A stretch of DNA of 58,445 nt, from positions 1 to 58,445 of the forward strand of contig NZ_QKYN01000098.1 of NCBI RefSeq assembly GCF_003258295.1, in the 5' to 3' direction. Every line of letters begins with the position of its first letter. Positions within the stretch are counted from its first letter, which is position 1. The notes under the pieces were generated by a model. That model was not told where the DNA came from. It did not search any database and worked only from the letters and a program-made list of their open reading frames with translations. Shown piece by piece: positions 1-58,445 of the stretch. Position numbers and translations under genes: made by a program. Source of the DNA: Streptacidiphilus pinicola. Its GTDB lineage: Bacteria > Actinomycetota > Actinomycetes > Streptomycetales > Streptomycetaceae.

Positions 1-653
1 AGCGACCAGCCGGGGCCGTCCGCACGGACGATGCGGGCGCCCTCGGGGCCCGGCGCGGAGCGCACGCGGCCGGCGGGCGGGGGGTCGCTGGTGTAGCCGA
101 TGGCCTCGTCCAGCACGCGCTGGATGTGCGCGGGAGGCGCGGCCCCCGTCGAGTCGAAGGAGGCGTGCAGGCCGACCTGCTCGCGCCAGGTGAGCCACTG
201 CTTGGCCACGTCGTCCGCGGCCATCCGGCGCTGCGCCGCGCCCCAGCCCTGCGGGTCGGGGGCGGTGAGCAGGATCTCGCCCGGCGCGGTCCGGGGGTCG
301 TGGGGGTCGGGGACGCCCGGCGTCGCGACGGTGAGGGCGAGCGGCCAGCCCCCGATGGTGTCGACGACTGTGCGGTCGGGCGCGGAGAGCTCGTAGGGCA
401 TGCCGCAGTCCCACGCGGCGATCGCGCAGCCGATCAGCGCGGCGTCGTCGGAGACGACGGTCCAGCGCGCGCCGGTGGCGTCCTGGCCGAAGAGCAGGCC
501 GTAGCCGTCCGTCCAAGGCTCGAGCCCGAGGGCCGCGCAGGCCTCCGGGTAGTCGTCGCCGAGCACGCTCGGGAACTGCCCCGGGGTCAGCAGCAACGCT
601 GTGAGCACGTGAAACGTGTCCAGCTCGTCCTTGGCATTCGCGTTCACGGTCAT
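1..653 (-). CDS. Hypothetical protein, 3' part cut by window edge
   Basis: An open frame runs from an ATG at 653 leftwards to position 1 without a stop, giving at least 217 residues. The protein begins MTVNAKDEL-like (MTVNANAKDELDTF) and has high third-position GC, which supports real coding. I recognise no catalytic motif; the middle contains several Trp and acidic residues (DGYGLLFGQD, AAWDCGMPYE) and no membrane segment or signal peptide is visible. It reads in the same direction as hpnH but is upstream of it in transcription only if read as a separate unit, since hpnH ends at 828 with a strong hairpin before this gene. Frames on the opposite strand over the same bases are Arg/Gly-rich shadows. 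The C-terminus lies outside the window, so length and family cannot be settled. Confidence 0.6.
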   Translation of the reverse strand, partial: MTVNANAKDELDTFHVLTALLLTPGQFPSVLGDDYPEACAALGLEPWTDGYGLLFGQDATGARWTVVSDDAALIGCAIAAWDCGMPYELSAPDRTVVDTIGGWPLALTVATPGVPDPHDPRTAPGEILLTAPDPQGWGAAQRRMAADDVAKQWLTWREQVGLHASFDSTGAAPPAHIQRVLDEAIGYTSDPPPAGRVRSAPGPEGARIVRADGPGWS

Positions 654-769
654 GCACGCCCCCATCGCCCGGTAGGACCAGCACCCTGGTTCACCCGGTT
701 GGCTCGGTGGTTCGCTCGTCGGGGGCATGCTAGTGACGCGCCGAGGCGCCACGCCAGGGACGAAAGGGA

Positions 770-804
770 CGGGCCGCCGTGACCGGCAAGGTCACAGCGG
801 CCCG
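770..804 (-). terminator. Terminator hairpin downstream of hpnH
   Basis: Two 15-base arms (770-784 and 790-804) pair with one mismatch around a 5-base loop, starting 23 bases past the hpnH stop. The arms are GC-rich (CGGGCCGC then GTGACC, mirrored by GGTCAC then GCGGCCCG). There is no T-run, which is usual for Streptomyces terminators. The rest of 654-827 holds no gene that I can support. Confidence 0.7.
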
Positions 805-827
805 ACAGCATCGAAACCGGTGTCGGC

Positions 828-1832
828 TCAGCCTGCCGTCACCGCGCGGATGCTCTCGCGCAGCGAGGACATCGTGGCCAGCACGGCCGTCGGCTCGTAG
901 CCGCAGTGCGCCATGCAGTTGTCGCAGCGGGCGTCCTTGCCGCGACCGTAGTTGTCCCACTCCGTGGTGTCCAGCAGCTCCTGGTAGGTCTCCGTGTAGC
1001 CGTCCGCCATCAGGTAGCACGGCTTCTGCCAGCCCTTGAGCGAGTAGGACGGGATCGCCCACGGCGTGCACTCGAAGTCCTGCTTGCCCTCGAGGAAGTC
1101 GAGGTAGAGCGCGGAGTGGTTGAGCCGCCACTTCTTGCGGCGGCCGTCGCCGAACGCCTTCTTGAAGAGCTGGCGGGTCTGCTCGACGCCGAGGAAGCGG
1201 TCCTGGTCCGGCGCCTTCTCGTAGGCGTAGCCGGGCGAGATCTGCATCCGGTCGACCTTGAGCTCGTCGTTCAGGTAGTCGAGCACCTCGATGATGTCCT
1301 GAGGGCTGTCGTTGTTGAAGAACGTCGAGTTCGTGTAGACCTGGAAGCCCGCCGCCTTGGCCTGCTTGATGGCGGCGACGGCCTGGTCGAAGACGCCGTC
1401 CTTGCTGACCGACTCGTCGTGCCGCTCCTGCAGCCCGTCGATGTGGACCATCCACGCGAAGTTCCGGTGCGGCTTGAACTTGTGGATGTGCTTGGGCAGC
1501 AGCACCGCGTTGGTGCAGAGAACGACGAACTTGCCGCGCTTCAGCAACTGGCGGGTGATCTCGTCGATCTGCGGGTGCATCAGCGGCTCGCCGCCGGCCA
1601 GGGAGACCATCGGGGCGCCCGACTCCTCCACGGCCGCGACAGCCTGCTCCACCGGCATGCGCTGCTTCAGCACGCTGGCCGGGTGCTGGATCTTGCCGCA
1701 GCCCGCACAGGCGAGGTTGCAGGCGAAGAGGGGTTCGACCTCCACGATGAGTGGGAACTTCTCGCGGCGGAGAAGCTTCTGCTTGAGGAGGTAGCTACCC
1801 ATCTTGACGGTCAGATTGAGTGGGAGTCCCAT
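828..1832 (-). CDS. hpnH: Adenosyl-hopene transferase HpnH (radical SAM)
   Basis: A 334-aa radical SAM protein. The iron-sulfur motif C-x3-C-x2-C is at C38, C42 and C45 (FACNLACAGCGKIQHP), followed by the glycine-rich SAM-binding stretch SLAGGEPLMHPQIDE. The C-terminal part carries the conserved HpnH end with CDNCMAHCGYEPTAVLATM. HpnH attaches a 5'-deoxyadenosyl group to diploptene, giving adenosylhopane, the first step of extended hopanoid side chains. Length and N-terminus match the family, and GGAGAGAGA lies just upstream of the ATG. No squalene-hopene cyclase or other hpn gene is in the window; instead the gene faces a TetR regulator followed by a monooxygenase and an SDR. It ends in a strong hairpin, so it is probably monocistronic. 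A paralogue with a different isoprenoid substrate is possible. Confidence 0.85.
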   Translation of the reverse strand: MGLPLNLTVKMGSYLLKQKLLRREKFPLIVEVEPLFACNLACAGCGKIQHPASVLKQRMPVEQAVAAVEESGAPMVSLAGGEPLMHPQIDEITRQLLKRGKFVVLCTNAVLLPKHIHKFKPHRNFAWMVHIDGLQERHDESVSKDGVFDQAVAAIKQAKAAGFQVYTNSTFFNNDSPQDIIEVLDYLNDELKVDRMQISPGYAYEKAPDQDRFLGVEQTRQLFKKAFGDGRRKKWRLNHSALYLDFLEGKQDFECTPWAIPSYSLKGWQKPCYLMADGYTETYQELLDTTEWDNYGRGKDARCDNCMAHCGYEPTAVLATMSSLRESIRAVTAG

Positions 1833-1881
1833 GATCTCTCTCTCCGTTCCCCCGGGCGACGGGTCCGTGGCCCTCTTCTAA

Positions 1882-1896
1882 CATACAGTCTGTATG
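1882..1896. promoter_or_regulatory. Operator palindrome between hpnH and the TetR gene
   Basis: A perfect inverted repeat CATACAG-T-CTGTATG (7-1-7). It overlaps the first ATG of the TetR gene (1894-1896) and lies about 50 bases upstream of hpnH. TACAGT within it could serve as a -10 hexamer for the regulator. This layout suits an autorepressing TetR protein that also touches the hpnH promoter. Confidence 0.65.
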
Positions 1897-2550
1897 GAAC
1901 AGGATGCAGGTATGACAGCACCTCGATCGACGCGTTCGTTGCGGAGTCGGCGCGCGGAACACACCGCCGACACCCGGCGCGCGCTGCTGCGCGCCGCGCG
2001 TACCCTCTTCGCCGAGCGCGGATACACCGCGACCGGGACCGAGGATATTGTCGCTGCGGCGCAGGTCACTCGAGGGGCGCTCTACCACCACTTCAAGGAC
2101 AAGGCCGACCTGTTCCGCGCCGTGATGGGCGACTGCGCCCAGGACATGGCGGAGCGCCTGGTCGAGCAGGAGACCGCGCGCGCGGAGAGCGAGAGCGGCG
2201 ACGCCTGGACCCTGCTGCGGCACGGTTTCCAGTCCTTCCTGGACGCCTGCAACGATCCCGACTTCCAGCGGATCGTGCTCGTCGAGGGCCCGGCCGTGCT
2301 CGGCCACAGCGCCTGGGACGCGCTCGTCGAGGAGCACGGCTACGTGCTGCTGGCCGAGGAGCTGACCCGGGCGATCGACGAGGGCAGCATCTCGCCGATG
2401 CCGATCGGGCCGCTCACCCGGATGCTGGCCTCGCTGATCTCCGAGGCCAGCCTGTACATCGCCCGGGCGGAGGACCACGTCACCGCGCGCAAGGAGGCGG
2501 GCGAGGTGCTGGAGCGGCTGCTCACCGGTCTGTCGCGTACTGGCGCGTAA
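1894..2550 (+). CDS. TetR-family transcriptional regulator
   Basis: A 218-aa regulator with an N-terminal TetR helix-turn-helix (AARTLFAERGYTATGTEDIV then AAQVTRGALYHHFKDKADLF) and an alpha-helical ligand domain. The ATG at 1894 sits inside a 15-bp palindrome, so the true start may be the in-frame ATG at 1912 (MTAPRSTR, 212 aa), which has a weak CAGG ahead of it; a leaderless start at 1894 is the alternative. It is divergent from hpnH and is followed after 94 bases by the monooxygenase and SDR on the same strand. I infer that it controls itself and one or both neighbours. The ligand is unknown. Confidence 0.85.
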   Translation: MEQDAGMTAPRSTRSLRSRRAEHTADTRRALLRAARTLFAERGYTATGTEDIVAAAQVTRGALYHHFKDKADLFRAVMGDCAQDMAERLVEQETARAESESGDAWTLLRHGFQSFLDACNDPDFQRIVLVEGPAVLGHSAWDALVEEHGYVLLAEELTRAIDEGSISPMPIGPLTRMLASLISEASLYIARAEDHVTARKEAGEVLERLLTGLSRTGA

Positions 2551-2644
2551 CTTCCACGGTCCGAAGCCTTCCCGAGCCGGAGCGTGTCCCCTACCCTCTC
2601 GATTGCGCCACTGATTACTGGCACAGTTAGGAGAGGGAGACGGC

Positions 2645-4141
2645 ATGGGGAGCAGCGCGGTCCAACAGGTGAAGGTCGCCGTCATCGGCTCGGGATTCGG
2701 CGGTCTCGGCGCCGCGGTGCGGTTGCGCCAAGAGGGTGAACACGACTTCGTCGTGCTCGAGCGCGGCGCGAGCGTGGGCGGCACCTGGCGCGACAACAGC
2801 TACCCCGGCTGCGCCTGCGACGTCCCCTCGCACCTGTACTCGTTCTCCTTCGCGCCCAACCCGGACTGGCCGCGCACCTTCTCCGGCCAGCCGGAGATCC
2901 GGAAGTACCTGGAGGGGGTCGTCGACCGCTTCGGCCTCCGCGGCCACCTGCGGTTCCACCACACGGTCACCGGCGCGCGCTGGGACGAGGGGACCGCCCG
3001 CTGGGAGATCGAGACCGAGCAGGGCCGCTACAGCGCCCAGGTGCTGGTCGCCGCGACCGGCCCGCTCTCCGACCCGTCGGTCCCTGACGTGCCGGGGATC
3101 GCGGACTTCCCGGGCGAGGTCTTCCACTCCGCGCAGTGGAACCACGACTACGACCTGGCCGGCAAGCGCGTCGCGGTCATCGGCACCGGCGCCTCCGCGA
3201 TCCAGATCGTCCCCGCGATCCAGCCGAAGGCCGGCAGGCTGGTGCTGTTCCAGCGCACGCCGCCGTGGGTGATGAACCGGATGGACCGCGACATCACCGC
3301 CGCCGAGCGCTTCGTCTACCGGCACCTCCCGGCCAGCCAGAAGGCGCTGCGCGGGGCGCTGTGGCTGGTGCGCGAGTACCAGGTCGGCGCCTTCGTGAAG
3401 CGGCCCGGCCTGCTGAAGGTGCCGGAGGCGTTGGCTCTCGCGAACCTGAGGAAGCACGTCAAGGACCCGGCGCTGCGGGTCAAGCTGACGCCCGACTACC
3501 GCTTCGGCTGCAAGCGCGTGCTGCTGTCCAACACCTACTATCCGGCGCTCGCCCAGCCCAACGTCGACGTGGTGGCCTCCGGGCTCAAGGAGATCAAGGG
3601 CAGCACGCTGGTCGCCTCCGACGGCACCGAGCACGAGGTCGACGCGATCGTCTTCTCCACCGGCTTCCACGTCACCGACCTGCCCGTCGCCGAGCACATC
3701 ACCGGCATGAACGGCCGGACACTGGCCGAGGAGTGGGAGGACGGCATGGCGGGCCTGCGCGGCACCACCGTGCGCGGCTTCCCGAACCTGCTGCTGATCA
3801 TCGGTCCGAACACCGGCCTCGGGAACAGCTCGATGGTGCTGATGATCGAGTCCCAGCTCAACTACCTGGCGGACTACCTGCGCAAGCTCGGGTCGACGGG
3901 TGCCGCGGCCCTGGACGTGACCGCCTCCGCGCAGCTGCGCTGGTCCGACGAGGTGCAGCGCCGGATGGCCAGGACCGTCTGGAACACCGGCGGTTGCCGC
4001 AGCTGGTATCTGGACGCCAAGGGCAACAACACCACGCTCTGGCCCGGCACCACCGCCCACTTCCGCCGCGAGACGCGCACAGTGGACCTGCACGAGTACG
4101 ACCTGATCCGCACCCCTGCCGCCGCGCCAGTGAACGTCTGA
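2645..4141 (+). CDS. FAD-dependent Baeyer-Villiger-type monooxygenase
   Basis: A 498-aa flavoprotein. It has an N-terminal FAD-binding GxGxxG (VIGSGFGGLGAA, about residues 13-24), the family stretch GTWRDNSYPGCACDVPSHLY, the BVMO fingerprint F-x-G-x3-H-x3-W (FPGEVFHSAQW, about 154-164), a second Rossmann NADPH site (VIGTGASAIQIVPA) and a C-terminal NTGGCRSWY element. Such enzymes insert oxygen next to a ketone using NADPH and O2, or oxidise N or S. AGGAGAGGGAGACGGC precedes the ATG. The SDR starts 13 bases after its stop, so the two form an operon in which the SDR could supply a ketone or process the product. The substrate cannot be read from sequence. Confidence 0.85.
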   Translation: MGSSAVQQVKVAVIGSGFGGLGAAVRLRQEGEHDFVVLERGASVGGTWRDNSYPGCACDVPSHLYSFSFAPNPDWPRTFSGQPEIRKYLEGVVDRFGLRGHLRFHHTVTGARWDEGTARWEIETEQGRYSAQVLVAATGPLSDPSVPDVPGIADFPGEVFHSAQWNHDYDLAGKRVAVIGTGASAIQIVPAIQPKAGRLVLFQRTPPWVMNRMDRDITAAERFVYRHLPASQKALRGALWLVREYQVGAFVKRPGLLKVPEALALANLRKHVKDPALRVKLTPDYRFGCKRVLLSNTYYPALAQPNVDVVASGLKEIKGSTLVASDGTEHEVDAIVFSTGFHVTDLPVAEHITGMNGRTLAEEWEDGMAGLRGTTVRGFPNLLLIIGPNTGLGNSSMVLMIESQLNYLADYLRKLGSTGAAALDVTASAQLRWSDEVQRRMARTVWNTGGCRSWYLDAKGNNTTLWPGTTAHFRRETRTVDLHEYDLIRTPAAAPVNV

Positions 4142-4154
4142 GAGGTATATCGAG

Positions 4155-5051
4155 ATGTCGACAAGTAAGAGTCTGGCCGGTCAGGTCGCGGTCATCACCG
4201 GCGCCGCCCGCGGTGTCGGCGCGCAGTTGGCGCGGGTGCTGACCGCGCGCGGGGCGCGGGTCGCCCTGGTGGGCTTGGAGCGCGACGAGCTCAAGCAGGT
4301 CGCCGAGGAGTGCGGCCCCGAGGCCGGCTGGTGGGAGGCCAACGTCACCGACCGCGACGCGCTGCGCACCGCGGCCGCGGAGATCCTGGAGCGCTACGGC
4401 CGCATCGACGTCGTGGTGGCCAATGCCGGTATCGCGACAGGCGCGCCCTTTCTCGACTCCGACCCGGAGGTGTGGACCCGCGTCATCGAGGTCAACCTCG
4501 TCGGCAGCGCGAACACGGCCTGGGCCTTCCTGCCCGCGCTCGCCGACTCCCGCGGCTACTTCCTGCAGATCGCCTCGCTCGCCGCGATCACCCCCTCGCC
4601 GCTGATGAGCGCGTACTGCGCGAGCAAGAGCGGGGTGGAGGCCTTCGCCCACTCGATCCGCCCCGAGCTGGCGCTGAAGGGAGTCAAGGTCGGCGTCGGA
4701 TATCTCAGCTGGACCGACACGGACATGGTCCGCGGCGCGGACGAGGACCCGGTGATGCGCGACATGCGCGCGGCGCTGCCGTGGCCGCTCAACCGGACCT
4801 ACCCGCTCGGCCCCGCGGTGGACCGGATCGCCGACGGCGTCGCCCGGCGCAGCGCGCACGTCTACGCCCAGGCGTGGCTGCGCGGCATGCAGCCGCAGCG
4901 CTACCTGGTCCCCATGATCATGGGAGCGGTCGGCCCGATGCGGCTGCGTGCGATGGGCGAGCGGCTCGCCGAGTTCGCCGAGAAGCCGCGCGGCCTGGTG
5001 GGCCGGGGCGGCGCCGCGGACTCCGCGGACCGCCGGTCTCACGTCGGCTAG
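4155..5051 (+). CDS. Short-chain dehydrogenase/reductase
   Basis: A 298-aa classical SDR. The cofactor motif TGAARGVG is near residue 15, NAG (VVANAGIA) is near residue 93, and the catalytic pair is Y154 and K158 (SAYCASKSG) with a Ser upstream in QIASLAAITP. The C-terminal third extends beyond the usual 250 residues, as in several actinobacterial SDRs of lipid or steroid metabolism. GAGG precedes the ATG and only 13 bases separate it from the monooxygenase, so the genes are cotranscribed. It is convergent with the MarR gene, whose stop lies 3 bases away. Confidence 0.85.
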   Translation: MSTSKSLAGQVAVITGAARGVGAQLARVLTARGARVALVGLERDELKQVAEECGPEAGWWEANVTDRDALRTAAAEILERYGRIDVVVANAGIATGAPFLDSDPEVWTRVIEVNLVGSANTAWAFLPALADSRGYFLQIASLAAITPSPLMSAYCASKSGVEAFAHSIRPELALKGVKVGVGYLSWTDTDMVRGADEDPVMRDMRAALPWPLNRTYPLGPAVDRIADGVARRSAHVYAQAWLRGMQPQRYLVPMIMGAVGPMRLRAMGERLAEFAEKPRGLVGRGGAADSADRRSHVG

Positions 5052-5054
5052 GCC

Positions 5055-5534
5055 TTAGGCGTACTCGTCCGACACGTCGTCCGATCCGTCGGGCGGCGTG
5101 TCGGGGCAGGGGTAGGCGAAGCGCACGACCAGCGAGTGGAACAGCTCCGCCTCCTCGGGCGTGAAGCCCGTGGTCATCCGCTCCTCCGTGCGCCGGACCG
5201 CTGCCATGACCCGCTCAAGTGTGGCTCGACCGGCGTCCGTCAGGATGACGGCGTGGGCCCGGCGGTCGGTCGGGTGCGCCTCGCGGCGCACCAGGCCGCG
5301 CGCCTCCAGTGCGTCGAGTGCGCGGACCATCGCGGACTTGTCCACGCCCATGCTGTCCACGAGCTGGCGCTGCGTCAGCATCCCGAGCAGGCCGACGTGC
5401 ATGAAGATCCCGGCATGGATGTTCTCCAGGCCCAGGGGCTTCAGCTCCTCCGCGAAGAGGCGGGCGGCCCGCAGGTGCGCATGGCGCAGAGCCAGGCCCA
5501 GGGACGGCCGCTGTGGGGTAGGGGTCGCGTTCAT
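5055..5534 (-). CDS. MarR-family transcriptional regulator
   Basis: A winged-helix regulator of 159 aa from the ATG at 5534 (MNATPTPQRPS). The MarR core is clear: LTQRQLVDSMGVDKSAMVRA is the recognition region and VRREAHPTDRRAHAVILTD is the wing with the DRR motif. A longer in-frame extension to 5669 exists but would run across the operator and start inside the divergent gene, so I reject it. TATACT lies 7 bases before this ATG, which suggests a leaderless transcript. The gene is divergent from the membrane protein/multicopper oxidase pair and shares a nested palindrome with it, so it probably represses both. No redox Cys pair is evident; the signal may be a phenolic or metal-linked compound. 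Confidence 0.85.
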   Translation of the reverse strand: MNATPTPQRPSLGLALRHAHLRAARLFAEELKPLGLENIHAGIFMHVGLLGMLTQRQLVDSMGVDKSAMVRALDALEARGLVRREAHPTDRRAHAVILTDAGRATLERVMAAVRRTEERMTTGFTPEEAELFHSLVVRFAYPCPDTPPDGSDDVSDEYA

Positions 5535-5556
5535 CTCTTCCAGTATAGGCGTGCGC

Positions 5557-5582
5557 GAGACAATCTCATATGAGACTATCTC
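5557..5582. promoter_or_regulatory. Nested MarR operator
   Basis: Two copies of GAGA-N3-TCTC (5557-5567 and 5572-5582) flank ATAT, and the junction itself is the perfect 12-bp palindrome TCTCATATGAGA (5564-5575). The array lies between the divergent starts at 5534 and 5617, where a repressor would block both promoters. A further degenerate half (AGATCGTCTCT) follows near 5596-5606. Confidence 0.7.
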
Positions 5583-5616
5583 CACAGATACGAAAGATCG
5601 TCTCTGGGAGTACACG

Positions 5617-6060
5617 ATGCCGCTCCAAAACGCCCGCCCGCGTTGGCCCTTGGTCTCGCTCCGGGTCACCGCCGCACTCGTCGCCCTGCTGGCCGTGGCC
5701 CAGCCGATCCTCGCCGGGGGGTTTCTGCAGGGGTTCTATCCGCTGCTCAACGCGCACATGGTGGCCGCGATGATTCTCGCGACGGCCGTCCTGCTCTCCG
5801 TCGTCGCGGGGCTGCTGGTGTGGCGCGTCGGCGGTGGGCCCAGCTCGTTCGCCGTGGGATACCTGGTGCTGCTGGTGCTCTGCGTGGCGCAGATCAGCCT
5901 GGGCTTCAGCCGGGTGCTGATCCTCCACATTCCGCTGGGCGTGGGCATCTTCGTGATGGCCGAGAAGTTCATCACCGACGTGATGCGCTACAAGCCCGGG
6001 GCCGACGCGGCCGCCACCGCGTCGACCGCGACCAACGAGCCCGCCGAGGCGGAGGCATGA
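5617..6060 (+). CDS. Four-helix integral membrane protein (possibly DUF6220-like)
   Basis: A 147-aa protein with four predicted membrane segments (roughly residues 14-35, 45-68, 78-97 and 101-118) and an Ala/Glu-rich C-terminal tail. GGGAG at 5606-5610 precedes the ATG at 5617. The stop overlaps the start of the multicopper oxidase by the ATGA arrangement, so the two are translationally coupled. The motif VAQPILAG-x-FLQG in helix 1 resembles small bacterial membrane proteins of the DUF6220 type, but I am not certain. Coupling with an exported copper oxidase suggests a role beside it in the membrane, for example in electron transfer or copper handling. That role is inference. Confidence 0.75.
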   Translation: MPLQNARPRWPLVSLRVTAALVALLAVAQPILAGGFLQGFYPLLNAHMVAAMILATAVLLSVVAGLLVWRVGGGPSSFAVGYLVLLVLCVAQISLGFSRVLILHIPLGVGIFVMAEKFITDVMRYKPGADAAATASTATNEPAEAEA

Positions 6061-7631
6061 GCGCCTGGAGCCGGCGGAGGTTCCTGGGCGTCGGCGCCGC
6101 GGGGGTCGTCGGGGCCGGGGCGGTCGCCGTCGGGCTGCCCGCGCTCGGCGCGCTGATCCCCAGCGGCCAGCCGGGACTGCTGCTCGCCAGTCAGGTGCCG
6201 CTGCCCAAGCGCTACGCTACGCAACTGCCGATCCCCTCCGTGCTCCAGCCGGTGCGCACCGACGGGACCACCGACTACTACGAGATCACCGCCCGCCCCG
6301 GGATGGCCCGGCTGGTGGCCGGCCACGACACCGAGGTCTGGGGCTACCAGGGCATGTTCCCCGGCCCGACCATCGAGTCGCGTTCGGGCCGCCGGACGGT
6401 GGTCACCCACAAGAACGAGCTGCCGCACCCGACCGTGGTGCACCTGCACGGCGGCCACACCCCGCACGACAGCGACGGCTACCCGATGGACCTGATCGCG
6501 CCGCTCGGCGGCGGCACGGGCGGGCCCGGCGCCGGTGGCATGGCCGGGATGGCGGGCATGGGCCCGGCGACGGCCAAGCCCGAGCGCGTCTACGACTACC
6601 CGATGAACCAGCGGGCCGCGACGCTCTGGTACCACGACCACACCATGGGGTTCACCGGTCCGCACGTGTACCGGGGGCTGGCCGGCTTCCACCTGGTCCG
6701 CGACGACGAGGAGGCCGCGCTCGGCCTGCCGCACGGCCCGCGCGAGCTGCCGCTGATGATCGCGGACCGCGCCTTTGCCGCCGACGGCTCCTTCGCCTAC
6801 CCGGCGTTGGACCCGAGCGAGGTCAAGCCCGGTGTCCAGTCGGCCTACATGAACGGCGTGCTGGGCGACGTGATCCTGGTCAACGGCGCGCCCTGGCCGG
6901 TCGCGCCCGTGGACCGGGCCCGCTACCGGCTGCGGATCCTCAACGCCTCCAACGCGCGCCGCTACCGGCTGGAGCTGGACCCGCAGCCGCCCGGCGGCGG
7001 GGGGCTGCTGCAGATCGGCTCCGACGGCGGCCTGTTGGAGCGCCCGATCGCCCACGACGCGATCGAGCTGGCCTCGGCCGAACGCTTCGACGTCGTGGTC
7101 GACTTCTCCCGCTACCCGGCCGGCAGCAGCGTCCGGCTGGTGAACCGGCTCGGCAGCGGCAGTACGGCCGAGGTGATGCGTTTCGACATCGGCAGCGCGC
7201 AGGTGAGTGACGACTCCCGGGTACCGGGCGGCACGCTGGCCAAGGTCGAGAAGCTGGACGCCTCCAAGGCGGTCGCGACGCGAACCTTCACCTTCATCAA
7301 GTCGCAGAACAACTGGACCATCAACGGCCAGGGCTACCAGCCGGGTCAGTCCCTGGCCTCGCCCAAGCTGGGCCAGGTGGAGATCTGGCGGTTCGTCAGC
7401 GACGTCCACCATCCCGTCCACCTGCACCTGGACCCGTTCCAGGTGGTCCGTCGCAACGGGGACGCCCCCGGGGAGTTCGACGCGGGCTGGAAGGACACGG
7501 TCGACGTGCTGCCCGCCGAGGGCGTCGAGGTGGCCGTGCGTTTCACCGACTACGCGGGCCGGTTCCTGGTGCACTGCCACAACCTCGAACACGAGGACAT
7601 GGCCAGTATGGGGGAGTTCACCACGCAGTGA
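6057..7631 (+). CDS. Tat-exported multicopper oxidase
   Basis: A 524-aa three-domain multicopper oxidase. The N-terminus has a twin-arginine signal (SRRRFLGVGAAG followed by a hydrophobic stretch). All four copper-binding regions are visible: VVHLHGGHTPHD, LWYHDHTMGF, HHPVHLHLDPFQV and the C-terminal FLVHCHNLEHEDMASM, in which the type 1 copper Met is present. A Gly/Met insert (GGMAGMAGMG) lies between the first two motifs and may bind copper. The motif order resembles the CotA/phenoxazinone-synthase group more than small two-domain laccases. The start at 6057 overlaps the preceding stop. MarR control is inferred from the shared operator. Likely activity is oxidation of phenols or Cu(I) outside the membrane. 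Confidence 0.9.
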   Translation: MSAWSRRRFLGVGAAGVVGAGAVAVGLPALGALIPSGQPGLLLASQVPLPKRYATQLPIPSVLQPVRTDGTTDYYEITARPGMARLVAGHDTEVWGYQGMFPGPTIESRSGRRTVVTHKNELPHPTVVHLHGGHTPHDSDGYPMDLIAPLGGGTGGPGAGGMAGMAGMGPATAKPERVYDYPMNQRAATLWYHDHTMGFTGPHVYRGLAGFHLVRDDEEAALGLPHGPRELPLMIADRAFAADGSFAYPALDPSEVKPGVQSAYMNGVLGDVILVNGAPWPVAPVDRARYRLRILNASNARRYRLELDPQPPGGGGLLQIGSDGGLLERPIAHDAIELASAERFDVVVDFSRYPAGSSVRLVNRLGSGSTAEVMRFDIGSAQVSDDSRVPGGTLAKVEKLDASKAVATRTFTFIKSQNNWTINGQGYQPGQSLASPKLGQVEIWRFVSDVHHPVHLHLDPFQVVRRNGDAPGEFDAGWKDTVDVLPAEGVEVAVRFTDYAGRFLVHCHNLEHEDMASMGEFTTQ

Positions 7632-7673
7632 CGTGGCGTCATGTCGCATCCGCCGCGCGGCGTTCCGGGGCCC

Positions 7674-9092
7674 CTACCGGAGGTCCTGGCCCGCCGCGCG
7701 GCACTCCTCCAGCAGCACCCGCAGGTCGTCCTCGGTCGTCCTCGCGTTCAACAGGCAGGCGCGGACGGCCTCCTGGCCGTTCAGCACGGTTCCGGTGACG
7801 AAGGCGCGGCCGCGCTCCTGGACGGCCACGCCCAGCGCGACGTTGACGCGGTGCAGGGTCTCCGCGTCCGCGCCCGCCGGGGCGTAGCGGAAGGCGACGA
7901 TGGAGGTCTCGACGGGCGTCAGCAGCTCCAGGTCCGGCGCCTCCTCGACCATCCGGCCCAGCTCGCGGGCGAGTTCGCAGCAGCGCGTGACATCGGCGGT
8001 CACGCCCGAGCGGCCGGCGGCGGCCAGGGTGGCCCAGACCTTGAGCGAGCGGAACGGGCGGGTCTGCTCGATCCCGTACTCCGAGAACCAGCCCAGCCCG
8101 CCCGCCGCGTCGTCGCGCAGGTAGGGCGGCACCAGGCTGAACGTGCCGCGCAGCTGCTCCGTGTCGCGGACCAGCAGGCAGCCGCAGTCCACCGGCACGC
8201 CCAGCCACTTGTGCGGGTCCAGGGCGAGTGAGTCGGCTCGCTCGAGGCCCGCGTAGCGCGACGCGGAGACCGGGTCGAGCCGCCCGAAGGCGCCGTACGC
8301 GCCGTCCACGTGCAGCCAGAGCTTCTCCTCGGCGCACAGGTCGGCAAGAGCGGCGAGGTCGTCCACGACACCGGCGTTGACCGTGCCGGCGGAGCCGACC
8401 ACCAGGAACGGCGTCAGCCCGGCGGCCCGGTCGGTGCGGAGGCGTTCGCGCAGCGCCTCCGGGTCCAGGTGCCCGGCGGCGTCGGTGGCGACCGTGACCA
8501 GGTGGCGGCTGCCGAGCCCGAGCAGCTCGGCGGCCTTGCGGACGCACGAGTGGGTCTCCGCGCTCACGTAGCCGACCAGTGGCGGCAGCGCGGCCACGCC
8601 CTCCTCGCGCACGTTCACCCCGAGCTCGGCGGCGGCCCGGTTCCGGGCGGCGGCGACCGCGACGATCGTGGCCATCGACGCCCCCGAGGTCAGCAGCCCG
8701 CCCCCGGCCGGGTGCGGGAAGCCGACCAGCTCCGCGAGCCAGCGCACGACGCTCCGCTCCAGGTGCACGTCCGCGTGGTCGCCGCCGGCCGAGCTCGGGT
8801 TGACGGCCGCTGCCGCGAACGAGCCGAGGATGCCGGCGGGCGCGGGCGCGGCGTTGACCCAGCCGAAGAAGCGCGGGTGACCGTTGCCCATCGGGTACGG
8901 CAGTACGTCCGAGCCGATCGCCTCGACCAGCGCCGCCAACTCAGTGCCGTCCTCGGGCAACGGGCGCGTCAGCAGTTCCTCGCGGGCCGCGGCCGGCATG
9001 GGCGTCCACACCTCGCGTGCGGACAGGCCCTCGAGGTAGTCGGCGAGCAGCTCGACGGCGTCGTGGGCGGCGGAACGGAAGTCGCTGGTCAT
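7674..9092 (-). CDS. PLP-dependent amino acid decarboxylase (group II, AADC-like)
   Basis: A 472-aa fold-type I PLP enzyme. The PLP lysine lies in LALDPHKWLGVPVDCGCLL, preceded by the cofactor-binding LWLHVDGAYGAFG with its conserved Asp; the N-terminus (FRSAAHDAVELLADYLEGL) and the VNPSSAGGDHADVHLE stretch are typical of aromatic-L-amino-acid or related decarboxylases. It is not DesA of the desferrioxamine cluster, judged from its N-terminus and the absence of desBCD. TAGAGT ends 6 bases before the ATG, so translation is probably leaderless. It sits alone on its strand with a small upstream gene. Substrate (Trp, Phe, Tyr, Glu or other) cannot be assigned. Confidence 0.85.
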   Translation of the reverse strand: MTSDFRSAAHDAVELLADYLEGLSAREVWTPMPAAAREELLTRPLPEDGTELAALVEAIGSDVLPYPMGNGHPRFFGWVNAAPAPAGILGSFAAAAVNPSSAGGDHADVHLERSVVRWLAELVGFPHPAGGGLLTSGASMATIVAVAAARNRAAAELGVNVREEGVAALPPLVGYVSAETHSCVRKAAELLGLGSRHLVTVATDAAGHLDPEALRERLRTDRAAGLTPFLVVGSAGTVNAGVVDDLAALADLCAEEKLWLHVDGAYGAFGRLDPVSASRYAGLERADSLALDPHKWLGVPVDCGCLLVRDTEQLRGTFSLVPPYLRDDAAGGLGWFSEYGIEQTRPFRSLKVWATLAAAGRSGVTADVTRCCELARELGRMVEEAPDLELLTPVETSIVAFRYAPAGADAETLHRVNVALGVAVQERGRAFVTGTVLNGQEAVRACLLNARTTEDDLRVLLEECRAAGQDLR

Positions 9093-9118
9093 GCGGACAC
9101 TCTAGGCATGGGGGCCAA

Positions 9119-9139
9119 GGGGTCCCGCCGCAGGACCCC
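9119..9139 (-). terminator. Hairpin after the 84-aa gene
   Basis: GGGGTCC (9119-9125) and GGACCCC (9133-9139) pair perfectly around a 7-base loop. It lies 27 bases past the stop of the small gene at 9166 and just ahead of the decarboxylase promoter on the same strand, separating the two units. Confidence 0.55.
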
Positions 9140-9165
9140 GTTCCGCGGCGGCGTCTGCGGCGGCC

Positions 9166-9420
9166 TCAGCCCCGCGGCTCGCTGAGGGCGACCGAGTCGT
9201 CCGGCGGCGTCGGCTTCGGGCGGCGGGGGAAGCGGTCGCCGGACGGCTCCGGGCCGGTGTCGGGCCCGGGGTGGTCGCCCCTGCCTCGCATCCGGTCGGA
9301 GACGAACCGCAGGGGCGCGCCCAGGGCGACGGCCAGCGGGTGACGGGTGATCCCGGACCCGAGGTGGTTCCGGCCGGAACCCGAACGGATCTTGCGGGGT
9401 TGCGCGTTCTCTGATGCCAT
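9166..9420 (-). CDS. Small basic hypothetical protein
   Basis: An 84-aa, Arg/Pro-rich protein. An excellent ribosome-binding site, GGGAGG, stands 6 bases before the ATG at 9420, which supports it over the overlapping longer frames. The centre (GITRHPLAVALGAPLRFVSDRM) could form one amphipathic helix; the rest looks disordered (PGPDTGPEPSGDRFPRRPKP). No family is recognised. It is divergent from lnt with about 120 bases between. Confidence 0.6.
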   Translation of the reverse strand: MASENAQPRKIRSGSGRNHLGSGITRHPLAVALGAPLRFVSDRMRGRGDHPGPDTGPEPSGDRFPRRPKPTPPDDSVALSEPRG

Positions 9421-9542
9421 GTCAGCCTCCCGACCCGTCCAGCGTGCCTCGCGATGACGGCGCGTGCAAACAACGTGCTCATCCGTTGATCGCAAGGGAG
9501 ACTGGAGGGGTCCGACCCGTTGTGGCGTGGGAGAGGGGCACC

Positions 9543-11174
9543 GTGAGCGTCGTCGCTGGCAAGAAGGCGATGGGCGAGCAGGACGACGCGTCCGCGCCGC
9601 GCGACGGAGGACGACGGTCGGCGCGCTTCTGGGGGCGGGCCAGGGGGCCGCTGCTGGCCGCTCTGACGGGCGCGCTGCCGGTGCTGATCTTTCCCGCGCC
9701 GGGCTGGTGGTGGTTCGCCTACGTGTGCCTGGTGCCGCTGCTGCTGGTGCTCCGGGCCGCGCCGACGCCGCGCCGGGCCGCCTGGCTGGGCTGGTGGGGC
9801 GGGATCGGCTTCCTGCTGGGCGTGATGAGCTGGCTGATTCCCTCACTGGGCCCCGCGATCCTGGTGCTGGCCGCCTTCCTGGGCGGGCTCTGGGCGCCGT
9901 GGGGCTGGCTGGTCCACCGTCTGCTGCATGGCACGCCGGACGCCGGGCGGGCGCTCGCGGCCCTGGTGCTGATCCCGACGGGCTGGCTGCTGACCGAGAC
10001 GGTCCGCTCCTGGCAGTACCTGGGCGGACCCTGGGGGCTGCTGGGTGCCAGCCAGTACCAGCAGCACTTCGCGCTGCGGCTGGCCTCCGTGGGCGGGGTC
10101 TGGCTGGACAGCCTGGTGATCGTCGCCGTCAACACCGCCGTGGTGGTGCTGCTCGCCGCCTGGGGGCGGTCCGCCGTCGCCTGGCTGACGCTGCTGTCGC
10201 TCGGCGCGGCGACGGCCGCGGTGACGCTCTGGGCGCCCGCCCCGCACCCCACCGGCCGCACCGCGGCCATCGGGGTCGTTCAGCCCGGCATGGCGGTGGC
10301 CAACGACGCCGTGGGCGACCGGACCGTGCGCGGCGAGCAGCTGAGCGGGACGCTCGCCGCGAGCAGGCCGGACCTCGTCCTCTGGGGCGAGAGCAGCGTC
10401 TCCTTCGACCTCGACGCCCGCCCGGACCTGGCCACCGGGATCAGTCGGGTCGCCACTCGGACGGGCGCGGACGTGCTGGTCAACGTCGACGCGGTACGGC
10501 CGGGCAGGGGCGGCATCTACAAGAGTTCGGTGCTGGTGGGCCCGGAGGGGGTGACCGGTCAGCGGTACGACAAGATCCGCCTGGTGCCGTTCGGCGAGTA
10601 CATCCCGCTGCGGCCGGTGCTCGGCTTCGTCAAGGACTTCTCCAAGGCCGCCGGGGTCGACCGGCGGCGCGGCAGCGACCCCGTGGTGATGACCGTGCCC
10701 ACCCGCGACGGCGGCACGCTGAAGGTCGGACCGCTGATCTGCTTCGAGTCGGCCTTCCCCGACATGAGCCGGGCGTTGGTGCAGCGCGGCGCCCAGGTGA
10801 TCCTGGTCCAGTCGGCGACGCCCACCTTCCAGTCCACCTGGGCGCCCGAGCAGCATGCCTCGCTGGCCGCGCTGCGCGCCGCCGAGACCGGCCGCCCGGT
10901 CGTGCAGGCCACGCTGACCGGCGTCAGCGTCGCCTACGACGCGAACGGCCGGCAGACGGGGACGCGGCTCGGCAAGGACGCCTCCGCCGCGACCGTCTAC
11001 ACCGTGTCGCTGACGACGGGCGACACCCTCTACGTCCGCTGGGGCAACTGGGTGCCGACCGGTTCCGCGCTCGTCCTGCTGCTGAGCGGCGGTGTCTGGG
11101 CCGTGTCCGCGCGCCGGAACCGGGTCCGCGAGGCCGGTGCGGGCAAGCCGGAGACCCCGTCCGGCGGCCGTTAG
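9543..11174 (+). CDS. lnt: Apolipoprotein N-acyltransferase
   Basis: A 543-aa protein from the GTG at 9543, with GAGAGGGG upstream; an ATG at 9570 is an alternative. The N-terminal half has about six to eight hydrophobic segments and the C-terminal half is a carbon-nitrogen hydrolase domain. The Glu-Lys-Cys triad is intact: E283 in LWGESSVSF, K344 in YDKIRLVPFGEY and C400 in LICFESAFPDM. One more membrane helix (ALVLLLSGGVWAVSA) closes the protein. Lnt transfers an acyl chain from phospholipid to the N-terminal Cys of lipoproteins, on the outer face of the membrane. Length agrees with the family. A 24-bp palindrome follows its stop. Confidence 0.9.
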   Translation: MSVVAGKKAMGEQDDASAPRDGGRRSARFWGRARGPLLAALTGALPVLIFPAPGWWWFAYVCLVPLLLVLRAAPTPRRAAWLGWWGGIGFLLGVMSWLIPSLGPAILVLAAFLGGLWAPWGWLVHRLLHGTPDAGRALAALVLIPTGWLLTETVRSWQYLGGPWGLLGASQYQQHFALRLASVGGVWLDSLVIVAVNTAVVVLLAAWGRSAVAWLTLLSLGAATAAVTLWAPAPHPTGRTAAIGVVQPGMAVANDAVGDRTVRGEQLSGTLAASRPDLVLWGESSVSFDLDARPDLATGISRVATRTGADVLVNVDAVRPGRGGIYKSSVLVGPEGVTGQRYDKIRLVPFGEYIPLRPVLGFVKDFSKAAGVDRRRGSDPVVMTVPTRDGGTLKVGPLICFESAFPDMSRALVQRGAQVILVQSATPTFQSTWAPEQHASLAALRAAETGRPVVQATLTGVSVAYDANGRQTGTRLGKDASAATVYTVSLTTGDTLYVRWGNWVPTGSALVLLLSGGVWAVSARRNRVREAGAGKPETPSGGR

Positions 11175-11181
11175 TGCGAGA

Positions 11182-11205
11182 TCCTGCCCGATATCGGGCA
11201 GGATT
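11182..11205. terminator. 24-bp perfect palindrome after lnt
   Basis: ATCCTGCCCGAT (11182-11193) is followed directly by its reverse complement, ATCGGGCAGGAT (11194-11205). It starts 7 bases after the lnt stop and is followed by TCTTGG, so it can form a strong hairpin terminator. Its position 40 bases before the 91-aa gene means it could equally be an operator. Confidence 0.55.
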
Positions 11206-11244
11206 CTTGGAGAAGCATCAAGGCTCTGCGTAAGGTCGTGCGTC

Positions 11245-11520
11245 GTGTCCCAAGCCAGCCACCCTCACGACGACCTGTTGCAGCACGTGCTCCGCACCAC
11301 CGCGCTCGGCCCGGGCGAGGCAGCCCGGGTGATCGCGGACGTGCTCGCCTACTTCGGCGAGACCACCGAGGACTACGTGCGGCGCCGCCATGGCGAGCTG
11401 CAGGCGCGCGGGCTGACCAACGACCAGATCTTCACCCGGATCGACCAGGAACTGCGGCAGCGCCGCGTGGCGGCGCCCGAGCTGTCCGCGCGCCAGCTGC
11501 GGCGCCTGGTCTACGGATAG
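11245..11520 (+). CDS. Conserved actinobacterial protein upstream of glmS
   Basis: A 91-aa soluble protein from a GTG start with AAGG upstream. It is largely helical and rich in Arg and Glu (GEAARVIADVLAYFGETTED, RRHGELQARGLTNDQIF, LSARQLRRLVYG). I recall similar short proteins beside glmS in Streptomyces, but I know of no described function. The 48-base gap to glmS and shared direction suggest cotranscription. No metal or catalytic motif is visible. Confidence 0.75.
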   Translation: MSQASHPHDDLLQHVLRTTALGPGEAARVIADVLAYFGETTEDYVRRRHGELQARGLTNDQIFTRIDQELRQRRVAAPELSARQLRRLVYG

Positions 11521-11568
11521 GCCGATCCGGCTCAGGGCTGTTCAGACTCACGAAGTGGAGCGAGACGT

Positions 11569-13395
<1,827 letters not shown>

Positions 13396-13399
13396 CGCG

Positions 13400-14740
13400 C
13401 TACGGCGTGATGAGGGCGGGCGTCGGAGACAGGTGCGCGGTGATCACCAGCGTGCCCTCCTCGACCTGGTAGTCCAACGGGACGCCGAGCCGGCGGAGCG
13501 TCGCGATCATGCCCGTGTTCGACGCCGTCGTCACCGCGTAGACCTCGTCGACGCCCGCCGAGCGCGCGAGCTCGGTGAGGCGTTGGACGAGGGCGCCGCC
13601 GATGCCGTGGTGCTGCCAGGCGTCCTCGACCAGGACCGCGATCTCGGCGGCGTCGTCGTCCCACAGCAGGTGGGCGAGGGCGACGAGCGAGCCGTCCTCG
13701 GCCTCGACCGCGAGGGTCTGGCCGTGGCGGGGGTCGAGCAGGTGGGTGAGGTAGCGGTCGGCGTCGCCGAGGGGGCCGTGGTAGCGGCGGCGCAGCGTCG
13801 CCGCGCTGCAGCGGGCGTGCATCGCGACGGCGGCGGCCCGGTCGCCGGGCTCGGCGCGGCGGACCGCGATCTCGCGCATCGCGTGCGAGGGCCGCAGGCC
13901 GCTGACGCGCAGCGTGTCGCGCTCCTCGGGGACGCGCGGGCCGAGCTGCGCGTCGAGCTCCACCAGGGCGCGGGCACGCGCGAACTCGGTGGGCGTGAAC
14001 GGCGGCTGAGCGCGCGTCAGTTCGATGACGCCTCCGGCGGGGTCGCGCAGACGCATGACCGCTCCGTCCAGCTCGTCCTCGTCGAGCTGCTCGCCGGGCA
14101 GCGAGCGGATCCGGCAGCGGCCGAACAACTGCCGTAGGGCCAGGGAGAGTTCGGCGGCGTCGTGAGCGGTGCGGGTGGCCATGGTGAGCACCCGTGTCGG
14201 GATGTCGACCAGGTCGTGGGCGTCGGCGCGCTCCAGCCAGACCTCGGAGCCCCCGGCGGCCACCAGGGCCCGGCTCAGCTCCTGCGGCGCGAGCAGCGGG
14301 GAGGCGCGCACGACGAACTCGTCGACCGTCTCCTCGGCCAGCGGGTGCGCCTGCATGGAGACGATGTTGACCGGGATGTCGGCCAGCCCGCGGCACAGCG
14401 CGGCGAGGCTTCCGGGCGAGTCGGCGACGGTGACGCGGACCCGCCACAGCGCGACCTCCTCCGGGGGCGTCGTCGCCGTCGGAGTCCCGGAGGCCGAGGT
14501 GATCGCCCCTGGTGGGGCGTGTGTATGACGGTGTGTCCACCAGCTGTGCCACACCGCCGTGGCGCCGAGCGCGAGCGCGGAGGCGAGCAGCAGCACGGGT
14601 CCGTCGTGGCCGTGCACCACGACGTTCGCCACCAGATCGGCCACGGCCACGGCGCTGAAGACGGCGGAGAGTTCGACTGTGTCGCGGCGCCAGCGGTGGC
14701 GGGCGGAGGGGAGGGCGTGCTGAGAATGAGAGCGCTTCAT
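13400..14740 (-). CDS. Membrane-anchored ACT-GNAT acetyltransferase
   Basis: A 446-aa fusion. Two hydrophobic segments (about residues 26-45 and 49-68) are followed by a His/Thr/Pro linker, an ACT-like amino-acid-sensing region (WRVRVTVADSPGSLAALCRG..IPVNIVSMQAHP, about 98-170), a middle region, and a C-terminal GNAT domain (from about 285) with the acetyl-CoA loop HHGIGGALVQRL. ACT-GNAT fusions are known in actinobacteria as amino-acid-regulated protein lysine acetyltransferases (for example in Micromonospora); here a membrane anchor is added. AAGGGC precedes the ATG closely. A 14-bp perfect palindrome lies 23 bases upstream of the start. Convergent with glmS. Confidence 0.8.
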   Translation of the reverse strand: MKRSHSQHALPSARHRWRRDTVELSAVFSAVAVADLVANVVVHGHDGPVLLLASALALGATAVWHSWWTHRHTHAPPGAITSASGTPTATTPPEEVALWRVRVTVADSPGSLAALCRGLADIPVNIVSMQAHPLAEETVDEFVVRASPLLAPQELSRALVAAGGSEVWLERADAHDLVDIPTRVLTMATRTAHDAAELSLALRQLFGRCRIRSLPGEQLDEDELDGAVMRLRDPAGGVIELTRAQPPFTPTEFARARALVELDAQLGPRVPEERDTLRVSGLRPSHAMREIAVRRAEPGDRAAAVAMHARCSAATLRRRYHGPLGDADRYLTHLLDPRHGQTLAVEAEDGSLVALAHLLWDDDAAEIAVLVEDAWQHHGIGGALVQRLTELARSAGVDEVYAVTTASNTGMIATLRRLGVPLDYQVEEGTLVITAHLSPTPALITP

Positions 14741-14763
14741 GCCCTTATGGTGCCGAAGCTGTG

Positions 14764-14777
14764 TTTCGTGATCACGA
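14764..14777. promoter_or_regulatory. 14-bp palindrome upstream of the ACT-GNAT gene
   Basis: TTCGTGATCACGAA is a perfect palindrome located in the 172-base gap between the divergent ACT-GNAT and GNAT genes, 23 bases from the former's start. It has the size and position of a repressor site. No regulator gene is adjacent, so the binder is unknown. Confidence 0.45.
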
Positions 14778-14912
14778 ACCGATCATGACCGCGAAGTAAA
14801 GCTTGGATTTGAAACGGAATGTCCTAGTTCGCTGCGAGCGGTTCTCGAGCGCGCAGCTGCCCGGGGCCAAGCTGCCCTGGTGGATGTCGGGGGAGCCTGA
14901 TGTAATAGGTCT

Positions 14913-15584
14913 ATGACGCATTCATCTCTTACATCTTCCGTCGTCGCGGACTGGGTCTCCGGGTGGGTCGTCTCGCGGGGCGCGTCCGAGCCGGCGAGCC
15001 GGCCGTGGGGTTGGACGATCGATGTGGGCCAGCCGGCGCAGGTGGCCCGGCATGTCGTGGTCGACGCCGACCGGGCGCGGGTGGAGGAGGCGGCCGCTCG
15101 GGCGCAGGGGGAGGGGTGGTGGCTCAAGGTGTTCCTGCCCGAGGCCGCTGAGGCACCCGAGAGCCTCGCCGGGGAGTGGCTCGGGCCACGGTGGGCGTTC
15201 GACTCGGCCGCGTACCTGATGACGGCCGAGCTCGGGCCCACCGAGCCGGGCGTGCCCCCGGCCGGCTACGAGCTGCGCACCTGGACGCGCGGCGGTGTGG
15301 TGCGTGCGCTGGTCGCCGCCCCGGACGGTTCGCTCGCCGCGCGTGGCCAGGCGGGTCTGGCCGGCGAGGTCGCCGTGCCGGACCAGATCCTCACGGTGCC
15401 GGGTCACCAGCGCCGCGGCCTCGGCTCGGTCGTGATGCGAGCCCTGCAGCGCGAGGCGTACGCCGCCGGCGCCACCCGCGCCGTCCTCGGCGCGACGACG
15501 GAGGGCCGGGCGCTCTACGAGTCGCTGGGCTGGCGCAGTCGGACGGCCTTCGCGAGCGCCTACCGTGTCGGCGCCGCCGCCTGA
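14913..15584 (+). CDS. GNAT-family N-acetyltransferase
   Basis: A 223-aa protein. The C-terminal half holds the GNAT acetyl-CoA motif (VPGHQRRGLGSVVMRALQ) and motif B (GATRAVLGATTEGRALYESL); the N-terminal half is divergent. The substrate is unknown. TAATAG is close to the ATG and there is no clear ribosome-binding site, consistent with a leaderless transcript. It ends 48 bases before the convergent ECF41 gene. Confidence 0.8.
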   Translation: MTHSSLTSSVVADWVSGWVVSRGASEPASRPWGWTIDVGQPAQVARHVVVDADRARVEEAAARAQGEGWWLKVFLPEAAEAPESLAGEWLGPRWAFDSAAYLMTAELGPTEPGVPPAGYELRTWTRGGVVRALVAAPDGSLAARGQAGLAGEVAVPDQILTVPGHQRRGLGSVVMRALQREAYAAGATRAVLGATTEGRALYESLGWRSRTAFASAYRVGAAA

Positions 15585-15632
15585 CGACGAGTTGGCGTTG
15601 TGCCGTTCCGTTCGTCGGATTGTGCCCGGGGC

Positions 15633-16520
15633 TCAACGGCGCAGGACGGTCTCCTCGTTGAGGCGGGACAGCTTCTCCGGGTTGCGCACGGCGAAGACGC
15701 CGGTGATCAGGCCCCGCTCGACGCGCAGCGCCAGCACCGTCTCCACCCGGCCCGCCAGGCGCAGCACCAGTGCCTGGTGGCCGTTGACCTGTGCGGCCAG
15801 CGGCGACACCGTGGCCGCGATGCGGGCCAGCACGGCAGCCACCTGCTCCGCCCCGACGACCGGTGCGAGCGCCGCCCGTGCGACCCCGCCGCCGTCGGTC
15901 AGCAGCACCACGTCCGGGGCCAGCAGGTCCACCAGCGGCTGCAGCTCGCCGGTCTCCACCGCCCGCCGGAAGGCGTCCCAGGTGTGCCGCGTCTGCGCCG
16001 CCGAGACCTCCGCGCGCGGTCGGCGGGCCGCCACGTGCCCGCGGGCCCGGTGCGCGATCTGCCGGACCGCGGCCGGGCTCTTCTCGACGGCCTCCGCGAT
16101 CTCCTCGTACCCGAGGTCGAAGACCTCGCGCAGCACGAACACGGCCCGCTCGGTCGGCGTCAGGGTCTCCAGCACCAGCAGCATCGCCATCGAGACGCTG
16201 TCCGCGAGCTCCACGTCCTCGGCCACGTCCGGCGCGGTCAGCAGCGGTTCGGGCAGCCACGGGCCGACGTAGGACTCGCGGCGGCGGGCCAGCGTCCGCA
16301 GCCGGGTGAGCGCCTGGCGGGTGCTGATGCGCACCAGGTACGCGCGCTGGTCCCGCACTTCCGCGTGGTCGACGCCGGACCACTTCAGCCAGGTCTCCTG
16401 CAGCACGTCCTCGGCGTCGGCGGCCGAGCCGAGCAGCTCGTAGGCGACGGTGAACAGCAGGCTGCGGTGGGCGAGGAACACCTCGGTGGCCGTGTCCGTG
16501 TCCGTGCTCTGTGCGCTCAT
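15633..16520 (-). CDS. ECF41-group sigma factor with fused SnoaL-like domain
   Basis: A 295-aa sigma factor from the ATG at 16520. Sigma region 2 (HRSLLFTVAYELLGSAADAE, DVLQETWLKW) and region 4 (LTPTERAVFVLREVFDLGYE, AVRQIAHRARGHV) occupy the first 170 residues. The remaining SnoaL-like domain carries the two ECF41 hallmarks, DGGG (LLTDGGGVARAAL) and a terminal NPEKL. In this group the fused domain replaces a separate anti-sigma factor and modulates activity. GGGAG precedes the ATG. Its own promoter matches the group consensus, as does that of the divergent carboxymuconolactone-decarboxylase-like gene, the usual partner type. Confidence 0.92.
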   Translation of the reverse strand: MSAQSTDTDTATEVFLAHRSLLFTVAYELLGSAADAEDVLQETWLKWSGVDHAEVRDQRAYLVRISTRQALTRLRTLARRRESYVGPWLPEPLLTAPDVAEDVELADSVSMAMLLVLETLTPTERAVFVLREVFDLGYEEIAEAVEKSPAAVRQIAHRARGHVAARRPRAEVSAAQTRHTWDAFRRAVETGELQPLVDLLAPDVVLLTDGGGVARAALAPVVGAEQVAAVLARIAATVSPLAAQVNGHQALVLRLAGRVETVLALRVERGLITGVFAVRNPEKLSRLNEETVLRR

Positions 16521-16557
16521 CCCCGACTCCCGTCTCTTCGTTCGCGTCCACCCACCA

Positions 16558-16584
16558 GACGCGCGACGCGGTCGGAATGTGACA
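16558..16584 (-). promoter_or_regulatory. ECF41 promoter of the sigma gene
   Basis: Read on the minus strand: TGTCACA (16584-16578), 16 bases, CGTC (16561-16558). This is exactly the published ECF41 consensus TGTCACA-N16-CGTC. It points at the sigma gene start at 16520 and indicates autoregulation. Confidence 0.88.
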
Positions 16585-16595
16585 TCCGGCGCGGC

Positions 16596-16622
16596 TGTCA
16601 CAGGATCGCGGCCGCCGGCGTC
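16596..16622 (+). promoter_or_regulatory. ECF41 promoter of the CMD-like gene
   Basis: TGTCACA (16596-16602), 16 bases, CGTC (16619-16622), again the exact ECF41 consensus, 50 bases before the ATG at 16672. The two promoters face away from each other with 11 bases between their -35 elements. Confidence 0.9.
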
Positions 16623-16671
16623 CTGTGTCCGTCCGACGTGAGAACGCAGACCGAACCGAGGGGATGCACCC

Positions 16672-17154
16672 ATGGAACCGCGATTCAACCTGTTCGACAG
16701 CCCGACCGCCGCGAAGGTCGCCAAGCGCTTCTACCACGCCTCACTCGCCGTCCAGCAGTCGCCGCTGCCGAGGGAGCTGCAGGAACTGGTGTCGCTGCGC
16801 GCCAGCCAGATCAACGGCTGCGGCTTCTGTGCCGACGTGCACACCAAGGAGGCGGCGGCCGCGGGCGGGAGCCGGGCCAAGCTCGACCTGGTCGCCGCCT
16901 GGCGGCACAGCAGTGTGTTCACCGAGGCCGAGCGCGCCGCGCTGGCGCTCGCCGAGGAGGGCACCCGGATCGCCGACGCCGCGCCGGGCGTCTCGGACGG
17001 GACCTGGGCGGCGGCGCGCAAGCACTACGACGACGACCAGCTCGGCGCGCTCGTCTGCCTGATCGCGATGATCAACGCGTCCAACCGGATGGGCGTGATC
17101 GTCAACAGCCTCGGCGGCTCCTACCAGCCCGGCGCGTTCACCGCACTGGACTGA
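16672..17154 (+). CDS. Carboxymuconolactone decarboxylase / AhpD-like protein
   Basis: A 160-aa AhpD-fold protein. The redox/catalytic motif is C50-x2-C53-x3-H57 (INGCGFCADVHTKEA), with helices typical of the family on both sides (ELVSLRASQ; LIAMINASNRMGVIVNSL). GAGGGG precedes the ATG. It is preceded by a perfect ECF41 promoter and faces the ECF41 gene, which makes it the probable main target. COE-type genes (carboxymuconolactone decarboxylase, oxidoreductase, epimerase) are the standard ECF41 partners; a peroxide- or electrophile-reducing role is likely but unproven. Its stop abuts that of the convergent SGNH gene. Confidence 0.9.
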   Translation: MEPRFNLFDSPTAAKVAKRFYHASLAVQQSPLPRELQELVSLRASQINGCGFCADVHTKEAAAAGGSRAKLDLVAAWRHSSVFTEAERAALALAEEGTRIADAAPGVSDGTWAAARKHYDDDQLGALVCLIAMINASNRMGVIVNSLGGSYQPGAFTALD

Positions 17155-17952
17155 TCAGGCCTGCGCCTCGCCCGGGTACGGCTCCAGGGCGGGGCGCTTC
17201 GCGGGCCGGTGGTCGCCGCTGGAGCGGCCGGTGAGCCGGCGTCCGATCCACGGGAGCACGTGGACGCGCACCCAGCGCAGGTCGGCCTGGAGCTTGGTGA
17301 GGCGGGGGACCGCTGCCGCCGGCGGCAGCGGCTCGCGCCAGTCGAAGGACGCGGGGTGGCCGAGGGCCTGCAACACGCCCTCGGCGACCCGGCGGTGACC
17401 CTCGGCGGAGAAGTGCAGCCGGTCCTCGGCCCACATCCGCGCGTCGTCGAAGGCCGGCACGTGGAAGAGGTCGACCACGACGATGTTCTCGTGCCGGGCC
17501 GCGAAGTCGCGCACGAAACCCTGCAGGCGCAGGATCTGCGGCATGATCCGCGCGCTGCCGCGCATCCGGCGGCTCGGGTCGACGCTGTAGAACATCACGA
17601 CCTGCCGCGCCTCGGCCGCGACCCGCTCCGCGAGCGCGCCCAGGGTGCGCTCGACGTGGTCGATGTCGCAGCCGGGCCGCATCACGTCGTTGAGCCCGCC
17701 GGCCAGCGTCACCAGCTCGGCGCCCAGCGCGACGGCGGCGTCGCCCTGCTCGTCGGCGATCTGCCCGATCAGTTTGCCGCGCACCGCGAGGTTGGCGTAC
17801 CGGAACGGGCCGTCGGCGTCCGCCGCCAGCCGCTCGGCGACCCGGTCGGCCCACCCGCGGTAGTGGCCGTCGGGCAGGACGTCGTCACACATGCCCTCGG
17901 TGAAGGAGTCGCCGAGCGCGACCATGCTGCGGAAACGGGGCGGCAGATTCAT
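17155..17952 (-). CDS. SGNH/GDSL-family hydrolase
   Basis: A 265-aa esterase-type protein. Block I is ALGDSFTEGM with the catalytic Ser, the Gly block is in the AVRGK region, the Asn block is LAGGLNDVMRP and the catalytic Asp-His pair is in DRLHFSAEGHRR. No signal peptide is visible, so it is probably cytoplasmic. TAGAAT ends 9 bases before the ATG and no ribosome-binding site is seen. The substrate is unknown. The C-terminal 60 residues after the fold are basic and Pro-rich. Confidence 0.85.
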   Translation of the reverse strand: MNLPPRFRSMVALGDSFTEGMCDDVLPDGHYRGWADRVAERLAADADGPFRYANLAVRGKLIGQIADEQGDAAVALGAELVTLAGGLNDVMRPGCDIDHVERTLGALAERVAAEARQVVMFYSVDPSRRMRGSARIMPQILRLQGFVRDFAARHENIVVVDLFHVPAFDDARMWAEDRLHFSAEGHRRVAEGVLQALGHPASFDWREPLPPAAAVPRLTKLQADLRWVRVHVLPWIGRRLTGRSSGDHRPAKRPALEPYPGEAQA

Positions 17953-17999
17953 AGTGCAACGATTCTAGGCACGCCCCTTCCGCGCCTACGCGCGAGGTC

Positions 18000-20387
18000 T
18001 CACTCCGTGCGCAGGGCCGTGGCGGTCCGGGCACGGGCCGCCCAGCTCGCCGGGGCGAGCGCGCCGAGCGTGGCCAGGAGCAGGCCGCCGACCAGCAGGC
18101 CGGCCACCAGGGGCGCGTGGAAGACGTCGAGGTCGACGCCGGGGACCTCGGTGCCGGCCGCGCCCGCCATCGCGGGGAGCACGGTGCGCTGGAGCAGGAT
18201 GCCGAGGGGGACGCCGACCGTGCCCGCCAGCAGCCCGGTGAGCGTGACGGAGGCCAGCACCATCCCGACCGTCTGCCGCGGCTTCAGGCCCAGCGCCTTG
18301 AGCACGCCCAGGTCGTGGACCCGTTCGCGGGTGTCCAGCAGCACCGTGTTGAGCACGCCGAGGCCCGCGACGACGACCAGCATCAGCGTGAGGATGGTGG
18401 CCAGGGTGTCCATCGAGATCACGACCAGGTTGATGTGCGGCGGGTTCGGCATCGCCGTGAGCCCGTAGGGCGCGAGCGCGTGGTTGAGGCTGTCGCTGTA
18501 CGCGACCGGATCCGTGCCGGGCCTGAGGTCGATGCTGAAGAACCGGCTGTCGGGCACCAGCGGCAGGGCCAGCGGGTCGAGCGAACCCGCGTCCGTCAGC
18601 AGCTCGTTGTGGAGCGACAGCACCTCGCCGACGATCTTCACCGGTGCGCCGTGGCCGCCCGAGGTGAGTGTCACGGTGTCGCCGACGTGGGCGCCGTAGG
18701 CGGTCAGGAACGCCAGCGGCACGTCGGCCTCGCCGGGGCCGGTGAACCAGCGGCCGGAGACCAGCTGCATCGCGGCCCAGGCCGAGTCGCCCTGGTAGGT
18801 CACGATCTGGGTCTGCCCCGTCTTCCCGGCGACGCCGGCATGGGCGAAGGACATCTCGGCCGAGCCCGCCGTGCCGGGTTGCGCGGCGATCGCGCGGCCC
18901 GCCGCGTCCAGGTCCGCCATCGTGACCAGGCGCGGTTTGGTACTGCTCCCGGGTGCGGGGAACGGCATCACCTGCACCGAGCCCGGCATCTGCTGGCTCA
19001 GGCCCTGCTCCACCTGGTTGAGCGACAGGGCGAGGCCGATGCCGAAGGTGACGCCGATGGTGCCGAGCACGACGGCCGCCACCGTGGTGACCGAACGGGC
19101 AGGACGCCCGAACGGCAGGGCGAGCCCGAGGGTGAGCCAGCGGGGGAGCGGCAGCCGGGAGGCGAAACCGTGTGCACTGCGGCCGAACCGTCCGGCCTGT
19201 TCGGTGCGGCCCACGGCCAGCGCCTCGATCGTGCGCAGCCGACCGGCCCGCCGGGCGGGGATCAGCGCCGCACCGGCCACGGCCGCCAGGGTCACCAGCG
19301 GCACGACCAGGTCCAGCCAGAACGGGACGCCCAGCGTGACGCTGTGCAGCGCCTTGTCGGCGACGCCCATGATCGGGATCGAGAGCAGGTTCCCGAGCAG
19401 CACGCCCCCGACCGCGCCGACCCCGGCGGGGATCAGCGCCTGCCCGAGGTAGGCGCGCACCACCTGGGAGGGGGTGAAGCCCAGGGACTTGAGGATGCCG
19501 ATCCGGCGCCGCCCCGCGGTCACCGCGCCGCTCACCACCACGCCGATGACCAGCAGCGACATGAGCAGCCCCAGCACCCCGAAGGCCACCAGGAACGGCA
19601 CGAAGGTCGCCGAGTTGCGATTGGCGTCCACCTCGACGTCGAGGTAGGAGGTGGAGCTCAGCACGGCCCCGGCCGGGAGAGCCGAGGCGATCGCGGCGTG
19701 GTCGGCCTCGACCTCCGTCCGGGTGCCCGCGTGGGCGAAGCGGTAGAGCATCTGCCGGTCGGGGACGGCGCCCGACGGGGTCAGCGCGGGGATCTCCTGT
19801 GGCGCGACCCAGCCGTCCGCGGTCGCGGTCACGGACGCGGCCAGACCCACGACGGTCAGCGTCGGGTGCCCCGGCGCGTTCGGGACGACCATCTTGTCGC
19901 CCACGGCCAGCGGCGAGTCGCCGTCCGGCAGCACGATCTCGCCGGGGCCGTCGACCCAGCGGCCCACGGTGACCCGCAGGTCGTCCAGCGGGCCGTCGAT
20001 CGGACGCCCGACGACGGTCATCGCGCCCAGCGGGTCGCCCGCGGGCATGAAGTGGTTGCCCGCGGCGACGCGCGGGTGCAGCGTCAGTGTCGCGTACGGG
20101 CCGGCGGTCTGCGTCACGCCCGTGGCGTGCGCGGTGGCGGTGAGCTGCCCGGCGTCCACGGTCGCGCCCGAGAAGTCCGCGGACAGGTGCGCGCCGTGCT
20201 GCGCGTCGAAGGCGCGCTGGTACGGGCCCTGCGAGTCGAGCAGCAGCCCGCCGGCCAGGACGGACGCGGTGACGGCGGTCATCGTCGTCAGCGTCATCAC
20301 CAGGGTCTGCACGCGCTTCCTGCCGACGCCGGCCCGCACGATCCGGCTCAGGGGGCCCTTGCGTCCGCCCTTGTCCTGACGACTCAC
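18000..20387 (-). CDS. ABC transporter permease (FtsX/MacB type, two FtsX domains)
   Basis: A 795-aa permease from a GTG at 20387 that overlaps the ATPase stop (GTGA). An N-terminal helix and a large extracellular region are followed by an FtsX domain (three helices, about residues 230-380) and then a second helix-ectodomain-FtsX block ending with VAGLGVLNTVLLDTRERVHDLG and LKALGLKPRQTVGMVL, typical of this class. A longer in-frame upstream extension to 20465 overlaps the ATPase and is rejected. It pairs with the ATPase and faces a two-component system, an arrangement common for antimicrobial-peptide or envelope-stress transporters. The substrate is not known. Confidence 0.9.
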   Translation of the reverse strand: MSRQDKGGRKGPLSRIVRAGVGRKRVQTLVMTLTTMTAVTASVLAGGLLLDSQGPYQRAFDAQHGAHLSADFSGATVDAGQLTATAHATGVTQTAGPYATLTLHPRVAAGNHFMPAGDPLGAMTVVGRPIDGPLDDLRVTVGRWVDGPGEIVLPDGDSPLAVGDKMVVPNAPGHPTLTVVGLAASVTATADGWVAPQEIPALTPSGAVPDRQMLYRFAHAGTRTEVEADHAAIASALPAGAVLSSTSYLDVEVDANRNSATFVPFLVAFGVLGLLMSLLVIGVVVSGAVTAGRRRIGILKSLGFTPSQVVRAYLGQALIPAGVGAVGGVLLGNLLSIPIMGVADKALHSVTLGVPFWLDLVVPLVTLAAVAGAALIPARRAGRLRTIEALAVGRTEQAGRFGRSAHGFASRLPLPRWLTLGLALPFGRPARSVTTVAAVVLGTIGVTFGIGLALSLNQVEQGLSQQMPGSVQVMPFPAPGSSTKPRLVTMADLDAAGRAIAAQPGTAGSAEMSFAHAGVAGKTGQTQIVTYQGDSAWAAMQLVSGRWFTGPGEADVPLAFLTAYGAHVGDTVTLTSGGHGAPVKIVGEVLSLHNELLTDAGSLDPLALPLVPDSRFFSIDLRPGTDPVAYSDSLNHALAPYGLTAMPNPPHINLVVISMDTLATILTLMLVVVAGLGVLNTVLLDTRERVHDLGVLKALGLKPRQTVGMVLASVTLTGLLAGTVGVPLGILLQRTVLPAMAGAAGTEVPGVDLDVFHAPLVAGLLVGGLLLATLGALAPASWAARARTATALRTE

Positions 20388-21091
20388 CGGGCCACCGCCA
20401 CCGGGGAGTTGCGGACGTCGCGGGCCAGCCGGCCGTCGACCAGCTCGATGATCCGGGTGGCGCACTGCGCGGCCAGCGCCGTGTCGTGGGTGACCAGCAC
20501 CAGCGTGCGGCCCTCGGCGACCAGGGCACCCAGCAGTTCGCGCACCTCGGCGGCGGAGGCGCTGTCCAGCGCGCCGGTCGGCTCGTCGGCCAGCAGCAGC
20601 GGCGGGTTGTTCATCAGGGCGCGCGCCACGGCGACGCGCTGGCGCTGACCTCCGGAGAGCGCGCCGGGGTAGGCGCGGGCGTGGCGGGCGATCCCGAGCC
20701 GCGTCAGCAGCCCGTTCGCGCGCTCGCGGGCCTCGGCGCGGGAGACGCCCGCCAACTGGGCGGGGATCAGCACGTTGTCCTCGACGGTCAGGTCGTCGAG
20801 CAGGTTGAAGAACTGGAAGACCATGCCGATCTGCTCGCGCCGGTAGCCGGCCAGGCCCGCCTCGCCGAGCTCGTGCACGGCGGTTCCGGCCACTCGCACG
20901 GAGCCCCGGCTCGGCCGGTCCAGCCCGGCGATCAGGTTCAGCAGCGTGGACTTGCCGCTGCCGGACGGTCCCAGTACGGCGAGCGCCTCGCCGGGCGCGA
21001 CCTCCAGGGAGAAGTCGGCGAGGGCGGGACGGGCTTCTGACGCGTCGTAGGTCTTGCTGACGTCGCGGATCTCGATGATCGGCGCGGACAC
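20384..21091 (-). CDS. ABC transporter ATP-binding protein (MacB/LolD type)
   Basis: A 235-aa ATPase from a GTG start with GGAGG 5 bases upstream. Walker A is GPSGSGKST, the signature is LSGGQRQR, Walker B is LLLADEPTGALD, and the H-loop is VLVTHDT. QFFNLLDDLTVEDNV is the usual Q-loop region of the LolD/MacB group. Coupled by 4-bp overlap to the permease. It is divergent from a sensor kinase, with 196 bases and a strong inverted repeat between. Confidence 0.93.
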   Translation of the reverse strand: MSAPIIEIRDVSKTYDASEARPALADFSLEVAPGEALAVLGPSGSGKSTLLNLIAGLDRPSRGSVRVAGTAVHELGEAGLAGYRREQIGMVFQFFNLLDDLTVEDNVLIPAQLAGVSRAEARERANGLLTRLGIARHARAYPGALSGGQRQRVAVARALMNNPPLLLADEPTGALDSASAAEVRELLGALVAEGRTLVLVTHDTALAAQCATRIIELVDGRLARDVRNSPVAVAR

Positions 21092-21179
21092 GGGTCCTCC
21101 GGGGCAGACGGTTTTCGTTGACGGGAACCGAACCTACGAATCAGCACGTCAGGGGCGACATACGGTTGGACGGTGGGTG

Positions 21180-21203
21180 CGGGGTGTATCCAGGTACACC
21201 CCG
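21180..21203. promoter_or_regulatory. Inverted repeat between ABC transporter and two-component system
   Basis: CGGGGTGTA (21180-21188) and TACACCCCG (21195-21203) form perfect 9-base arms around TCCAGG. It lies midway between the divergent starts at 21091 and 21288. It is a good candidate for the binding site of the neighbouring response regulator. Confidence 0.5.
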
Positions 21204-21287
21204 TCTCCGGTGTCCAGGCCCAACGACGGGCGGGTCGGTGCGTGGGCAGACTGAGCGGCGATCATCACCGAATCGTGGAGAGCGACC

Positions 21288-22817
21288 ATGAACCCAACTC
21301 CGGGCTCCGAGCGCGGCCGTGCCGTCGCCGTACCCCTTGTCGTTCCCGCCGACACGCCCGGGGGGTGGCTCGCCCGCTCGCTGCTGGCTCCGTTCCGGCT
21401 CACCTACCTGCTGGCGCTCACCTTCGCCGGGCTGGTGGCGCTGGCCGGCGGGCCGCTGCTGTTGGCACACCACCTGATGGACCGGACGCACAACTCGCCC
21501 AGCGACCACCTGCACGTCTACTTCGGGCTGCTGGTCACGATGGTGCCCTGTTTGGTGTGGGGCCTCTCCTGGGCCAGCGGCGGACGCGGCCGGGCGGCTG
21601 GAGCGGTGCTCACGCTGCCCGGCCTGATGTCCCTCGCATCCGCGTTGCTTTATCACGGTGACACCCCGGGCGGGAACCACGGGCTGGTGCTCTTCGCGCC
21701 GTTCATGGTCGTGGTCGGCGTGTTCGGCGCCCGCTGGGTCGCTTCCGAGCAGCGGCGCGTCGTCGGGCGCTGGTCCGGGACCCCGGTCCGCGACCCCTAC
21801 CGTCGGCTGCCGGACTCCGGGTCGCAGCCCCGGTGGGTTCGCTCCCGCGCCGCGGCGCTGGGCTGGGTGACGGACCCGGCGCTGTGGCGGGACGTCGCCT
21901 GGGCGCTGGTCAGCGGCGTCGTCATGGTGCTCGGCCTCGGCCTGCTGGTGCTCTCCCCATGGCTGTTCGACCAGCTCGGCCCGAACGGCGAGTTCGCCAA
22001 GCCGGCGGTCCTCTACGGCCTGGCCCTGATGATGTCCCCGGCCCTGGTCCTCTGGGGCGCGCCCGTCGTCCTCGACCTGCACGCGCGCGCCGCCCACGCG
22101 CTGCTCGGGCCCTCCCGGCAGGGGGAACTGGTCGCCCGGGTGCAGCACCTGTCGGAGACGCGCGCCGAGACCATCGACCACAACGCCGCCGAACTGCGCC
22201 GCATCGAGCGCGACCTGCACGACGGCGCGCAGGCCCGGCTGGTCGCCCTGGGCATGGCCCTCAACGCCGCCGAGCAGCTCTTCGAGACCGACCCGGGCGC
22301 GGCCCGCGCGCTGGTGACGGAGGCCAAGGTCACCTCGGCGAAGGCGCTGGTCGAACTGCGGGACCTGGTCCGTGGCATCCACCCGCCGGTGCTGGCCGAC
22401 CGCGGGCTGGTCGACGCGGTCCAGGCGTTGGCCCTGGACCTGCCGCTGCAGGTCCAGGTGAGCGGCGAGCTGGACGCCCGCCCGCCGCAGGCGGTGGAGT
22501 CGGCGGCCTACTTCGCGGTCAACGAGCTGCTGGCCAACACCGTCAAGCACGCCCAGGCCCGGCGCGCCTGGATCGAGATCGGCCATACTGACGCTGGACC
22601 AAATGAAAACGTGCTGCGGATCGTCGTCGCCGACGACGGGCGCGGCGAGGCCGACCCGACCCGGGGGAGCGGGCTGCGCGGCATCGAGCGCAGGCTGGCC
22701 TCCTTCGACGGGGTCCTGGCCGTCAGCAGCCCGGTCGGCGGTCCCACCATCGCGAGTCTGGAGATCCCTTGCGCGTCGCCATCGCCGAAGACCTCTTCCT
22801 CCTCCGCGACGGCCTGA
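21288..22817 (+). CDS. Sensor histidine kinase (HisKA_3, NarL-system type)
   Basis: A 509-aa membrane kinase. About six hydrophobic segments fill the first 270 residues. The phosphoacceptor is the His of IERDLHDGAQARLVALG, and the HATPase_c domain shows NELLANTVKHAQ (N box), VADDGRGEAD (G1) and GSGLRGIERRL (G2). The 3' end overlaps the response regulator start by 49 bases, so the genes are translationally coupled. It most likely senses envelope stress or a compound handled by the divergent ABC transporter. Confidence 0.92.
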   Translation: MNPTPGSERGRAVAVPLVVPADTPGGWLARSLLAPFRLTYLLALTFAGLVALAGGPLLLAHHLMDRTHNSPSDHLHVYFGLLVTMVPCLVWGLSWASGGRGRAAGAVLTLPGLMSLASALLYHGDTPGGNHGLVLFAPFMVVVGVFGARWVASEQRRVVGRWSGTPVRDPYRRLPDSGSQPRWVRSRAAALGWVTDPALWRDVAWALVSGVVMVLGLGLLVLSPWLFDQLGPNGEFAKPAVLYGLALMMSPALVLWGAPVVLDLHARAAHALLGPSRQGELVARVQHLSETRAETIDHNAAELRRIERDLHDGAQARLVALGMALNAAEQLFETDPGAARALVTEAKVTSAKALVELRDLVRGIHPPVLADRGLVDAVQALALDLPLQVQVSGELDARPPQAVESAAYFAVNELLANTVKHAQARRAWIEIGHTDAGPNENVLRIVVADDGRGEADPTRGSGLRGIERRLASFDGVLAVSSPVGGPTIASLEIPCASPSPKTSSSSATA

Positions 22818-23419
22818 CCCGCCTGTTGCAGGCGCACGGCATTGAGGTCACGGCGGCGGTGGAGAGCGGCGAGGAACTGCTGCAGGCGCTGCGCGCGGAC
22901 CGTCCGGACGTCGCGGTGGTCGACGTCCGGCTGCCGCCCAGCTTCACCGACGAAGGGTTGCGAGCCGCGCTGACCGCCCGTCAGGAGCTCCCCGGTCTCC
23001 CGGTGCTGGTGCTCTCCCAGTACGTCGAGCAGCTCTACGCCCGGGAGTTGCTGGCCGACGGCAGCGGCGGAGTCGGCTACCTGCTCAAGGACCGGGTCCT
23101 GGACGGCACCCAGTTCATCGACGCGGTGCACCGGGTGGCCGCCGGCGGCACGGCCATGGACCCGGAGGTGATCGGCCGGCTGCTCACCCACAACGCCGCC
23201 GCCGGTCCCGTCGCCACGCTCACCCCGCGCGAGCGCGAGGTGCTGGCCCTGATGGCGGAAGGCCGCTCGAACGCCGCGATCGCGCAGCAACTGGTCATCA
23301 CCGAACGGGCGGTGGCCAAGCACACCGCCTCGATCTTCGTCCGGCTGGACCTGCAGCCCTCCGACGACGACAACCGCCGCGTGCTGGCGGTGCTGGCCTT
23401 CCTGAACCAGGACGCCTGA
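22769..23419 (+). CDS. LuxR/NarL-family response regulator
   Basis: A 216-aa regulator starting at a TTG with GGAG 6 bases upstream, inside the kinase gene. The receiver domain has the acidic pair ED near the N-terminus (VAIAEDLFLL), the phosphoacceptor Asp in VAVVDVRLPP, and Lys in YLLKDRV. The C-terminal LuxR HTH is LTPREREVLALMAEGRSNAA then TERAVAKHTASIFVRL. Partner of the overlapping kinase; target inferred to be the divergent ABC operon. Confidence 0.93.
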   Translation: MRVAIAEDLFLLRDGLTRLLQAHGIEVTAAVESGEELLQALRADRPDVAVVDVRLPPSFTDEGLRAALTARQELPGLPVLVLSQYVEQLYARELLADGSGGVGYLLKDRVLDGTQFIDAVHRVAAGGTAMDPEVIGRLLTHNAAAGPVATLTPREREVLALMAEGRSNAAIAQQLVITERAVAKHTASIFVRLDLQPSDDDNRRVLAVLAFLNQDA

Positions 23420-23453
23420 GCCGTTCCTGAGTCAGCCCGTGGTTGACGGACGG

Positions 23454-23882
23454 TCAGGCGCCCTCGACCGTCGAGGTGACCGGCGTGCCCAGCTCCACCG
23501 TGCGGCTGACGGTGCACAGCCGGTCGTGGGAGGTCTTCACGGCGCGCGGCAGGATGGTGCGGGCCCGGTCCCCGGCCTCGCCCTCGGGGAAGGTGACGTG
23601 GAAGGTGACGGCCAGGTTCGTCATGTGCTGGCCGTCCTCGTCGCTGACCTTGTCACCCTGGACGGAGACGGCGAACTCCACCGGCTCCGCGTGCCGGCTG
23701 GTCGCCACGTCGGCGTCGATCGCCGTGCAGCCGCCGATCGCGGCCAGGAGCAGCTCCACGGGGGTGAAGTCGGCGTCGCCCGTCGAGCCGAAGGTGATGC
23801 TGCCGCCGCGGACATTGGTTGCGGTGTACCGGCCCGTGCCGGTGCGCTCGATCCGGACGGAACGCAGGGTGTCGTCGCTCAT
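23454..23882 (-). CDS. OsmC/Ohr-family protein
   Basis: A 142-aa protein with the two conserved Cys of the family, C52 (IGGCTAIDAD) and C123 (HDRLCTVSRTV), which together reduce organic hydroperoxides in known members. The PVELLLAAIGGC stretch is diagnostic. TAGTGT ends 7 bases before the ATG, so translation is probably leaderless. It is followed by the response regulator end on the other strand and preceded by the gamma-carbonic-anhydrase-like gene 10 bases away, also on the minus strand. Confidence 0.88.
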   Translation of the reverse strand: MSDDTLRSVRIERTGTGRYTATNVRGGSITFGSTGDADFTPVELLLAAIGGCTAIDADVATSRHAEPVEFAVSVQGDKVSDEDGQHMTNLAVTFHVTFPEGEAGDRARTILPRAVKTSHDRLCTVSRTVELGTPVTSTVEGA

Positions 23883-23892
23883 GGACCCGACA

Positions 23893-24447
23893 CTATGCCA
23901 CCGGGCGGATGTCCCGGTGCTGCGCCGCGAGCGCGACGTACCACTCGGAGTTCAGCTTGAGGTGCGCCCGCTCCTCGTCCGTGAGCTCGCGGCGCACCTT
24001 GGCCGGCACGCCCGCGACCAGCGAGCCCGGCGGCACCTGCATGCCCTGCGGCACGAGCGCGTTCGCCGCCACCAGCGAGCCCGCGCCGATGGTCGCGCCG
24101 TTCAGGACGGTGGCGCCCATGCCGATCAGGCAGTCGTCCTCGACCGTGCAGCCGTGCAGCACGGCGTTGTGCCCGACCGAGACCCGCGCGCCGACCTGGA
24201 CCGGGAAGCCGAAGTCCGCGTGCGCGGAGCAGTTGTCCTGGACGTTGCTGTCGGGGCCGATGCTGATCGACTCGCAGTCGCCGCGCAGCACCGCCCCGTA
24301 CCAGACGCTCGCGCCGGCGGCCAGCTTCACGTCGCCCAGCACGGTGGCGTTGACGGCGACGAACGCCGTGTCGCTGACCTCGGGCGTCCGTCCGGCGACG
24401 GCTGCGACGAGAGGGGCGGGGATCAGCGGTGCGGGGGACTGGGTCAT
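23893..24447 (-). CDS. Gamma-carbonic anhydrase-like hexapeptide-repeat protein
   Basis: A 184-aa left-handed beta-helix protein from the ATG at 24447, with GGGAG upstream. The hexapeptide pattern is clear (ATVLGDVKLAAGASVWYGAVL; IGMGATVLNGATIGAGSLVA). The three zinc-ligand histidines of the family are present, one in CSAHAD and two in VGHNAVLHG. A longer frame upstream to 24936 overlaps the divergent VOC gene and is rejected. Activity on CO2 cannot be assumed, since many YrdA/CaiE-like relatives act otherwise or are uncharacterised. It ends 10 bases before the OsmC gene start. Confidence 0.85.
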   Translation of the reverse strand: MTQSPAPLIPAPLVAAVAGRTPEVSDTAFVAVNATVLGDVKLAAGASVWYGAVLRGDCESISIGPDSNVQDNCSAHADFGFPVQVGARVSVGHNAVLHGCTVEDDCLIGMGATVLNGATIGAGSLVAANALVPQGMQVPPGSLVAGVPAKVRRELTDEERAHLKLNSEWYVALAAQHRDIRPVA

Positions 24448-24549
24448 GAGGGCTCCCTTACGGACGGGCGATGGCGCGCGGTCGTGCCTGCCCGATCCTG
24501 CCCCATGTCGCACCACGATTCCCGGCCGCCCCCTGCTTAGGCTCGCGGT

Positions 24550-24987
24550 ATGACTCTTCCTGCCGCGATCAGCGTCGTCACGCTCGGCGTCACCGACCTG
24601 GAGCGCAGCGTCGCCTTCTACCAGGCGCTCGGCTGGCCGATGTCCTCCACCTCGCAGCCCGGCACCATCGCCTGGTTCCGGACGGCCGGGGCCACGCTGG
24701 GCCTCTTCCCGACCGAGGCGCTGGCCGCCGACGCGGGCGTGCCCGAGGGCGGGGAGCCGGTGTTCCGCGAGGTCACCCTGGCCGTCAACCTGGGCAGCCG
24801 GGAGGAGGTCGACGCCGCCATGGCCCTCGCCCTGGAGGCGGGCGCGGACCTGGTCAAGGCGCCGGTGACCGCCGAATGGGGCGGCTACAGCGGCTACTTC
24901 GCCGACCCGGACGGCCACCTGTGGGAGCTCGTGCACGCTCCCGGCTTCACGCTCACGGGCGACGGGCGCGTCGAGATGCCGGCCTGA
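24550..24987 (+). CDS. VOC-family (glyoxalase-like) protein
   Basis: A 145-aa vicinal-oxygen-chelate protein with two beta-alpha-beta-beta-beta modules: ISVVTLGVTDLERSVAFYQA at the start and GYFADPDGHLWELVHAPGF at the end. Candidate metal ligands include the His and Glu of DGHLWELVH. TAGGCT ends 6 bases before the ATG, so translation is probably leaderless. No substrate is indicated by the context. Confidence 0.85.
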   Translation: MTLPAAISVVTLGVTDLERSVAFYQALGWPMSSTSQPGTIAWFRTAGATLGLFPTEALAADAGVPEGGEPVFREVTLAVNLGSREEVDAAMALALEAGADLVKAPVTAEWGGYSGYFADPDGHLWELVHAPGFTLTGDGRVEMPA

Positions 24988-25004
24988 GGGCCGACACTGG
25001 CGGT

Positions 25005-25484
25005 ATGGGCCTTCTCTCCCGTCAGGCTGAGCTGCATCGCTACCGTTTCTCCACCCGTTGGGAGCTTCCCGCCGCGTACCAGCGGGTCTTCGAGGTGCTG
25101 GCCGACCCGCTGGTCTACCCGCGGTGGTGGCCGCAGATCCTCGAGGTCCAGCAGTTGACGGACGACAGCGGGCGGATGCGGTTCCGCTCGCTGCTCCCGT
25201 ACGAGCTCCAGGTCACCGCGTTCGCCGCGCGCCACGACCCCGACGCCGGGGTGCTGGAGGCTCGGCTCACCGGCGACCTCGCCGGGGTCACCCGCTGGAC
25301 GGTCAGCCGGGACGGCGGCGGCCGGACCGTCGCCGTCTTCGACGAGGACGTCGAGGTGCACAAGCCGCTGATGCGGCTCCTCGCCCTGCCCGGAAGACCG
25401 GCATTTCGGGCGAATCACGCCTGGATGATGCGCGCCGGCCGCGCCGGACTGGCCCGCCACCTGGGGCTCCGCCATTGGTCTTGA
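25005..25484 (+). CDS. SRPBCC-family (polyketide cyclase/START-like) protein
   Basis: A 159-aa protein from the ATG at 25005, 17 bases after the VOC stop, so probably cotranscribed. The fold is recognisable from WELPAAYQRVFEVLADPLVY then PRWWPQILEV, and a C-terminal helix (AFRANHAWMMRAGRAGLARH). It would bind a hydrophobic ligand. The last codons overlap the left arm of a 22-bp palindrome and the -35 box of the next gene, so its end is also regulatory DNA. Confidence 0.8.
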   Translation: MGLLSRQAELHRYRFSTRWELPAAYQRVFEVLADPLVYPRWWPQILEVQQLTDDSGRMRFRSLLPYELQVTAFAARHDPDAGVLEARLTGDLAGVTRWTVSRDGGGRTVAVFDEDVEVHKPLMRLLALPGRPAFRANHAWMMRAGRAGLARHLGLRHWS

Positions 25485-25492
25485 CCAATGGC
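25471..25492. promoter_or_regulatory. 22-bp perfect palindrome, candidate GntR/HutC operator
   Basis: GCCATTGGTC (25471-25480), TT, GACCAATGGC (25483-25492). The core TGGTCTTGACCA differs by one base from the TGGTCTAGACCA core of DasR/YvoA dre sites, which are bound by GntR/HutC proteins. It covers the stop codon of the SRPBCC gene and the -35 box of the GntR gene promoter. Confidence 0.65.
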
Positions 25493-25509
25493 ACGGCTGC
25501 CCCTATGGT
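25481..25509 (+). promoter_or_regulatory. Sigma-70-type promoter of the GntR gene
   Basis: TTGACC (25481-25486), 17 bases, TATGGT (25504-25509). This is the best vegetative-type promoter that I can read in the window. It predicts a transcript start near 25516 and a leader of about 78 bases. The -35 box lies inside the 22-bp palindrome. Confidence 0.65.
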
Positions 25510-25593
25510 CGCCATATCGCAACGTCCTTTAATAAATAAGGGATCGTAATCACGCCCCTGTCAGCAGGGCGGCGCACACAGGCGGAGGCCAGG

Positions 25594-26313
25594 GTGGGGA
25601 CCACAGCGACCGAGGCGGTACCGGAGCCGAAGTACTGGCAACTGCGCACGGTTCTGGTCCGCACCATCGACCAGGAGTTCAGCACCGGCGAGGTGCTCCC
25701 CAACGAGCGCGACCTCGCCGCCCGCTTCGGCGTCGCCCGCGCGACCCTGCGTCAGGCCCTCGACCAGCTCGAACTCGAGGGCCGCCTGGTCCGTCGCCGC
25801 GGTATCGGCACGCTGATCGCCGCGCCGCGCATGGGCATTCCCGTCGCGGAGGCCTCCAGCCGCGACACCTGGCGCATCGTCGACTGCGGCCTGGGCCCCG
25901 CCCCCGCTGCGGTCGCCGCGACGCTCGGGCTCGACGCGACGGACGAGGTCCACACCGTCCGCCGGGTCCGCATGATGGCCGGTCAGGCCGTGGGCACCGA
26001 GACGCTGTTCGTCCCCGTCCGGGTCATGCCGCACGTCCCCGGCTTCCTCGCGGAGTCCAGCCGGGCGCGCGCCGTGCTCAAGCAGTTCCAGGCCCTGCCG
26101 ATCGAGGGCGAGTCCCGCGCGGTCGAGCTCGGCGTCGCCGAGGAGGAGCAGGCCCGCCTGCTGGAGCGCCCGCCGGGCATCCCCGTCCTGGTGCTCACCG
26201 CCCGCTACGCCGGTGAGTCCGGCACGCTGGCCGTCGCCACCTCCACCTACCGCGCCGACACCTGCAAGCTGACCTTCGGCGACACGGGCGTGGAGGTCCG
26301 CGCCGCGTCCTGA
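25594..26313 (+). CDS. GntR/HutC-family transcriptional regulator
   Basis: A 239-aa regulator from a GTG start. The wHTH is at residues 12-75 (LPNERDLAARFGVARATLRQ, ALDQLELEGRLVRRRGIGT) and the rest fits a UTRA effector domain, in which small metabolites bind (VHTVRRVRMMAGQAVGTETL; LAVATSTYRADTCKLTFGD). Length and layout resemble DasR. The upstream palindrome matches the dre type, so autoregulation is likely. The 5' leader of about 78 bases contains an unusually AT-rich run (TTTAATAAATAAGG). It overlaps the convergent AraC gene by 67 bases. Confidence 0.88.
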   Translation: MGTTATEAVPEPKYWQLRTVLVRTIDQEFSTGEVLPNERDLAARFGVARATLRQALDQLELEGRLVRRRGIGTLIAAPRMGIPVAEASSRDTWRIVDCGLGPAPAAVAATLGLDATDEVHTVRRVRMMAGQAVGTETLFVPVRVMPHVPGFLAESSRARAVLKQFQALPIEGESRAVELGVAEEEQARLLERPPGIPVLVLTARYAGESGTLAVATSTYRADTCKLTFGDTGVEVRAAS

Positions 26314-27140
26314 CCGCCGGTGCCGCCCTCCCCGGGCCAGGCCACGTCGTCGACCGCCAGCCACGGCTCGCGGGCCACGGCCGTGGGAGTGGTCCCGGCG
26401 AAGGCCGCCACGTCGCGGTGCAGGTGGGACTGGTCGGCGTAGCCGCCCTCGGCCGCGACGCGGGCCGCGACCTCACCTGCGACCAGGCGGTGGACCGCCC
26501 GGTCGAAGCGGACGAGCTGCGCGGCGCGCTTCGGCGGCAGCCCCACCTGTGCCCGGAACCGCGACCACAGCCGCTTGCGGCTCCAGCCCACCTCGTCCGC
26601 CAGCGTCTCGACGCGCAGCCGCCCGCCGCCCACGAGGATCCGTCGCCACGCCCACGCGACCTCCGGGTCGACCAACACCCGTTCCGCGCACCTGCGTTCG
26701 AGCAGCGTCTCGGCCAGCGCGAAGCGCTCCGCCCAGGACGAGGTCTCGGCCAGCCGCTCGCGGATCCGCGCCGTCTCCCGGCCCCACACGTCCTCCAGCG
26801 CCACGACGCCGTCCAACTCGACCGCGGGCACGCCCAGCACCGCGCCGGCGAGCAACGGCGAGAGGCGGACCTGCACGCACTCCACGCCCGCGCCGCGCAC
26901 CCACACCGAGCCGCCGAACCCCAACCCCGGCCCGGCGACGACACTGCCGCGCAGCTCATGCCCTGCCGCATCGGTCACGACGGGAGAGCCCGGGCCGAAG
27001 TCCAGCGCCAGCATCACCGACGGATGCGGGATCACCCGTTGCCCGACCGACGCCGCCCCGCCGTCGCGGAAGCCCGCCAGCACCACCCCGGGCAGCCCGG
27101 TGGGTCGCGCCGGGCTCACCACGTCCCATACGGGTTTCAT
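26247..27140 (-). CDS. AraC-family transcriptional regulator
   Basis: A 297-aa regulator. The two HTH motifs of the AraC domain are in the C-terminal part: VETLADEVGWSRKRLWSRFR and VAARVAAEGGYADQSHLHRD, with the following FAGTTPTAV typical. The N-terminal 150 residues are a sensing domain of unknown ligand. The last 20 residues after the HTH (GEGGTGGQDAARTS) overlap the GntR gene's 3' end antisense. It starts at 27140, 89 bases from the divergent alpha/beta hydrolase, which is its probable target. Confidence 0.88.
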   Translation of the reverse strand: MKPVWDVVSPARPTGLPGVVLAGFRDGGAASVGQRVIPHPSVMLALDFGPGSPVVTDAAGHELRGSVVAGPGLGFGGSVWVRGAGVECVQVRLSPLLAGAVLGVPAVELDGVVALEDVWGRETARIRERLAETSSWAERFALAETLLERRCAERVLVDPEVAWAWRRILVGGGRLRVETLADEVGWSRKRLWSRFRAQVGLPPKRAAQLVRFDRAVHRLVAGEVAARVAAEGGYADQSHLHRDVAAFAGTTPTAVAREPWLAVDDVAWPGEGGTGGQDAARTSTPVSPKVSLQVSAR

Positions 27141-27229
27141 CCTTCGATGCTACGGACACGGGGCAGGCGGCGGACAGGGCGGAACATTTGTCCAAGACGC
27201 CGTCCGGGCACGCGCGGGACCGTGGGCGC

Positions 27230-28072
27230 ATGACGACCACAGAGGACCTGCTGCTCCCCTGCGCGGGAGGGGACATCCACGTCCGTCAGGACGGCCCGCG
27301 CGACGCCCCGGCGCTCGCTCTCGTCCACGGGCTCGGCGGCTCGACGCGCTGGTGGGACGCTGTCGTGCCGGACCTGGCCGCGCGTCACCGCGTCGTCCGG
27401 ATCGACCTGCTCGGGCACGGCCGCTCCGCCCGGCCCGACGGCCCCGGCTACGGGCTCGTGGAGCACGGGCGCCGCGTCGGCGAGGTGCTGGACCGGCTCG
27501 GCGTGGCGCGCGTCGCCGGGATCGGCCACTCCACCGGCGGGCTGGTGCTGACTTCCCTCGCCGAGGAACGTCCGGGCCTCGTCGGCGCGTTGGCGCTCAT
27601 CGACACCGGTCCGGCGCTGGACGCCTTCGTCTCGAACGGACTCGCCGGACGGCTCGTGCTGGCCCCGGGCATCGGCGCGCTGGTGTGGCGACTCCGCACC
27701 GACGGCCTGATCCGCAAGGCGCTCAGCACCGCGTTCAGCCGCCCCGGCTATGCGATCCCGCAGGAGATCGTCGACGACCTGCGGGGCATGACCCTGCACG
27801 GGACCGTCGCGACCTCGCTCGGCGCGGAGGCGTACCTGAGGCAGCGCCCGGCCCCTGCCCGGCTGACCGCTCTCGGCCTGCCGCTATTGGTCCTGTACGG
27901 CGCGGAGGACCGCCGTTGGCAGCCGGCCCGCTTCGCCGACTACGCGGCGGTGCCCGGGGCCACGGTGGACCCGATGCCGGGCCTCGGTCACTCGCCGATG
28001 CTGGAGGACCCGGAGCGCACCCTGACGCGCCTGCTCGCCTTCCTCACGGAACACGCCTCACCACAGGGCTGA
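27230..28072 (+). CDS. Alpha/beta hydrolase
   Basis: A 280-aa alpha/beta-fold enzyme. The oxyanion region is LVHGLGGSTRWW, the nucleophile elbow is GHSTGG with S101, the acid is in YGAEDRRW, and the catalytic His is in GLGHSPMLED. No signal peptide is present. It is divergent from the AraC regulator and convergent with the ROK gene (13-base gap). Substrate class (ester, lactone, epoxide) is not evident. Confidence 0.88.
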   Translation: MTTTEDLLLPCAGGDIHVRQDGPRDAPALALVHGLGGSTRWWDAVVPDLAARHRVVRIDLLGHGRSARPDGPGYGLVEHGRRVGEVLDRLGVARVAGIGHSTGGLVLTSLAEERPGLVGALALIDTGPALDAFVSNGLAGRLVLAPGIGALVWRLRTDGLIRKALSTAFSRPGYAIPQEIVDDLRGMTLHGTVATSLGAEAYLRQRPAPARLTALGLPLLVLYGAEDRRWQPARFADYAAVPGATVDPMPGLGHSPMLEDPERTLTRLLAFLTEHASPQG

Positions 28073-28085
28073 GGGGCCGGTCAGG

Positions 28086-29228
28086 TCACTGCTCGACCGA
28101 GAAGAGCTGCTTCTCCGCGTGGTCGAAGGCCAGCTTGACCGCGCCGATCGCGATCGCGGCGTCGCCCAGCGCGGCGAGCTGGACCTCCGGCGGGCGCAGG
28201 CACAGGCGGCTCAGCTGGCGGCGCAGGGGTTCCACGACGCCGTCGAGGCCGCTCGCCCAGCCGCCGATCACGACGATCTGCGGGTCCATGGCCAGCACCA
28301 GCGCCGCGACGTCGCGCACCAGCCGCGCGACGAAACGGTCGCGGACGTCCATCGCCACGTGGTCGCCCTGCTGGGCGAGGCTGAGGACCCGGGCCACCGC
28401 CGCCTCGTCGAGCGGATCGCGAAGCTTGCTCTCCGTCGTGGAGAGCAGCTGCGAGGGCTCGTCCTCCTGACCGAGCAGGTGAAGGCTGCCGATCTCGCCC
28501 GCCGCGCCGCCGAAGCCGCGGTGCAGGCGGCCGTCGATCAGGGAGCCCGCGCCGGGGCTCAGGCCGGCGAGGACGAAGACCACGTCGCCCTTGCCGACGG
28601 CCGCGCCCTTCCAGTGCTCGCCGATCGCGGCCAGGTTGGCGTCGTTCTCGACCAGCACCGGGCAGCGGAACGAGCGGCGCAGCCGGTTGGCGAGGTCGAG
28701 GCCGGTCCACCCCGGCAGCGCCGTACCGAGCTTGACGACGCCCTCGGCGTCCACGACGCCGGGTGTGCCGACACCGACGGCCCACAGCGACTCACGGGAG
28801 ATCCCGCCGGTCCGCAGCAGCTCCGCGACGGTCGCCCGGACCAGGGAGAGCCGCTCGTCCGCCCCGGTCGTCTCGTCGATCGGACGCCCGTAGGCGCCCA
28901 GCGTGCGACCCCGCAGGTCGGAGACGATCGCGCGGGCGCCGTGGGTGCCGATCTCGATACCGAGCAGGTGTCCGGCCTCGGCCCGGAAGCGGAAGTGGCG
29001 CGCCGGACGGCCGCGTTGCCGCACGCCCTCCTCGGCCGGCTCGACCTCGGCGACCAGGCCCGACTCGATCAGGCCCTCGATCACGCCCTCGACGGTGGGC
29101 CGGGACAACCCTGTGCCGCCCACCAGCTGGGTGAGCGTCAGCACGGCTCCGTCGCGCAGCGCCCGCAGCGTCACCGCGGAGTTGATCCGCCGCAGCAGTG
29201 AGGAATCACCACCGGTGAGCTGCGCCAC
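28086..29228 (-). CDS. ROK-family transcriptional regulator lacking the zinc motif
   Basis: A 380-aa protein from a GTG with GAAGGA 6 bases upstream. An N-terminal wHTH (LTLTQLVGGTGLSRPTVEGV) precedes a ROK sugar-kinase-like domain: ATP/phosphate region LGIEIGTHGARAIVSDLRG, GVGTPGVVD, sugar-binding VENDANLAAIGEH and GAAGEIGSLHLLG. The Cys-rich zinc site that normally follows (CxCGxxGC) is absent. ROK repressors sense sugars; loss of the zinc motif also occurs in some regulators without kinase activity. Rok7B7 is a known Streptomyces relative, but identity is not claimed. Confidence 0.88.
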   Translation of the reverse strand: MAQLTGGDSSLLRRINSAVTLRALRDGAVLTLTQLVGGTGLSRPTVEGVIEGLIESGLVAEVEPAEEGVRQRGRPARHFRFRAEAGHLLGIEIGTHGARAIVSDLRGRTLGAYGRPIDETTGADERLSLVRATVAELLRTGGISRESLWAVGVGTPGVVDAEGVVKLGTALPGWTGLDLANRLRRSFRCPVLVENDANLAAIGEHWKGAAVGKGDVVFVLAGLSPGAGSLIDGRLHRGFGGAAGEIGSLHLLGQEDEPSQLLSTTESKLRDPLDEAAVARVLSLAQQGDHVAMDVRDRFVARLVRDVAALVLAMDPQIVVIGGWASGLDGVVEPLRRQLSRLCLRPPEVQLAALGDAAIAIGAVKLAFDHAEKQLFSVEQ

Positions 29229-29372
29229 GCTCGGTCCTTCCGTGCTTCCCGGATCCGTCTCGACGTCCCTTTCGACGTATGGCGGATGGTAGCCGGGCGA
29301 ATGAGCGCTCGGCGAGCGTCATCGCAGCTCAGTCGGGGCTTCGGTATCAAACGGCAACACTGGGGGAGGCGG

Positions 29373-30551
29373 TCAGAGCAGCGCGTACTGGCCCTCTGGG
29401 CCCTCCTCCAGGCGGTCGAGCACCGAGGCGGGACGCCGGGCGCTGTCCGGCGCGGGCAGTACGCCCGCTTCGCGCAGGTCCGCACGGGTGAACCAGGGCC
29501 CGCCGTCGGCGGCGAGCGCGCGCTGCCGCGGCGCGAGCTCGGCGAGCAGGGCCAGCGTGGTGGTCAGCTCGATCAGCTCCTTGGTGGCCCGCTGCGGCCA
29601 CGCCGTCAGGCCCAGCGCGCCGAGGGTGCCGCTGGCGGCGCCGCGGAACGCGGTGCGGTCGGCGAACCACTCCCGCAGCGTCGGCTCCGCCGCCCAGGCC
29701 GACGCGGCCACCGGCGCGAGGCGGCCCTCGCCGAGAACCAGCGTCTCCTCCTCGGCGTCGTAGGCCAGCTCCTGCGGCTGCCGGTCCACGGGCAGGCGGA
29801 TGAAGGTCCGTCGGCCGTCGGGAAGGCGCAGGCCGGGGTGGGCGAAGGTGTGCAGGTCCATGACGCGGCGCCCCAGCGCGACGCCCTCGGCCCAGACCGC
29901 GGCGGAGCGCGGCAGCGGCACGGCGTCGCGTGGCGCGTCGGCGTGCGCGCAGACCGCGGCGATCCACGCCGGCACGTCCTCGGGCGCGACAGCGGTCGCG
30001 TAGGCGCGTCGCAGGAAGCGCAGCAGACCGGGTGCGAGGTTCGGCTCGCGGCCGTCCGGCCGCCGGTGCAGCGGGAACACGCGCACCCGCGGGTCCACGG
30101 GCAGCTCCGCGGCGACGGTGAGCGGCGCGGGGGTCGGCTGGCCGTCAGGCTGCAGCAGCAGGTAGCGCTGCCGCGTGCTCTCGGCGCGCCAGAGCTCGGG
30201 GCGCGCCTGGTCCAGCAACCTCCGGTCGGCAAGCATCCAGGCGCGGTCCAGCGGCCGGTGGCGGACCCGCACGAGCGGCGGCTGCACGCCGGGCACCCGG
30301 GACAGCCGCCAGGTGCTGGTCCGCCGACCGGGCAGCCCCGCCACGGCGGAGTCGGGCGTCCGCGCCCGCGTCGGCTCGAACAGCTCCGCCCGCTCGGCGG
30401 CGTCCGCGGTGGCCAGCCGCCGCCAACGCTCCTCCAGCACCTCAGGATCGGCGGCGACCACCCACGCCCGCCCGGCCCGTATCCCGCGCACGGCCCACGG
30501 CAGCAGGTCCCCGACGGACGCCGGCGTCTGGTCCCCTCCCGTATCGGCCAC
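29373..30551 (-). CDS. Stand-alone type ISP restriction/modification-like C-terminal protein
   Basis: A 392-aa protein from a GTG start. The sequence pattern (DLLPWAVRGIRAGRAWVVAA, VRHRPLDRAWMLADRRLLDQ, FVPL-like core, ELAYDAEEETLVLGEGRLAP, and the end RRPASVLDRLEEGPEGQYAL) matches what I recall of Streptomyces proteins annotated as type ISP restriction/modification enzyme, which correspond to the C-terminal target-recognition part only. There is no nuclease, helicase or methyltransferase domain here or next to it. TAGCAT ends 6 bases before the GTG, suggesting leaderless translation. Cellular role is unknown. Confidence 0.6.
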   Translation of the reverse strand: MADTGGDQTPASVGDLLPWAVRGIRAGRAWVVAADPEVLEERWRRLATADAAERAELFEPTRARTPDSAVAGLPGRRTSTWRLSRVPGVQPPLVRVRHRPLDRAWMLADRRLLDQARPELWRAESTRQRYLLLQPDGQPTPAPLTVAAELPVDPRVRVFPLHRRPDGREPNLAPGLLRFLRRAYATAVAPEDVPAWIAAVCAHADAPRDAVPLPRSAAVWAEGVALGRRVMDLHTFAHPGLRLPDGRRTFIRLPVDRQPQELAYDAEEETLVLGEGRLAPVAASAWAAEPTLREWFADRTAFRGAASGTLGALGLTAWPQRATKELIELTTTLALLAELAPRQRALAADGGPWFTRADLREAGVLPAPDSARRPASVLDRLEEGPEGQYALL

Positions 30552-30655
30552 GGGAACATGCTAGGCGCAGCGCTGTCGGGCCCGACGGAGCCTCCGGTGT
30601 CTTGCCTGGTGGAATTCGACGTGCGGGGCGGGGTCCCGCTGCTTGGGTTTGGCTC

Positions 30656-31078
30656 ATGGGAGAACTGCGCGTACGCACCGCCGAGGCGGCCGATGTCCTG
30701 GCCGTGCTCGACTTCTGGAAGGTCGCCGCCGAGGGGACGAGCATCAGCGACGACCCGGCCGGTGTCACCCGGCTGATCGAACGGGACGGGGAGGCGCTGA
30801 TCCTCGCCGAGCGCGGGGGAGAGCTCGTGGGCACGGTCATCGCGGGCTGGGACGGCTGGCGCGCCAGCCTCTACCGGCTCGCCGTCCACCCCGACCACCG
30901 CCGGCAGGGCATCTCGCGCGCGCTGCTGGACGCCGCACACGCGCGCTTCCTGGCCGCTGGCGGCCGTCGCGCCGACGCGATGGTCCTCGTCGAGAACGAG
31001 ACGGGCCAGGCCGCGTGGGCCTCGGCGGGATACGGCCGCGAGGAGCACTGGCGCCGCTGGGTCCGGCCGCTCGCCTGA
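30656..31078 (+). CDS. GNAT-family N-acetyltransferase
   Basis: A 140-aa GNAT protein from the ATG at 30656 (MGELRVRTAEAADV). Motif A is RLAVHPDHRRQGISRALLDA, with the following VLVENETGQAAWASAGY as motif B. This compact single-domain form resembles RimI-like or small-molecule acetyltransferases. Divergent from the type ISP-like gene with a 104-base gap. Confidence 0.83.
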   Translation: MGELRVRTAEAADVLAVLDFWKVAAEGTSISDDPAGVTRLIERDGEALILAERGGELVGTVIAGWDGWRASLYRLAVHPDHRRQGISRALLDAAHARFLAAGGRRADAMVLVENETGQAAWASAGYGREEHWRRWVRPLA

Positions 31079-31125
31079 CGGACCGTAGGGGTCGATTGTC
31101 AGTGCGGGGGCGTACGGTCGAGAGC

Positions 31126-31539
31126 ATGGAGGCTCAACTTCCGGACCCATCGCCCTCCCTGACCGAGCTGCGGGCCGTCGGCGGGGCGCTGCTGGCGCGC
31201 CTGGCCGAGCTGCGGGAGCGCGACGTGGCGGTCCCGGACGAGCTCTGGCGGGCGGCACGGCGCTTCGAGCCGCTGCTCGACGGCGTCGATCCGGAGCGGG
31301 AGGAGGCCGACGACCTCTGGGAGTTGGCCCTCTCGCTCCCGGGCCTGCTGGCCCGTGCGGAGCCGCCCGCGGCCGAGGACGTGCCGCGGGCTGGCGACGC
31401 CCCGGAGGGCGCTGATTGCGGGCGTGAGACCGCGTCCGCCGATGTCCCACGGCCGGCCGGCCTTCCGCTGGTGGCCGTGCCGGCGCCCCGGTTATTCGTG
31501 GGCGATGGCGTCGAGCACGTCGAGGCGCGAGGCACGTAG
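31126..31539 (+). CDS. Small hypothetical protein
   Basis: A 137-aa protein. The N-terminal two thirds are helical and charged (LTELRAVGGALLARLAELRE, RAARRFEPLLDGVDPEREEA), the rest is low-complexity and Pro/Ala-rich. TACGGT ends 7 bases before the ATG, consistent with leaderless translation. The last 48 bases overlap the 3' end of the convergent ABC permease. No family is recognised. Confidence 0.6.
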   Translation: MEAQLPDPSPSLTELRAVGGALLARLAELRERDVAVPDELWRAARRFEPLLDGVDPEREEADDLWELALSLPGLLARAEPPAAEDVPRAGDAPEGADCGRETASADVPRPAGLPLVAVPAPRLFVGDGVEHVEARGT

Positions 31540-34062
31540 TGCCGGGCCGAGCGCGGCCAGGAGGCCCACCACCGCGGCGCCGACGACGACCGCGATGATC
31601 GTGGCCCACGGAACGGCCAGCGACTGCAGGCCCTTGGCTGCCAGCAGCCGCTGCGCCGCCAACCCCCAGCCCAGACCCAGCCCGAGGCCGAGCACGGCCC
31701 CGAAGAGCGCGATCACGACGGCCTCCAGCCGCACCATGCGCCGCAACTGCGCGCGCCCGAGCCCGATCGCGCGCAGCAGCCCGATCTCCCGGGTCCGTTC
31801 GATGACGGAGAGCGCGAGCGTGTTCACCACGCCCAGGATCGCGATGATGATGGCCAGTGCCAGCAGCCCGTAGATCAGGTTGAGCAGCAGGTCGATCTGG
31901 CCGCGGATCAGCTTCTTGTAGTCGGACTGGTCGCGCACCTGCACCTGCGGGTCCTTGGCCAGAGCCGTCGTCAGCGCGCTCTTGACCTGTGCCTTGCTCG
32001 CGCCCGGCGCGACGTTCACGAAGACGACGTCGTCCAGCGCGCCCGGCACGTACTGACGCAGCGTCGTGGACGCGACGACCGGCTCGTCGCCGAGCCCGCC
32101 TGGGTTGGTGTCGGTCACGTCGATCCCGCCGACCGTCAGCGTGCCCACGCGGCCGCTCTGGAAGAGGATCGTGACCGGGCTGCCGAGGTGGAGGCCGTGC
32201 GCGTCGGCGTAGTTGGAGCCGATCAGGGCGTGGCCGGGCGCGGTGCCTGCGGCCACGCTGCCGGAGCGCATCTGGATCCGCACCACCTTGTCGAGCCCCG
32301 GGCCGGTGCCCACCACGACCGTTCGCTTCTGCGTGCCGTCGGCCGCGACGAGCGCGCCGCGCGTGCCCTGCCCCCGTACGACGAGGCCCACGCCGGGAGT
32401 GGCCTGGACGGCGTCGCCGACCTCGTTCGGGAACGGCAGACCGGTGCTGTTCTGCACGATCAGGTCCGCGCCGATGGTCTTGTCGATCTGGGCGTCGAAG
32501 GACGCGGCGATCGAGGAGCCGACCACGGAGAGGGAGGCGACCAGCGCCAGCCCGATCATCAGCGCGGAGGCCGTCGCGCTGGTGCGGCGCGGGTTGCGCA
32601 GCGCGTTGCGCTGGCTGAGCGTGCCGACCGGCCCGAAGACGCGCGGGAACCAGCCGCCGATCGCCCGGATCACCGGGCGGGCCAGTAGCGGGCCGAGGAC
32701 GATCAGCCCGACCAGGCTGAGCAGCACGCCGCCGCCGAGCAGGATCCCGGCCTGCCCCAGATTCCGGTCGGTGGCCGCCCCCACCAGCAGGCCCGCCGCC
32801 ACGGCCAGCACGACCAGCCCCACGACGGCGCGGACCCGCAGCGGTGCGCCGCGCTCCGGGGTGTCCGCCTCGCGGAGCGCCGCCATCGGGGAGATCCGCG
32901 ACGCGCGCCGGGCCGGCAGATAGGCGGAGACGGTGGTGACGAGGATCCCCACCGCGTAGGCGGCCACGATCGTCGGCCAGTGGACAGCCAGCTGACTGCC
33001 CTTCAGCACCATGCCGCCGCGCGCGATCAGCCTGATCAGCCCGAGCGCCAGACCCACGCCGAGGACCAGCCCCAGCGTCGAGCCGATCAGCCCCAGCAGG
33101 GCGGCCTCGACCAGCACGGACCGGTTCACCTGCTCCCGGCTCGCCCCGAGCGCCCGCATCAGCCCGAGCTCACGGGTGCGCTGCGCCACCAGCATCGAGA
33201 AGGTGTTGAGGATCAGCGACACCCCGACCAGCACCGCGATCCCCGCGAAGCCGAGCAGCGCGTCCTTGATCACGGAGAGGAACGTGCCGAGCGTCTGCGC
33301 CGCGTCCTTCGCGGTCTGCTCCGCCGTCTTCACGTCGTACGCGCTGCCGACGACGGGTGCGACCCGGTCGCGCAGCTGCTCGTGGGTGACCCCCTTCGCG
33401 GCGGTGAGGTCGATCGAGGTGAAGACGCCCTCGTGCCCGAGCAGCCGCCGCTGCGCCGTGCCGGTGTCCAGGAAGACCAGCGTCGCGCCCGGGTTGGTGG
33501 TGTTGAACGTCGCGATGCCGGACAGCGTCACCGGGAAGCCGCCCGTCGCCGCGATGACGTGCAGCGGCTGGCCGAGCGCGAGGTGGTGCTTCTTGACGGT
33601 GTCCGCGTCGACGACCACGTGTCCGTCGCCCGTGGGCGCGGTGCCGGAGGTGAGATCGACCGGTGAGTTCGGCCCTGGGTTCCAGTTGATCCCGATGGTC
33701 GGCGCGCCGCCGATCGCCCCGATGCTCTTGTTGTTCGCGTCCGTCAGCACGATCCCGGCCAGCGCGACCCGCCCGTTGACGGCGGCGGCGCCGGGCAGAT
33801 GCGCGACCTGCGGGATGAGGGAGGCGGGGACGGTCGGGACGGTGCCGGAGAAGTTCTGGTCGTTGCGCCCCGCGACGTCGTTGTGGGCGGTGATGCTGAC
33901 GTCCGCCGAGGTCGAGCGGAAGAGCCGGTCGAAGGTCGAGCCGATGGTGTCGGTGAACATCAGCGTCCCGGCGACGAAGGCCACGGACAGCAGCACCGCC
34001 AGCAGCGACAGGGCGAGCCTGCCCTTGTGGGCGAGGAAGCTGCGCAGTGTCGCCTTCAGCAT
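31492..34062 (-). CDS. ABC transporter permease (FtsX/MacB type)
   Basis: An 856-aa permease from the ATG at 34062 (MLKATLRSFLAHKGRLALSL), with GAGGGG upstream. Two blocks of one helix, a large extracytoplasmic MacB-PCD-like region and an FtsX domain are visible: first FtsX near VGVSLILNTFSMLVAQRTRE, LMRALGASREQV; second block starts RNALRNPRRTSATASALMIG and ends with GVVNTLALSVIERTREIGLL. A longer frame upstream to 34650 is an ATPase-gene shadow. It forms an operon with the ATPase 17 bases upstream. Possible roles are lipoprotein, peptide or envelope-lipid handling. Confidence 0.92.
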   Translation of the reverse strand: MLKATLRSFLAHKGRLALSLLAVLLSVAFVAGTLMFTDTIGSTFDRLFRSTSADVSITAHNDVAGRNDQNFSGTVPTVPASLIPQVAHLPGAAAVNGRVALAGIVLTDANNKSIGAIGGAPTIGINWNPGPNSPVDLTSGTAPTGDGHVVVDADTVKKHHLALGQPLHVIAATGGFPVTLSGIATFNTTNPGATLVFLDTGTAQRRLLGHEGVFTSIDLTAAKGVTHEQLRDRVAPVVGSAYDVKTAEQTAKDAAQTLGTFLSVIKDALLGFAGIAVLVGVSLILNTFSMLVAQRTRELGLMRALGASREQVNRSVLVEAALLGLIGSTLGLVLGVGLALGLIRLIARGGMVLKGSQLAVHWPTIVAAYAVGILVTTVSAYLPARRASRISPMAALREADTPERGAPLRVRAVVGLVVLAVAAGLLVGAATDRNLGQAGILLGGGVLLSLVGLIVLGPLLARPVIRAIGGWFPRVFGPVGTLSQRNALRNPRRTSATASALMIGLALVASLSVVGSSIAASFDAQIDKTIGADLIVQNSTGLPFPNEVGDAVQATPGVGLVVRGQGTRGALVAADGTQKRTVVVGTGPGLDKVVRIQMRSGSVAAGTAPGHALIGSNYADAHGLHLGSPVTILFQSGRVGTLTVGGIDVTDTNPGGLGDEPVVASTTLRQYVPGALDDVVFVNVAPGASKAQVKSALTTALAKDPQVQVRDQSDYKKLIRGQIDLLLNLIYGLLALAIIIAILGVVNTLALSVIERTREIGLLRAIGLGRAQLRRMVRLEAVVIALFGAVLGLGLGLGWGLAAQRLLAAKGLQSLAVPWATIIAVVVGAAVVGLLAALGPALRASRLDVLDAIAHE

Positions 34063-34079
34063 CGCCGGACCCCTCGCGC

Positions 34080-34856
34080 TCAGTCTTCCGGGGCGGGCAG
34101 GGTGACCTGTCTGCCGCCGCGCACGTCGAAGCGGCGCATCCGCTCCAGCACGGCGTCCGCGGTCGGCCGCTCCAGCCGGTCCACGATCCGCCCGTCGGCG
34201 AGGAACAGCACGAGGTCGGCGTAGGAGGCCGCGTTCGGGTCGTGCGTCACCATGACCACGGTCTGCCCGAGCTCGTCCACGCTGCGCCGTAGGAAGTCGA
34301 GGACCTCGGCGCCGGAGCGCGAGTCCAGGTTCCCCGTCGGCTCGTCCGCGAAGATCAGCTGCGGCCGGGCGGCGAGCGCCCGCGCGACGGCGACGCGCTG
34401 CTGCTGCCCACCTGACAGCTCGTGCGGCCGGTGCCGCAGCCGGTCCGCGAGGTTCAGCGTCTCCACGACCTGCGCCAGCCAGGCGCCGTCCGCGCGGCGC
34501 CCCGCGATGTCGCCGGGCAGCGTGATGTTCTCCTCGGCGGTCAGCGTCGGCAGCAGGTTGAACGCCTGGAACACGAACCCGATCCGGTCCCGCCGCAGCC
34601 GCGTCAGCGCTTTGTCGCCGAGGCGCGACAGTTCCGTGTCGCCGACCCACACCTCCCCCGCGGTGGGCTTGTCCAGCCCCGCGAGGCAGTGCATCAGGGT
34701 CGACTTCCCCGACCCCGACGGCCCCATGATCGCGGTGAACCGACCGGCGTCGATCTCCACGTCCACCCGGTCCAGCGCGAGCACGGCGGTGTCACCGCTC
34801 CCGTACGCCTTACTCAGCGCGACGCCCCGCGCCGCGGGCTCCCCACTTGCCGCCAT
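34080..34856 (-). CDS. ABC transporter ATP-binding protein (MacB/LolD type)
   Basis: A 258-aa ATPase from the ATG at 34856. Walker A is GPSGSGKST, signature LSGGQQQR, Walker B LIFADEPTGNLD, H-loop VMVTHDP. QAFNLLPTLTAEENI marks the LolD/MacB group. A longer frame to 35033 exists but reads into a repeat-like intergenic region and is rejected. Partner of the 856-aa permease. Unlike the pair at 18-21 kb, no two-component system is adjacent. Confidence 0.93.
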   Translation of the reverse strand: MAASGEPAARGVALSKAYGSGDTAVLALDRVDVEIDAGRFTAIMGPSGSGKSTLMHCLAGLDKPTAGEVWVGDTELSRLGDKALTRLRRDRIGFVFQAFNLLPTLTAEENITLPGDIAGRRADGAWLAQVVETLNLADRLRHRPHELSGGQQQRVAVARALAARPQLIFADEPTGNLDSRSGAEVLDFLRRSVDELGQTVVMVTHDPNAASYADLVLFLADGRIVDRLERPTADAVLERMRRFDVRGGRQVTLPAPED

Positions 34857-35017
34857 ACGGCCGAGCCTAGTTCTGACCTCGGCACGCGGCATCCGCCGCA
34901 GGATCGAGCAGACCCTGGGTTGCGCCCTCAGGGGCGCGAGTCTCCGCCGCGTGGGCGCGAGCCCTTGAGGTAGTGCAGGGACTTGCGGGAGCGAATGCTC
35001 TGCTGGTCGCGCCCGAG

Positions 35018-35043
35018 CGGCGGAGCCGCACATCGGCGGAGCC
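35018..35043. repeat. Direct repeat in a GC-rich intergenic element
   Basis: CGGCGGAGCC occurs twice (35018-35027 and 35034-35043) separated by GCACAT, next to CCGCGCCCCTAG. This resembles the short GC-rich intergenic repeats scattered through Streptomyces chromosomes. It lies between the ABC ATPase start and the bioD stop; 34857-35051 contains no other feature I can support. Confidence 0.45.
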
Positions 35044-35051
35044 CCGCGCCC

Positions 35052-35768
35052 CTAGGCGGCTGCCCAGGTGCCGCCCAGCGTGGGGGCCAGCGCCGCGCGG
35101 GCGATCGGGAGGAAGGCTGCCGCGGTCACCTCCGGGCCCGCGCACGCCTCCGGGAGGGCGCCCAGCAGCGGGGCGTCGGCGACGAGGGGGAGGTCCGCGA
35201 CGTTGCAGCGCATCGCGAGATCCGGCTCCGCCGGCCACGCGCCGATGACGACGCCCCGCAGCGGGATGTTCCGGGAGCGGAGGGCCTCCGCGGTGAGCTC
35301 GGTGACGTTGAGGGTGCCCAGGCCCGCCGTCACCACGACCAGCGCCTCCGCGGCGTGACCCAGCGGGGCCAGCTCCGCCGGGACGTCCGCCAGGGACGCG
35401 CCGTGCGCGTCGAGGCGGACGAGGAGGCCGCCGGCGCCCTCGATCAGCACCAGGTCGTGGGTCTCCGCGAGGCGCGCGGCCTCCGCGGCGATCTCCGCGG
35501 GGGTGATCGCCCGCATGCCCGCGCGGGTCGCGGCCGTGCCCGGGGCGAGCGGCTCCGGGTAGCGCGCGAGTTCGCTGAAGGTCAGCTCGCCCGCGAGCCG
35601 CCGCACCTCTGCCAGGTCACCGGGCTCGCCGGGGGCCATCCCCGTCTGCGCGGGCTTCATCACGGCGACCTTGCGGCCGTCGGCCGCGGCCAGCGCCGCG
35701 ACCGCCGCGGTGGTGACGGTCTTGCCGATTTCCGTGCCCGTGCCGGTCACGAGGAGGATGGTGCTCAC
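35052..35768 (-). CDS. bioD: Dethiobiotin synthetase
   Basis: A 238-aa ATP-dependent carboxylase from a GTG at 35768. The P-loop is [14 protein letters not shown], followed by the Lys motif VMKPAQTG and [11 protein letters not shown], all standard for BioD. It forms the ureido ring of dethiobiotin from 7,8-diaminopelargonate and CO2. A much longer in-frame extension upstream (to 36740) is the antisense-free shadow of bioA and is rejected. It lies 158 bases after bioA on the same strand, with an inverted repeat in the gap. Confidence 0.93.
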
Positions 35769-35882
35769 GCTGCGGTTTCGCTTTCTCGTAGGTGGAGGGG
35801 TTGGCACGAGCGGCGTCCCGTGACCGTCGCGCCGCCCCGGCGCGGGGCCAACCGGGCCGGCTCCCGGCCGTCCGGCGGCTCG

Positions 35883-35910
35883 CCACGGGGGTCCCCCCGG
35901 GGTCCCGTGG
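35883..35910 (-). terminator. Inverted repeat between bioA and bioD
   Basis: CCACGGG (35883-35889) pairs with CCCGTGG (35904-35910), and the inner C-run and G-run can extend the fold. It lies 17 bases past the bioA stop. It could be a terminator or attenuator that lowers bioD expression relative to bioBA. Confidence 0.4.
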
Positions 35911-35926
35911 CCCGCGCGGCAGCGCC

Positions 35927-37243
35927 CTAGCCCGCGGCGGCCGCCGCGCGCACGCCCGCGCACAGCGTGGCGAGGTCCGCGTCGGAGGTGACGTACGGCG
36001 GCATGGTGTAGACGAGGTCGCGGAACGGGCGCAGCCAGACGCCCTCCCGGGCGGCCGCCGCCGTCGCCGCGCGCATGTCGACGTCGTGGTCGAGCTGGAC
36101 GACGCCGATCGCGCCCAGCACCCGGACGTCCCGTACGCCGGGAAGCTCGCGCGCGCCGGCCAGGCCGGCGTTCAGGCCGTCGCCGATCCGCTTGACCTCG
36201 CGCTGCCAGTCCTGGCCCAGCAGCAGGTCGAGGGAGGCGTTGGCGACCGCCGTCGCCAGCGGGTTGCCCATGAACGTCGGGCCGTGCGCCAGGATCGGCA
36301 CCTCGCCCCGGCTGATGCCCTCCGCGACGCGCGTCGTGCAGAGCGCGGCGGACAGCGTGAGGTAACCGCCCGTCAGCGCCTTGCCGACGCACATGACGTC
36401 GGGTGAGACGCCCGCGTGGTCCGCGGCGAAGAGCGCGCCGGTGCGACCGAAGCCGGTGGCGATCTCGTCGAAGACCAGCAGCACGTCGTGCGCGTCGCAC
36501 AACTCCCGCAGCACCCGCAGGTACCCGGGGGAGTGGAAGCGCATGCCGCCCGCGCCCTGCACGACCGGCTCGACGATCACCGCCGCCGCCTCGGCGGCGT
36601 GACGGGCCAGCAGCTCCTCCAGATGCGCGACGTAGGCCGGGTCCGGCTCGGCGTCGAAGCCGTCCGGCGGGACGTCGGCGAAGATCTGACGCGGCAGCAC
36701 CCCGGTCCACAGCTGGTGCATCCCGCCCTCGGGATCGCACACGGACATGGGCTGGAAGGTGTCACCGTGGTAGCCGCCGCGCCAGGTCAGCAGCCGGTGC
36801 TTCTCCGGGCGGCCCTGCGAACGCCAGTACTGCAGGCACATCTTGGCCGCGACCTCGACCGAGACCGAGCCGGAGTCCGCCAGGAAGACGTGCTGCAGCG
36901 GCTCGGGCGTCAGCTCGACCAGCTTGGCCGCCAGCCGCACGGCGGGCTCATGGGTGAGCCCGCCGAACATCACGTGGCTCATCCGCCCGAGCTGGTCGCG
37001 CACCGCCTCGTCGAGGACCGGGTGGCCGTAGCCGTGGATCGCGGACCACCACGAGGACATGCCGTCGATCAGCTCGTCCCGGTCCTCGACCGGGCGGGCC
37101 AGCCGCAGCCGGACGCCGCTCGCCGAGACGACGGGGTAGGGCTCGGCCGCGCCCGGCATCGCCCCGTAGGGGTGCCAGACGTGGGCGCGGTCGAGCTCCA
37201 GCAGCCGGTCGACGTCCATCGGCTCGGGAGGGAAGGAGGTCAC
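35927..37243 (-). CDS. bioA: Adenosylmethionine-8-amino-7-oxononanoate aminotransferase
   Basis: A 438-aa class III aminotransferase. The N-terminal HVWHPYGAM, the substrate region [20 protein letters not shown], the PLP Asp in [15 protein letters not shown] and the PLP Lys in [15 protein letters not shown] are all typical of BioA. It makes 7,8-diaminopelargonate from KAPA using SAM as amino donor. The GTG at 37243 overlaps the bioB stop (GTGA), so translation is coupled; an internal ATG at 37219 is an alternative start. No good ribosome-binding site is seen for either. Confidence 0.94.
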
Positions 37244-38310
37244 GCGTTCGGCGGCAGGTCGGTGCCCGCGCCGCGGCGCCGCACGGCGACGTCGGCGTGC
37301 TCGCGCTCACGGTCGCGCGGCAGGGTGGCCTCGTCGGAGCCCTCCACCACGAAGCCCGCGTCGGCGATCATGTCCAGGTCGGCCTGGCCGGCCTGGCCCT
37401 CGCTGGTGAGGTAGTCGCCGAGGAAGATCGAGTTGGCCAGGTGCAGCGCCAGCGGCTGCAGTGAGCGCAGGTGCACCTCGCGGCCGCCCGCGATGCGGAC
37501 CTCCATGTCCGGGAAGCAGAACCGGACCATCGCCAGGATGCGCAGGCAGCGCTGCGGAGTGAGGTTCCACTCCTTCGCCAGCGGCGTGCCCTCGAACGGG
37601 ATGAGGAAGTTGACCGGCACCGAGTCCGAGCCGAGCTCCCGCAGCGCGAAGACGACGTCGACCAGGTCGTTGTCGCTCTCGCCCATGCCCGCGATCAGAC
37701 CGGAGCAGGCGGACAGGCCGGCGGCCTGCGCCTTCTGCACGGTGTCGACCCGGTCGGCGAAGTCGTGCGTGGAGCAGATGTCCTCGTAGGTGGCCTCGGA
37801 CGTGTTCAGGTTGTGGTTATAGGCGTGCACGCCCGCCTCGCGCAGGCGCTCGGCCTGGCCGTCGGAGAGCAGGCCCAGGCACGCACAGATCTCGACCTGC
37901 TCGTTCTCTTCCTTGATCGCCGCGATGGTGTCGGTGACCCGGTCCACGTCCTTGTCCGTCGGGCCGCGCCCGCTCGCCACCAGGCAGACCCGCTTGGCGC
38001 CGCCCGCGACGCCGGCCTTGGCGGCGGCCGCGGCCTGGTCCGGCTTCAGCCAGGTGTACTTGAGGATCTCGGCCTTGGAGCCGAGGCGCTGCGAGCAGTA
38101 CGAACAGTCCTCCGGGCACAACCCGCTCTTCAGGTTGACCAGGTAGTTGAGCTTGACGCGGCGGCCGAAGAACGCCCGGCGCACCCGGCCGGCGGCCGCG
38201 ACGACGTCGAGCAGCTCGTCGTCCGTGGTGGCGAGGACGGCGAGGGCCTCCTCGCGAGTGGGCATGTCGCGGTCGAGCGCCTTGGAGACGAGTGTGTCGA
38301 GCAGGTCCAT
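37240..38310 (-). CDS. bioB: Biotin synthase
   Basis: A 356-aa radical SAM enzyme from the ATG at 38310. The 4Fe-4S ligands are C65, C69 and C72 ([10 protein letters not shown]); the fold then follows the BioB pattern ([56 protein letters not shown]) including residues that hold the second cluster. It inserts sulfur into dethiobiotin. AGGA lies about 9 bases before the ATG. The C-terminal 20 residues are a charged extension. First gene of bioB-bioA(-bioD). Confidence 0.95.
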
Positions 38311-38514
38311 GGGGGCGATCCTGCCTTGCCGGGATCGAGCGCCGCCATAGGGGAACCGGATAGAACATCTCACACAGAGCTGGGTGTGTTGTCCTGGATC
38401 AACCACTTCCGACGACAATCGTCCCCGGTCGGACGCCTCAAGGCGGGTGCGGGGCCCTGGCCAGCACAGACCCGGATCGTTCGGACGGGCGTTTGAGCCC
38501 TACACTCGTTCAGC
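38311..38514 (-). promoter_or_regulatory. Intergenic region with the bioB promoter
   Basis: About 204 bases separate bioB from a divergent gene. I see a weak inverted repeat, CACAC (38371-38375) and GTGTG (38384-38388), and little else that I can support. A biotin-responsive operator would be expected here, but no known consensus can be recognised with confidence. Confidence 0.3.
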
Positions 38515-39246
38515 ATGACGAGCAGCGGAGAGCCGGCCCCGGAGCAGCGGCCCCGCCGCACGCGCGCGCTGGCGCTGATAGGCGCGCTCGCGGTGGCCGC
38601 CGCGGTGGCCACCTGGGCGGAGGTCCACTACACCGGTGGTGACGCGGGATCCGCCAGCAGTGCCGGCGGCAGTGTCTCCCAGGACAGCCTGGCCCTCCCG
38701 CAGAGCGGGGACAGCAGCTCCTCCGCCGCCCCCTCGGCGATGCCCGACGCGGCGGAGATGCTGCCGGCGACGGTGGACGTGCCCGCCGGCGCGAACAACC
38801 CCACCCCTTTCCAGGCCACCCGCTACGCCCTCGGTACGGCGGCGAACTGCGCGGACGTGCTGACCCCGACCGCGACCGCCGCCGCCACCACCTCCTGCCA
38901 GGGCTATGTGGCGGCCAGTTACGTCAGCGCCGACCACACCGTGATGGCCTCGGTCACCGTGCTCGGCTACCCGGACGCCGCGACCGCCGGCCGCGCCAAG
39001 CCGGCCTTCGGCGCCGCGACCGCCGCCGGCACGGTCGCCATCTTCCGCACGCCCGGCCAGGAACTCCCGGCCCTCGCGCAGCTGCCGGCGACGGAGCAGC
39101 AGCGGGTCCAGCAGATCGGGCGCTTCGTCACGGTGATCCAGACCGCGGCGGTCACCGGCGCGAACCAGACCACGCCGGCCACCCTGGCGGCGACGGAGTA
39201 CACGCTGTCAGCGGAGGTCGGCGACACGGTCCTGTGGGACGAGTAG
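38515..39246 (+). CDS. Single-pass membrane protein with secreted domain
   Basis: A 243-aa protein. A basic N-terminus (EQRPRRTRAL) precedes one membrane helix (ALIGALAVAAAVATWAEV, about residues 20-37), then a Ser/Gly/Ala-rich linker and an extracytoplasmic domain with two Cys (NCADVL and SCQGYV) that could form a disulfide. The topology is N-in, C-out. TACACT ends 8 bases before the ATG. It lies between the two halves of the biotin cluster, but nothing links it to biotin. No family recognised. Confidence 0.75.
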   Translation: MTSSGEPAPEQRPRRTRALALIGALAVAAAVATWAEVHYTGGDAGSASSAGGSVSQDSLALPQSGDSSSSAAPSAMPDAAEMLPATVDVPAGANNPTPFQATRYALGTAANCADVLTPTATAAATTSCQGYVAASYVSADHTVMASVTVLGYPDAATAGRAKPAFGAATAAGTVAIFRTPGQELPALAQLPATEQQRVQQIGRFVTVIQTAAVTGANQTTPATLAATEYTLSAEVGDTVLWDE

Positions 39247-39330
39247 CGGTACGACGGCGCCGCACAGCGTGATCGACATCGCACCGTGGGTGAGTTGTCC
39301 CGTCCCGGGCCGAGCTGACAGTGTCGGCGC

Positions 39331-40491
39331 ATGACCATCGCCACCGCGGACCCGTTCGCCTGGATCGACTCCGCCGCCGAGCAGCGCCGGAACGCCGGGC
39401 TGGTGCGGACACTGCGCCCCCGTCCCGCCGTCGGCGACGTGCTGGACCTCGCCAGCAACGACTACCTCGGTCTGACGCACGACCCCCGGGTCACCGGCGC
39501 CGCGGCGGACGCGGCGCTGCGCTGGGGCGGCGGTTCGACCGGTTCGCGCCTGGTCACCGGCACCACCGAGCTGCACGCCGAGCTCGAGCGCGAGCTCGCC
39601 GAGTTCTGCGGCGTCGAGGCCGCGCTCGTCTTCTCCTCCGGCTACACCGCGAACCTGGCCGCACTCACCGCGCTGACCGGTCCCGGCGCGCTGATCGTCT
39701 CCGACGCGCTCAACCACGCCTCGCTCATCGACGGCTGCCGCCTCTCCCGCGCCCGGATCGCCCGCGCCGCCCACCGCGACCCCGACGCGTTCCGCGCGGA
39801 GCTGACCGCGCGCGCGGAGGAGCGGGCGATCGCCGTCAGTGACACCGTCTTCTCCGTCGACGGCGACGCCGCGCCGCTGGCGGAGCTCGCCGCCGCCTGC
39901 CGCGACCACGGCGCCGCGCTGGTCGTCGACGACGCCCACGGCCTCGGCGTCCTCGGCCCGGGCGGCGCGGGCGCGACGGCCGCGGCCGGCCTCGCCGGCG
40001 CGCCGGACGTCGTCACCACGGTCACCCTCTCGAAGTCCCTGGCCTCGCAGGGCGGCGCCGTGCTGGGCCCGCGCCGGGTGATCGAGCATCTCGTGCAGGC
40101 GGCGCGCACGTTCATCTTCGACACCGGCCTCGCCCCCGCGGCGGCCGGTGCCGCGCTCGGCGCGTTGCGCGTGCTGCGCTCCGAGCCGGAGCGCGCGGAG
40201 CGCGCCCGCGGGGTCGCCCACGCCCTCTCGACGGCGCTCCGCGCCGAGGGCCTCAAGGCGAGCGTCCCCGACGCGGCGGTGGTCGGCGTCCGCGCCCCCT
40301 CCCCGGAAACGGCTCTCGCCTGGGCGACCGCGCTCCGCGCCTCCGGCCTCGGCGTCGGCTGCTTCCGCCCCCCGTCCGTCCCTGACCGCTTCTCCCGCCT
40401 CCGGCTCACGGCCCGGGCGGACCTGACGGACGACCAGATCGCCTGGGCGGTCAAGCTGATCGCCGAGACGGCGCCCGACGGCGCGCGTTAG
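39331..40491 (+). CDS. bioF: 8-amino-7-oxononanoate synthase
   Basis: A 386-aa alpha-oxoamine synthase. LDLASNDYLGLTHD, GGGSTGSRLVTGTTELH, and the PLP Lys in TLSKSLASQGGAVLG are diagnostic of BioF rather than of KBL or HemA. It condenses pimeloyl-thioester with alanine. It is on the opposite strand from bioBAD and about 1 kb away. A long inverted repeat begins directly at its stop codon. No bioC, bioH or bioI is visible here. Confidence 0.93.
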   Translation: MTIATADPFAWIDSAAEQRRNAGLVRTLRPRPAVGDVLDLASNDYLGLTHDPRVTGAAADAALRWGGGSTGSRLVTGTTELHAELERELAEFCGVEAALVFSSGYTANLAALTALTGPGALIVSDALNHASLIDGCRLSRARIARAAHRDPDAFRAELTARAEERAIAVSDTVFSVDGDAAPLAELAAACRDHGAALVVDDAHGLGVLGPGGAGATAAAGLAGAPDVVTTVTLSKSLASQGGAVLGPRRVIEHLVQAARTFIFDTGLAPAAAGAALGALRVLRSEPERAERARGVAHALSTALRAEGLKASVPDAAVVGVRAPSPETALAWATALRASGLGVGCFRPPSVPDRFSRLRLTARADLTDDQIAWAVKLIAETAPDGAR

Positions 40492-40618
40492 GTTGCACTA
40501 CCCAGGGGCGCGGGGAACTGCGCGAGAAACCACTGACGTGCGGACAGCCCTGCGCGTTCGGGCTCTACCTGCGTGGGTGGCTTGTCGCGCAGTTCCCGGC
40601 GCCCCTGGACAGTGCAAC
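40492..40618. repeat. Long inverted repeat, bidirectional terminator
   Basis: Two 42-base arms (40492-40533 and 40577-40618) are reverse complements with five mismatches. They contain CAGGGGCGC and GGGAACTGCGCGA, a sequence seen often in Streptomyces intergenic regions. The element lies between the convergent bioF and TetR genes, where it can terminate transcription from both sides. Confidence 0.8.
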
Positions 40619-40626
40619 TGAGACCG

Positions 40627-41208
40627 TCACTGCCCTAGCTCGGCCAGGTGCCGGTCGACGACCGCGCCCATCAGCTCCGGGGTCGCGCGGTCGGGGCGCA
40701 TCACCGCGTGGAGGACGAGGCCGTCGATGAGGGAGTAGAGGCGCTCGATCTCCGCGGCCCGGTGCGGGTGTTCGGGGGCGAGCGCGTCGACCAGGTCCGC
40801 GCACAGGCCCTCCAGAGCGTCGTAGCTGGCGTCCCGCAACGCGCGGAGCGCGGGGTCGACCTGGGCGCGGGTGGTGAACGCGAGCCAGACCTCCGCCTCG
40901 GCGCGGCGTTCCGGGTCCAGCGGGAGGAGTTCGTCGATCACTCGGCGGACCGTCGTCACGGGGTCGGGGCCGGGGCCGATGGCATCGACGCGGGCGCGGA
41001 CCCGGTCGGCGACCAACTGCATGGCGAAGGCGAGCAGCTCCGCCTGGGTGGCGAAGTAGTGCCGCAGGGAACCGGCGGAGAGGCCGGCCTCCGCCGCGAC
41101 CGTGCGGACGGAGACGCCGTCGAGTCCGCTCCGGCGGACGACACGCCACACCGCCGCGGCGACGGACGCGCGGCGCTCCTCGGGATCCACGACCTTGGGC
41201 ACGGTCAT
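40627..41208 (-). CDS. TetR-family transcriptional regulator
   Basis: A 193-aa regulator from the ATG at 41208 (MTVPKVVDPEERRASVAAAV); a longer frame to 41265 crosses the operators and is rejected. The HTH is VSVRTVAAEAGLSAGSLRHYF. It is divergent from a membrane protein; two related quasi-palindromes lie between the starts, so it probably represses both. The C-terminal domain resembles the group that regulates efflux or lipid genes, but the ligand is unknown. Confidence 0.88.
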   Translation of the reverse strand: MTVPKVVDPEERRASVAAAVWRVVRRSGLDGVSVRTVAAEAGLSAGSLRHYFATQAELLAFAMQLVADRVRARVDAIGPGPDPVTTVRRVIDELLPLDPERRAEAEVWLAFTTRAQVDPALRALRDASYDALEGLCADLVDALAPEHPHRAAEIERLYSLIDGLVLHAVMRPDRATPELMGAVVDRHLAELGQ

Positions 41209-41212
41209 TTTG

Positions 41213-41228
41213 TAGCACAGTCGTGCCA
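41213..41228. promoter_or_regulatory. TetR operator site 1
   Basis: TAGCACAGTCGTGCCA, a degenerate inverted repeat of the type TGGCACG-N2-CGTGCCA. It lies 4 bases upstream of the TetR start codon. Confidence 0.55.
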
Positions 41229-41248
41229 GAACCCGTGTTAGCGTTATT

Positions 41249-41264
41249 TGGTACGACCGTGCCA
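41249..41264. promoter_or_regulatory. TetR operator site 2
   Basis: TGGTACGACCGTGCCA, one mismatch from a perfect repeat. It shares the half CGTGCCA with site 1, is 36 bases away (start to start), and lies 23 bases before the membrane protein gene. Confidence 0.6.
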
Positions 41265-41287
41265 AAAACGGACGGAGTGAGGCGACC

Positions 41288-41845
41288 GTGCTCTACCTGC
41301 TCATCGCCGGGTGCGAGATCGCGTTCTGGGTGGTGCTGTGCGCCGCGCTGCTGGTGCGCTACCCGCTGCGGCGGCCCCGCGCCGGAGCGGTCCTGCTGCT
41401 GACGCTGCCGGTGATCGACCTCGCCCTGTTCGTCGCCGCCCTGGTCGACCTCGCGCGCGGGGCGACCCCGACGCAGGCGCACGCCTTGGCCGCGCTGTAC
41501 GTCGGGGTGTCCCTCGCCTTCGGCGCGGCGATGGTGCGCTGGGCGGACATCCGCTTCGCGGGCCGCTTCGGCACGCCGGAGCAGGCCGCGGCGGCGGAGG
41601 CGCAGCGGCCGCCGAAGCGTGGGCCCGCGCACGCCGCACACGAGCGGCGGATGTGGTTGCGGCACCTGCTCGCGTGGGGGATCGGCGCCGCGCTCGTCGC
41701 GGTGGACGTCGCCGTGATCGGCGACACGCAGCGCGCCAAGCCGCTGCTGCAGTGGATGGGCGGCTGGGGCGTGATCCTCGCGATCGACTTCGTCTGGTCG
41801 TTCAGCTACACGCTGTTCCCGCGCCGGCCTCGCGCAGGGGAGTGA
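41288..41845 (+). CDS. Integral membrane protein under TetR control
   Basis: A 185-aa protein from a GTG start with GGAG upstream. About five hydrophobic segments are visible (residues 2-22, 34-55, 66-84, 128-144 and 152-174) with a charged Ala/Glu loop between the third and fourth (AAAAEAQRPPKRGPAH). No transporter signature is recognised. Its divergent TetR neighbour and the twin operators suggest inducible expression. Confidence 0.8.
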   Translation: MLYLLIAGCEIAFWVVLCAALLVRYPLRRPRAGAVLLLTLPVIDLALFVAALVDLARGATPTQAHALAALYVGVSLAFGAAMVRWADIRFAGRFGTPEQAAAAEAQRPPKRGPAHAAHERRMWLRHLLAWGIGAALVAVDVAVIGDTQRAKPLLQWMGGWGVILAIDFVWSFSYTLFPRRPRAGE

Positions 41846-41952
41846 TCAGCCGGGCAGCCGTTGTCGCAGGCGGAGGACGCCGCCCCGGTCCGCCGGCCGG
41901 CGGTGCTGCGCACACCACCGGCCGATGACCGTCCGTGACGCGGCCTCAGGGC

Positions 41953-42525
41953 CTAGTTCACCCGGCCGAACCACACCTCGTGCGTCCAGATCCGCTCCAG
42001 CTTCACGTAGCTGCCGGAGTGCGGCGCGTGCCAGATCTCCCAGTGGCCCGCGTAGATGCCGACGTGGTAGACGGACGAGCCGTAGTGGAAGAAGACCAGG
42101 TCACCCGGGCGTAGTTGACGGTAGGAGATGTGCTTGACCCGGATGTACTGGTCCTGCGCCGTTCGGGGGAGGTGGCGGCCCACGTGGCGGAAGGCGTAGT
42201 ACGTCAGGCCGGAGCAGTCGAAGGAGTTGGGGCCCGTCGCGCCCCAGCTGTACGGGTCGCCGTGCTTCGACTCGGCGACCTTGAGGGCCCGCTGCCCTAT
42301 CGTCAGGGCGCTGGCGTCGGCGCTGGGGGCCGTGGCGACGGTGCCGCCGAGCAGGACGCCGGTGGCGGCGAGGGTGGTCAGTCCGGCCTTGAGTTTCGGC
42401 CCGGTGTTCCCGCTACGGCCCTGGGGGCGCCGTGCGTGGCGGCCCCTGGTCTGCCCGCCCAGGTGTTTCGGGTTCTGGATCTGGTTCAGGGCATGGTGGT
42501 GCGCGGAATCATTGGACGCGGCCAT
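41953..42525 (-). CDS. Secreted NlpC/P60 peptidoglycan hydrolase
   Basis: A 190-aa protein. A long basic N-terminus (about 45 residues) leads into a signal-type hydrophobic stretch ending near ATAPSADAS (about residues 47-72). The NlpC/P60 domain has the catalytic Cys104 (FDCSGLTYYAF), His154 (VYHVGIYAG) and a third polar His at 166 (WHAPHSG). No LysM or SH3 domain is attached. The 5' leader is a c-di-AMP riboswitch, which in Streptomyces controls several cell-wall hydrolase genes. It would cleave peptide stems in the wall during growth or spore germination. Confidence 0.92.
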   Translation of the reverse strand: MAASNDSAHHHALNQIQNPKHLGGQTRGRHARRPQGRSGNTGPKLKAGLTTLAATGVLLGGTVATAPSADASALTIGQRALKVAESKHGDPYSWGATGPNSFDCSGLTYYAFRHVGRHLPRTAQDQYIRVKHISYRQLRPGDLVFFHYGSSVYHVGIYAGHWEIWHAPHSGSYVKLERIWTHEVWFGRVN

Positions 42526-42540
42526 GAGGAAGCCCTTCCG

Positions 42541-42725
42541 GAACCGCCTACGAAAGTCGTCCCTGTCGGGTTCGGGCTCCAGAAGCTGCCCGGCCGCGCA
42601 CCATTCGTGCTCGCGGCTTCACCCCAAGGCCCGGCGTTTCCTTGACGCCGTGCCGTCGTGCCTGGGTCTCCCGTTCTCGCCTGTCAGGTGTGTGTGAGCA
42701 CCTGGCGTCCGACCGGTGGCGAGAC
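42541..42725 (-). promoter_or_regulatory. c-di-AMP riboswitch (ydaO/yuaA class)
   Basis: Read on the minus strand, the leader contains in order the conserved blocks of actinobacterial ydaO riboswitches: GGACGCC, CGGGAGACCCA, GGGGTGAAGCCG, CCCGAACCCGACAGG and a closing GTAGGCGG that can pair with the 5' part. Spacing and order fit the class. It starts about 200 bases before the NlpC/P60 gene and ends about 15 bases before its start codon. Binding of c-di-AMP normally switches such genes off. Confidence 0.85.
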
Positions 42726-43055
42726 TAGGCGTCCGGCCGGACCGCCCCGCCACGGTGGCGAGGACTTGTTCGTTCGGCGGACAGTATTGGCACGTTTTTA
42801 TGCCCTCTTCACGTTCCGCCGGACCATTGTGATTCTTGTCACCCAGCGTTTGGCGCGCAATTTTTGCTGCGTCCGGAGTAACGCCGATGGCTTTTAAGAA
42901 AACGCTTTCTTGTCGCCGGAATACGGAATGACCTGCGCGAATGCGGTAATCGGAGGAATACGTTCACCCGGACGGTCCACGCCGTTCGGCGCCCTCCGAT
43001 CGGCTGGCGCCGAAGCCACTTCCGCCACGCGCGACACGCCGCCTAGATTGATCGG
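42726..43055. other. Gene-free, relatively AT-rich gap
   Basis: About 330 bases between the riboswitch and the methyltransferase-Nudix gene. It should hold the promoters of both divergent units. AAGAAA (42896-42901) and TTTCTT (42906-42911) form an AT-rich inverted repeat around ACGC. The region is less GC-rich than its surroundings. I cannot assign a promoter with confidence. Confidence 0.5.
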
Positions 43056-44408
43056 GTGACTGATGATCAGGACCCCGGCACGCCCCAGGGCGTGGGTCGC
43101 ACCGCCCTCGGCGTCGCGTACGCGCGGGCCGTCGAGAGCGCCCGCCCCGACCGGCTCTTCGACGACCCCTACGCCGCCCTCTTCCTGCGCGCCGCCGCCC
43201 CCGCGGAGGGCGGGCCGGGCACCGGCGGCCTCGGCCGGAGCGAGGCGTGGACCGAGATGTCCGCCCATCTCGTGCTGCGCACCGCCTACTTCGACGACTA
43301 CCTGCGCGACGCCGTCACGGAGGCCGGCTGCACCCAGGTGGTGCTGCTCGCGGCCGGGCTCGACGCGCGCGCCTTCCGCCTCGACTGGCCCGACGGCGTC
43401 CGGCTCTTCGAGCTCGACCTCCCGGAGATGGTGGCCTTCAAGGAGCGGGTCCTCGCCGAGGCCGACGCCCGGCCGCGCGTGGAGCGGCAGGTGGTGACGG
43501 CGGATCTGCGCGAGGACTGGGCGGCGCCGTTGCGCGCGGCCGGGTTCGACCCGGCGCGGCCGACCGCGTGGATGGTCGAGGGCCTGCTCATCTACCTGGA
43601 GGCCGAGGACGCCGCCGCGCTGCTGCGGCGGATCGGCGCGCTCTCCGCACCGGGCAGCCGCCTCGCGCTCGTGCGCGACGGCTCGCTGCGCCGCACCCGC
43701 GAGCTCGCGCGGCGTGATCCGGCCATGGCGGGCGCGACCCGGCTGTGGCGCGGCGGGCTGCGCCGCGACCACGCGCAGTGGCTGCGCCGGCACGGCTGGC
43801 TCGTCCACGAGATCCGCGAGCAGGAGCTGCGCGAGCGTTACGGCGCCGAGCGGGTGAGCGAGGGTCACGGCTTCCTGCTCGCCGAGCGGCCCCTGCCCGT
43901 CGAGCGCCCGCGCCGCCCCGCCGCGCGCCTGCTGGTACTGGACCCGGACGGCTCCGTCTTCCTGCAGCTCCACCACGACGCCGAGGTCGGCCCGCACTGG
44001 GTGCTGCCGGGCGGCGGTCTGGAGCCCGGCGAGGCCCCCCTCGCCGGGGCGCTGCGCGAGACCGTCGAGGAGACCGGCTGGACGGACGTCGTCACCGGCC
44101 CCGCGCTGTGGCGCTGGGAGCACGACTACCACCGCGGGGACGTCGGCCTGGTCCGCCAGCACGAGGTGATCTACCTGGCCTCGGCCCCGCACCGCGACCC
44201 GATCGGCGACCTGACCGCCTCCTTCGCCGCCGACGGGATTCTGACCTGCCGTTGGTTCACCCCCAAGGAGCTGGCGGAGGTCACCGAGGTGCTGTGGCCG
44301 CCGCAGCTGGTCTCCCTGCTGGAGGACCTGCGCCGCGACGGCCCGCCCGCGGAGCCGATCGACCTCGGCTATGTGCCGAACCCTCAGGAGCCCGGCAGTG
44401 ACGGCTGA
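43056..44408 (+). CDS. Fusion of LCMT-like SAM methyltransferase and Nudix hydrolase
   Basis: A 450-aa protein from a GTG start. Residues 1 to about 280 match the PPM1/LCMT-type class I methyltransferases common in actinobacteria (GVGRTALGVAYARAVES, the SAM loop VVLLAAGLDARAFRLDW, LFELDLPEM, AWMVEGLLIYL). Residues about 290 to 435 are a Nudix domain with an intact box at about 318-341: GGGLEPGE, seven residues, RETVEETGW. The frame is continuous with no sign of frameshift. The GTG of the following membrane gene overlaps its 3' end. The fusion suggests linked methylation and nucleotide-diphosphate hydrolysis; substrates are unknown. Confidence 0.88.
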   Translation: MTDDQDPGTPQGVGRTALGVAYARAVESARPDRLFDDPYAALFLRAAAPAEGGPGTGGLGRSEAWTEMSAHLVLRTAYFDDYLRDAVTEAGCTQVVLLAAGLDARAFRLDWPDGVRLFELDLPEMVAFKERVLAEADARPRVERQVVTADLREDWAAPLRAAGFDPARPTAWMVEGLLIYLEAEDAAALLRRIGALSAPGSRLALVRDGSLRRTRELARRDPAMAGATRLWRGGLRRDHAQWLRRHGWLVHEIREQELRERYGAERVSEGHGFLLAERPLPVERPRRPAARLLVLDPDGSVFLQLHHDAEVGPHWVLPGGGLEPGEAPLAGALRETVEETGWTDVVTGPALWRWEHDYHRGDVGLVRQHEVIYLASAPHRDPIGDLTASFAADGILTCRWFTPKELAEVTEVLWPPQLVSLLEDLRRDGPPAEPIDLGYVPNPQEPGSDG

Positions 44409-44964
44409 ACGAGGTCAGGGCGGCCGGTGGGAGCACTGGGAGCGGCGGCTCCCTGGGTTCCTGCAGCCGCCCGCCTTCCTGACCTCCGCGCTGGAGCACA
44501 GTGAGCGGGTGGTGCGGCCCCGGCTGGCCCTGCTGTACTTCGTCGCGGCGATCGGGCTCGTGCCGTGGACGGTGCTGCTCTTCCTCACCCTGCCGGGCCG
44601 GGAGCGCGCCGCGCACTGGGACGTGGCCTGGGGCGGTTTCGACGCGTTGATGATCATCGTCTTCACCGGCTGCGCGGTCCGGATCCTGCGGCTGTCGCCG
44701 CGCAGCGCGATCGTCACGGCGGTCGCGGGCACGCTGCTGGTCACCGACGCCTGGTTCGACGTGATGCTGGCCGCGACGACGCGCGACACCGTCGTGGCGC
44801 TGCTGATGGCGTGTCTGGTGGAGCTGCCGCTGGCGGCGCTCTGCTTCCGCACCAGCTTCCGCGTGGTGTCCTTGCTGGAGCAGGCACGGCCGTACCTGCG
44901 GGAGTTGGGCTTCACCGTTCACGACGGGCGGTTGGAGCCGCCCGCGTCCCAGGACAGGCCCTAG
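44398..44964 (+). CDS. Membrane protein overlapping the fusion gene
   Basis: A 188-aa protein from a GTG at 44398 that overlaps the preceding stop by 11 bases. Four hydrophobic segments are visible (about residues 44-66, 79-98, 104-126 and 130-150), with hydrophilic ends. The overlap implies translational coupling with the methyltransferase-Nudix protein. No family recognised. Its stop overlaps that of the convergent MFS gene by 4 bases. Confidence 0.75.
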   Translation: MTAERGQGGRWEHWERRLPGFLQPPAFLTSALEHSERVVRPRLALLYFVAAIGLVPWTVLLFLTLPGRERAAHWDVAWGGFDALMIIVFTGCAVRILRLSPRSAIVTAVAGTLLVTDAWFDVMLAATTRDTVVALLMACLVELPLAALCFRTSFRVVSLLEQARPYLRELGFTVHDGRLEPPASQDRP

Positions 44965-46406
44965 CGGTTGCCACCGCGCGGGAGCGCGAAGGTGAACAGT
45001 GCGACCAGGGCGAGGACGCCGGCGACGCAGGTGAGGGTCCAGGCCGCGGCCGGGATCGGGCCGTGCGTGGGGGACCAGGAGAGGAACGCGGTGCCCAGCG
45101 CGGCCACGCCGACCGAGCCGCCCAGCTGCTGGAGGGCGTTGAGGACACCCGACGCGGAGCCGGACTCCTCCGGGGCGACGCCCGCGAGGGCGATGTCGAA
45201 GAGCGGGCCCATGAGCAGGCCCATGCCGGCACCGGTGACCAGGAGTGCGGGCAGCAGCTCCCAGGTGGTGACCGGCAGACCCCAGTGGGTCAGGCTCGCC
45301 GCCAGGGCGAGCGCGCCGAGGGACATCACGACCGCGCCGGCGTGGATGACCCGGCGGCCGAAGCGCGGGCCCAGCGCGGCGCCGCTGGCCACCGCGCCGC
45401 CGACGATGCCGACGGACATCGGGATGAAGGTCAGGCCCGCGTGCAGCGCGGTCCAGTGCGCGCCGAGCTGGAGCGTCAGGGTGAGGGCGAGCATCAGGCC
45501 GGAGACCGCGGCGGAGAAGAGCGCGACGACCAGGACGGCGGAGGGGAAGGCCCGGCCGCGGAAGAGGCTCGGCTCGACCAGCGGGGCGCGGCCCGTCGCG
45601 GCCCGGCGGCGCTGGAGCGCGGCGAAGCCGGCGAAGAGCGGGAGCGAGCCGGCCATGGAGGCGAAGGTCCAGGCGGGCCAGCCGAGCTCGCGGCCCTGGA
45701 TCAGCGGGTAGACGAGCAGCACCATCGCGGCGCTGAGCACGGCGACGCCGGGCAGGTCGAGCCGGCGGGCGCCGGCGGTGCCGTGGTCGGCGGGGATGGC
45801 GCGGGCGCCGATCAGCGCGGCAGCCAGCCCCACGGGCAGGTTGATCAGGAAGATCATGCGCCAGCCGGTGCCCCACAGGTCGGAGCCGAGCAGCAGACCA
45901 CCGAGCGTCGGACCGGCCACCGAGGAGAGACCCAGCACGGGGCCGAAGGCGCCGAACGCGCGGCCCAGCTCCTCGGCCGGGAAGACGGCGCGGATGATGC
46001 CGAGCCCCTGCGGGATGACGAGCGCGGCGAACGCGCCCTGGCAGGCGCGGGCGCCGATCAGCATCCCGGCGCCGGTCGCGGCCGCGCAGAGCGCGGAGCA
46101 CAGGGTGAAGCCGAGGGTGCCGAGCAGGAACATCCGCTTGCGGCCCACCAGGTCGCCCAGCCGGGCGCCGGTGATCAGCAGCATCGCGAAGGCGAGCGTG
46201 TAGGCGGCGCTGACCCACTGGATCTGGCTCGTGCCGCCGCCGAGCGCGGCGCGGATGCCGGGGGCGGCGACGTTGACGATCGTCGTGTCGAGCAGATCCA
46301 TGATCTCCGCGAGCAGGATCGCGCCGAGCGCGAGCTTCCGCAGCGGGTGGGCGACGACGGCGCGCGCGGGATCCGCGCGTTCGGTCTCTGGTGCGGCCGT
46401 GGACAT
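44961..46406 (-). CDS. MFS transporter, DHA2 (14-helix) drug efflux type
   Basis: A 481-aa transporter from the ATG at 46406, with AAGGAG 6 bases upstream. Motif A (GARLGDLVGRKRMFLLG), the DHA2 helix 1 motif (AEIMDLLDTTIVNVAAPGI) and motif C-like GPVLGLSSVAGPTLGGLL are present, with about 14 helices. Proton-driven efflux of amphipathic drugs or antibiotics is the usual role. The divergent TetR gene and three tandem operators lie directly upstream. Confidence 0.92.
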   Translation of the reverse strand: MSTAAPETERADPARAVVAHPLRKLALGAILLAEIMDLLDTTIVNVAAPGIRAALGGGTSQIQWVSAAYTLAFAMLLITGARLGDLVGRKRMFLLGTLGFTLCSALCAAATGAGMLIGARACQGAFAALVIPQGLGIIRAVFPAEELGRAFGAFGPVLGLSSVAGPTLGGLLLGSDLWGTGWRMIFLINLPVGLAAALIGARAIPADHGTAGARRLDLPGVAVLSAAMVLLVYPLIQGRELGWPAWTFASMAGSLPLFAGFAALQRRRAATGRAPLVEPSLFRGRAFPSAVLVVALFSAAVSGLMLALTLTLQLGAHWTALHAGLTFIPMSVGIVGGAVASGAALGPRFGRRVIHAGAVVMSLGALALAASLTHWGLPVTTWELLPALLVTGAGMGLLMGPLFDIALAGVAPEESGSASGVLNALQQLGGSVGVAALGTAFLSWSPTHGPIPAAAWTLTCVAGVLALVALFTFALPRGGNR

Positions 46407-46434
46407 GAGAGCTCCTTCCGGAGGCCGGGAATCA

Positions 46435-46447
46435 CGAACAGTGTTCG
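46435..46447. promoter_or_regulatory. TetR operator A
   Basis: CGAACAGTGTTCG, a perfect 6-1-6 palindrome, first of three sites of the form CGAAC-N3-GTTCG between the MFS and TetR genes. It is nearest to the MFS start. Confidence 0.7.
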
Positions 46448-46453
46448 CTATGA

Positions 46454-46466
46454 CGAACGATGTTCT
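46454..46466. promoter_or_regulatory. TetR operator B
   Basis: CGAACGATGTTCT, one base off the CGAAC-N3-GTTCG pattern, 19 bases after site A. Confidence 0.6.
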
Positions 46467-46471
46467 ACTAG

Positions 46472-46484
46472 CGAACGCTGTTCG
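46472..46484. promoter_or_regulatory. TetR operator C
   Basis: CGAACGCTGTTCG, matching the pattern, 18 bases after site B and just upstream of the TAGGCT -10 box (46492-46497) of the TetR gene. Confidence 0.7.
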
Positions 46485-46504
46485 TGTCAACTAGGCTGTG
46501 GCTC

Positions 46505-47230
46505 ATGACGACCCCGCCTCCGCCCACCTGGCCCGGCGCCTTCGGCGCGGAACCGCGCCGCAAGCGGCGCGCGCTCAGCCGCGAGCTGATCGTGGAGACG
46601 GCGCTCAAGATCGTCGACACCGAGGGCCTGGACGCGCTGAACATGCGCCGCGTCGCGCAGGGGCTCGGCACGGGCGCGGCCTCGCTCTACGCGCACGTGG
46701 CCAACAAGGACGAGCTGCTCGCGCTGCTGCTCGACCGCGTCTACGGGGATCTCAGCCACCCCGAGCCGGATCCGGAGCGATGGCGGGAGCAGGCCAAGGA
46801 GTACCTGACCCGGCAGCGGGACAACCTGGTGGCCCACGGCGACCTGGCCCGCGCCGCGATGACCCAGAACATCCCCACGTCGCCCGGCGCGCTCGACGCA
46901 GCCGAGACGATGCTGGCGCTGCTGCGCGCCGGCGGCCTGCCCGAGCAGGTCTGCGCCTACGGCGTCGACGTGATCAGCCTCTACGTGGTGGCCACGGCGC
47001 TGGAGGAGACCTCGCGCAAGGGCCCCGAGGGCGCGCCGGACCAGGGACAGGTCGACGCGTACCTCGGCGGCATCCGCTCGTTCTTCGCGTCGCTGCCGCC
47101 GGAGCGCTACCCGCTGATCACGGGCATGGCCGGGCCGCTCACCCGCAACGTCGGCGACGAGCGCTTCGAGTTCGGTCTCGACCTGCTCTTCGACGGGCTG
47201 GTGGCCCAGGCTGGCCGGGTCTACGACTGA
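46505..47230 (+). CDS. TetR-family repressor of the MFS pump
   Basis: A 241-aa regulator from the ATG at 46505. A short N-terminal extension (TPPPPTWPGAFGAEPRRKRR) precedes the HTH (LNMRRVAQGLGTGAASLYAH). The C-terminal domain is of the TetR_C type seen in the classic TetR/TetA group. TAGGCT ends 7 bases before the ATG, so translation is probably leaderless. Three operators at 18-19-base pitch indicate cooperative repression of itself and the divergent transporter. Confidence 0.9.
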   Translation: MTTPPPPTWPGAFGAEPRRKRRALSRELIVETALKIVDTEGLDALNMRRVAQGLGTGAASLYAHVANKDELLALLLDRVYGDLSHPEPDPERWREQAKEYLTRQRDNLVAHGDLARAAMTQNIPTSPGALDAAETMLALLRAGGLPEQVCAYGVDVISLYVVATALEETSRKGPEGAPDQGQVDAYLGGIRSFFASLPPERYPLITGMAGPLTRNVGDERFEFGLDLLFDGLVAQAGRVYD

Positions 47231-47298
47231 GGCGCATGCTGGTCTGAGCGGGCCGGCACGTCACCGAGGCCCCGGTAGTGGCCTCAGGAGGTTCGGCC

Positions 47299-47523
47299 AT
47301 GAACGTCTACGGAATGCGTGCGGAACTCGGGCGCGACGGCTCGGTCAAGACCTGGCACATGATGAAGGACGGCGCGCTGACCGCCCTGTGCGGGCACGAC
47401 CTCGACGCCGCCGCGCCGGTCGGCCACGACTCGGACTGGTCCCACACCAGGGAACCCGTCTGCCACACCTGCGGTGCGCTCTACCTGCGCCAGGTGCCCT
47501 ACGAGGACATGATCAGCGGCTGA
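47299..47523 (+). CDS. Small Cys/His-containing protein
   Basis: A 74-aa protein with a perfect AGGAGG 7 bases before the ATG at 47299, which makes it a convincing gene. Possible metal ligands are CGHD and CHTC (ALCGHDLDAA; REPVCHTCGALYL), an arrangement suited to a small zinc knuckle. The rest has several Met and His. No family is recognised. It lies after the TetR gene and is convergent with the CtaG-like gene. Confidence 0.75.
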   Translation: MNVYGMRAELGRDGSVKTWHMMKDGALTALCGHDLDAAAPVGHDSDWSHTREPVCHTCGALYLRQVPYEDMISG

Positions 47524-47536
47524 CCGGGGCCCGTCC

Positions 47537-48502
47537 TCAGCCGGCCGAGCGCTGGCCGAGCCGGGTCAGGTAGGCGTTGTAAGCCTCCAGCTCCTGGTCG
47601 CCGTTGCGGTCCGCCACGCGGTCCTTGCGCCGGGAGATCCGCTCCTCGGACTTGGCCCACTGGAAGGTCAGCGCGATCAGCACCACGGCCGTCGGGATCT
47701 CACTGAACGCCCAGGCCAGCCCGCCGGCCAGGTGCTGGTCGGTCAGCGGGTTGATGCCCATGGACGCGGGCGGGTGCGCGAAGGTGTCCACCATCAGGCC
47801 GGAGGCCATCATCACCGCCACGCCGAAGAAGGCGTGGAACGGCATGCCGACGAACAGCTCCAGGATCCGCAGCACGTAGCCGGGGCGGTGCGGGCCCGGG
47901 TCCACGCCCATGATCGGCCAGAAGAAGGCCAGGCCGACGGCGAGGAAGTGCACCATCATCGCGAAGTGGCCCCACTGCGTCTTCATCAGGAAGTCGAACA
48001 GCGGGGTGAAGTAGAGGCCGTAGAGGCTGGCGATGAAGAGCGGGATCGTGAACGCCGGGTGCGAGATGATCTTGACGTAGCGCGAGTGCAGCAGCGCGAC
48101 CAGCAGCTCGCGGGGGCCGCGCTTCCCCTTGCCCGCCGGGCGCAGCGCCCGCAGTGAGAGCGTGATCGGGGCGCCGAGCAGCAGCAGGATCGGCGTCAGC
48201 ATGGACAGCACCATGTGCTGCATCATGTGCGCGCTGAGCAGCACCATCCCGTACTGGGCCAGCCCGGTGCAGGTGACCATCACCATCGTGCCGACGCCCA
48301 GCAGCCAGGCGACCAGCCGGCCGATCGGCCACTTGTCGCCGCGTCGCCACAGGCGCACGCAGCCGGTGACGTAGCCGACGACCATCAGTACCGCCAGGGC
48401 GAGGAACGCCCAGTCGGCGGAGGGGTGGAAGGCCAGGGCGCGACCGAAGGTGAAGGGCGCGAGCTCGTGGTCCATCCCCGGCATGCCCGGCATGCTGCCC
48501 AT
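47537..48502 (-). CDS. ctaG: Cytochrome c oxidase assembly protein (Caa3/CtaG type)
   Basis: A 321-aa membrane protein with about seven helices. The Met/His-rich N-terminus (MPGMPGMDHE), HMMQHMVLSMLTPILLLLGA and FVGMPFHAFFGVAVM are typical of the Caa3_CtaG family (copper delivery to heme-copper oxidase in Bacillus; role in actinomycetes less clear). AGGA precedes the ATG. It is a separate unit from the dehydrogenase downstream of it in coordinate order. Actinobacterial members often lie near respiratory or copper genes; none are adjacent here. Confidence 0.85.
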   Translation of the reverse strand: MGSMPGMPGMDHELAPFTFGRALAFHPSADWAFLALAVLMVVGYVTGCVRLWRRGDKWPIGRLVAWLLGVGTMVMVTCTGLAQYGMVLLSAHMMQHMVLSMLTPILLLLGAPITLSLRALRPAGKGKRGPRELLVALLHSRYVKIISHPAFTIPLFIASLYGLYFTPLFDFLMKTQWGHFAMMVHFLAVGLAFFWPIMGVDPGPHRPGYVLRILELFVGMPFHAFFGVAVMMASGLMVDTFAHPPASMGINPLTDQHLAGGLAWAFSEIPTAVVLIALTFQWAKSEERISRRKDRVADRNGDQELEAYNAYLTRLGQRSAG

Positions 48503-48602
48503 CGGCGGTTCCTGCTTCCCTCGTGGTGGTGCCCAGCCTGCTGCCGCAGTCTGCTACCGCACCAGGGTAGAACCGTCTGTTTTGTCCCCCGGCACCGGGT
48601 GG

Positions 48603-49601
48603 CTACGGGCGCGGCACGAGCGTGTTCTTCGACCGCCGGTCCGCCAGGAAGTCCTCCACGTTGGCCACGGTGGTGTCGATGATCTGGCCCACCGCCGTCG
48701 AGGTGAAGTAGGCCTGGTGGGAGGTCACCAGCACCTGGGGGAAGGTCATCAGGCGGGCCAGCGTGTCGTCGGCCACGCCCTCCAGGGAGCGGTCGAAGAA
48801 GAAGAGCCCCGTCTCCTCCTCGTAGACGTCCAGTCCGACGCCGCGCAGGCGGCCGGCGCGTAGCGCCTCGACCAGGGCGTGGGTGTCGATCAGGCCGCCG
48901 CGGCTGCTGTTGACCAGGATCGCGTCCGGCTTCATCCGGGCCAGCGCGCTCGCGTCGATCAGGTGGTGGGTGTCCGGCAGCAGCGGGACGTGCAGGGAGA
49001 TCAGGTCGGACTCGGCCAGCAGCCGGTCCAACGGGGTGTACTCCATGGCGAGGTGGTCGCGGCAGTACGCGTTCTCGGCGATGTCCCAGCCGAGCAGCCG
49101 GGTGCCGAAGCCGTGCGCGATCCGGGCGAAGCACTCGCCGATCTTGCCGGTGCCGACGACGCCCACGGTGGTGCCGTGGACGTCCGTGCCCATCAGGCCG
49201 TCGAGGCGGAAGTCGAACTCGCGGGTGCGGTTGGCGGCGCGGATGACGCGGCGGTTGACGGCCAGGGCCAGGGTCCAGGCGAACTCGGCCACCGAGTAGG
49301 GGGAGTAGTAGGAGACCCGGGCGATGGTCAGGCCCAGCTCGGCCGCGACGTCCAGGTCGATGTTGTTGAACCCGGTGGAGCGCTGCGCGATCATCCGGGT
49401 GCCGCCCTTGGCGAGCGTGCGCAGCGTGGTCGCGTCGAGCTGGGCGTTGACGCTGGTGCTGATCACCTCGTGCTCGGCGGCCAGCGGAGCGGTGTCGGAG
49501 TTGAGGAACACCTCCAGACACCGCACCTCGTGACGGCCGGCGAACGCGGCCTCCAGCAACGGCTTCTCGTCGGTCTGGACGCCGTACGCGAGGATCTCCA
49601 T
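48603..49601 (-). CDS. D-2-hydroxyacid dehydrogenase (D-lactate dehydrogenase-like)
   Basis: A 332-aa NAD-dependent enzyme. The Rossmann motif is VGVVGTGKIGECFARI, the substrate Arg is in LVNSSRGGLIDT, the catalytic Glu in GVGLDVYEEE, and the catalytic His in LVTSHQAYFT. The FNNIDLDVA and YSPYSVAEF stretches point to the D-lactate (LdhA) subgroup. It would reduce pyruvate to D-lactate under oxygen limitation. It lies between pfkA and the CtaG-like gene; a hairpin separates it from pfkA. Confidence 0.87.
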   Translation of the reverse strand: MEILAYGVQTDEKPLLEAAFAGRHEVRCLEVFLNSDTAPLAAEHEVISTSVNAQLDATTLRTLAKGGTRMIAQRSTGFNNIDLDVAAELGLTIARVSYYSPYSVAEFAWTLALAVNRRVIRAANRTREFDFRLDGLMGTDVHGTTVGVVGTGKIGECFARIAHGFGTRLLGWDIAENAYCRDHLAMEYTPLDRLLAESDLISLHVPLLPDTHHLIDASALARMKPDAILVNSSRGGLIDTHALVEALRAGRLRGVGLDVYEEETGLFFFDRSLEGVADDTLARLMTFPQVLVTSHQAYFTSTAVGQIIDTTVANVEDFLADRRSKNTLVPRP

Positions 49602-49625
49602 GCGGCCACGCTAATCGGACATCCC

Positions 49626-49650
49626 ACCCCACGCCCGTCGGGCGTGGGGT
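49626..49650 (-). terminator. Terminator hairpin after pfkA
   Basis: ACCCCACGCCC (49626-49636) and GGGCGTGGGGT (49640-49650) are perfect 11-base arms around GTC. It lies 12 bases past the pfkA stop and ahead of the dehydrogenase start on the same strand, so it ends pfkA transcription. Confidence 0.75.
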
Positions 49651-49661
49651 CCGAACGGGGC

Positions 49662-50687
49662 TCAGATGACGGTCTCGGCCTCGGCGTAGCGCTCGGCCGG
49701 GACGGTCTTCAGGTCGGCAACGGCCTCGGCCAGCGGGACCAGGTTGATGTCGGTGCCCTGCAGTGCCGTCAGATGCCCGAAGGCGCCCTTGTGCACGGCC
49801 TCGACCGCGTGCCAGCCGAAGCGGGTGGCGAGGATCCGGTCGTAGGCGGTCGGCGTGCCACCGCGCTGGACGTGGCCGAGGATGACCGGGCGGGCCTCCT
49901 TGCCGAGCCGCCGCTCCAGCTCGCCGGAGAGTCGGGTGGCCACGCCGGCGAAGCGCTCGTGGCCGTAGATGTCGATGCTGCCCTGCTCCCACTCCATGGT
50001 GCCGGGCTCCGGCTTGGCGCCCTCGGCGACCACGACGATGGCGAACTTCTTGCCGCGCTCGAAGCGCTCGCCGACGACGCGGGAGAGCTTCTCGATGTCG
50101 AACGGCCGCTCCGGGACCACGATGGCGTGCGCACCGGCGGCCATGCCCGCGTTCAGCGCGATCCAGCCGGTGTGGCGACCCATCAGCTCGACCACCATGA
50201 CGCGCTGGTGCGACTCGGCGGTGGTCTTCAGGCGGTCCAGCGCCTCCGTGGCCACCGAGACGGCCGTGTCGAAGCCGAAGGTGACGTCGGTGCAGGCGAT
50301 GTCGTTGTCGATCGTCTTCGGCACGCCGACGATGGGCAGGCCCGCGTCGGAGAGCATCCGGGCCGCCTTGAGCGTGCCCTCGCCGCCGATCGGGATGATG
50401 CCGTCCAGGCCCAGCCGCTCGCACATGGCCTTGGCGGCGGGCACGCCCTCGCGCAGCTTGCTCGGCTGCACCCGGGTCGAGCCGAGGATGGTGCCGCCCT
50501 GGGCCAGGATGCCCGAGACGGAGTCCAACGTGAGTGCGCGGTAGTCCTCTTCGAGCAGACCGCGCCAGCCGTCCACAAAGCCGATGATCTCGTCCCCGTG
50601 GTCCACCACGCCGCGATGGACCACCGAGCGGATCACGGCGTTCAGGCCTGGGCAGTCCCCACCACTGGTCAGCACACCAATTCGCAT
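49662..50687 (-). CDS. pfkA: 6-phosphofructokinase
   Basis: A 341-aa enzyme. The N-terminal MRIGVLTSGGDCPGLNAVIR, GTILGSTRVQPSK, IPIGGEGTLKAA and the fructose-6-phosphate stretch VVELMGRHTGWIAL identify PFK. GGEGT rather than GGDGT is typical of actinomycete ATP-dependent members. It phosphorylates fructose-6-phosphate, the committed step of glycolysis. Streptomyces carry several paralogues. GGGAG is 10 bases before the ATG. The upstream 150 bases separate it from gatD. Confidence 0.93.
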   Translation of the reverse strand: MRIGVLTSGGDCPGLNAVIRSVVHRGVVDHGDEIIGFVDGWRGLLEEDYRALTLDSVSGILAQGGTILGSTRVQPSKLREGVPAAKAMCERLGLDGIIPIGGEGTLKAARMLSDAGLPIVGVPKTIDNDIACTDVTFGFDTAVSVATEALDRLKTTAESHQRVMVVELMGRHTGWIALNAGMAAGAHAIVVPERPFDIEKLSRVVGERFERGKKFAIVVVAEGAKPEPGTMEWEQGSIDIYGHERFAGVATRLSGELERRLGKEARPVILGHVQRGGTPTAYDRILATRFGWHAVEAVHKGAFGHLTALQGTDINLVPLAEAVADLKTVPAERYAEAETVI

Positions 50688-50793
50688 CGTTCAACTACTC
50701 CCGAGCAGAGCGCGGTGACCGGAAATCGGACAAAACAACCCTATCGCGATGATACCGAGCGGCTCCCGGTCGTACCGGCCCGGTCGCGAGGGC

Positions 50794-50808
50794 GGCGCCT
50801 TCGGCGCC
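50794..50808 (-). terminator. Hairpin after gatD
   Basis: GGCGCC (50794-50799) and GGCGCC (50803-50808) pair around TTC, 31 bases past the gatD stop. A plausible end of the murT-gatD transcript. Confidence 0.45.
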
Positions 50809-50839
50809 CCGCGGGGGGAGGGTGAGGGTGGGGTGTGGC

Positions 50840-51568
50840 TCAGGAGGCGGACTGGGCCGCCGCGATGCGCTCCGAGCGCAGCGCGTCGTACCAGGTGTTG
50901 TCCACCGGGGGCAGCGCGCTGACGTCGAGGGCCAGCTTGATCAGCAGGTCCGCGACGATCGGGTTGCGCGCCATGATCGGGCCGTGCAGGTAGGTGCCGA
51001 AGACGGTGTCCCGCCAGGCGCCCTCGGTGCCGTCGCCGGTGCCGTTGCCGCCGCCGACCGAGACCCGCGCCAGCGGCGAGACTCCCTGGCCCAGGTGGGT
51101 GACGCCCTGGTGGTTCTCGAAGCCCGTCAGCGTCGGCAGGCCCAGGCGCGGGTCCGGCTCGGCGACGATGTCACCGACGTTGCGCTTGCTCTCGCCGCGG
51201 GTCGACCACACGTCGAGCAGGCCGAGGCCCGCCGTGCGCTCGCCGCGGTCGTCGATGAACTCGTGGCCGAGGATCTGGTAGCCGGCACAGACCGCGAAGA
51301 CGATCGCGCCGTTCTCGATGGCCCGGCCGAGGCCCGGGTCCTGCCGCAGCCGCTCACCGGCGAGCCGCTGCGGACGGTCCTCGCCGCCACCGATCAGGTA
51401 GATGTCACCGCTGGTCGGCACCGGCTGGTCGGAGCGCACGTCGATGCGCTCGACCTCGAGCCGCCGCTGCCGGGCCCGGCGCTCGACGACCAGCACGTTG
51501 CCGCGGTCGCCGTACGTGGACAGCAGGTCCGGGTAGATCCAGACCAGCCGCAGGGCGCTTTCACTCAT
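50840..51568 (-). CDS. gatD: Lipid II isoglutaminyl synthase, glutaminase subunit GatD
   Basis: A 242-aa class I glutamine amidotransferase from the ATG at 51568. The nucleophile is C94 (FAVCAGYQILG) and the catalytic His is in GTYLHGPIMARNP. The N-terminal LRLVWIYPDLLSTYGDRGNV is typical of GatD. With MurT it amidates the D-Glu of lipid II at the membrane. It follows murT after 40 bases on the same strand. A longer frame upstream reads through murT and is rejected. Confidence 0.92.
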   Translation of the reverse strand: MSESALRLVWIYPDLLSTYGDRGNVLVVERRARQRRLEVERIDVRSDQPVPTSGDIYLIGGGEDRPQRLAGERLRQDPGLGRAIENGAIVFAVCAGYQILGHEFIDDRGERTAGLGLLDVWSTRGESKRNVGDIVAEPDPRLGLPTLTGFENHQGVTHLGQGVSPLARVSVGGGNGTGDGTEGAWRDTVFGTYLHGPIMARNPIVADLLIKLALDVSALPPVDNTWYDALRSERIAAAQSAS

Positions 51569-51608
51569 GGCGGGGGAAGTCCTTCTTCCTACGATGTCCG
51601 GGCCGGTG

Positions 51609-52871
51609 TCAGTTGACGTTCGCCACGTCGCGGCGCAGCTGCTGGAAGGCCGTGTAGTTGGCGATCGCCTCGATCCGGCCCTGCGGCGCCATCGCCACGG
51701 CCTGCTGGATCGAGTCGACGACCTGGAACTGTACGCCCGCGACCTCGAGCCGCACTGCAAGGTCGAGCTTGCGCTGGCCCATCACGAAGACCGGGTGGCC
51801 GACCAGGCGCTCGTAGTCGACGTCCCACAGCCAGGAGGTGTCGGTGCCGTCCGCGGAGAGCGCGTTGACCGACAGGACCACCGGGGCGGGGGCCGGGTCG
51901 ATCAGGCTGAAGGTCTCCAGCCAGCCCGCCGGGTTCTTCGCCAGCAGCAGGCGCACCTCGCGGCCGTGCACCACGACCGACTCGTAGCGGCCGGCGACGG
52001 CCTGGACCGACTCCATCCGCTGCAGCGCGATCTGCGGGTGCACACCGAAGACCGACACCACGGCGGCGGTGCTGGTGGCGTTGGACAGGTTGGCCCGGCC
52101 CGGCAGCTGCAGCCGGATCGGCCACGGGTTGCCCTGCGGGTCCACCACGAACTCGCCCTGCAGCGCCCAGTGCGGCTGCGGACGGCGGAAACCGCAGCTC
52201 GGGCAGAACCACTCCTCGTCCGGCCGCTGCATGACACCGCCGCAGCTGGGGCAGGACCAGGCGTCCTCCTTGTAGGCCTGGCCGGCCGCGACCCAGATGA
52301 CCTTCTTGCAGGACGAGGCCGCCCAGGTCACCAGCGGGTCGTCCGCGTTGGCGATGATCACGGCCTCGCTGCCGGCCAGACCCTCGCGCCAGTTCTCCGC
52401 GAGCATGCGGGTCTCCGAGGAGCGGTCCAGCTGGTCGCGGGAGAGGTTCAGCAGCGCGATCGCCTTGGGGTGGGTTGCCCGGGCGACCTGGTTCAGGTAC
52501 TTCTCGTCGACCTCGATCACGCCGAAGCGGGCCTCACCGCTGTCCGCCAGCGCGGAGGTGATGCCGGCCGGCATGTTGGCGCCGAGCGCGTTGGAGACCA
52601 CGGGACCGGCGGCCTTGAGCGCCTCCGCGATCAGACGGGTCGTCGTGGTCTTGCCGTTGGTGGCGGAGACCAGGATCACGTCCAGGCCCTCGGAGACCCG
52701 GCTCAGCAGCTCCGGATCGAGCTTGAGGGCCACCCGTCCGCCGATGACCGATCCACTGCCGCGTCCCGCCGCGCGCGACACGGCGGCGGCGGCCTTGCCG
52801 GCGGTGACGGCCAGCTTGGCACGGGCGTTCAGCGAGGCCGAGGGCGCGGCCGGATCGGGATGCGCTGACAT
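51609..52871 (-). CDS. murT: Lipid II isoglutaminyl synthase, ligase subunit MurT
   Basis: A 420-aa Mur-ligase-like protein. The ATP loop is SATNGKTTTTR, followed by LNLSRDQLDRSSET and a zinc ribbon of four Cys (CPSCGGVMQRPDEEWFCPSC) characteristic of MurT. The C-terminal domain is of the DUF1727 type. It activates the D-Glu carboxylate of lipid II for amidation by ammonia from GatD. It is the first gene of the murT-gatD unit and is divergent from the peptide deformylase gene with a 199-base gap in which I see nothing else. Confidence 0.94.
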   Translation of the reverse strand: MSAHPDPAAPSASLNARAKLAVTAGKAAAAVSRAAGRGSGSVIGGRVALKLDPELLSRVSEGLDVILVSATNGKTTTTRLIAEALKAAGPVVSNALGANMPAGITSALADSGEARFGVIEVDEKYLNQVARATHPKAIALLNLSRDQLDRSSETRMLAENWREGLAGSEAVIIANADDPLVTWAASSCKKVIWVAAGQAYKEDAWSCPSCGGVMQRPDEEWFCPSCGFRRPQPHWALQGEFVVDPQGNPWPIRLQLPGRANLSNATSTAAVVSVFGVHPQIALQRMESVQAVAGRYESVVVHGREVRLLLAKNPAGWLETFSLIDPAPAPVVLSVNALSADGTDTSWLWDVDYERLVGHPVFVMGQRKLDLAVRLEVAGVQFQVVDSIQQAVAMAPQGRIEAIANYTAFQQLRRDVANVN

Positions 52872-53070
52872 CGGTTGCTTTCCTCCTGCGGGACGGCCTG
52901 CGGGACGTGTGTGCCCCCGGCTGCCCGTAGCCTACCGGCACGATCGCTTCCGGCGTTGTCCGCGTCCATGCTGCGGCCCGGCGCGGCCCCGTGCGGGCCA
53001 CGCCCGGCCGCCGTGCTCCCGGTCGCCGCCGACGCGGCGGGGTCGTGCGCGGTGCACATAGAGTCCTCTC

Positions 53071-53664
53071 ATGCTCTCCCGCATTCCCGGCAGCGCCGGC
53101 GCCGTCCACCCCGTCACCCCGTGGGCCTCGCCCGTGCTTCGTGCCGTCTGCTCGCCGGTCGAGCGCTTCGACGCGGAGCTGGGTGCGCTGGTGGAGTCCA
53201 TGTTCGCGACGATGTACGCGGCGGACGGGGTGGGGCTGGCGGCCAATCAGGTCGGGGTCGGCCTGCGGGTCTTCGTCTACGACTGCCCGGACGACGAGGA
53301 CGTGCGCCATCTGGGACACGTCGTCAACCCCGTGCTGGTCGAGACGGACGGCGTGGTCGTCGCGGGTGAGGAGGGCTGCCTCTCGCTGCCGGGGCTGCGC
53401 GCGCAGACCCCCCGTTACGACCGCGCGGTGGTGCGCGGTCAGGACCTCACCGGCGCGCCGGTCGAGATCGAGGGCACCGGGTTCTTCGCCCGCTGCCTCC
53501 AGCACGAGGCCGCCCACCTGGACGGCGGCGTCTTCCTGGACGAGCTGGGTGGCTGGCGCCGGGCGCGGGCGCTGCGCGCGATGCGACGCGCCCCCTGGTA
53601 CGTCCCGGCGGAGGCCGGTGCGGACGTCGGTGCGGACGGTGCGGGCCGCGGGAGCCGCGCATGA
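53071..53664 (+). CDS. def: Peptide deformylase
   Basis: A 197-aa metallohydrolase. All three family motifs are intact: GVGLAANQVG, EEGCLSLPG (Cys is a metal ligand) and QHEAAHLDG (HExxH with two metal His and catalytic Glu). It removes the formyl group from nascent N-termini. TAGAGT ends 6 bases before the ATG, suggesting a leaderless transcript. The C-terminal 30 residues are Ala/Gly-rich. It overlaps the next GNAT gene by 4 bases (ATGA). Confidence 0.93.
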   Translation: MLSRIPGSAGAVHPVTPWASPVLRAVCSPVERFDAELGALVESMFATMYAADGVGLAANQVGVGLRVFVYDCPDDEDVRHLGHVVNPVLVETDGVVVAGEEGCLSLPGLRAQTPRYDRAVVRGQDLTGAPVEIEGTGFFARCLQHEAAHLDGGVFLDELGGWRRARALRAMRRAPWYVPAEAGADVGADGAGRGSRA

Positions 53665-54509
53665 CGGACGACTGGTGCGCACAGCCGGAGCGGTGGTCGC
53701 TCCACGACGACGCCGGCGTGGTCGTCGCCGACTTCGTGCAGGTCCGCGGGCTGCTCCGGGGCCACGACTTCTGGTGGGCGGCGGACCTGCGCCCCGCCCC
53801 CGGCGCGGACCCGGCGGTCGCGGCGGCCGCGGTCCGCCGCAGCCTGCCCGGCTGGATGGCCGAGCTGCGCGTGACCGGTCAGGAGGACTCCTTCGCCCGG
53901 CTGCTGCTCGACGCCTCCCTGAGCCGGGGCCGCTACGCGCACCACTACGTCTGGGACTTCGCACGCCGCGCCCCGGACCCCGCGTGGTCCGAGCCGGCCC
54001 TGCCGCCGGACCTGACGCTGGTCCCGCCGGAGGAGGTGAGCCCGCGGCGCCTCCACCGGGTCCACCGGCGCGCGTACCCGCGCACCCACCCCGACCACCC
54101 GGCGGGGGACTTCGACCGGCTCACCCAGCTGGTCGGCGGTGCGCTCTTCGGCGGCCTGCTCGGCGGCAGCGCCGTCGCCCTCCGGGGCCGCCGCCCGGTC
54201 GCCGGCATCATGATCGGCCAGGAGAACGGCGACTCCTCCCTCGCCGCCTCCGTCCTGCCCCGGGCCGGACACTCGGTCGCCGACCTGGCCCTTTCCGGCC
54301 CCGCCGTCGTCGACATATTCCGCGACCCCGACGACGCCCCGCCGGGCCTCGGCGCGCTGCTGCTGCGCCGGGCCCTGGCCCTGACGGCCAAGGAGGGTGA
54401 GCCCTCGCTCTCCCTGACGGTCACCGAGGGCAACCCGGCCCGCCGCGTCTACGAGCGCACCGGCTTCACCCACTCCCACAGCACGGTCGCGCTGCGCCTG
54501 CCGATCTAG
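53661..54509 (+). CDS. GNAT-family N-acetyltransferase coupled to deformylase
   Basis: A 282-aa protein. The first half has no recognised domain (Trp- and His-rich, HDFWWAAD, HHYVWDFAR); the second half is a GNAT domain with the acetyl-CoA loop GLGALLLRRAL and the final NPARRVYERTGF. Its ATG overlaps the def stop. The coupling suggests a possible role on N-termini exposed by Def, but acetylation of another target is just as possible. The TetR gene ends 4 bases inside its 3' end on the other strand. Confidence 0.83.
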   Translation: MTDDWCAQPERWSLHDDAGVVVADFVQVRGLLRGHDFWWAADLRPAPGADPAVAAAAVRRSLPGWMAELRVTGQEDSFARLLLDASLSRGRYAHHYVWDFARRAPDPAWSEPALPPDLTLVPPEEVSPRRLHRVHRRAYPRTHPDHPAGDFDRLTQLVGGALFGGLLGGSAVALRGRRPVAGIMIGQENGDSSLAASVLPRAGHSVADLALSGPAVVDIFRDPDDAPPGLGALLLRRALALTAKEGEPSLSLTVTEGNPARRVYERTGFTHSHSTVALRLPI

Positions 54510-55138
54510 TGACCCTGGTGACCGTTGTGGTTGTTGGTCGCGGACGGGTTGTCCGCCGCCGCGGCCAGGCGGCCCCACAGGAGGTCGGCGAGGGTCTGGA
54601 CCATGCGCTCGCGGGGGAAGCCGCGGTGTTCCAGCCACCAGTCGCCGGCGGCGAGGACCATGCCGGTGATCGCCTGGCCCCACGCCTCCGCGAGCAGGTC
54701 GCGGTCGGGGCCGAGGTCGATCTGCGAGGCGATCGCCGCGCTCAGTTCGGAGGCGATGGCCTGCAGGGTGGGCGCCAGCGGCCCGGCGGGGGAGAGGCCG
54801 TCGGCGGCCGGGTCGGGGTGGGCCAGGAAGCGGTAGATCTGCGGCGCCGACTCGATCGCCGCGAGATAGCTGTCCAGCACGTTCTCGACCAGCTCGCGCC
54901 GCCCCAGCGGAGCGGCGAGCGCCTCGCGGATCCGGTCCAGCATGGCCGCGCCGTGGCGGTCCGCCAGCGCCTGGTAGAGGCCGTTCTTGTCCCCGAAGTG
55001 CCGGTACAGGATGGGCTTGGTGATGCCGGCCTCGGCCGCGATCGCGTTCATGCTGGCGCGCGGACCCTCCCGGCGGACCACGCGGTCCGCCGCGTCCAGC
55101 AGCTCCTCGCGCCGGTCGGCGCGGTCGGGGCTCACCAT
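54506..55138 (-). CDS. TetR-family regulator of acyl-CoA dehydrogenase
   Basis: A 210-aa regulator from the ATG at 55138. The HTH is ASMNAIAAEAGITKPILYRH. The C-terminus ends in an Asn/His-rich tail (NPSATNNHNGHQGH). A longer frame to 55411 crosses the operators and the divergent gene and is rejected. Two inverted repeats of related half-site lie between it and the acyl-CoA dehydrogenase, its probable target, suggesting an acyl-CoA or fatty acid ligand. Confidence 0.88.
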   Translation of the reverse strand: MVSPDRADRREELLDAADRVVRREGPRASMNAIAAEAGITKPILYRHFGDKNGLYQALADRHGAAMLDRIREALAAPLGRRELVENVLDSYLAAIESAPQIYRFLAHPDPAADGLSPAGPLAPTLQAIASELSAAIASQIDLGPDRDLLAEAWGQAITGMVLAAGDWWLEHRGFPRERMVQTLADLLWGRLAAAADNPSATNNHNGHQGH

Positions 55139-55151
55139 TGCCTTGACATCC

Positions 55152-55165
55152 TTACTGCCTAGTAA
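55152..55165. promoter_or_regulatory. TetR operator 1 for the acyl-CoA dehydrogenase region
   Basis: TTACT-GCCT-AGTAA, a perfect 5-4-5 repeat. It lies between a TTGACA (55143-55148) and a poor -10 candidate CAAACT (55166-55171), where a repressor would block transcription. Confidence 0.6.
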
Positions 55166-55180
55166 CAAACTGTGGATCGC

Positions 55181-55195
55181 GTTACCGACGGTAAC
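55181..55195. promoter_or_regulatory. TetR operator 2 for the acyl-CoA dehydrogenase region
   Basis: GTTACC-GAC-GGTAAC, a perfect 6-3-6 repeat, sharing TTAC and GTAA half-sites with operator 1 and centred about 30 bases from it. Confidence 0.6.
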
Positions 55196-55253
55196 ACCCG
55201 TCGGTCGGCAACCACGAAATCCAGTCGCGCGTCGCGCCCGGGGAGACACACCT

Positions 55254-56495
<1,242 letters not shown>

Positions 56496-56512
56496 CCCTG
56501 AGCGTGCGGCAA

Positions 56513-56857
56513 CTACCTCTCTGCGAGAACGAGGTCCAAGAGGCCGGGGAACCTTGCGTCGAATTCCGGGCGCCGGAGGCGGTTGAGGCGCTTGGGGCCG
56601 GAGTCGCGCTGTTCGAGGAGGCCGGCGTCGCGGAGGATCGCGAAGTGGCGGCTGAGGGTGGCCTTGGTGACGGGAACGTCGAACGTGCCGCAGGAGCGTT
56701 CCCAGTCGTTCGCCGTGGCGAGCTCGCGGACGAGGGTCTGGCGGACGGGGTCGGCCAGGGCGAGCAGCGCGGACTCCAGGGTGACCTGGTCCAGGTCGGC
56801 GTGGACCGGCGCCGTGCGGTGGCTGGTGCCCGCGGCGCGCTGGGGCGTCGGCGTCAT
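56513..56857 (-). CDS. ArsR-family transcriptional regulator
   Basis: A 114-aa winged-helix protein (LLALADPVRQTLVRELATAN; TKATLSRHFAILRDAGLLEQ). It has only one Cys (RSCGTF), so no classical metal site is evident. An 8-base-arm inverted repeat lies just upstream. It is downstream of the MFS gene on the same strand and its stop faces that of the acyl-CoA dehydrogenase, so it may regulate the transporter or itself. Confidence 0.87.
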   Translation of the reverse strand: MTPTPQRAAGTSHRTAPVHADLDQVTLESALLALADPVRQTLVRELATANDWERSCGTFDVPVTKATLSRHFAILRDAGLLEQRDSGPKRLNRLRRPEFDARFPGLLDLVLAER

Positions 56858-56885
56858 GGGAGGTGCTCCGTCCGTCTGGACCGCC

Positions 56886-56913
56886 AGAGTGTTCGTCGTG
56901 CTCCTAACACTCT
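56886..56913. promoter_or_regulatory. ArsR operator candidate
   Basis: AGAGTGTT (56886-56893) and AACACTCT (56906-56913) are perfect 8-base arms around 12 bases, ending 5 bases before the MFS stop (56919) and starting 28 bases before the ArsR start. Confidence 0.6.
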
Positions 56914-56918
56914 AGTGC

Positions 56919-58265
56919 TCAGCCCGTGCTCGCGGGCGACGCACCCGGCAGTGGGCGGGTGGTCGGGGCACGGCCCGAGAAGGGCTCGCGCGGGCCGGCC
57001 GGTTCCGCGTCGAGTTCGCGCCACTCCGGGCGCAGCCCGGTGAGCGTGGTGGCCGCGCAGTAGAGGACGCCGGCCACCGCGGCGACGGGGGCCAGCGCTA
57101 CAGCGCCCAGCGCTGCCCCGGCGATCAGGCCGCCGAGGGGGACGCCCGCCCAGGAGACCGCGTCCGCCACCGAGATGACCCGGCCGACCAGCTCGCGCGG
57201 GATCCGCTCGTAGACCGCCGCGGCGAGGATCGGGTTGAGGAAGCCCGCTGCGAAGCCCGAGACGGCGCTGACGATCAGCACCGCGGTCAGCGGCGCGCCC
57301 AGGGCCAGGACGAGGAAGCGCGGCGCGCCCGCGATGACGAAGCCCGCCAGGAAGGTGACCCGGCGTGGCAGTCGTTCGCCCAGCCACGCGGCGACCAGCC
57401 CGGCGGCCGCCGAGGCCGCGCTCATCACCGAGAACACCGCGCCGACCGCGCCGACGCCGAGGTCGTGCAGGTGCACCCAGACCGGGATCAGCACCGCCGA
57501 CCAGGCGGCGTCCAGGAAGTTGGTGGCGACGGTCAGCCCGACGGCCGTGGCCAGCAGCCGGTTGCCGCGCAGGAAGGCGAAGCCCTTGCCGAGGCGCTGC
57601 CAGTAGCCCGCCTCCTCCTCGCCGTCGACGGGCTGCGCCCGGCGCTCCGGCGCGGCCAAAGCCGTGGCCGCCGCGCTGAGCAGGAAGGTGGCGGCGTTGA
57701 AGACCAGCGCCGTGGCCGCGCCGAACCCGGCGACCGCCGCCGCGCCCAGCGCGGGACCGGCGGTGATCGCGAGCCGCTCGGCCGCGCCCGACAGTCCGGT
57801 GACGCGTTCCAGCGGCACCCGGGCGTCGTCGGCGGCGTCCGGCGTCATCGCCACCTTGGCCGCGTCCCCGGGCCCCCGCACCGAGCCGGTGATCGCGACG
57901 AGCACCAGCAGCAGCCAGATCGGCAGCGCCCCCGCCGCGTGCGCGATCGGTACCGCCAGCACCGTCACCGCACTGATCAGATCGCCGAGCAGGCTGATCC
58001 GGCGCGGTCCGATCCGGTCGATCGCCGGCCCCGCCGCGGCCTTGGCCAGCACGTACGGGCCGAGCTCGCAGAAGGCGGTCAGGCCGGTGAGCGCGGTGCT
58101 GCCGGTGGTGGTCAGCACCAGCCAGGGCAGCGCCACTGCGGAGACCCGAGTGCCCGTCAGTGACAGCGCCTGGGTCAGCAGCAGACCGACCAGTCCGCGG
58201 TAGCGGGTGAGTTGGGCGCTCCACGGGAGGCGGAGCCGGTCGGGGGAGGGGGTCTGATCTGCCAC
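56919..58265 (-). CDS. MFS transporter
   Basis: A 448-aa protein with about 12 hydrophobic segments. The N-terminal half (GLLLTQALSLTGTRVSAVAL, FCELGPYVLAKAAAGPAIDR) and the second half (AGLVAAWLGERLPRRVTFLA) match the macrolide-efflux/MFS_3-like group. The substrate is unknown. The ArsR gene follows 61 bases after its stop on the same strand, so the two may form a unit. Its promoter should be in 58266-58445. Confidence 0.87.
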   Translation of the reverse strand: MADQTPSPDRLRLPWSAQLTRYRGLVGLLLTQALSLTGTRVSAVALPWLVLTTTGSTALTGLTAFCELGPYVLAKAAAGPAIDRIGPRRISLLGDLISAVTVLAVPIAHAAGALPIWLLLVLVAITGSVRGPGDAAKVAMTPDAADDARVPLERVTGLSGAAERLAITAGPALGAAAVAGFGAATALVFNAATFLLSAAATALAAPERRAQPVDGEEEAGYWQRLGKGFAFLRGNRLLATAVGLTVATNFLDAAWSAVLIPVWVHLHDLGVGAVGAVFSVMSAASAAAGLVAAWLGERLPRRVTFLAGFVIAGAPRFLVLALGAPLTAVLIVSAVSGFAAGFLNPILAAAVYERIPRELVGRVISVADAVSWAGVPLGGLIAGAALGAVALAPVAAVAGVLYCAATTLTGLRPEWRELDAEPAGPREPFSGRAPTTRPLPGASPASTG

Positions 58266-58445
58266 GCAGTCAGCCTAGAAGGCGAACACGCGCGTGCAGA
58301 GGGGGCGGCGGGGGCGGATCGTTGCTTCCCGGGGCGGATGGGGCGGACGTGCGCCACCGGCGCTGTTGCCGAGCTGTCGCAGGTCCGTGGCGGGGTGATC
58401 GAGAGACCGCGCGAGGCTGGGTGGCGTCTGAGTCTTGCCTGTGAG
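58266..58445. other. Right edge of the window
   Basis: 180 bases upstream of the MFS gene. I see no supported gene, tRNA or strong repeat here. It should contain the MFS promoter. Confidence 0.4.

What the first reader, a model, noticed from the sequence alone, without database searches (positions are those of the whole stretch)
16558..16622. Two back-to-back ECF41 promoters, both exact consensus
TGTCACA-N16-CGTC occurs once on each strand, with the -35 elements only 11 bases apart. One drives the ECF41 gene, the other the AhpD-like partner. Exact agreement on both strands makes this a clean, self-contained switch whose inducer is not known.
Basis: partly seen in the sequence, partly recalled or inferred. 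Interest (0 to 1): 0.7.

Follow-up and report, generated by a model that had tools for sequence, protein, structure and literature searches.

The report
Sigma-factor promoter pair missing its operator
Two back-to-back promoters for a stress sigma factor and its partner enzyme are really there and of a known kind, but most close relatives keep a third control site midway between them, probably for the cAMP-sensing regulator Crp, and this locus has lost it.

Summary
TGTCACA-N16-CGTC lies on the minus strand (16584-16558) and the plus strand (16596-16622), with the -35 elements 11 bp apart. The left gene is an ECF41 sigma factor, the right gene an AhpD-like protein. Such divergent pairs with the motif on both sides were described in 2012, so the pair itself is not new.

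In 38 of 48 divergent relatives the -35s are 33-35 bp apart, and 43 of 48 carry a conserved palindrome, GTGGCGYACGTCAC, mostly centred 17.5 bp from both -35s. It fits the published Streptomyces Crp consensus GTG(N)6GNCAC. A DNA-only search of 391 genomes of the order gave 55 of 59 pairs at 33-35 bp, 49 of the 55 with the site. The window branches inside that clade but has 11 bp and no site: a derived, compact, operator-less variant. Its sigma-side promoter, though an exact consensus match, scores lowest on the clade's own matrix.

Best reading: an ECF41-autoregulated pair that lost a second, probably Crp-cAMP, input. 'Self-contained' is only partly supported: the genome encodes further ECF41 proteins and similar promoters. 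No binding or transcription was tested.

The parts
15633..16520 (-). ECF41-group sigma factor gene (295 aa), with YVGPWLPEP linker and NPEKL C-terminal motifs
   Evidence: TIGR02957 350 bits (cut-off 323), SigJ NF007214 297 bits (cut-off 271); solved SigJ 5xe7 E 2e-38; motifs in the translation
16672..17154 (+). AhpD-like carboxymuconolactone decarboxylase family protein (160 aa), CxxC = CGFC
   Evidence: PF02627 E 1e-19, TIGR00778 ahpD_dom over cut-off, sequence
16578..16584 (-). -35 element TGTCACA of the sigma-gene promoter
16558..16561 (-). -10 element CGTC of the sigma-gene promoter; the clade's CGG extension before it is missing
16596..16602 (+). -35 element TGTCACA of the AhpD-gene promoter
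16619..16622 (+). -10 element CGTC of the AhpD-gene promoter; clade-type CCGGCRTC extension present
16585..16595 (.). 11-bp spacer between the two -35 elements, where 38 of 48 divergent relatives have 33-35 bp; no GTG-N8-CAC site here
   Evidence: one search lists no such site in 16520-16672

Best explanation
The stretch is a divergent pair of ECF41-type promoters. RNA polymerase carrying the ECF41 sigma factor encoded on the left reads both: leftward to make more of itself, rightward to make the AhpD-like protein. Activity is set by the sigma factor's own C-terminal domain answering an unknown signal. In the ancestral form of this clade a dimeric regulator, most likely Crp-cAMP, bound a palindrome midway, about 17.5 bp upstream of each -35, and served both promoters at once, so that ECF41 output also followed a global metabolic signal. 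At this locus about 23 bp including that site are gone, leaving a compact pair with no binding site for that second input. With the -35 centres 18 bp apart, two polymerases probably cannot sit there together freely. Shown here: the sequences, orientations, protein families, the conserved palindrome and fixed geometry in relatives, its absence here, and a Crp orthologue in the genome. Inferred: who binds, activation rather than repression, mutual exclusion, and use of both promoters.
For: Exact facing motifs; ECF41 hallmarks. In PMC3426412 the motif was mapped by 5'RACE and shown ECF41-dependent in two species, and 55 loci were divergent, 36 with the motif before the sigma gene and 41 before the partner. 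Operator: 43 of 48 divergent relatives; among the 38 spacers of 33-35 bp, 37 have it, against 0.4% of shuffles of those spacers. In 26 spacers of 34 bp the mean pairwise identity is 0.78 in the operator, 0.48 in its flanks and 0.49 in a 5'UTR control. DNA-only search: 55 of 59 places at 33-35 bp in 391 genomes, no hit of the reversed-pattern control in the listing; 49 of 55 with the strict site, at least 39 of 55 exactly 10+14+10. Derived loss: the window sits in a 99/89 clade with three 34-bp loci. Crp consensus GTG(N)6GNCAC; Crp orthologue in the genome.
Against: No transcription start, binding or expression data. The Crp assignment rests on a consensus match and the presence of a Crp gene; other GTG-N8-CAC binders exist, and purified Crp of S. 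tsukubaensis gave no shift on a cya fragment with a predicted site. Five of 48 relatives lack the palindrome by the strict test (one of them keeps a 34-bp spacer, L118), so the clade tolerates loss. Compact operator-less pairs occur in other lineages (12 of 28 matching genomes besides the window, gaps 6-24 bp). The sigma-side promoter scores lowest of 49, so autoregulation could be weak. Tree rooting is weak: the outgroup branch is very long and the bootstrap had not settled. The genome is a draft of 281 contigs; reads could not be checked.
Confidence: 0.65

Rival explanations
1. The central palindrome of the relatives belongs to another regulator with GTG-N8-CAC geometry, such as the redox repressor Rex or an unnamed CRP/FNR protein; the window lost that input instead.
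For: The genome has five cNMP-binding domain matches. Rex sites share the GTG-N8-CAC frame (recalled, from no call).
Against: The commonest inner bases are C at position 5 (20 of 26) and G at position 10 (24 of 26) of the palindrome; Rex prefers A and T there (recalled). The G-N-CAC arm matches the Streptomyces Crp consensus read.
Confidence: 0.25
2. The palindrome is made of extra -35-like GTCAC half-sites bound by sigma region 4 or a second polymerase, not an operator for a separate protein.
For: Its right arm CGTCACA equals a -35 variant seen in 16 of 48 AhpD-side promoters.
Against: In 26 spacers of 34 bp the fourth base of the left arm is G in 20, giving GCCAC, not GTCAC, in -35 orientation. 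At the distance where a -10 for the right arm would fall, the AhpD-side columns read GGGA, not CRTC (columns 8-11).
Confidence: 0.1
3. The fixed 34-bp spacing and palindrome are only shared ancestry, and the window's 11 bp a neutral deletion with no regulatory meaning.
For: All 48 loci are homologous; short or long gaps arose in several places of the tree.
Against: Flanks inside the same spacer have drifted to the identity of a 5'UTR control (0.48 and 0.49) while the palindrome stays at 0.78. A like site also stands 16.5-18.5 bp upstream of 25 of 38 AhpD promoters with no close sigma gene found beside them, by the looser G[TA]G-N8-CAC, and beside other partner genes.
Confidence: 0.12
4. The sigma-side motif is not used: the sigma gene is read from another start, and only the AhpD promoter is a target.
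For: Lowest matrix score of 49 on the sigma side. [quoted passage not shown]
Against: An exact -35/-10 match at 16 bp, correctly oriented, with a short leader to the ATG; a sigma-side site scores over 14 bits in 49 of 50 divergent relatives.
Confidence: 0.2

Closest known systems
Divergent ECF41-COE loci of Wecke et al. 2012 (PMC3426412)
   Same: ECF41 sigma gene facing a CxxC carboxymuconolactone decarboxylase gene, TGTCACA-N16-CGTC before both; no anti-sigma gene recognised beside it
   Different: In the parts of that paper I read, no operator between the promoters is reported; here the -35s are 11 bp apart and the operator typical of the close relatives is missing
SigJ of Mycobacterium tuberculosis (5xe7)
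   Same: ECF core plus C-terminal extension; full-length SigJ model matched over its cut-off
   Different: The best solved-structure alignment covers residues 14-240; no Pfam SnoaL hit at 0.001
Crp-served divergent promoters (one site midway activating both ways; general knowledge, recalled)
   Same: The relatives' palindrome lies midway with equal arms to both -35s
   Different: The core promoters are of ECF41 type, not housekeeping; Crp binding is untested; the window has no such site

Membership tests
ECF41 sigma factor | Sigma regions 2 and 4 with a C-terminal extension | tested here: met
   PF04542, PF08281; TIGR02957 and SigJ NF007214 over cut-off, matching residues 13-287 and 8-288 of 295
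ECF41 sigma factor | SnoaL/NTF2-like fold of the extension | tested here: inconclusive
   No Pfam SnoaL hit at 0.001; SigJ 5xe7 aligned only to residue 240; no structure predicted
ECF41 sigma factor | YVGPWLPEP in the sigma2-sigma4 linker and NPDKL in the extension (named in PMC7730460) | tested here: met
   YVGPWLPEP exact; NPEKL, one conservative change (sequence)
ECF41 sigma factor | Partner of the COE type with CxxC, no anti-sigma gene adjacent | tested here: met
   CMD-family neighbour with CGFC; outer neighbours match acetyltransferase and GDSL lipase families
ECF41 promoter | TGTCACA, 16 +/- 1 bp, CGTC | tested here: met
   Both strands exact
ECF41 promoter | Transcription depends on the cognate sigma factor | not testable with these tools
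   Needs RNA from wild type and deletion strain
Crp-linked ECF41 promoter pair (the relatives' form) | GTG-N6-GNCAC centred 16.5-18.5 bp from both -35s | tested here: not met
   Window spacer 11 bp, no GTG-N8-CAC in 16520-16672
Crp-linked ECF41 promoter pair (the relatives' form) | Crp gene in the genome | tested here: met
   C263 protein, 224 aa, matches M. tuberculosis CRP/FNR-family structures over its whole length, 278 bits
Crp-linked ECF41 promoter pair (the relatives' form) | Crp binds the palindrome | not testable with these tools
   Needs EMSA or ChIP in a relative

The most novel reading that the evidence does not exclude
In actinobacteria this ECF41 clade is a two-input device: Crp-cAMP on a palindrome at the midpoint drives both divergent ECF41 promoters, so a global nutrient signal gates a sigma factor whose inducer has not been found. 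The window is a natural escape from that gate, answering to the sigma factor alone.
Probability: 0.4. Interest if true: 0.65.

Novelty: new variant of a known kind. Interest (0 to 1): 0.48.

Why it matters
No inducing condition for ECF41-dependent expression was known in the 2012 study. A conserved second site at fixed position in most close relatives points to a testable input (Crp and cAMP, hence carbon status or development), which a screen for direct inducers would miss. The window and the 12-bp loci elsewhere in the tree are natural experiments without that site, suited to separating the sigma factor's own signal from the second input.

Tried and rejected
Chance as the source of the pair: rejected. 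The gap of 17 bp in G795 (L164): an AhpD gene with no sigma homologue in the fetched 5 kb, whose operator half was read as a -35. The gap of 20 bp in G745 (L166): a GTCAC-rich stretch with no sigma or AhpD homologue in the fetched 4.3 kb. Other exact N16 sites in the genome: L005 at the end of a ClpP-like frame; L008 upstream of a response regulator beside a SigE-family sigma gene, where GTCAC-N6-GTCAC looks like an AfsQ1 box (name and box recalled); L009 between a GtrA-like and a PurK-like frame; none treated as ECF41 targets (protein names are my reading of the frames, not a search). The N15 places were not examined. Helical phasing of the gap itself without operator: not supported, since operator-less gaps of 6, 9, 11, 12, 20, 23 and 24 bp occur. 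Compensation for the lost site by better core elements: I considered it because only the window among 49 loci is exact on both strands, and dropped it because 4 other places are exact on both sides too, three of them at 33-35 bp, and L082/L084 are not exact on the AhpD side. Structure prediction was not used. Literature: no description of this operator was found in searches (the last swamped by unrelated 'camp' words), nor by the words 'palindrom', 'upstream element' or 'catabolite' in PMC3426412. The library lacks most subscription papers, and I saw neither the Crp ChIP paper (Gao 2012) nor the 2019 ECF41/ECF42 paper (Wu), so this is weak evidence of absence.

Full report
Observation. One search confirms two exact TGTCACA-N16-CGTC sites facing away from each other at 16558-16584 (-) and 16596-16622 (+), and no other in the window (shuffle mean 0.14; 1 of 100 shuffles reached two). 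Eleven bases, 16585-16595, separate the -35 heptamers. The ATG of the sigma gene is at 16520 and that of the AhpD gene at 16672 (reading frames), so starts 6-10 bases after each -10 would leave leaders of roughly 30 and 40 nt (inference).

Genes. The left protein passes the curated cut-offs of TIGR02957 and SigJ NF007214, matches solved SigJ 5xe7, and carries YVGPWLPEP and NPEKL (sequence); YVGPWLPEP and NPDKL are the ECF41 linker and C-terminal motifs named in PMC7730460 (passages). The right protein is a CMD/AhpD-like protein with CGFC.

What was known. PMC3426412 (abstract, sections 20 and 30, part 1 of section 22, and passages) defined the motif by 5'RACE and reporter assays in B. licheniformis and R. 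sphaeroides. It counted 55 divergent loci of 373 tabulated, 36 with the motif before the sigma gene and 41 before the partner, and says that both genes often carry it. The window's arrangement is therefore a known kind. Its authors knew no inducing condition.

Relatives by protein. In 50 of the 80 an ECF41 gene of more than 60% identity stands divergently within the fetched flank. By a matrix built from these loci plus the window, 48 of the 50 have both promoters; the other two are L062 (no site found upstream of its AhpD gene) and L109 (17-bp promoter spacer, mis-scored). Gaps between the -35s in the 48: 33-35 bp in 38, 12 in 2, 23-25 in 3, 44 in 1, 103-140 in 4. The AhpD side has CATC as -10 in 39 of 48. 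Both sides share a conserved CGG before the -10, which the window's sigma-side promoter lacks.

The central site. In 43 of 48 the spacer holds GTG-N6-GNCAC on one strand or the other; this is 37 of the 38 spacers of 33-35 bp, against 0.4% of 2000 shuffles of each of those spacers. In the 26 spacers of exactly 34 bp the T and G of GTG and all of CAC are invariant (25 of 26 for the first G). Mean pairwise identity is 0.78 in the palindrome, 0.48 in the flanks and 0.49 in a 5'UTR control. Its centre is 17.5 or 18.5 bp from the AhpD -35 in 42 of the 44 loci with a relaxed site (search extended 7 bp into the sigma -35) and 16.5-18.5 bp from the sigma -35 in 38 of 44. The rest: 7.5 and 11.5 on the AhpD side; 6.5, 7.5, 33.5, 86.5, 110.5 and 123.5 on the sigma side. 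Of 50 AhpD genes with no close divergent sigma gene found, 38 had a recognisable promoter; by the looser G[TA]G-N8-CAC the site is at 16.5-18.5 bp in 25, at 21.5, 26.5 or 27.5 in 3, absent in 10 (L128 and L143 look like the same promoter). Of 8 divergent loci among the nearest relatives searched separately (L134-L141), 7 have the strict site.

DNA-only test. A pattern of both promoters with any gap of 5-35 bp, blind to genes, hit 57 of 391 genomes of the order (the window's included), 59 places: 44 at 34 bp, 10 at 35, 1 at 33, and one each at 11 (window), 17, 20 and 24; no reversed-pattern control hit is listed. The strict site is in 49 of the 55 at 33-35 bp, the relaxed one in 52. Gaps of 36-66 bp occur in 13 of 391 genomes, with control hits in one genome; 10 of the 14 places are at 43-45 bp and carry GTG-N8-CTC-like palindromes nearer one -35. 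Across the class, 28 of 394 genomes match, some shared with the order sample: 15 at 33-35 bp and 13 at 6-24 bp, the window among the latter. Of the 12 other compact places 9 were fetched: 8 hold a sigma homologue only 39-47% identical to the window's (in L188 it lies beyond an epimerase-like frame) and L190 none; the three 34-bp places fetched have 69-70%, and one of these, L193, has no strict site by my reading of its spacer. In the phylum sample 8 of 396 genomes match exact -35s, and one distant genome, G049, also has an 11-bp gap, with a sigma factor of about 44% identity. Compact pairs are thus found in other ECF41 lineages, and the 34-bp form with operator is typical of the window's own clade, also where the partner is a transporter-like (L163, 35 bp) or epimerase-like protein (L195, 34 bp); an oxidoreductase-like partner (L181) has a 46-bp gap with the palindrome (partner names read from the sequence, not from a family search).

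History. In a tree of 60 rows the window groups (99/89) with three Streptomyces loci that have 34-bp spacers, and the 12-bp pair L082/L084 lies elsewhere (the outgroup branch is very long and the bootstrap had not fully settled). In 14 genomes of the window's genus only one other double promoter was found, a 35-bp form with the palindrome. In that genus the best other AhpD matches are at most 62% identical, against 70% in another genus of the family and in another family of the order, so the locus may have come by transfer and the loss may have happened elsewhere. The short gap is best read as a loss of about 23 bp in this lineage.

Who binds. PMC10033298 (passages) gives GTG(N)6GNCAC as the strong Streptomyces coelicolor Crp consensus and GTG(N)8CAC for GlxR. 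The window's genome has a Crp orthologue. Binding is not shown. The same paper reports that purified Crp from S. tsukubaensis gave no shift on a cya promoter fragment with a predicted site, a caution about consensus matches. Midway placement suggests one dimer acting on both promoters (inference).

Self-containedness. The genome has four proteins over the TIGR02957 cut-off, the window's included, and one just below. Two partner-sigma operons, on C31 and C263, have ECF41-type promoters preceded by the palindrome; an AhpD gene on C184 and a divergent locus on C40 have ECF41-type promoters without it. Which sigma factor reads which promoter is open.

Verdict. Observation confirmed; interpretation partly supported; a known arrangement in an unusual operator-less form whose relatives reveal a conserved second control site. 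On checking, I withdrew the idea that the window's double-exact consensus is a compensation; the odds of the main readings did not depend on it.

Noticed in passing
L179, L180 and the other 43-45 bp places: A second divergent layout: an AhpD gene (55-56% identical, with a 45-46% identical ECF41 gene behind it) facing a DoxX-like frame (my reading), gap 43-45 bp, with a palindrome near one -35; in G786 the stretch around the palindrome looks duplicated in tandem (gap 66 bp). Two of these loci were fetched.
   Followed up: partly
L082 and L084, spacer between ECF41 and AhpD genes: Records named Kitasatospora arboriphila and Williamsia muralis share identical promoters and nearly identical sigma factors; a mislabelled record, contamination or recent transfer.
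   Followed up: no
L184, L185 and three more genomes of one genus: Pairs with -35 elements only 6 bp apart in 5 genomes of one genus; in the two fetched, a distant ECF41 gene faces a large membrane-transporter-like frame.
   Followed up: partly
L008:1501-1527: An exact TGTCACA-N16-CGTC match upstream of a response-regulator gene next to a SigE-family sigma gene; its GTCAC-N6-GTCAC repeat looks like an AfsQ1 box (recalled), so it may be a false ECF41 site.
   Followed up: no
16558-16622 and the relatives: Both promoter types share an extended -10, CGGC before RTC, longer than the published CGTC consensus; the window has it only on the AhpD side.
   Followed up: partly
L193 (G1107): Keeps a 34-bp spacer although the GTG-N6-GNCAC site is absent by my reading.
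   Followed up: no
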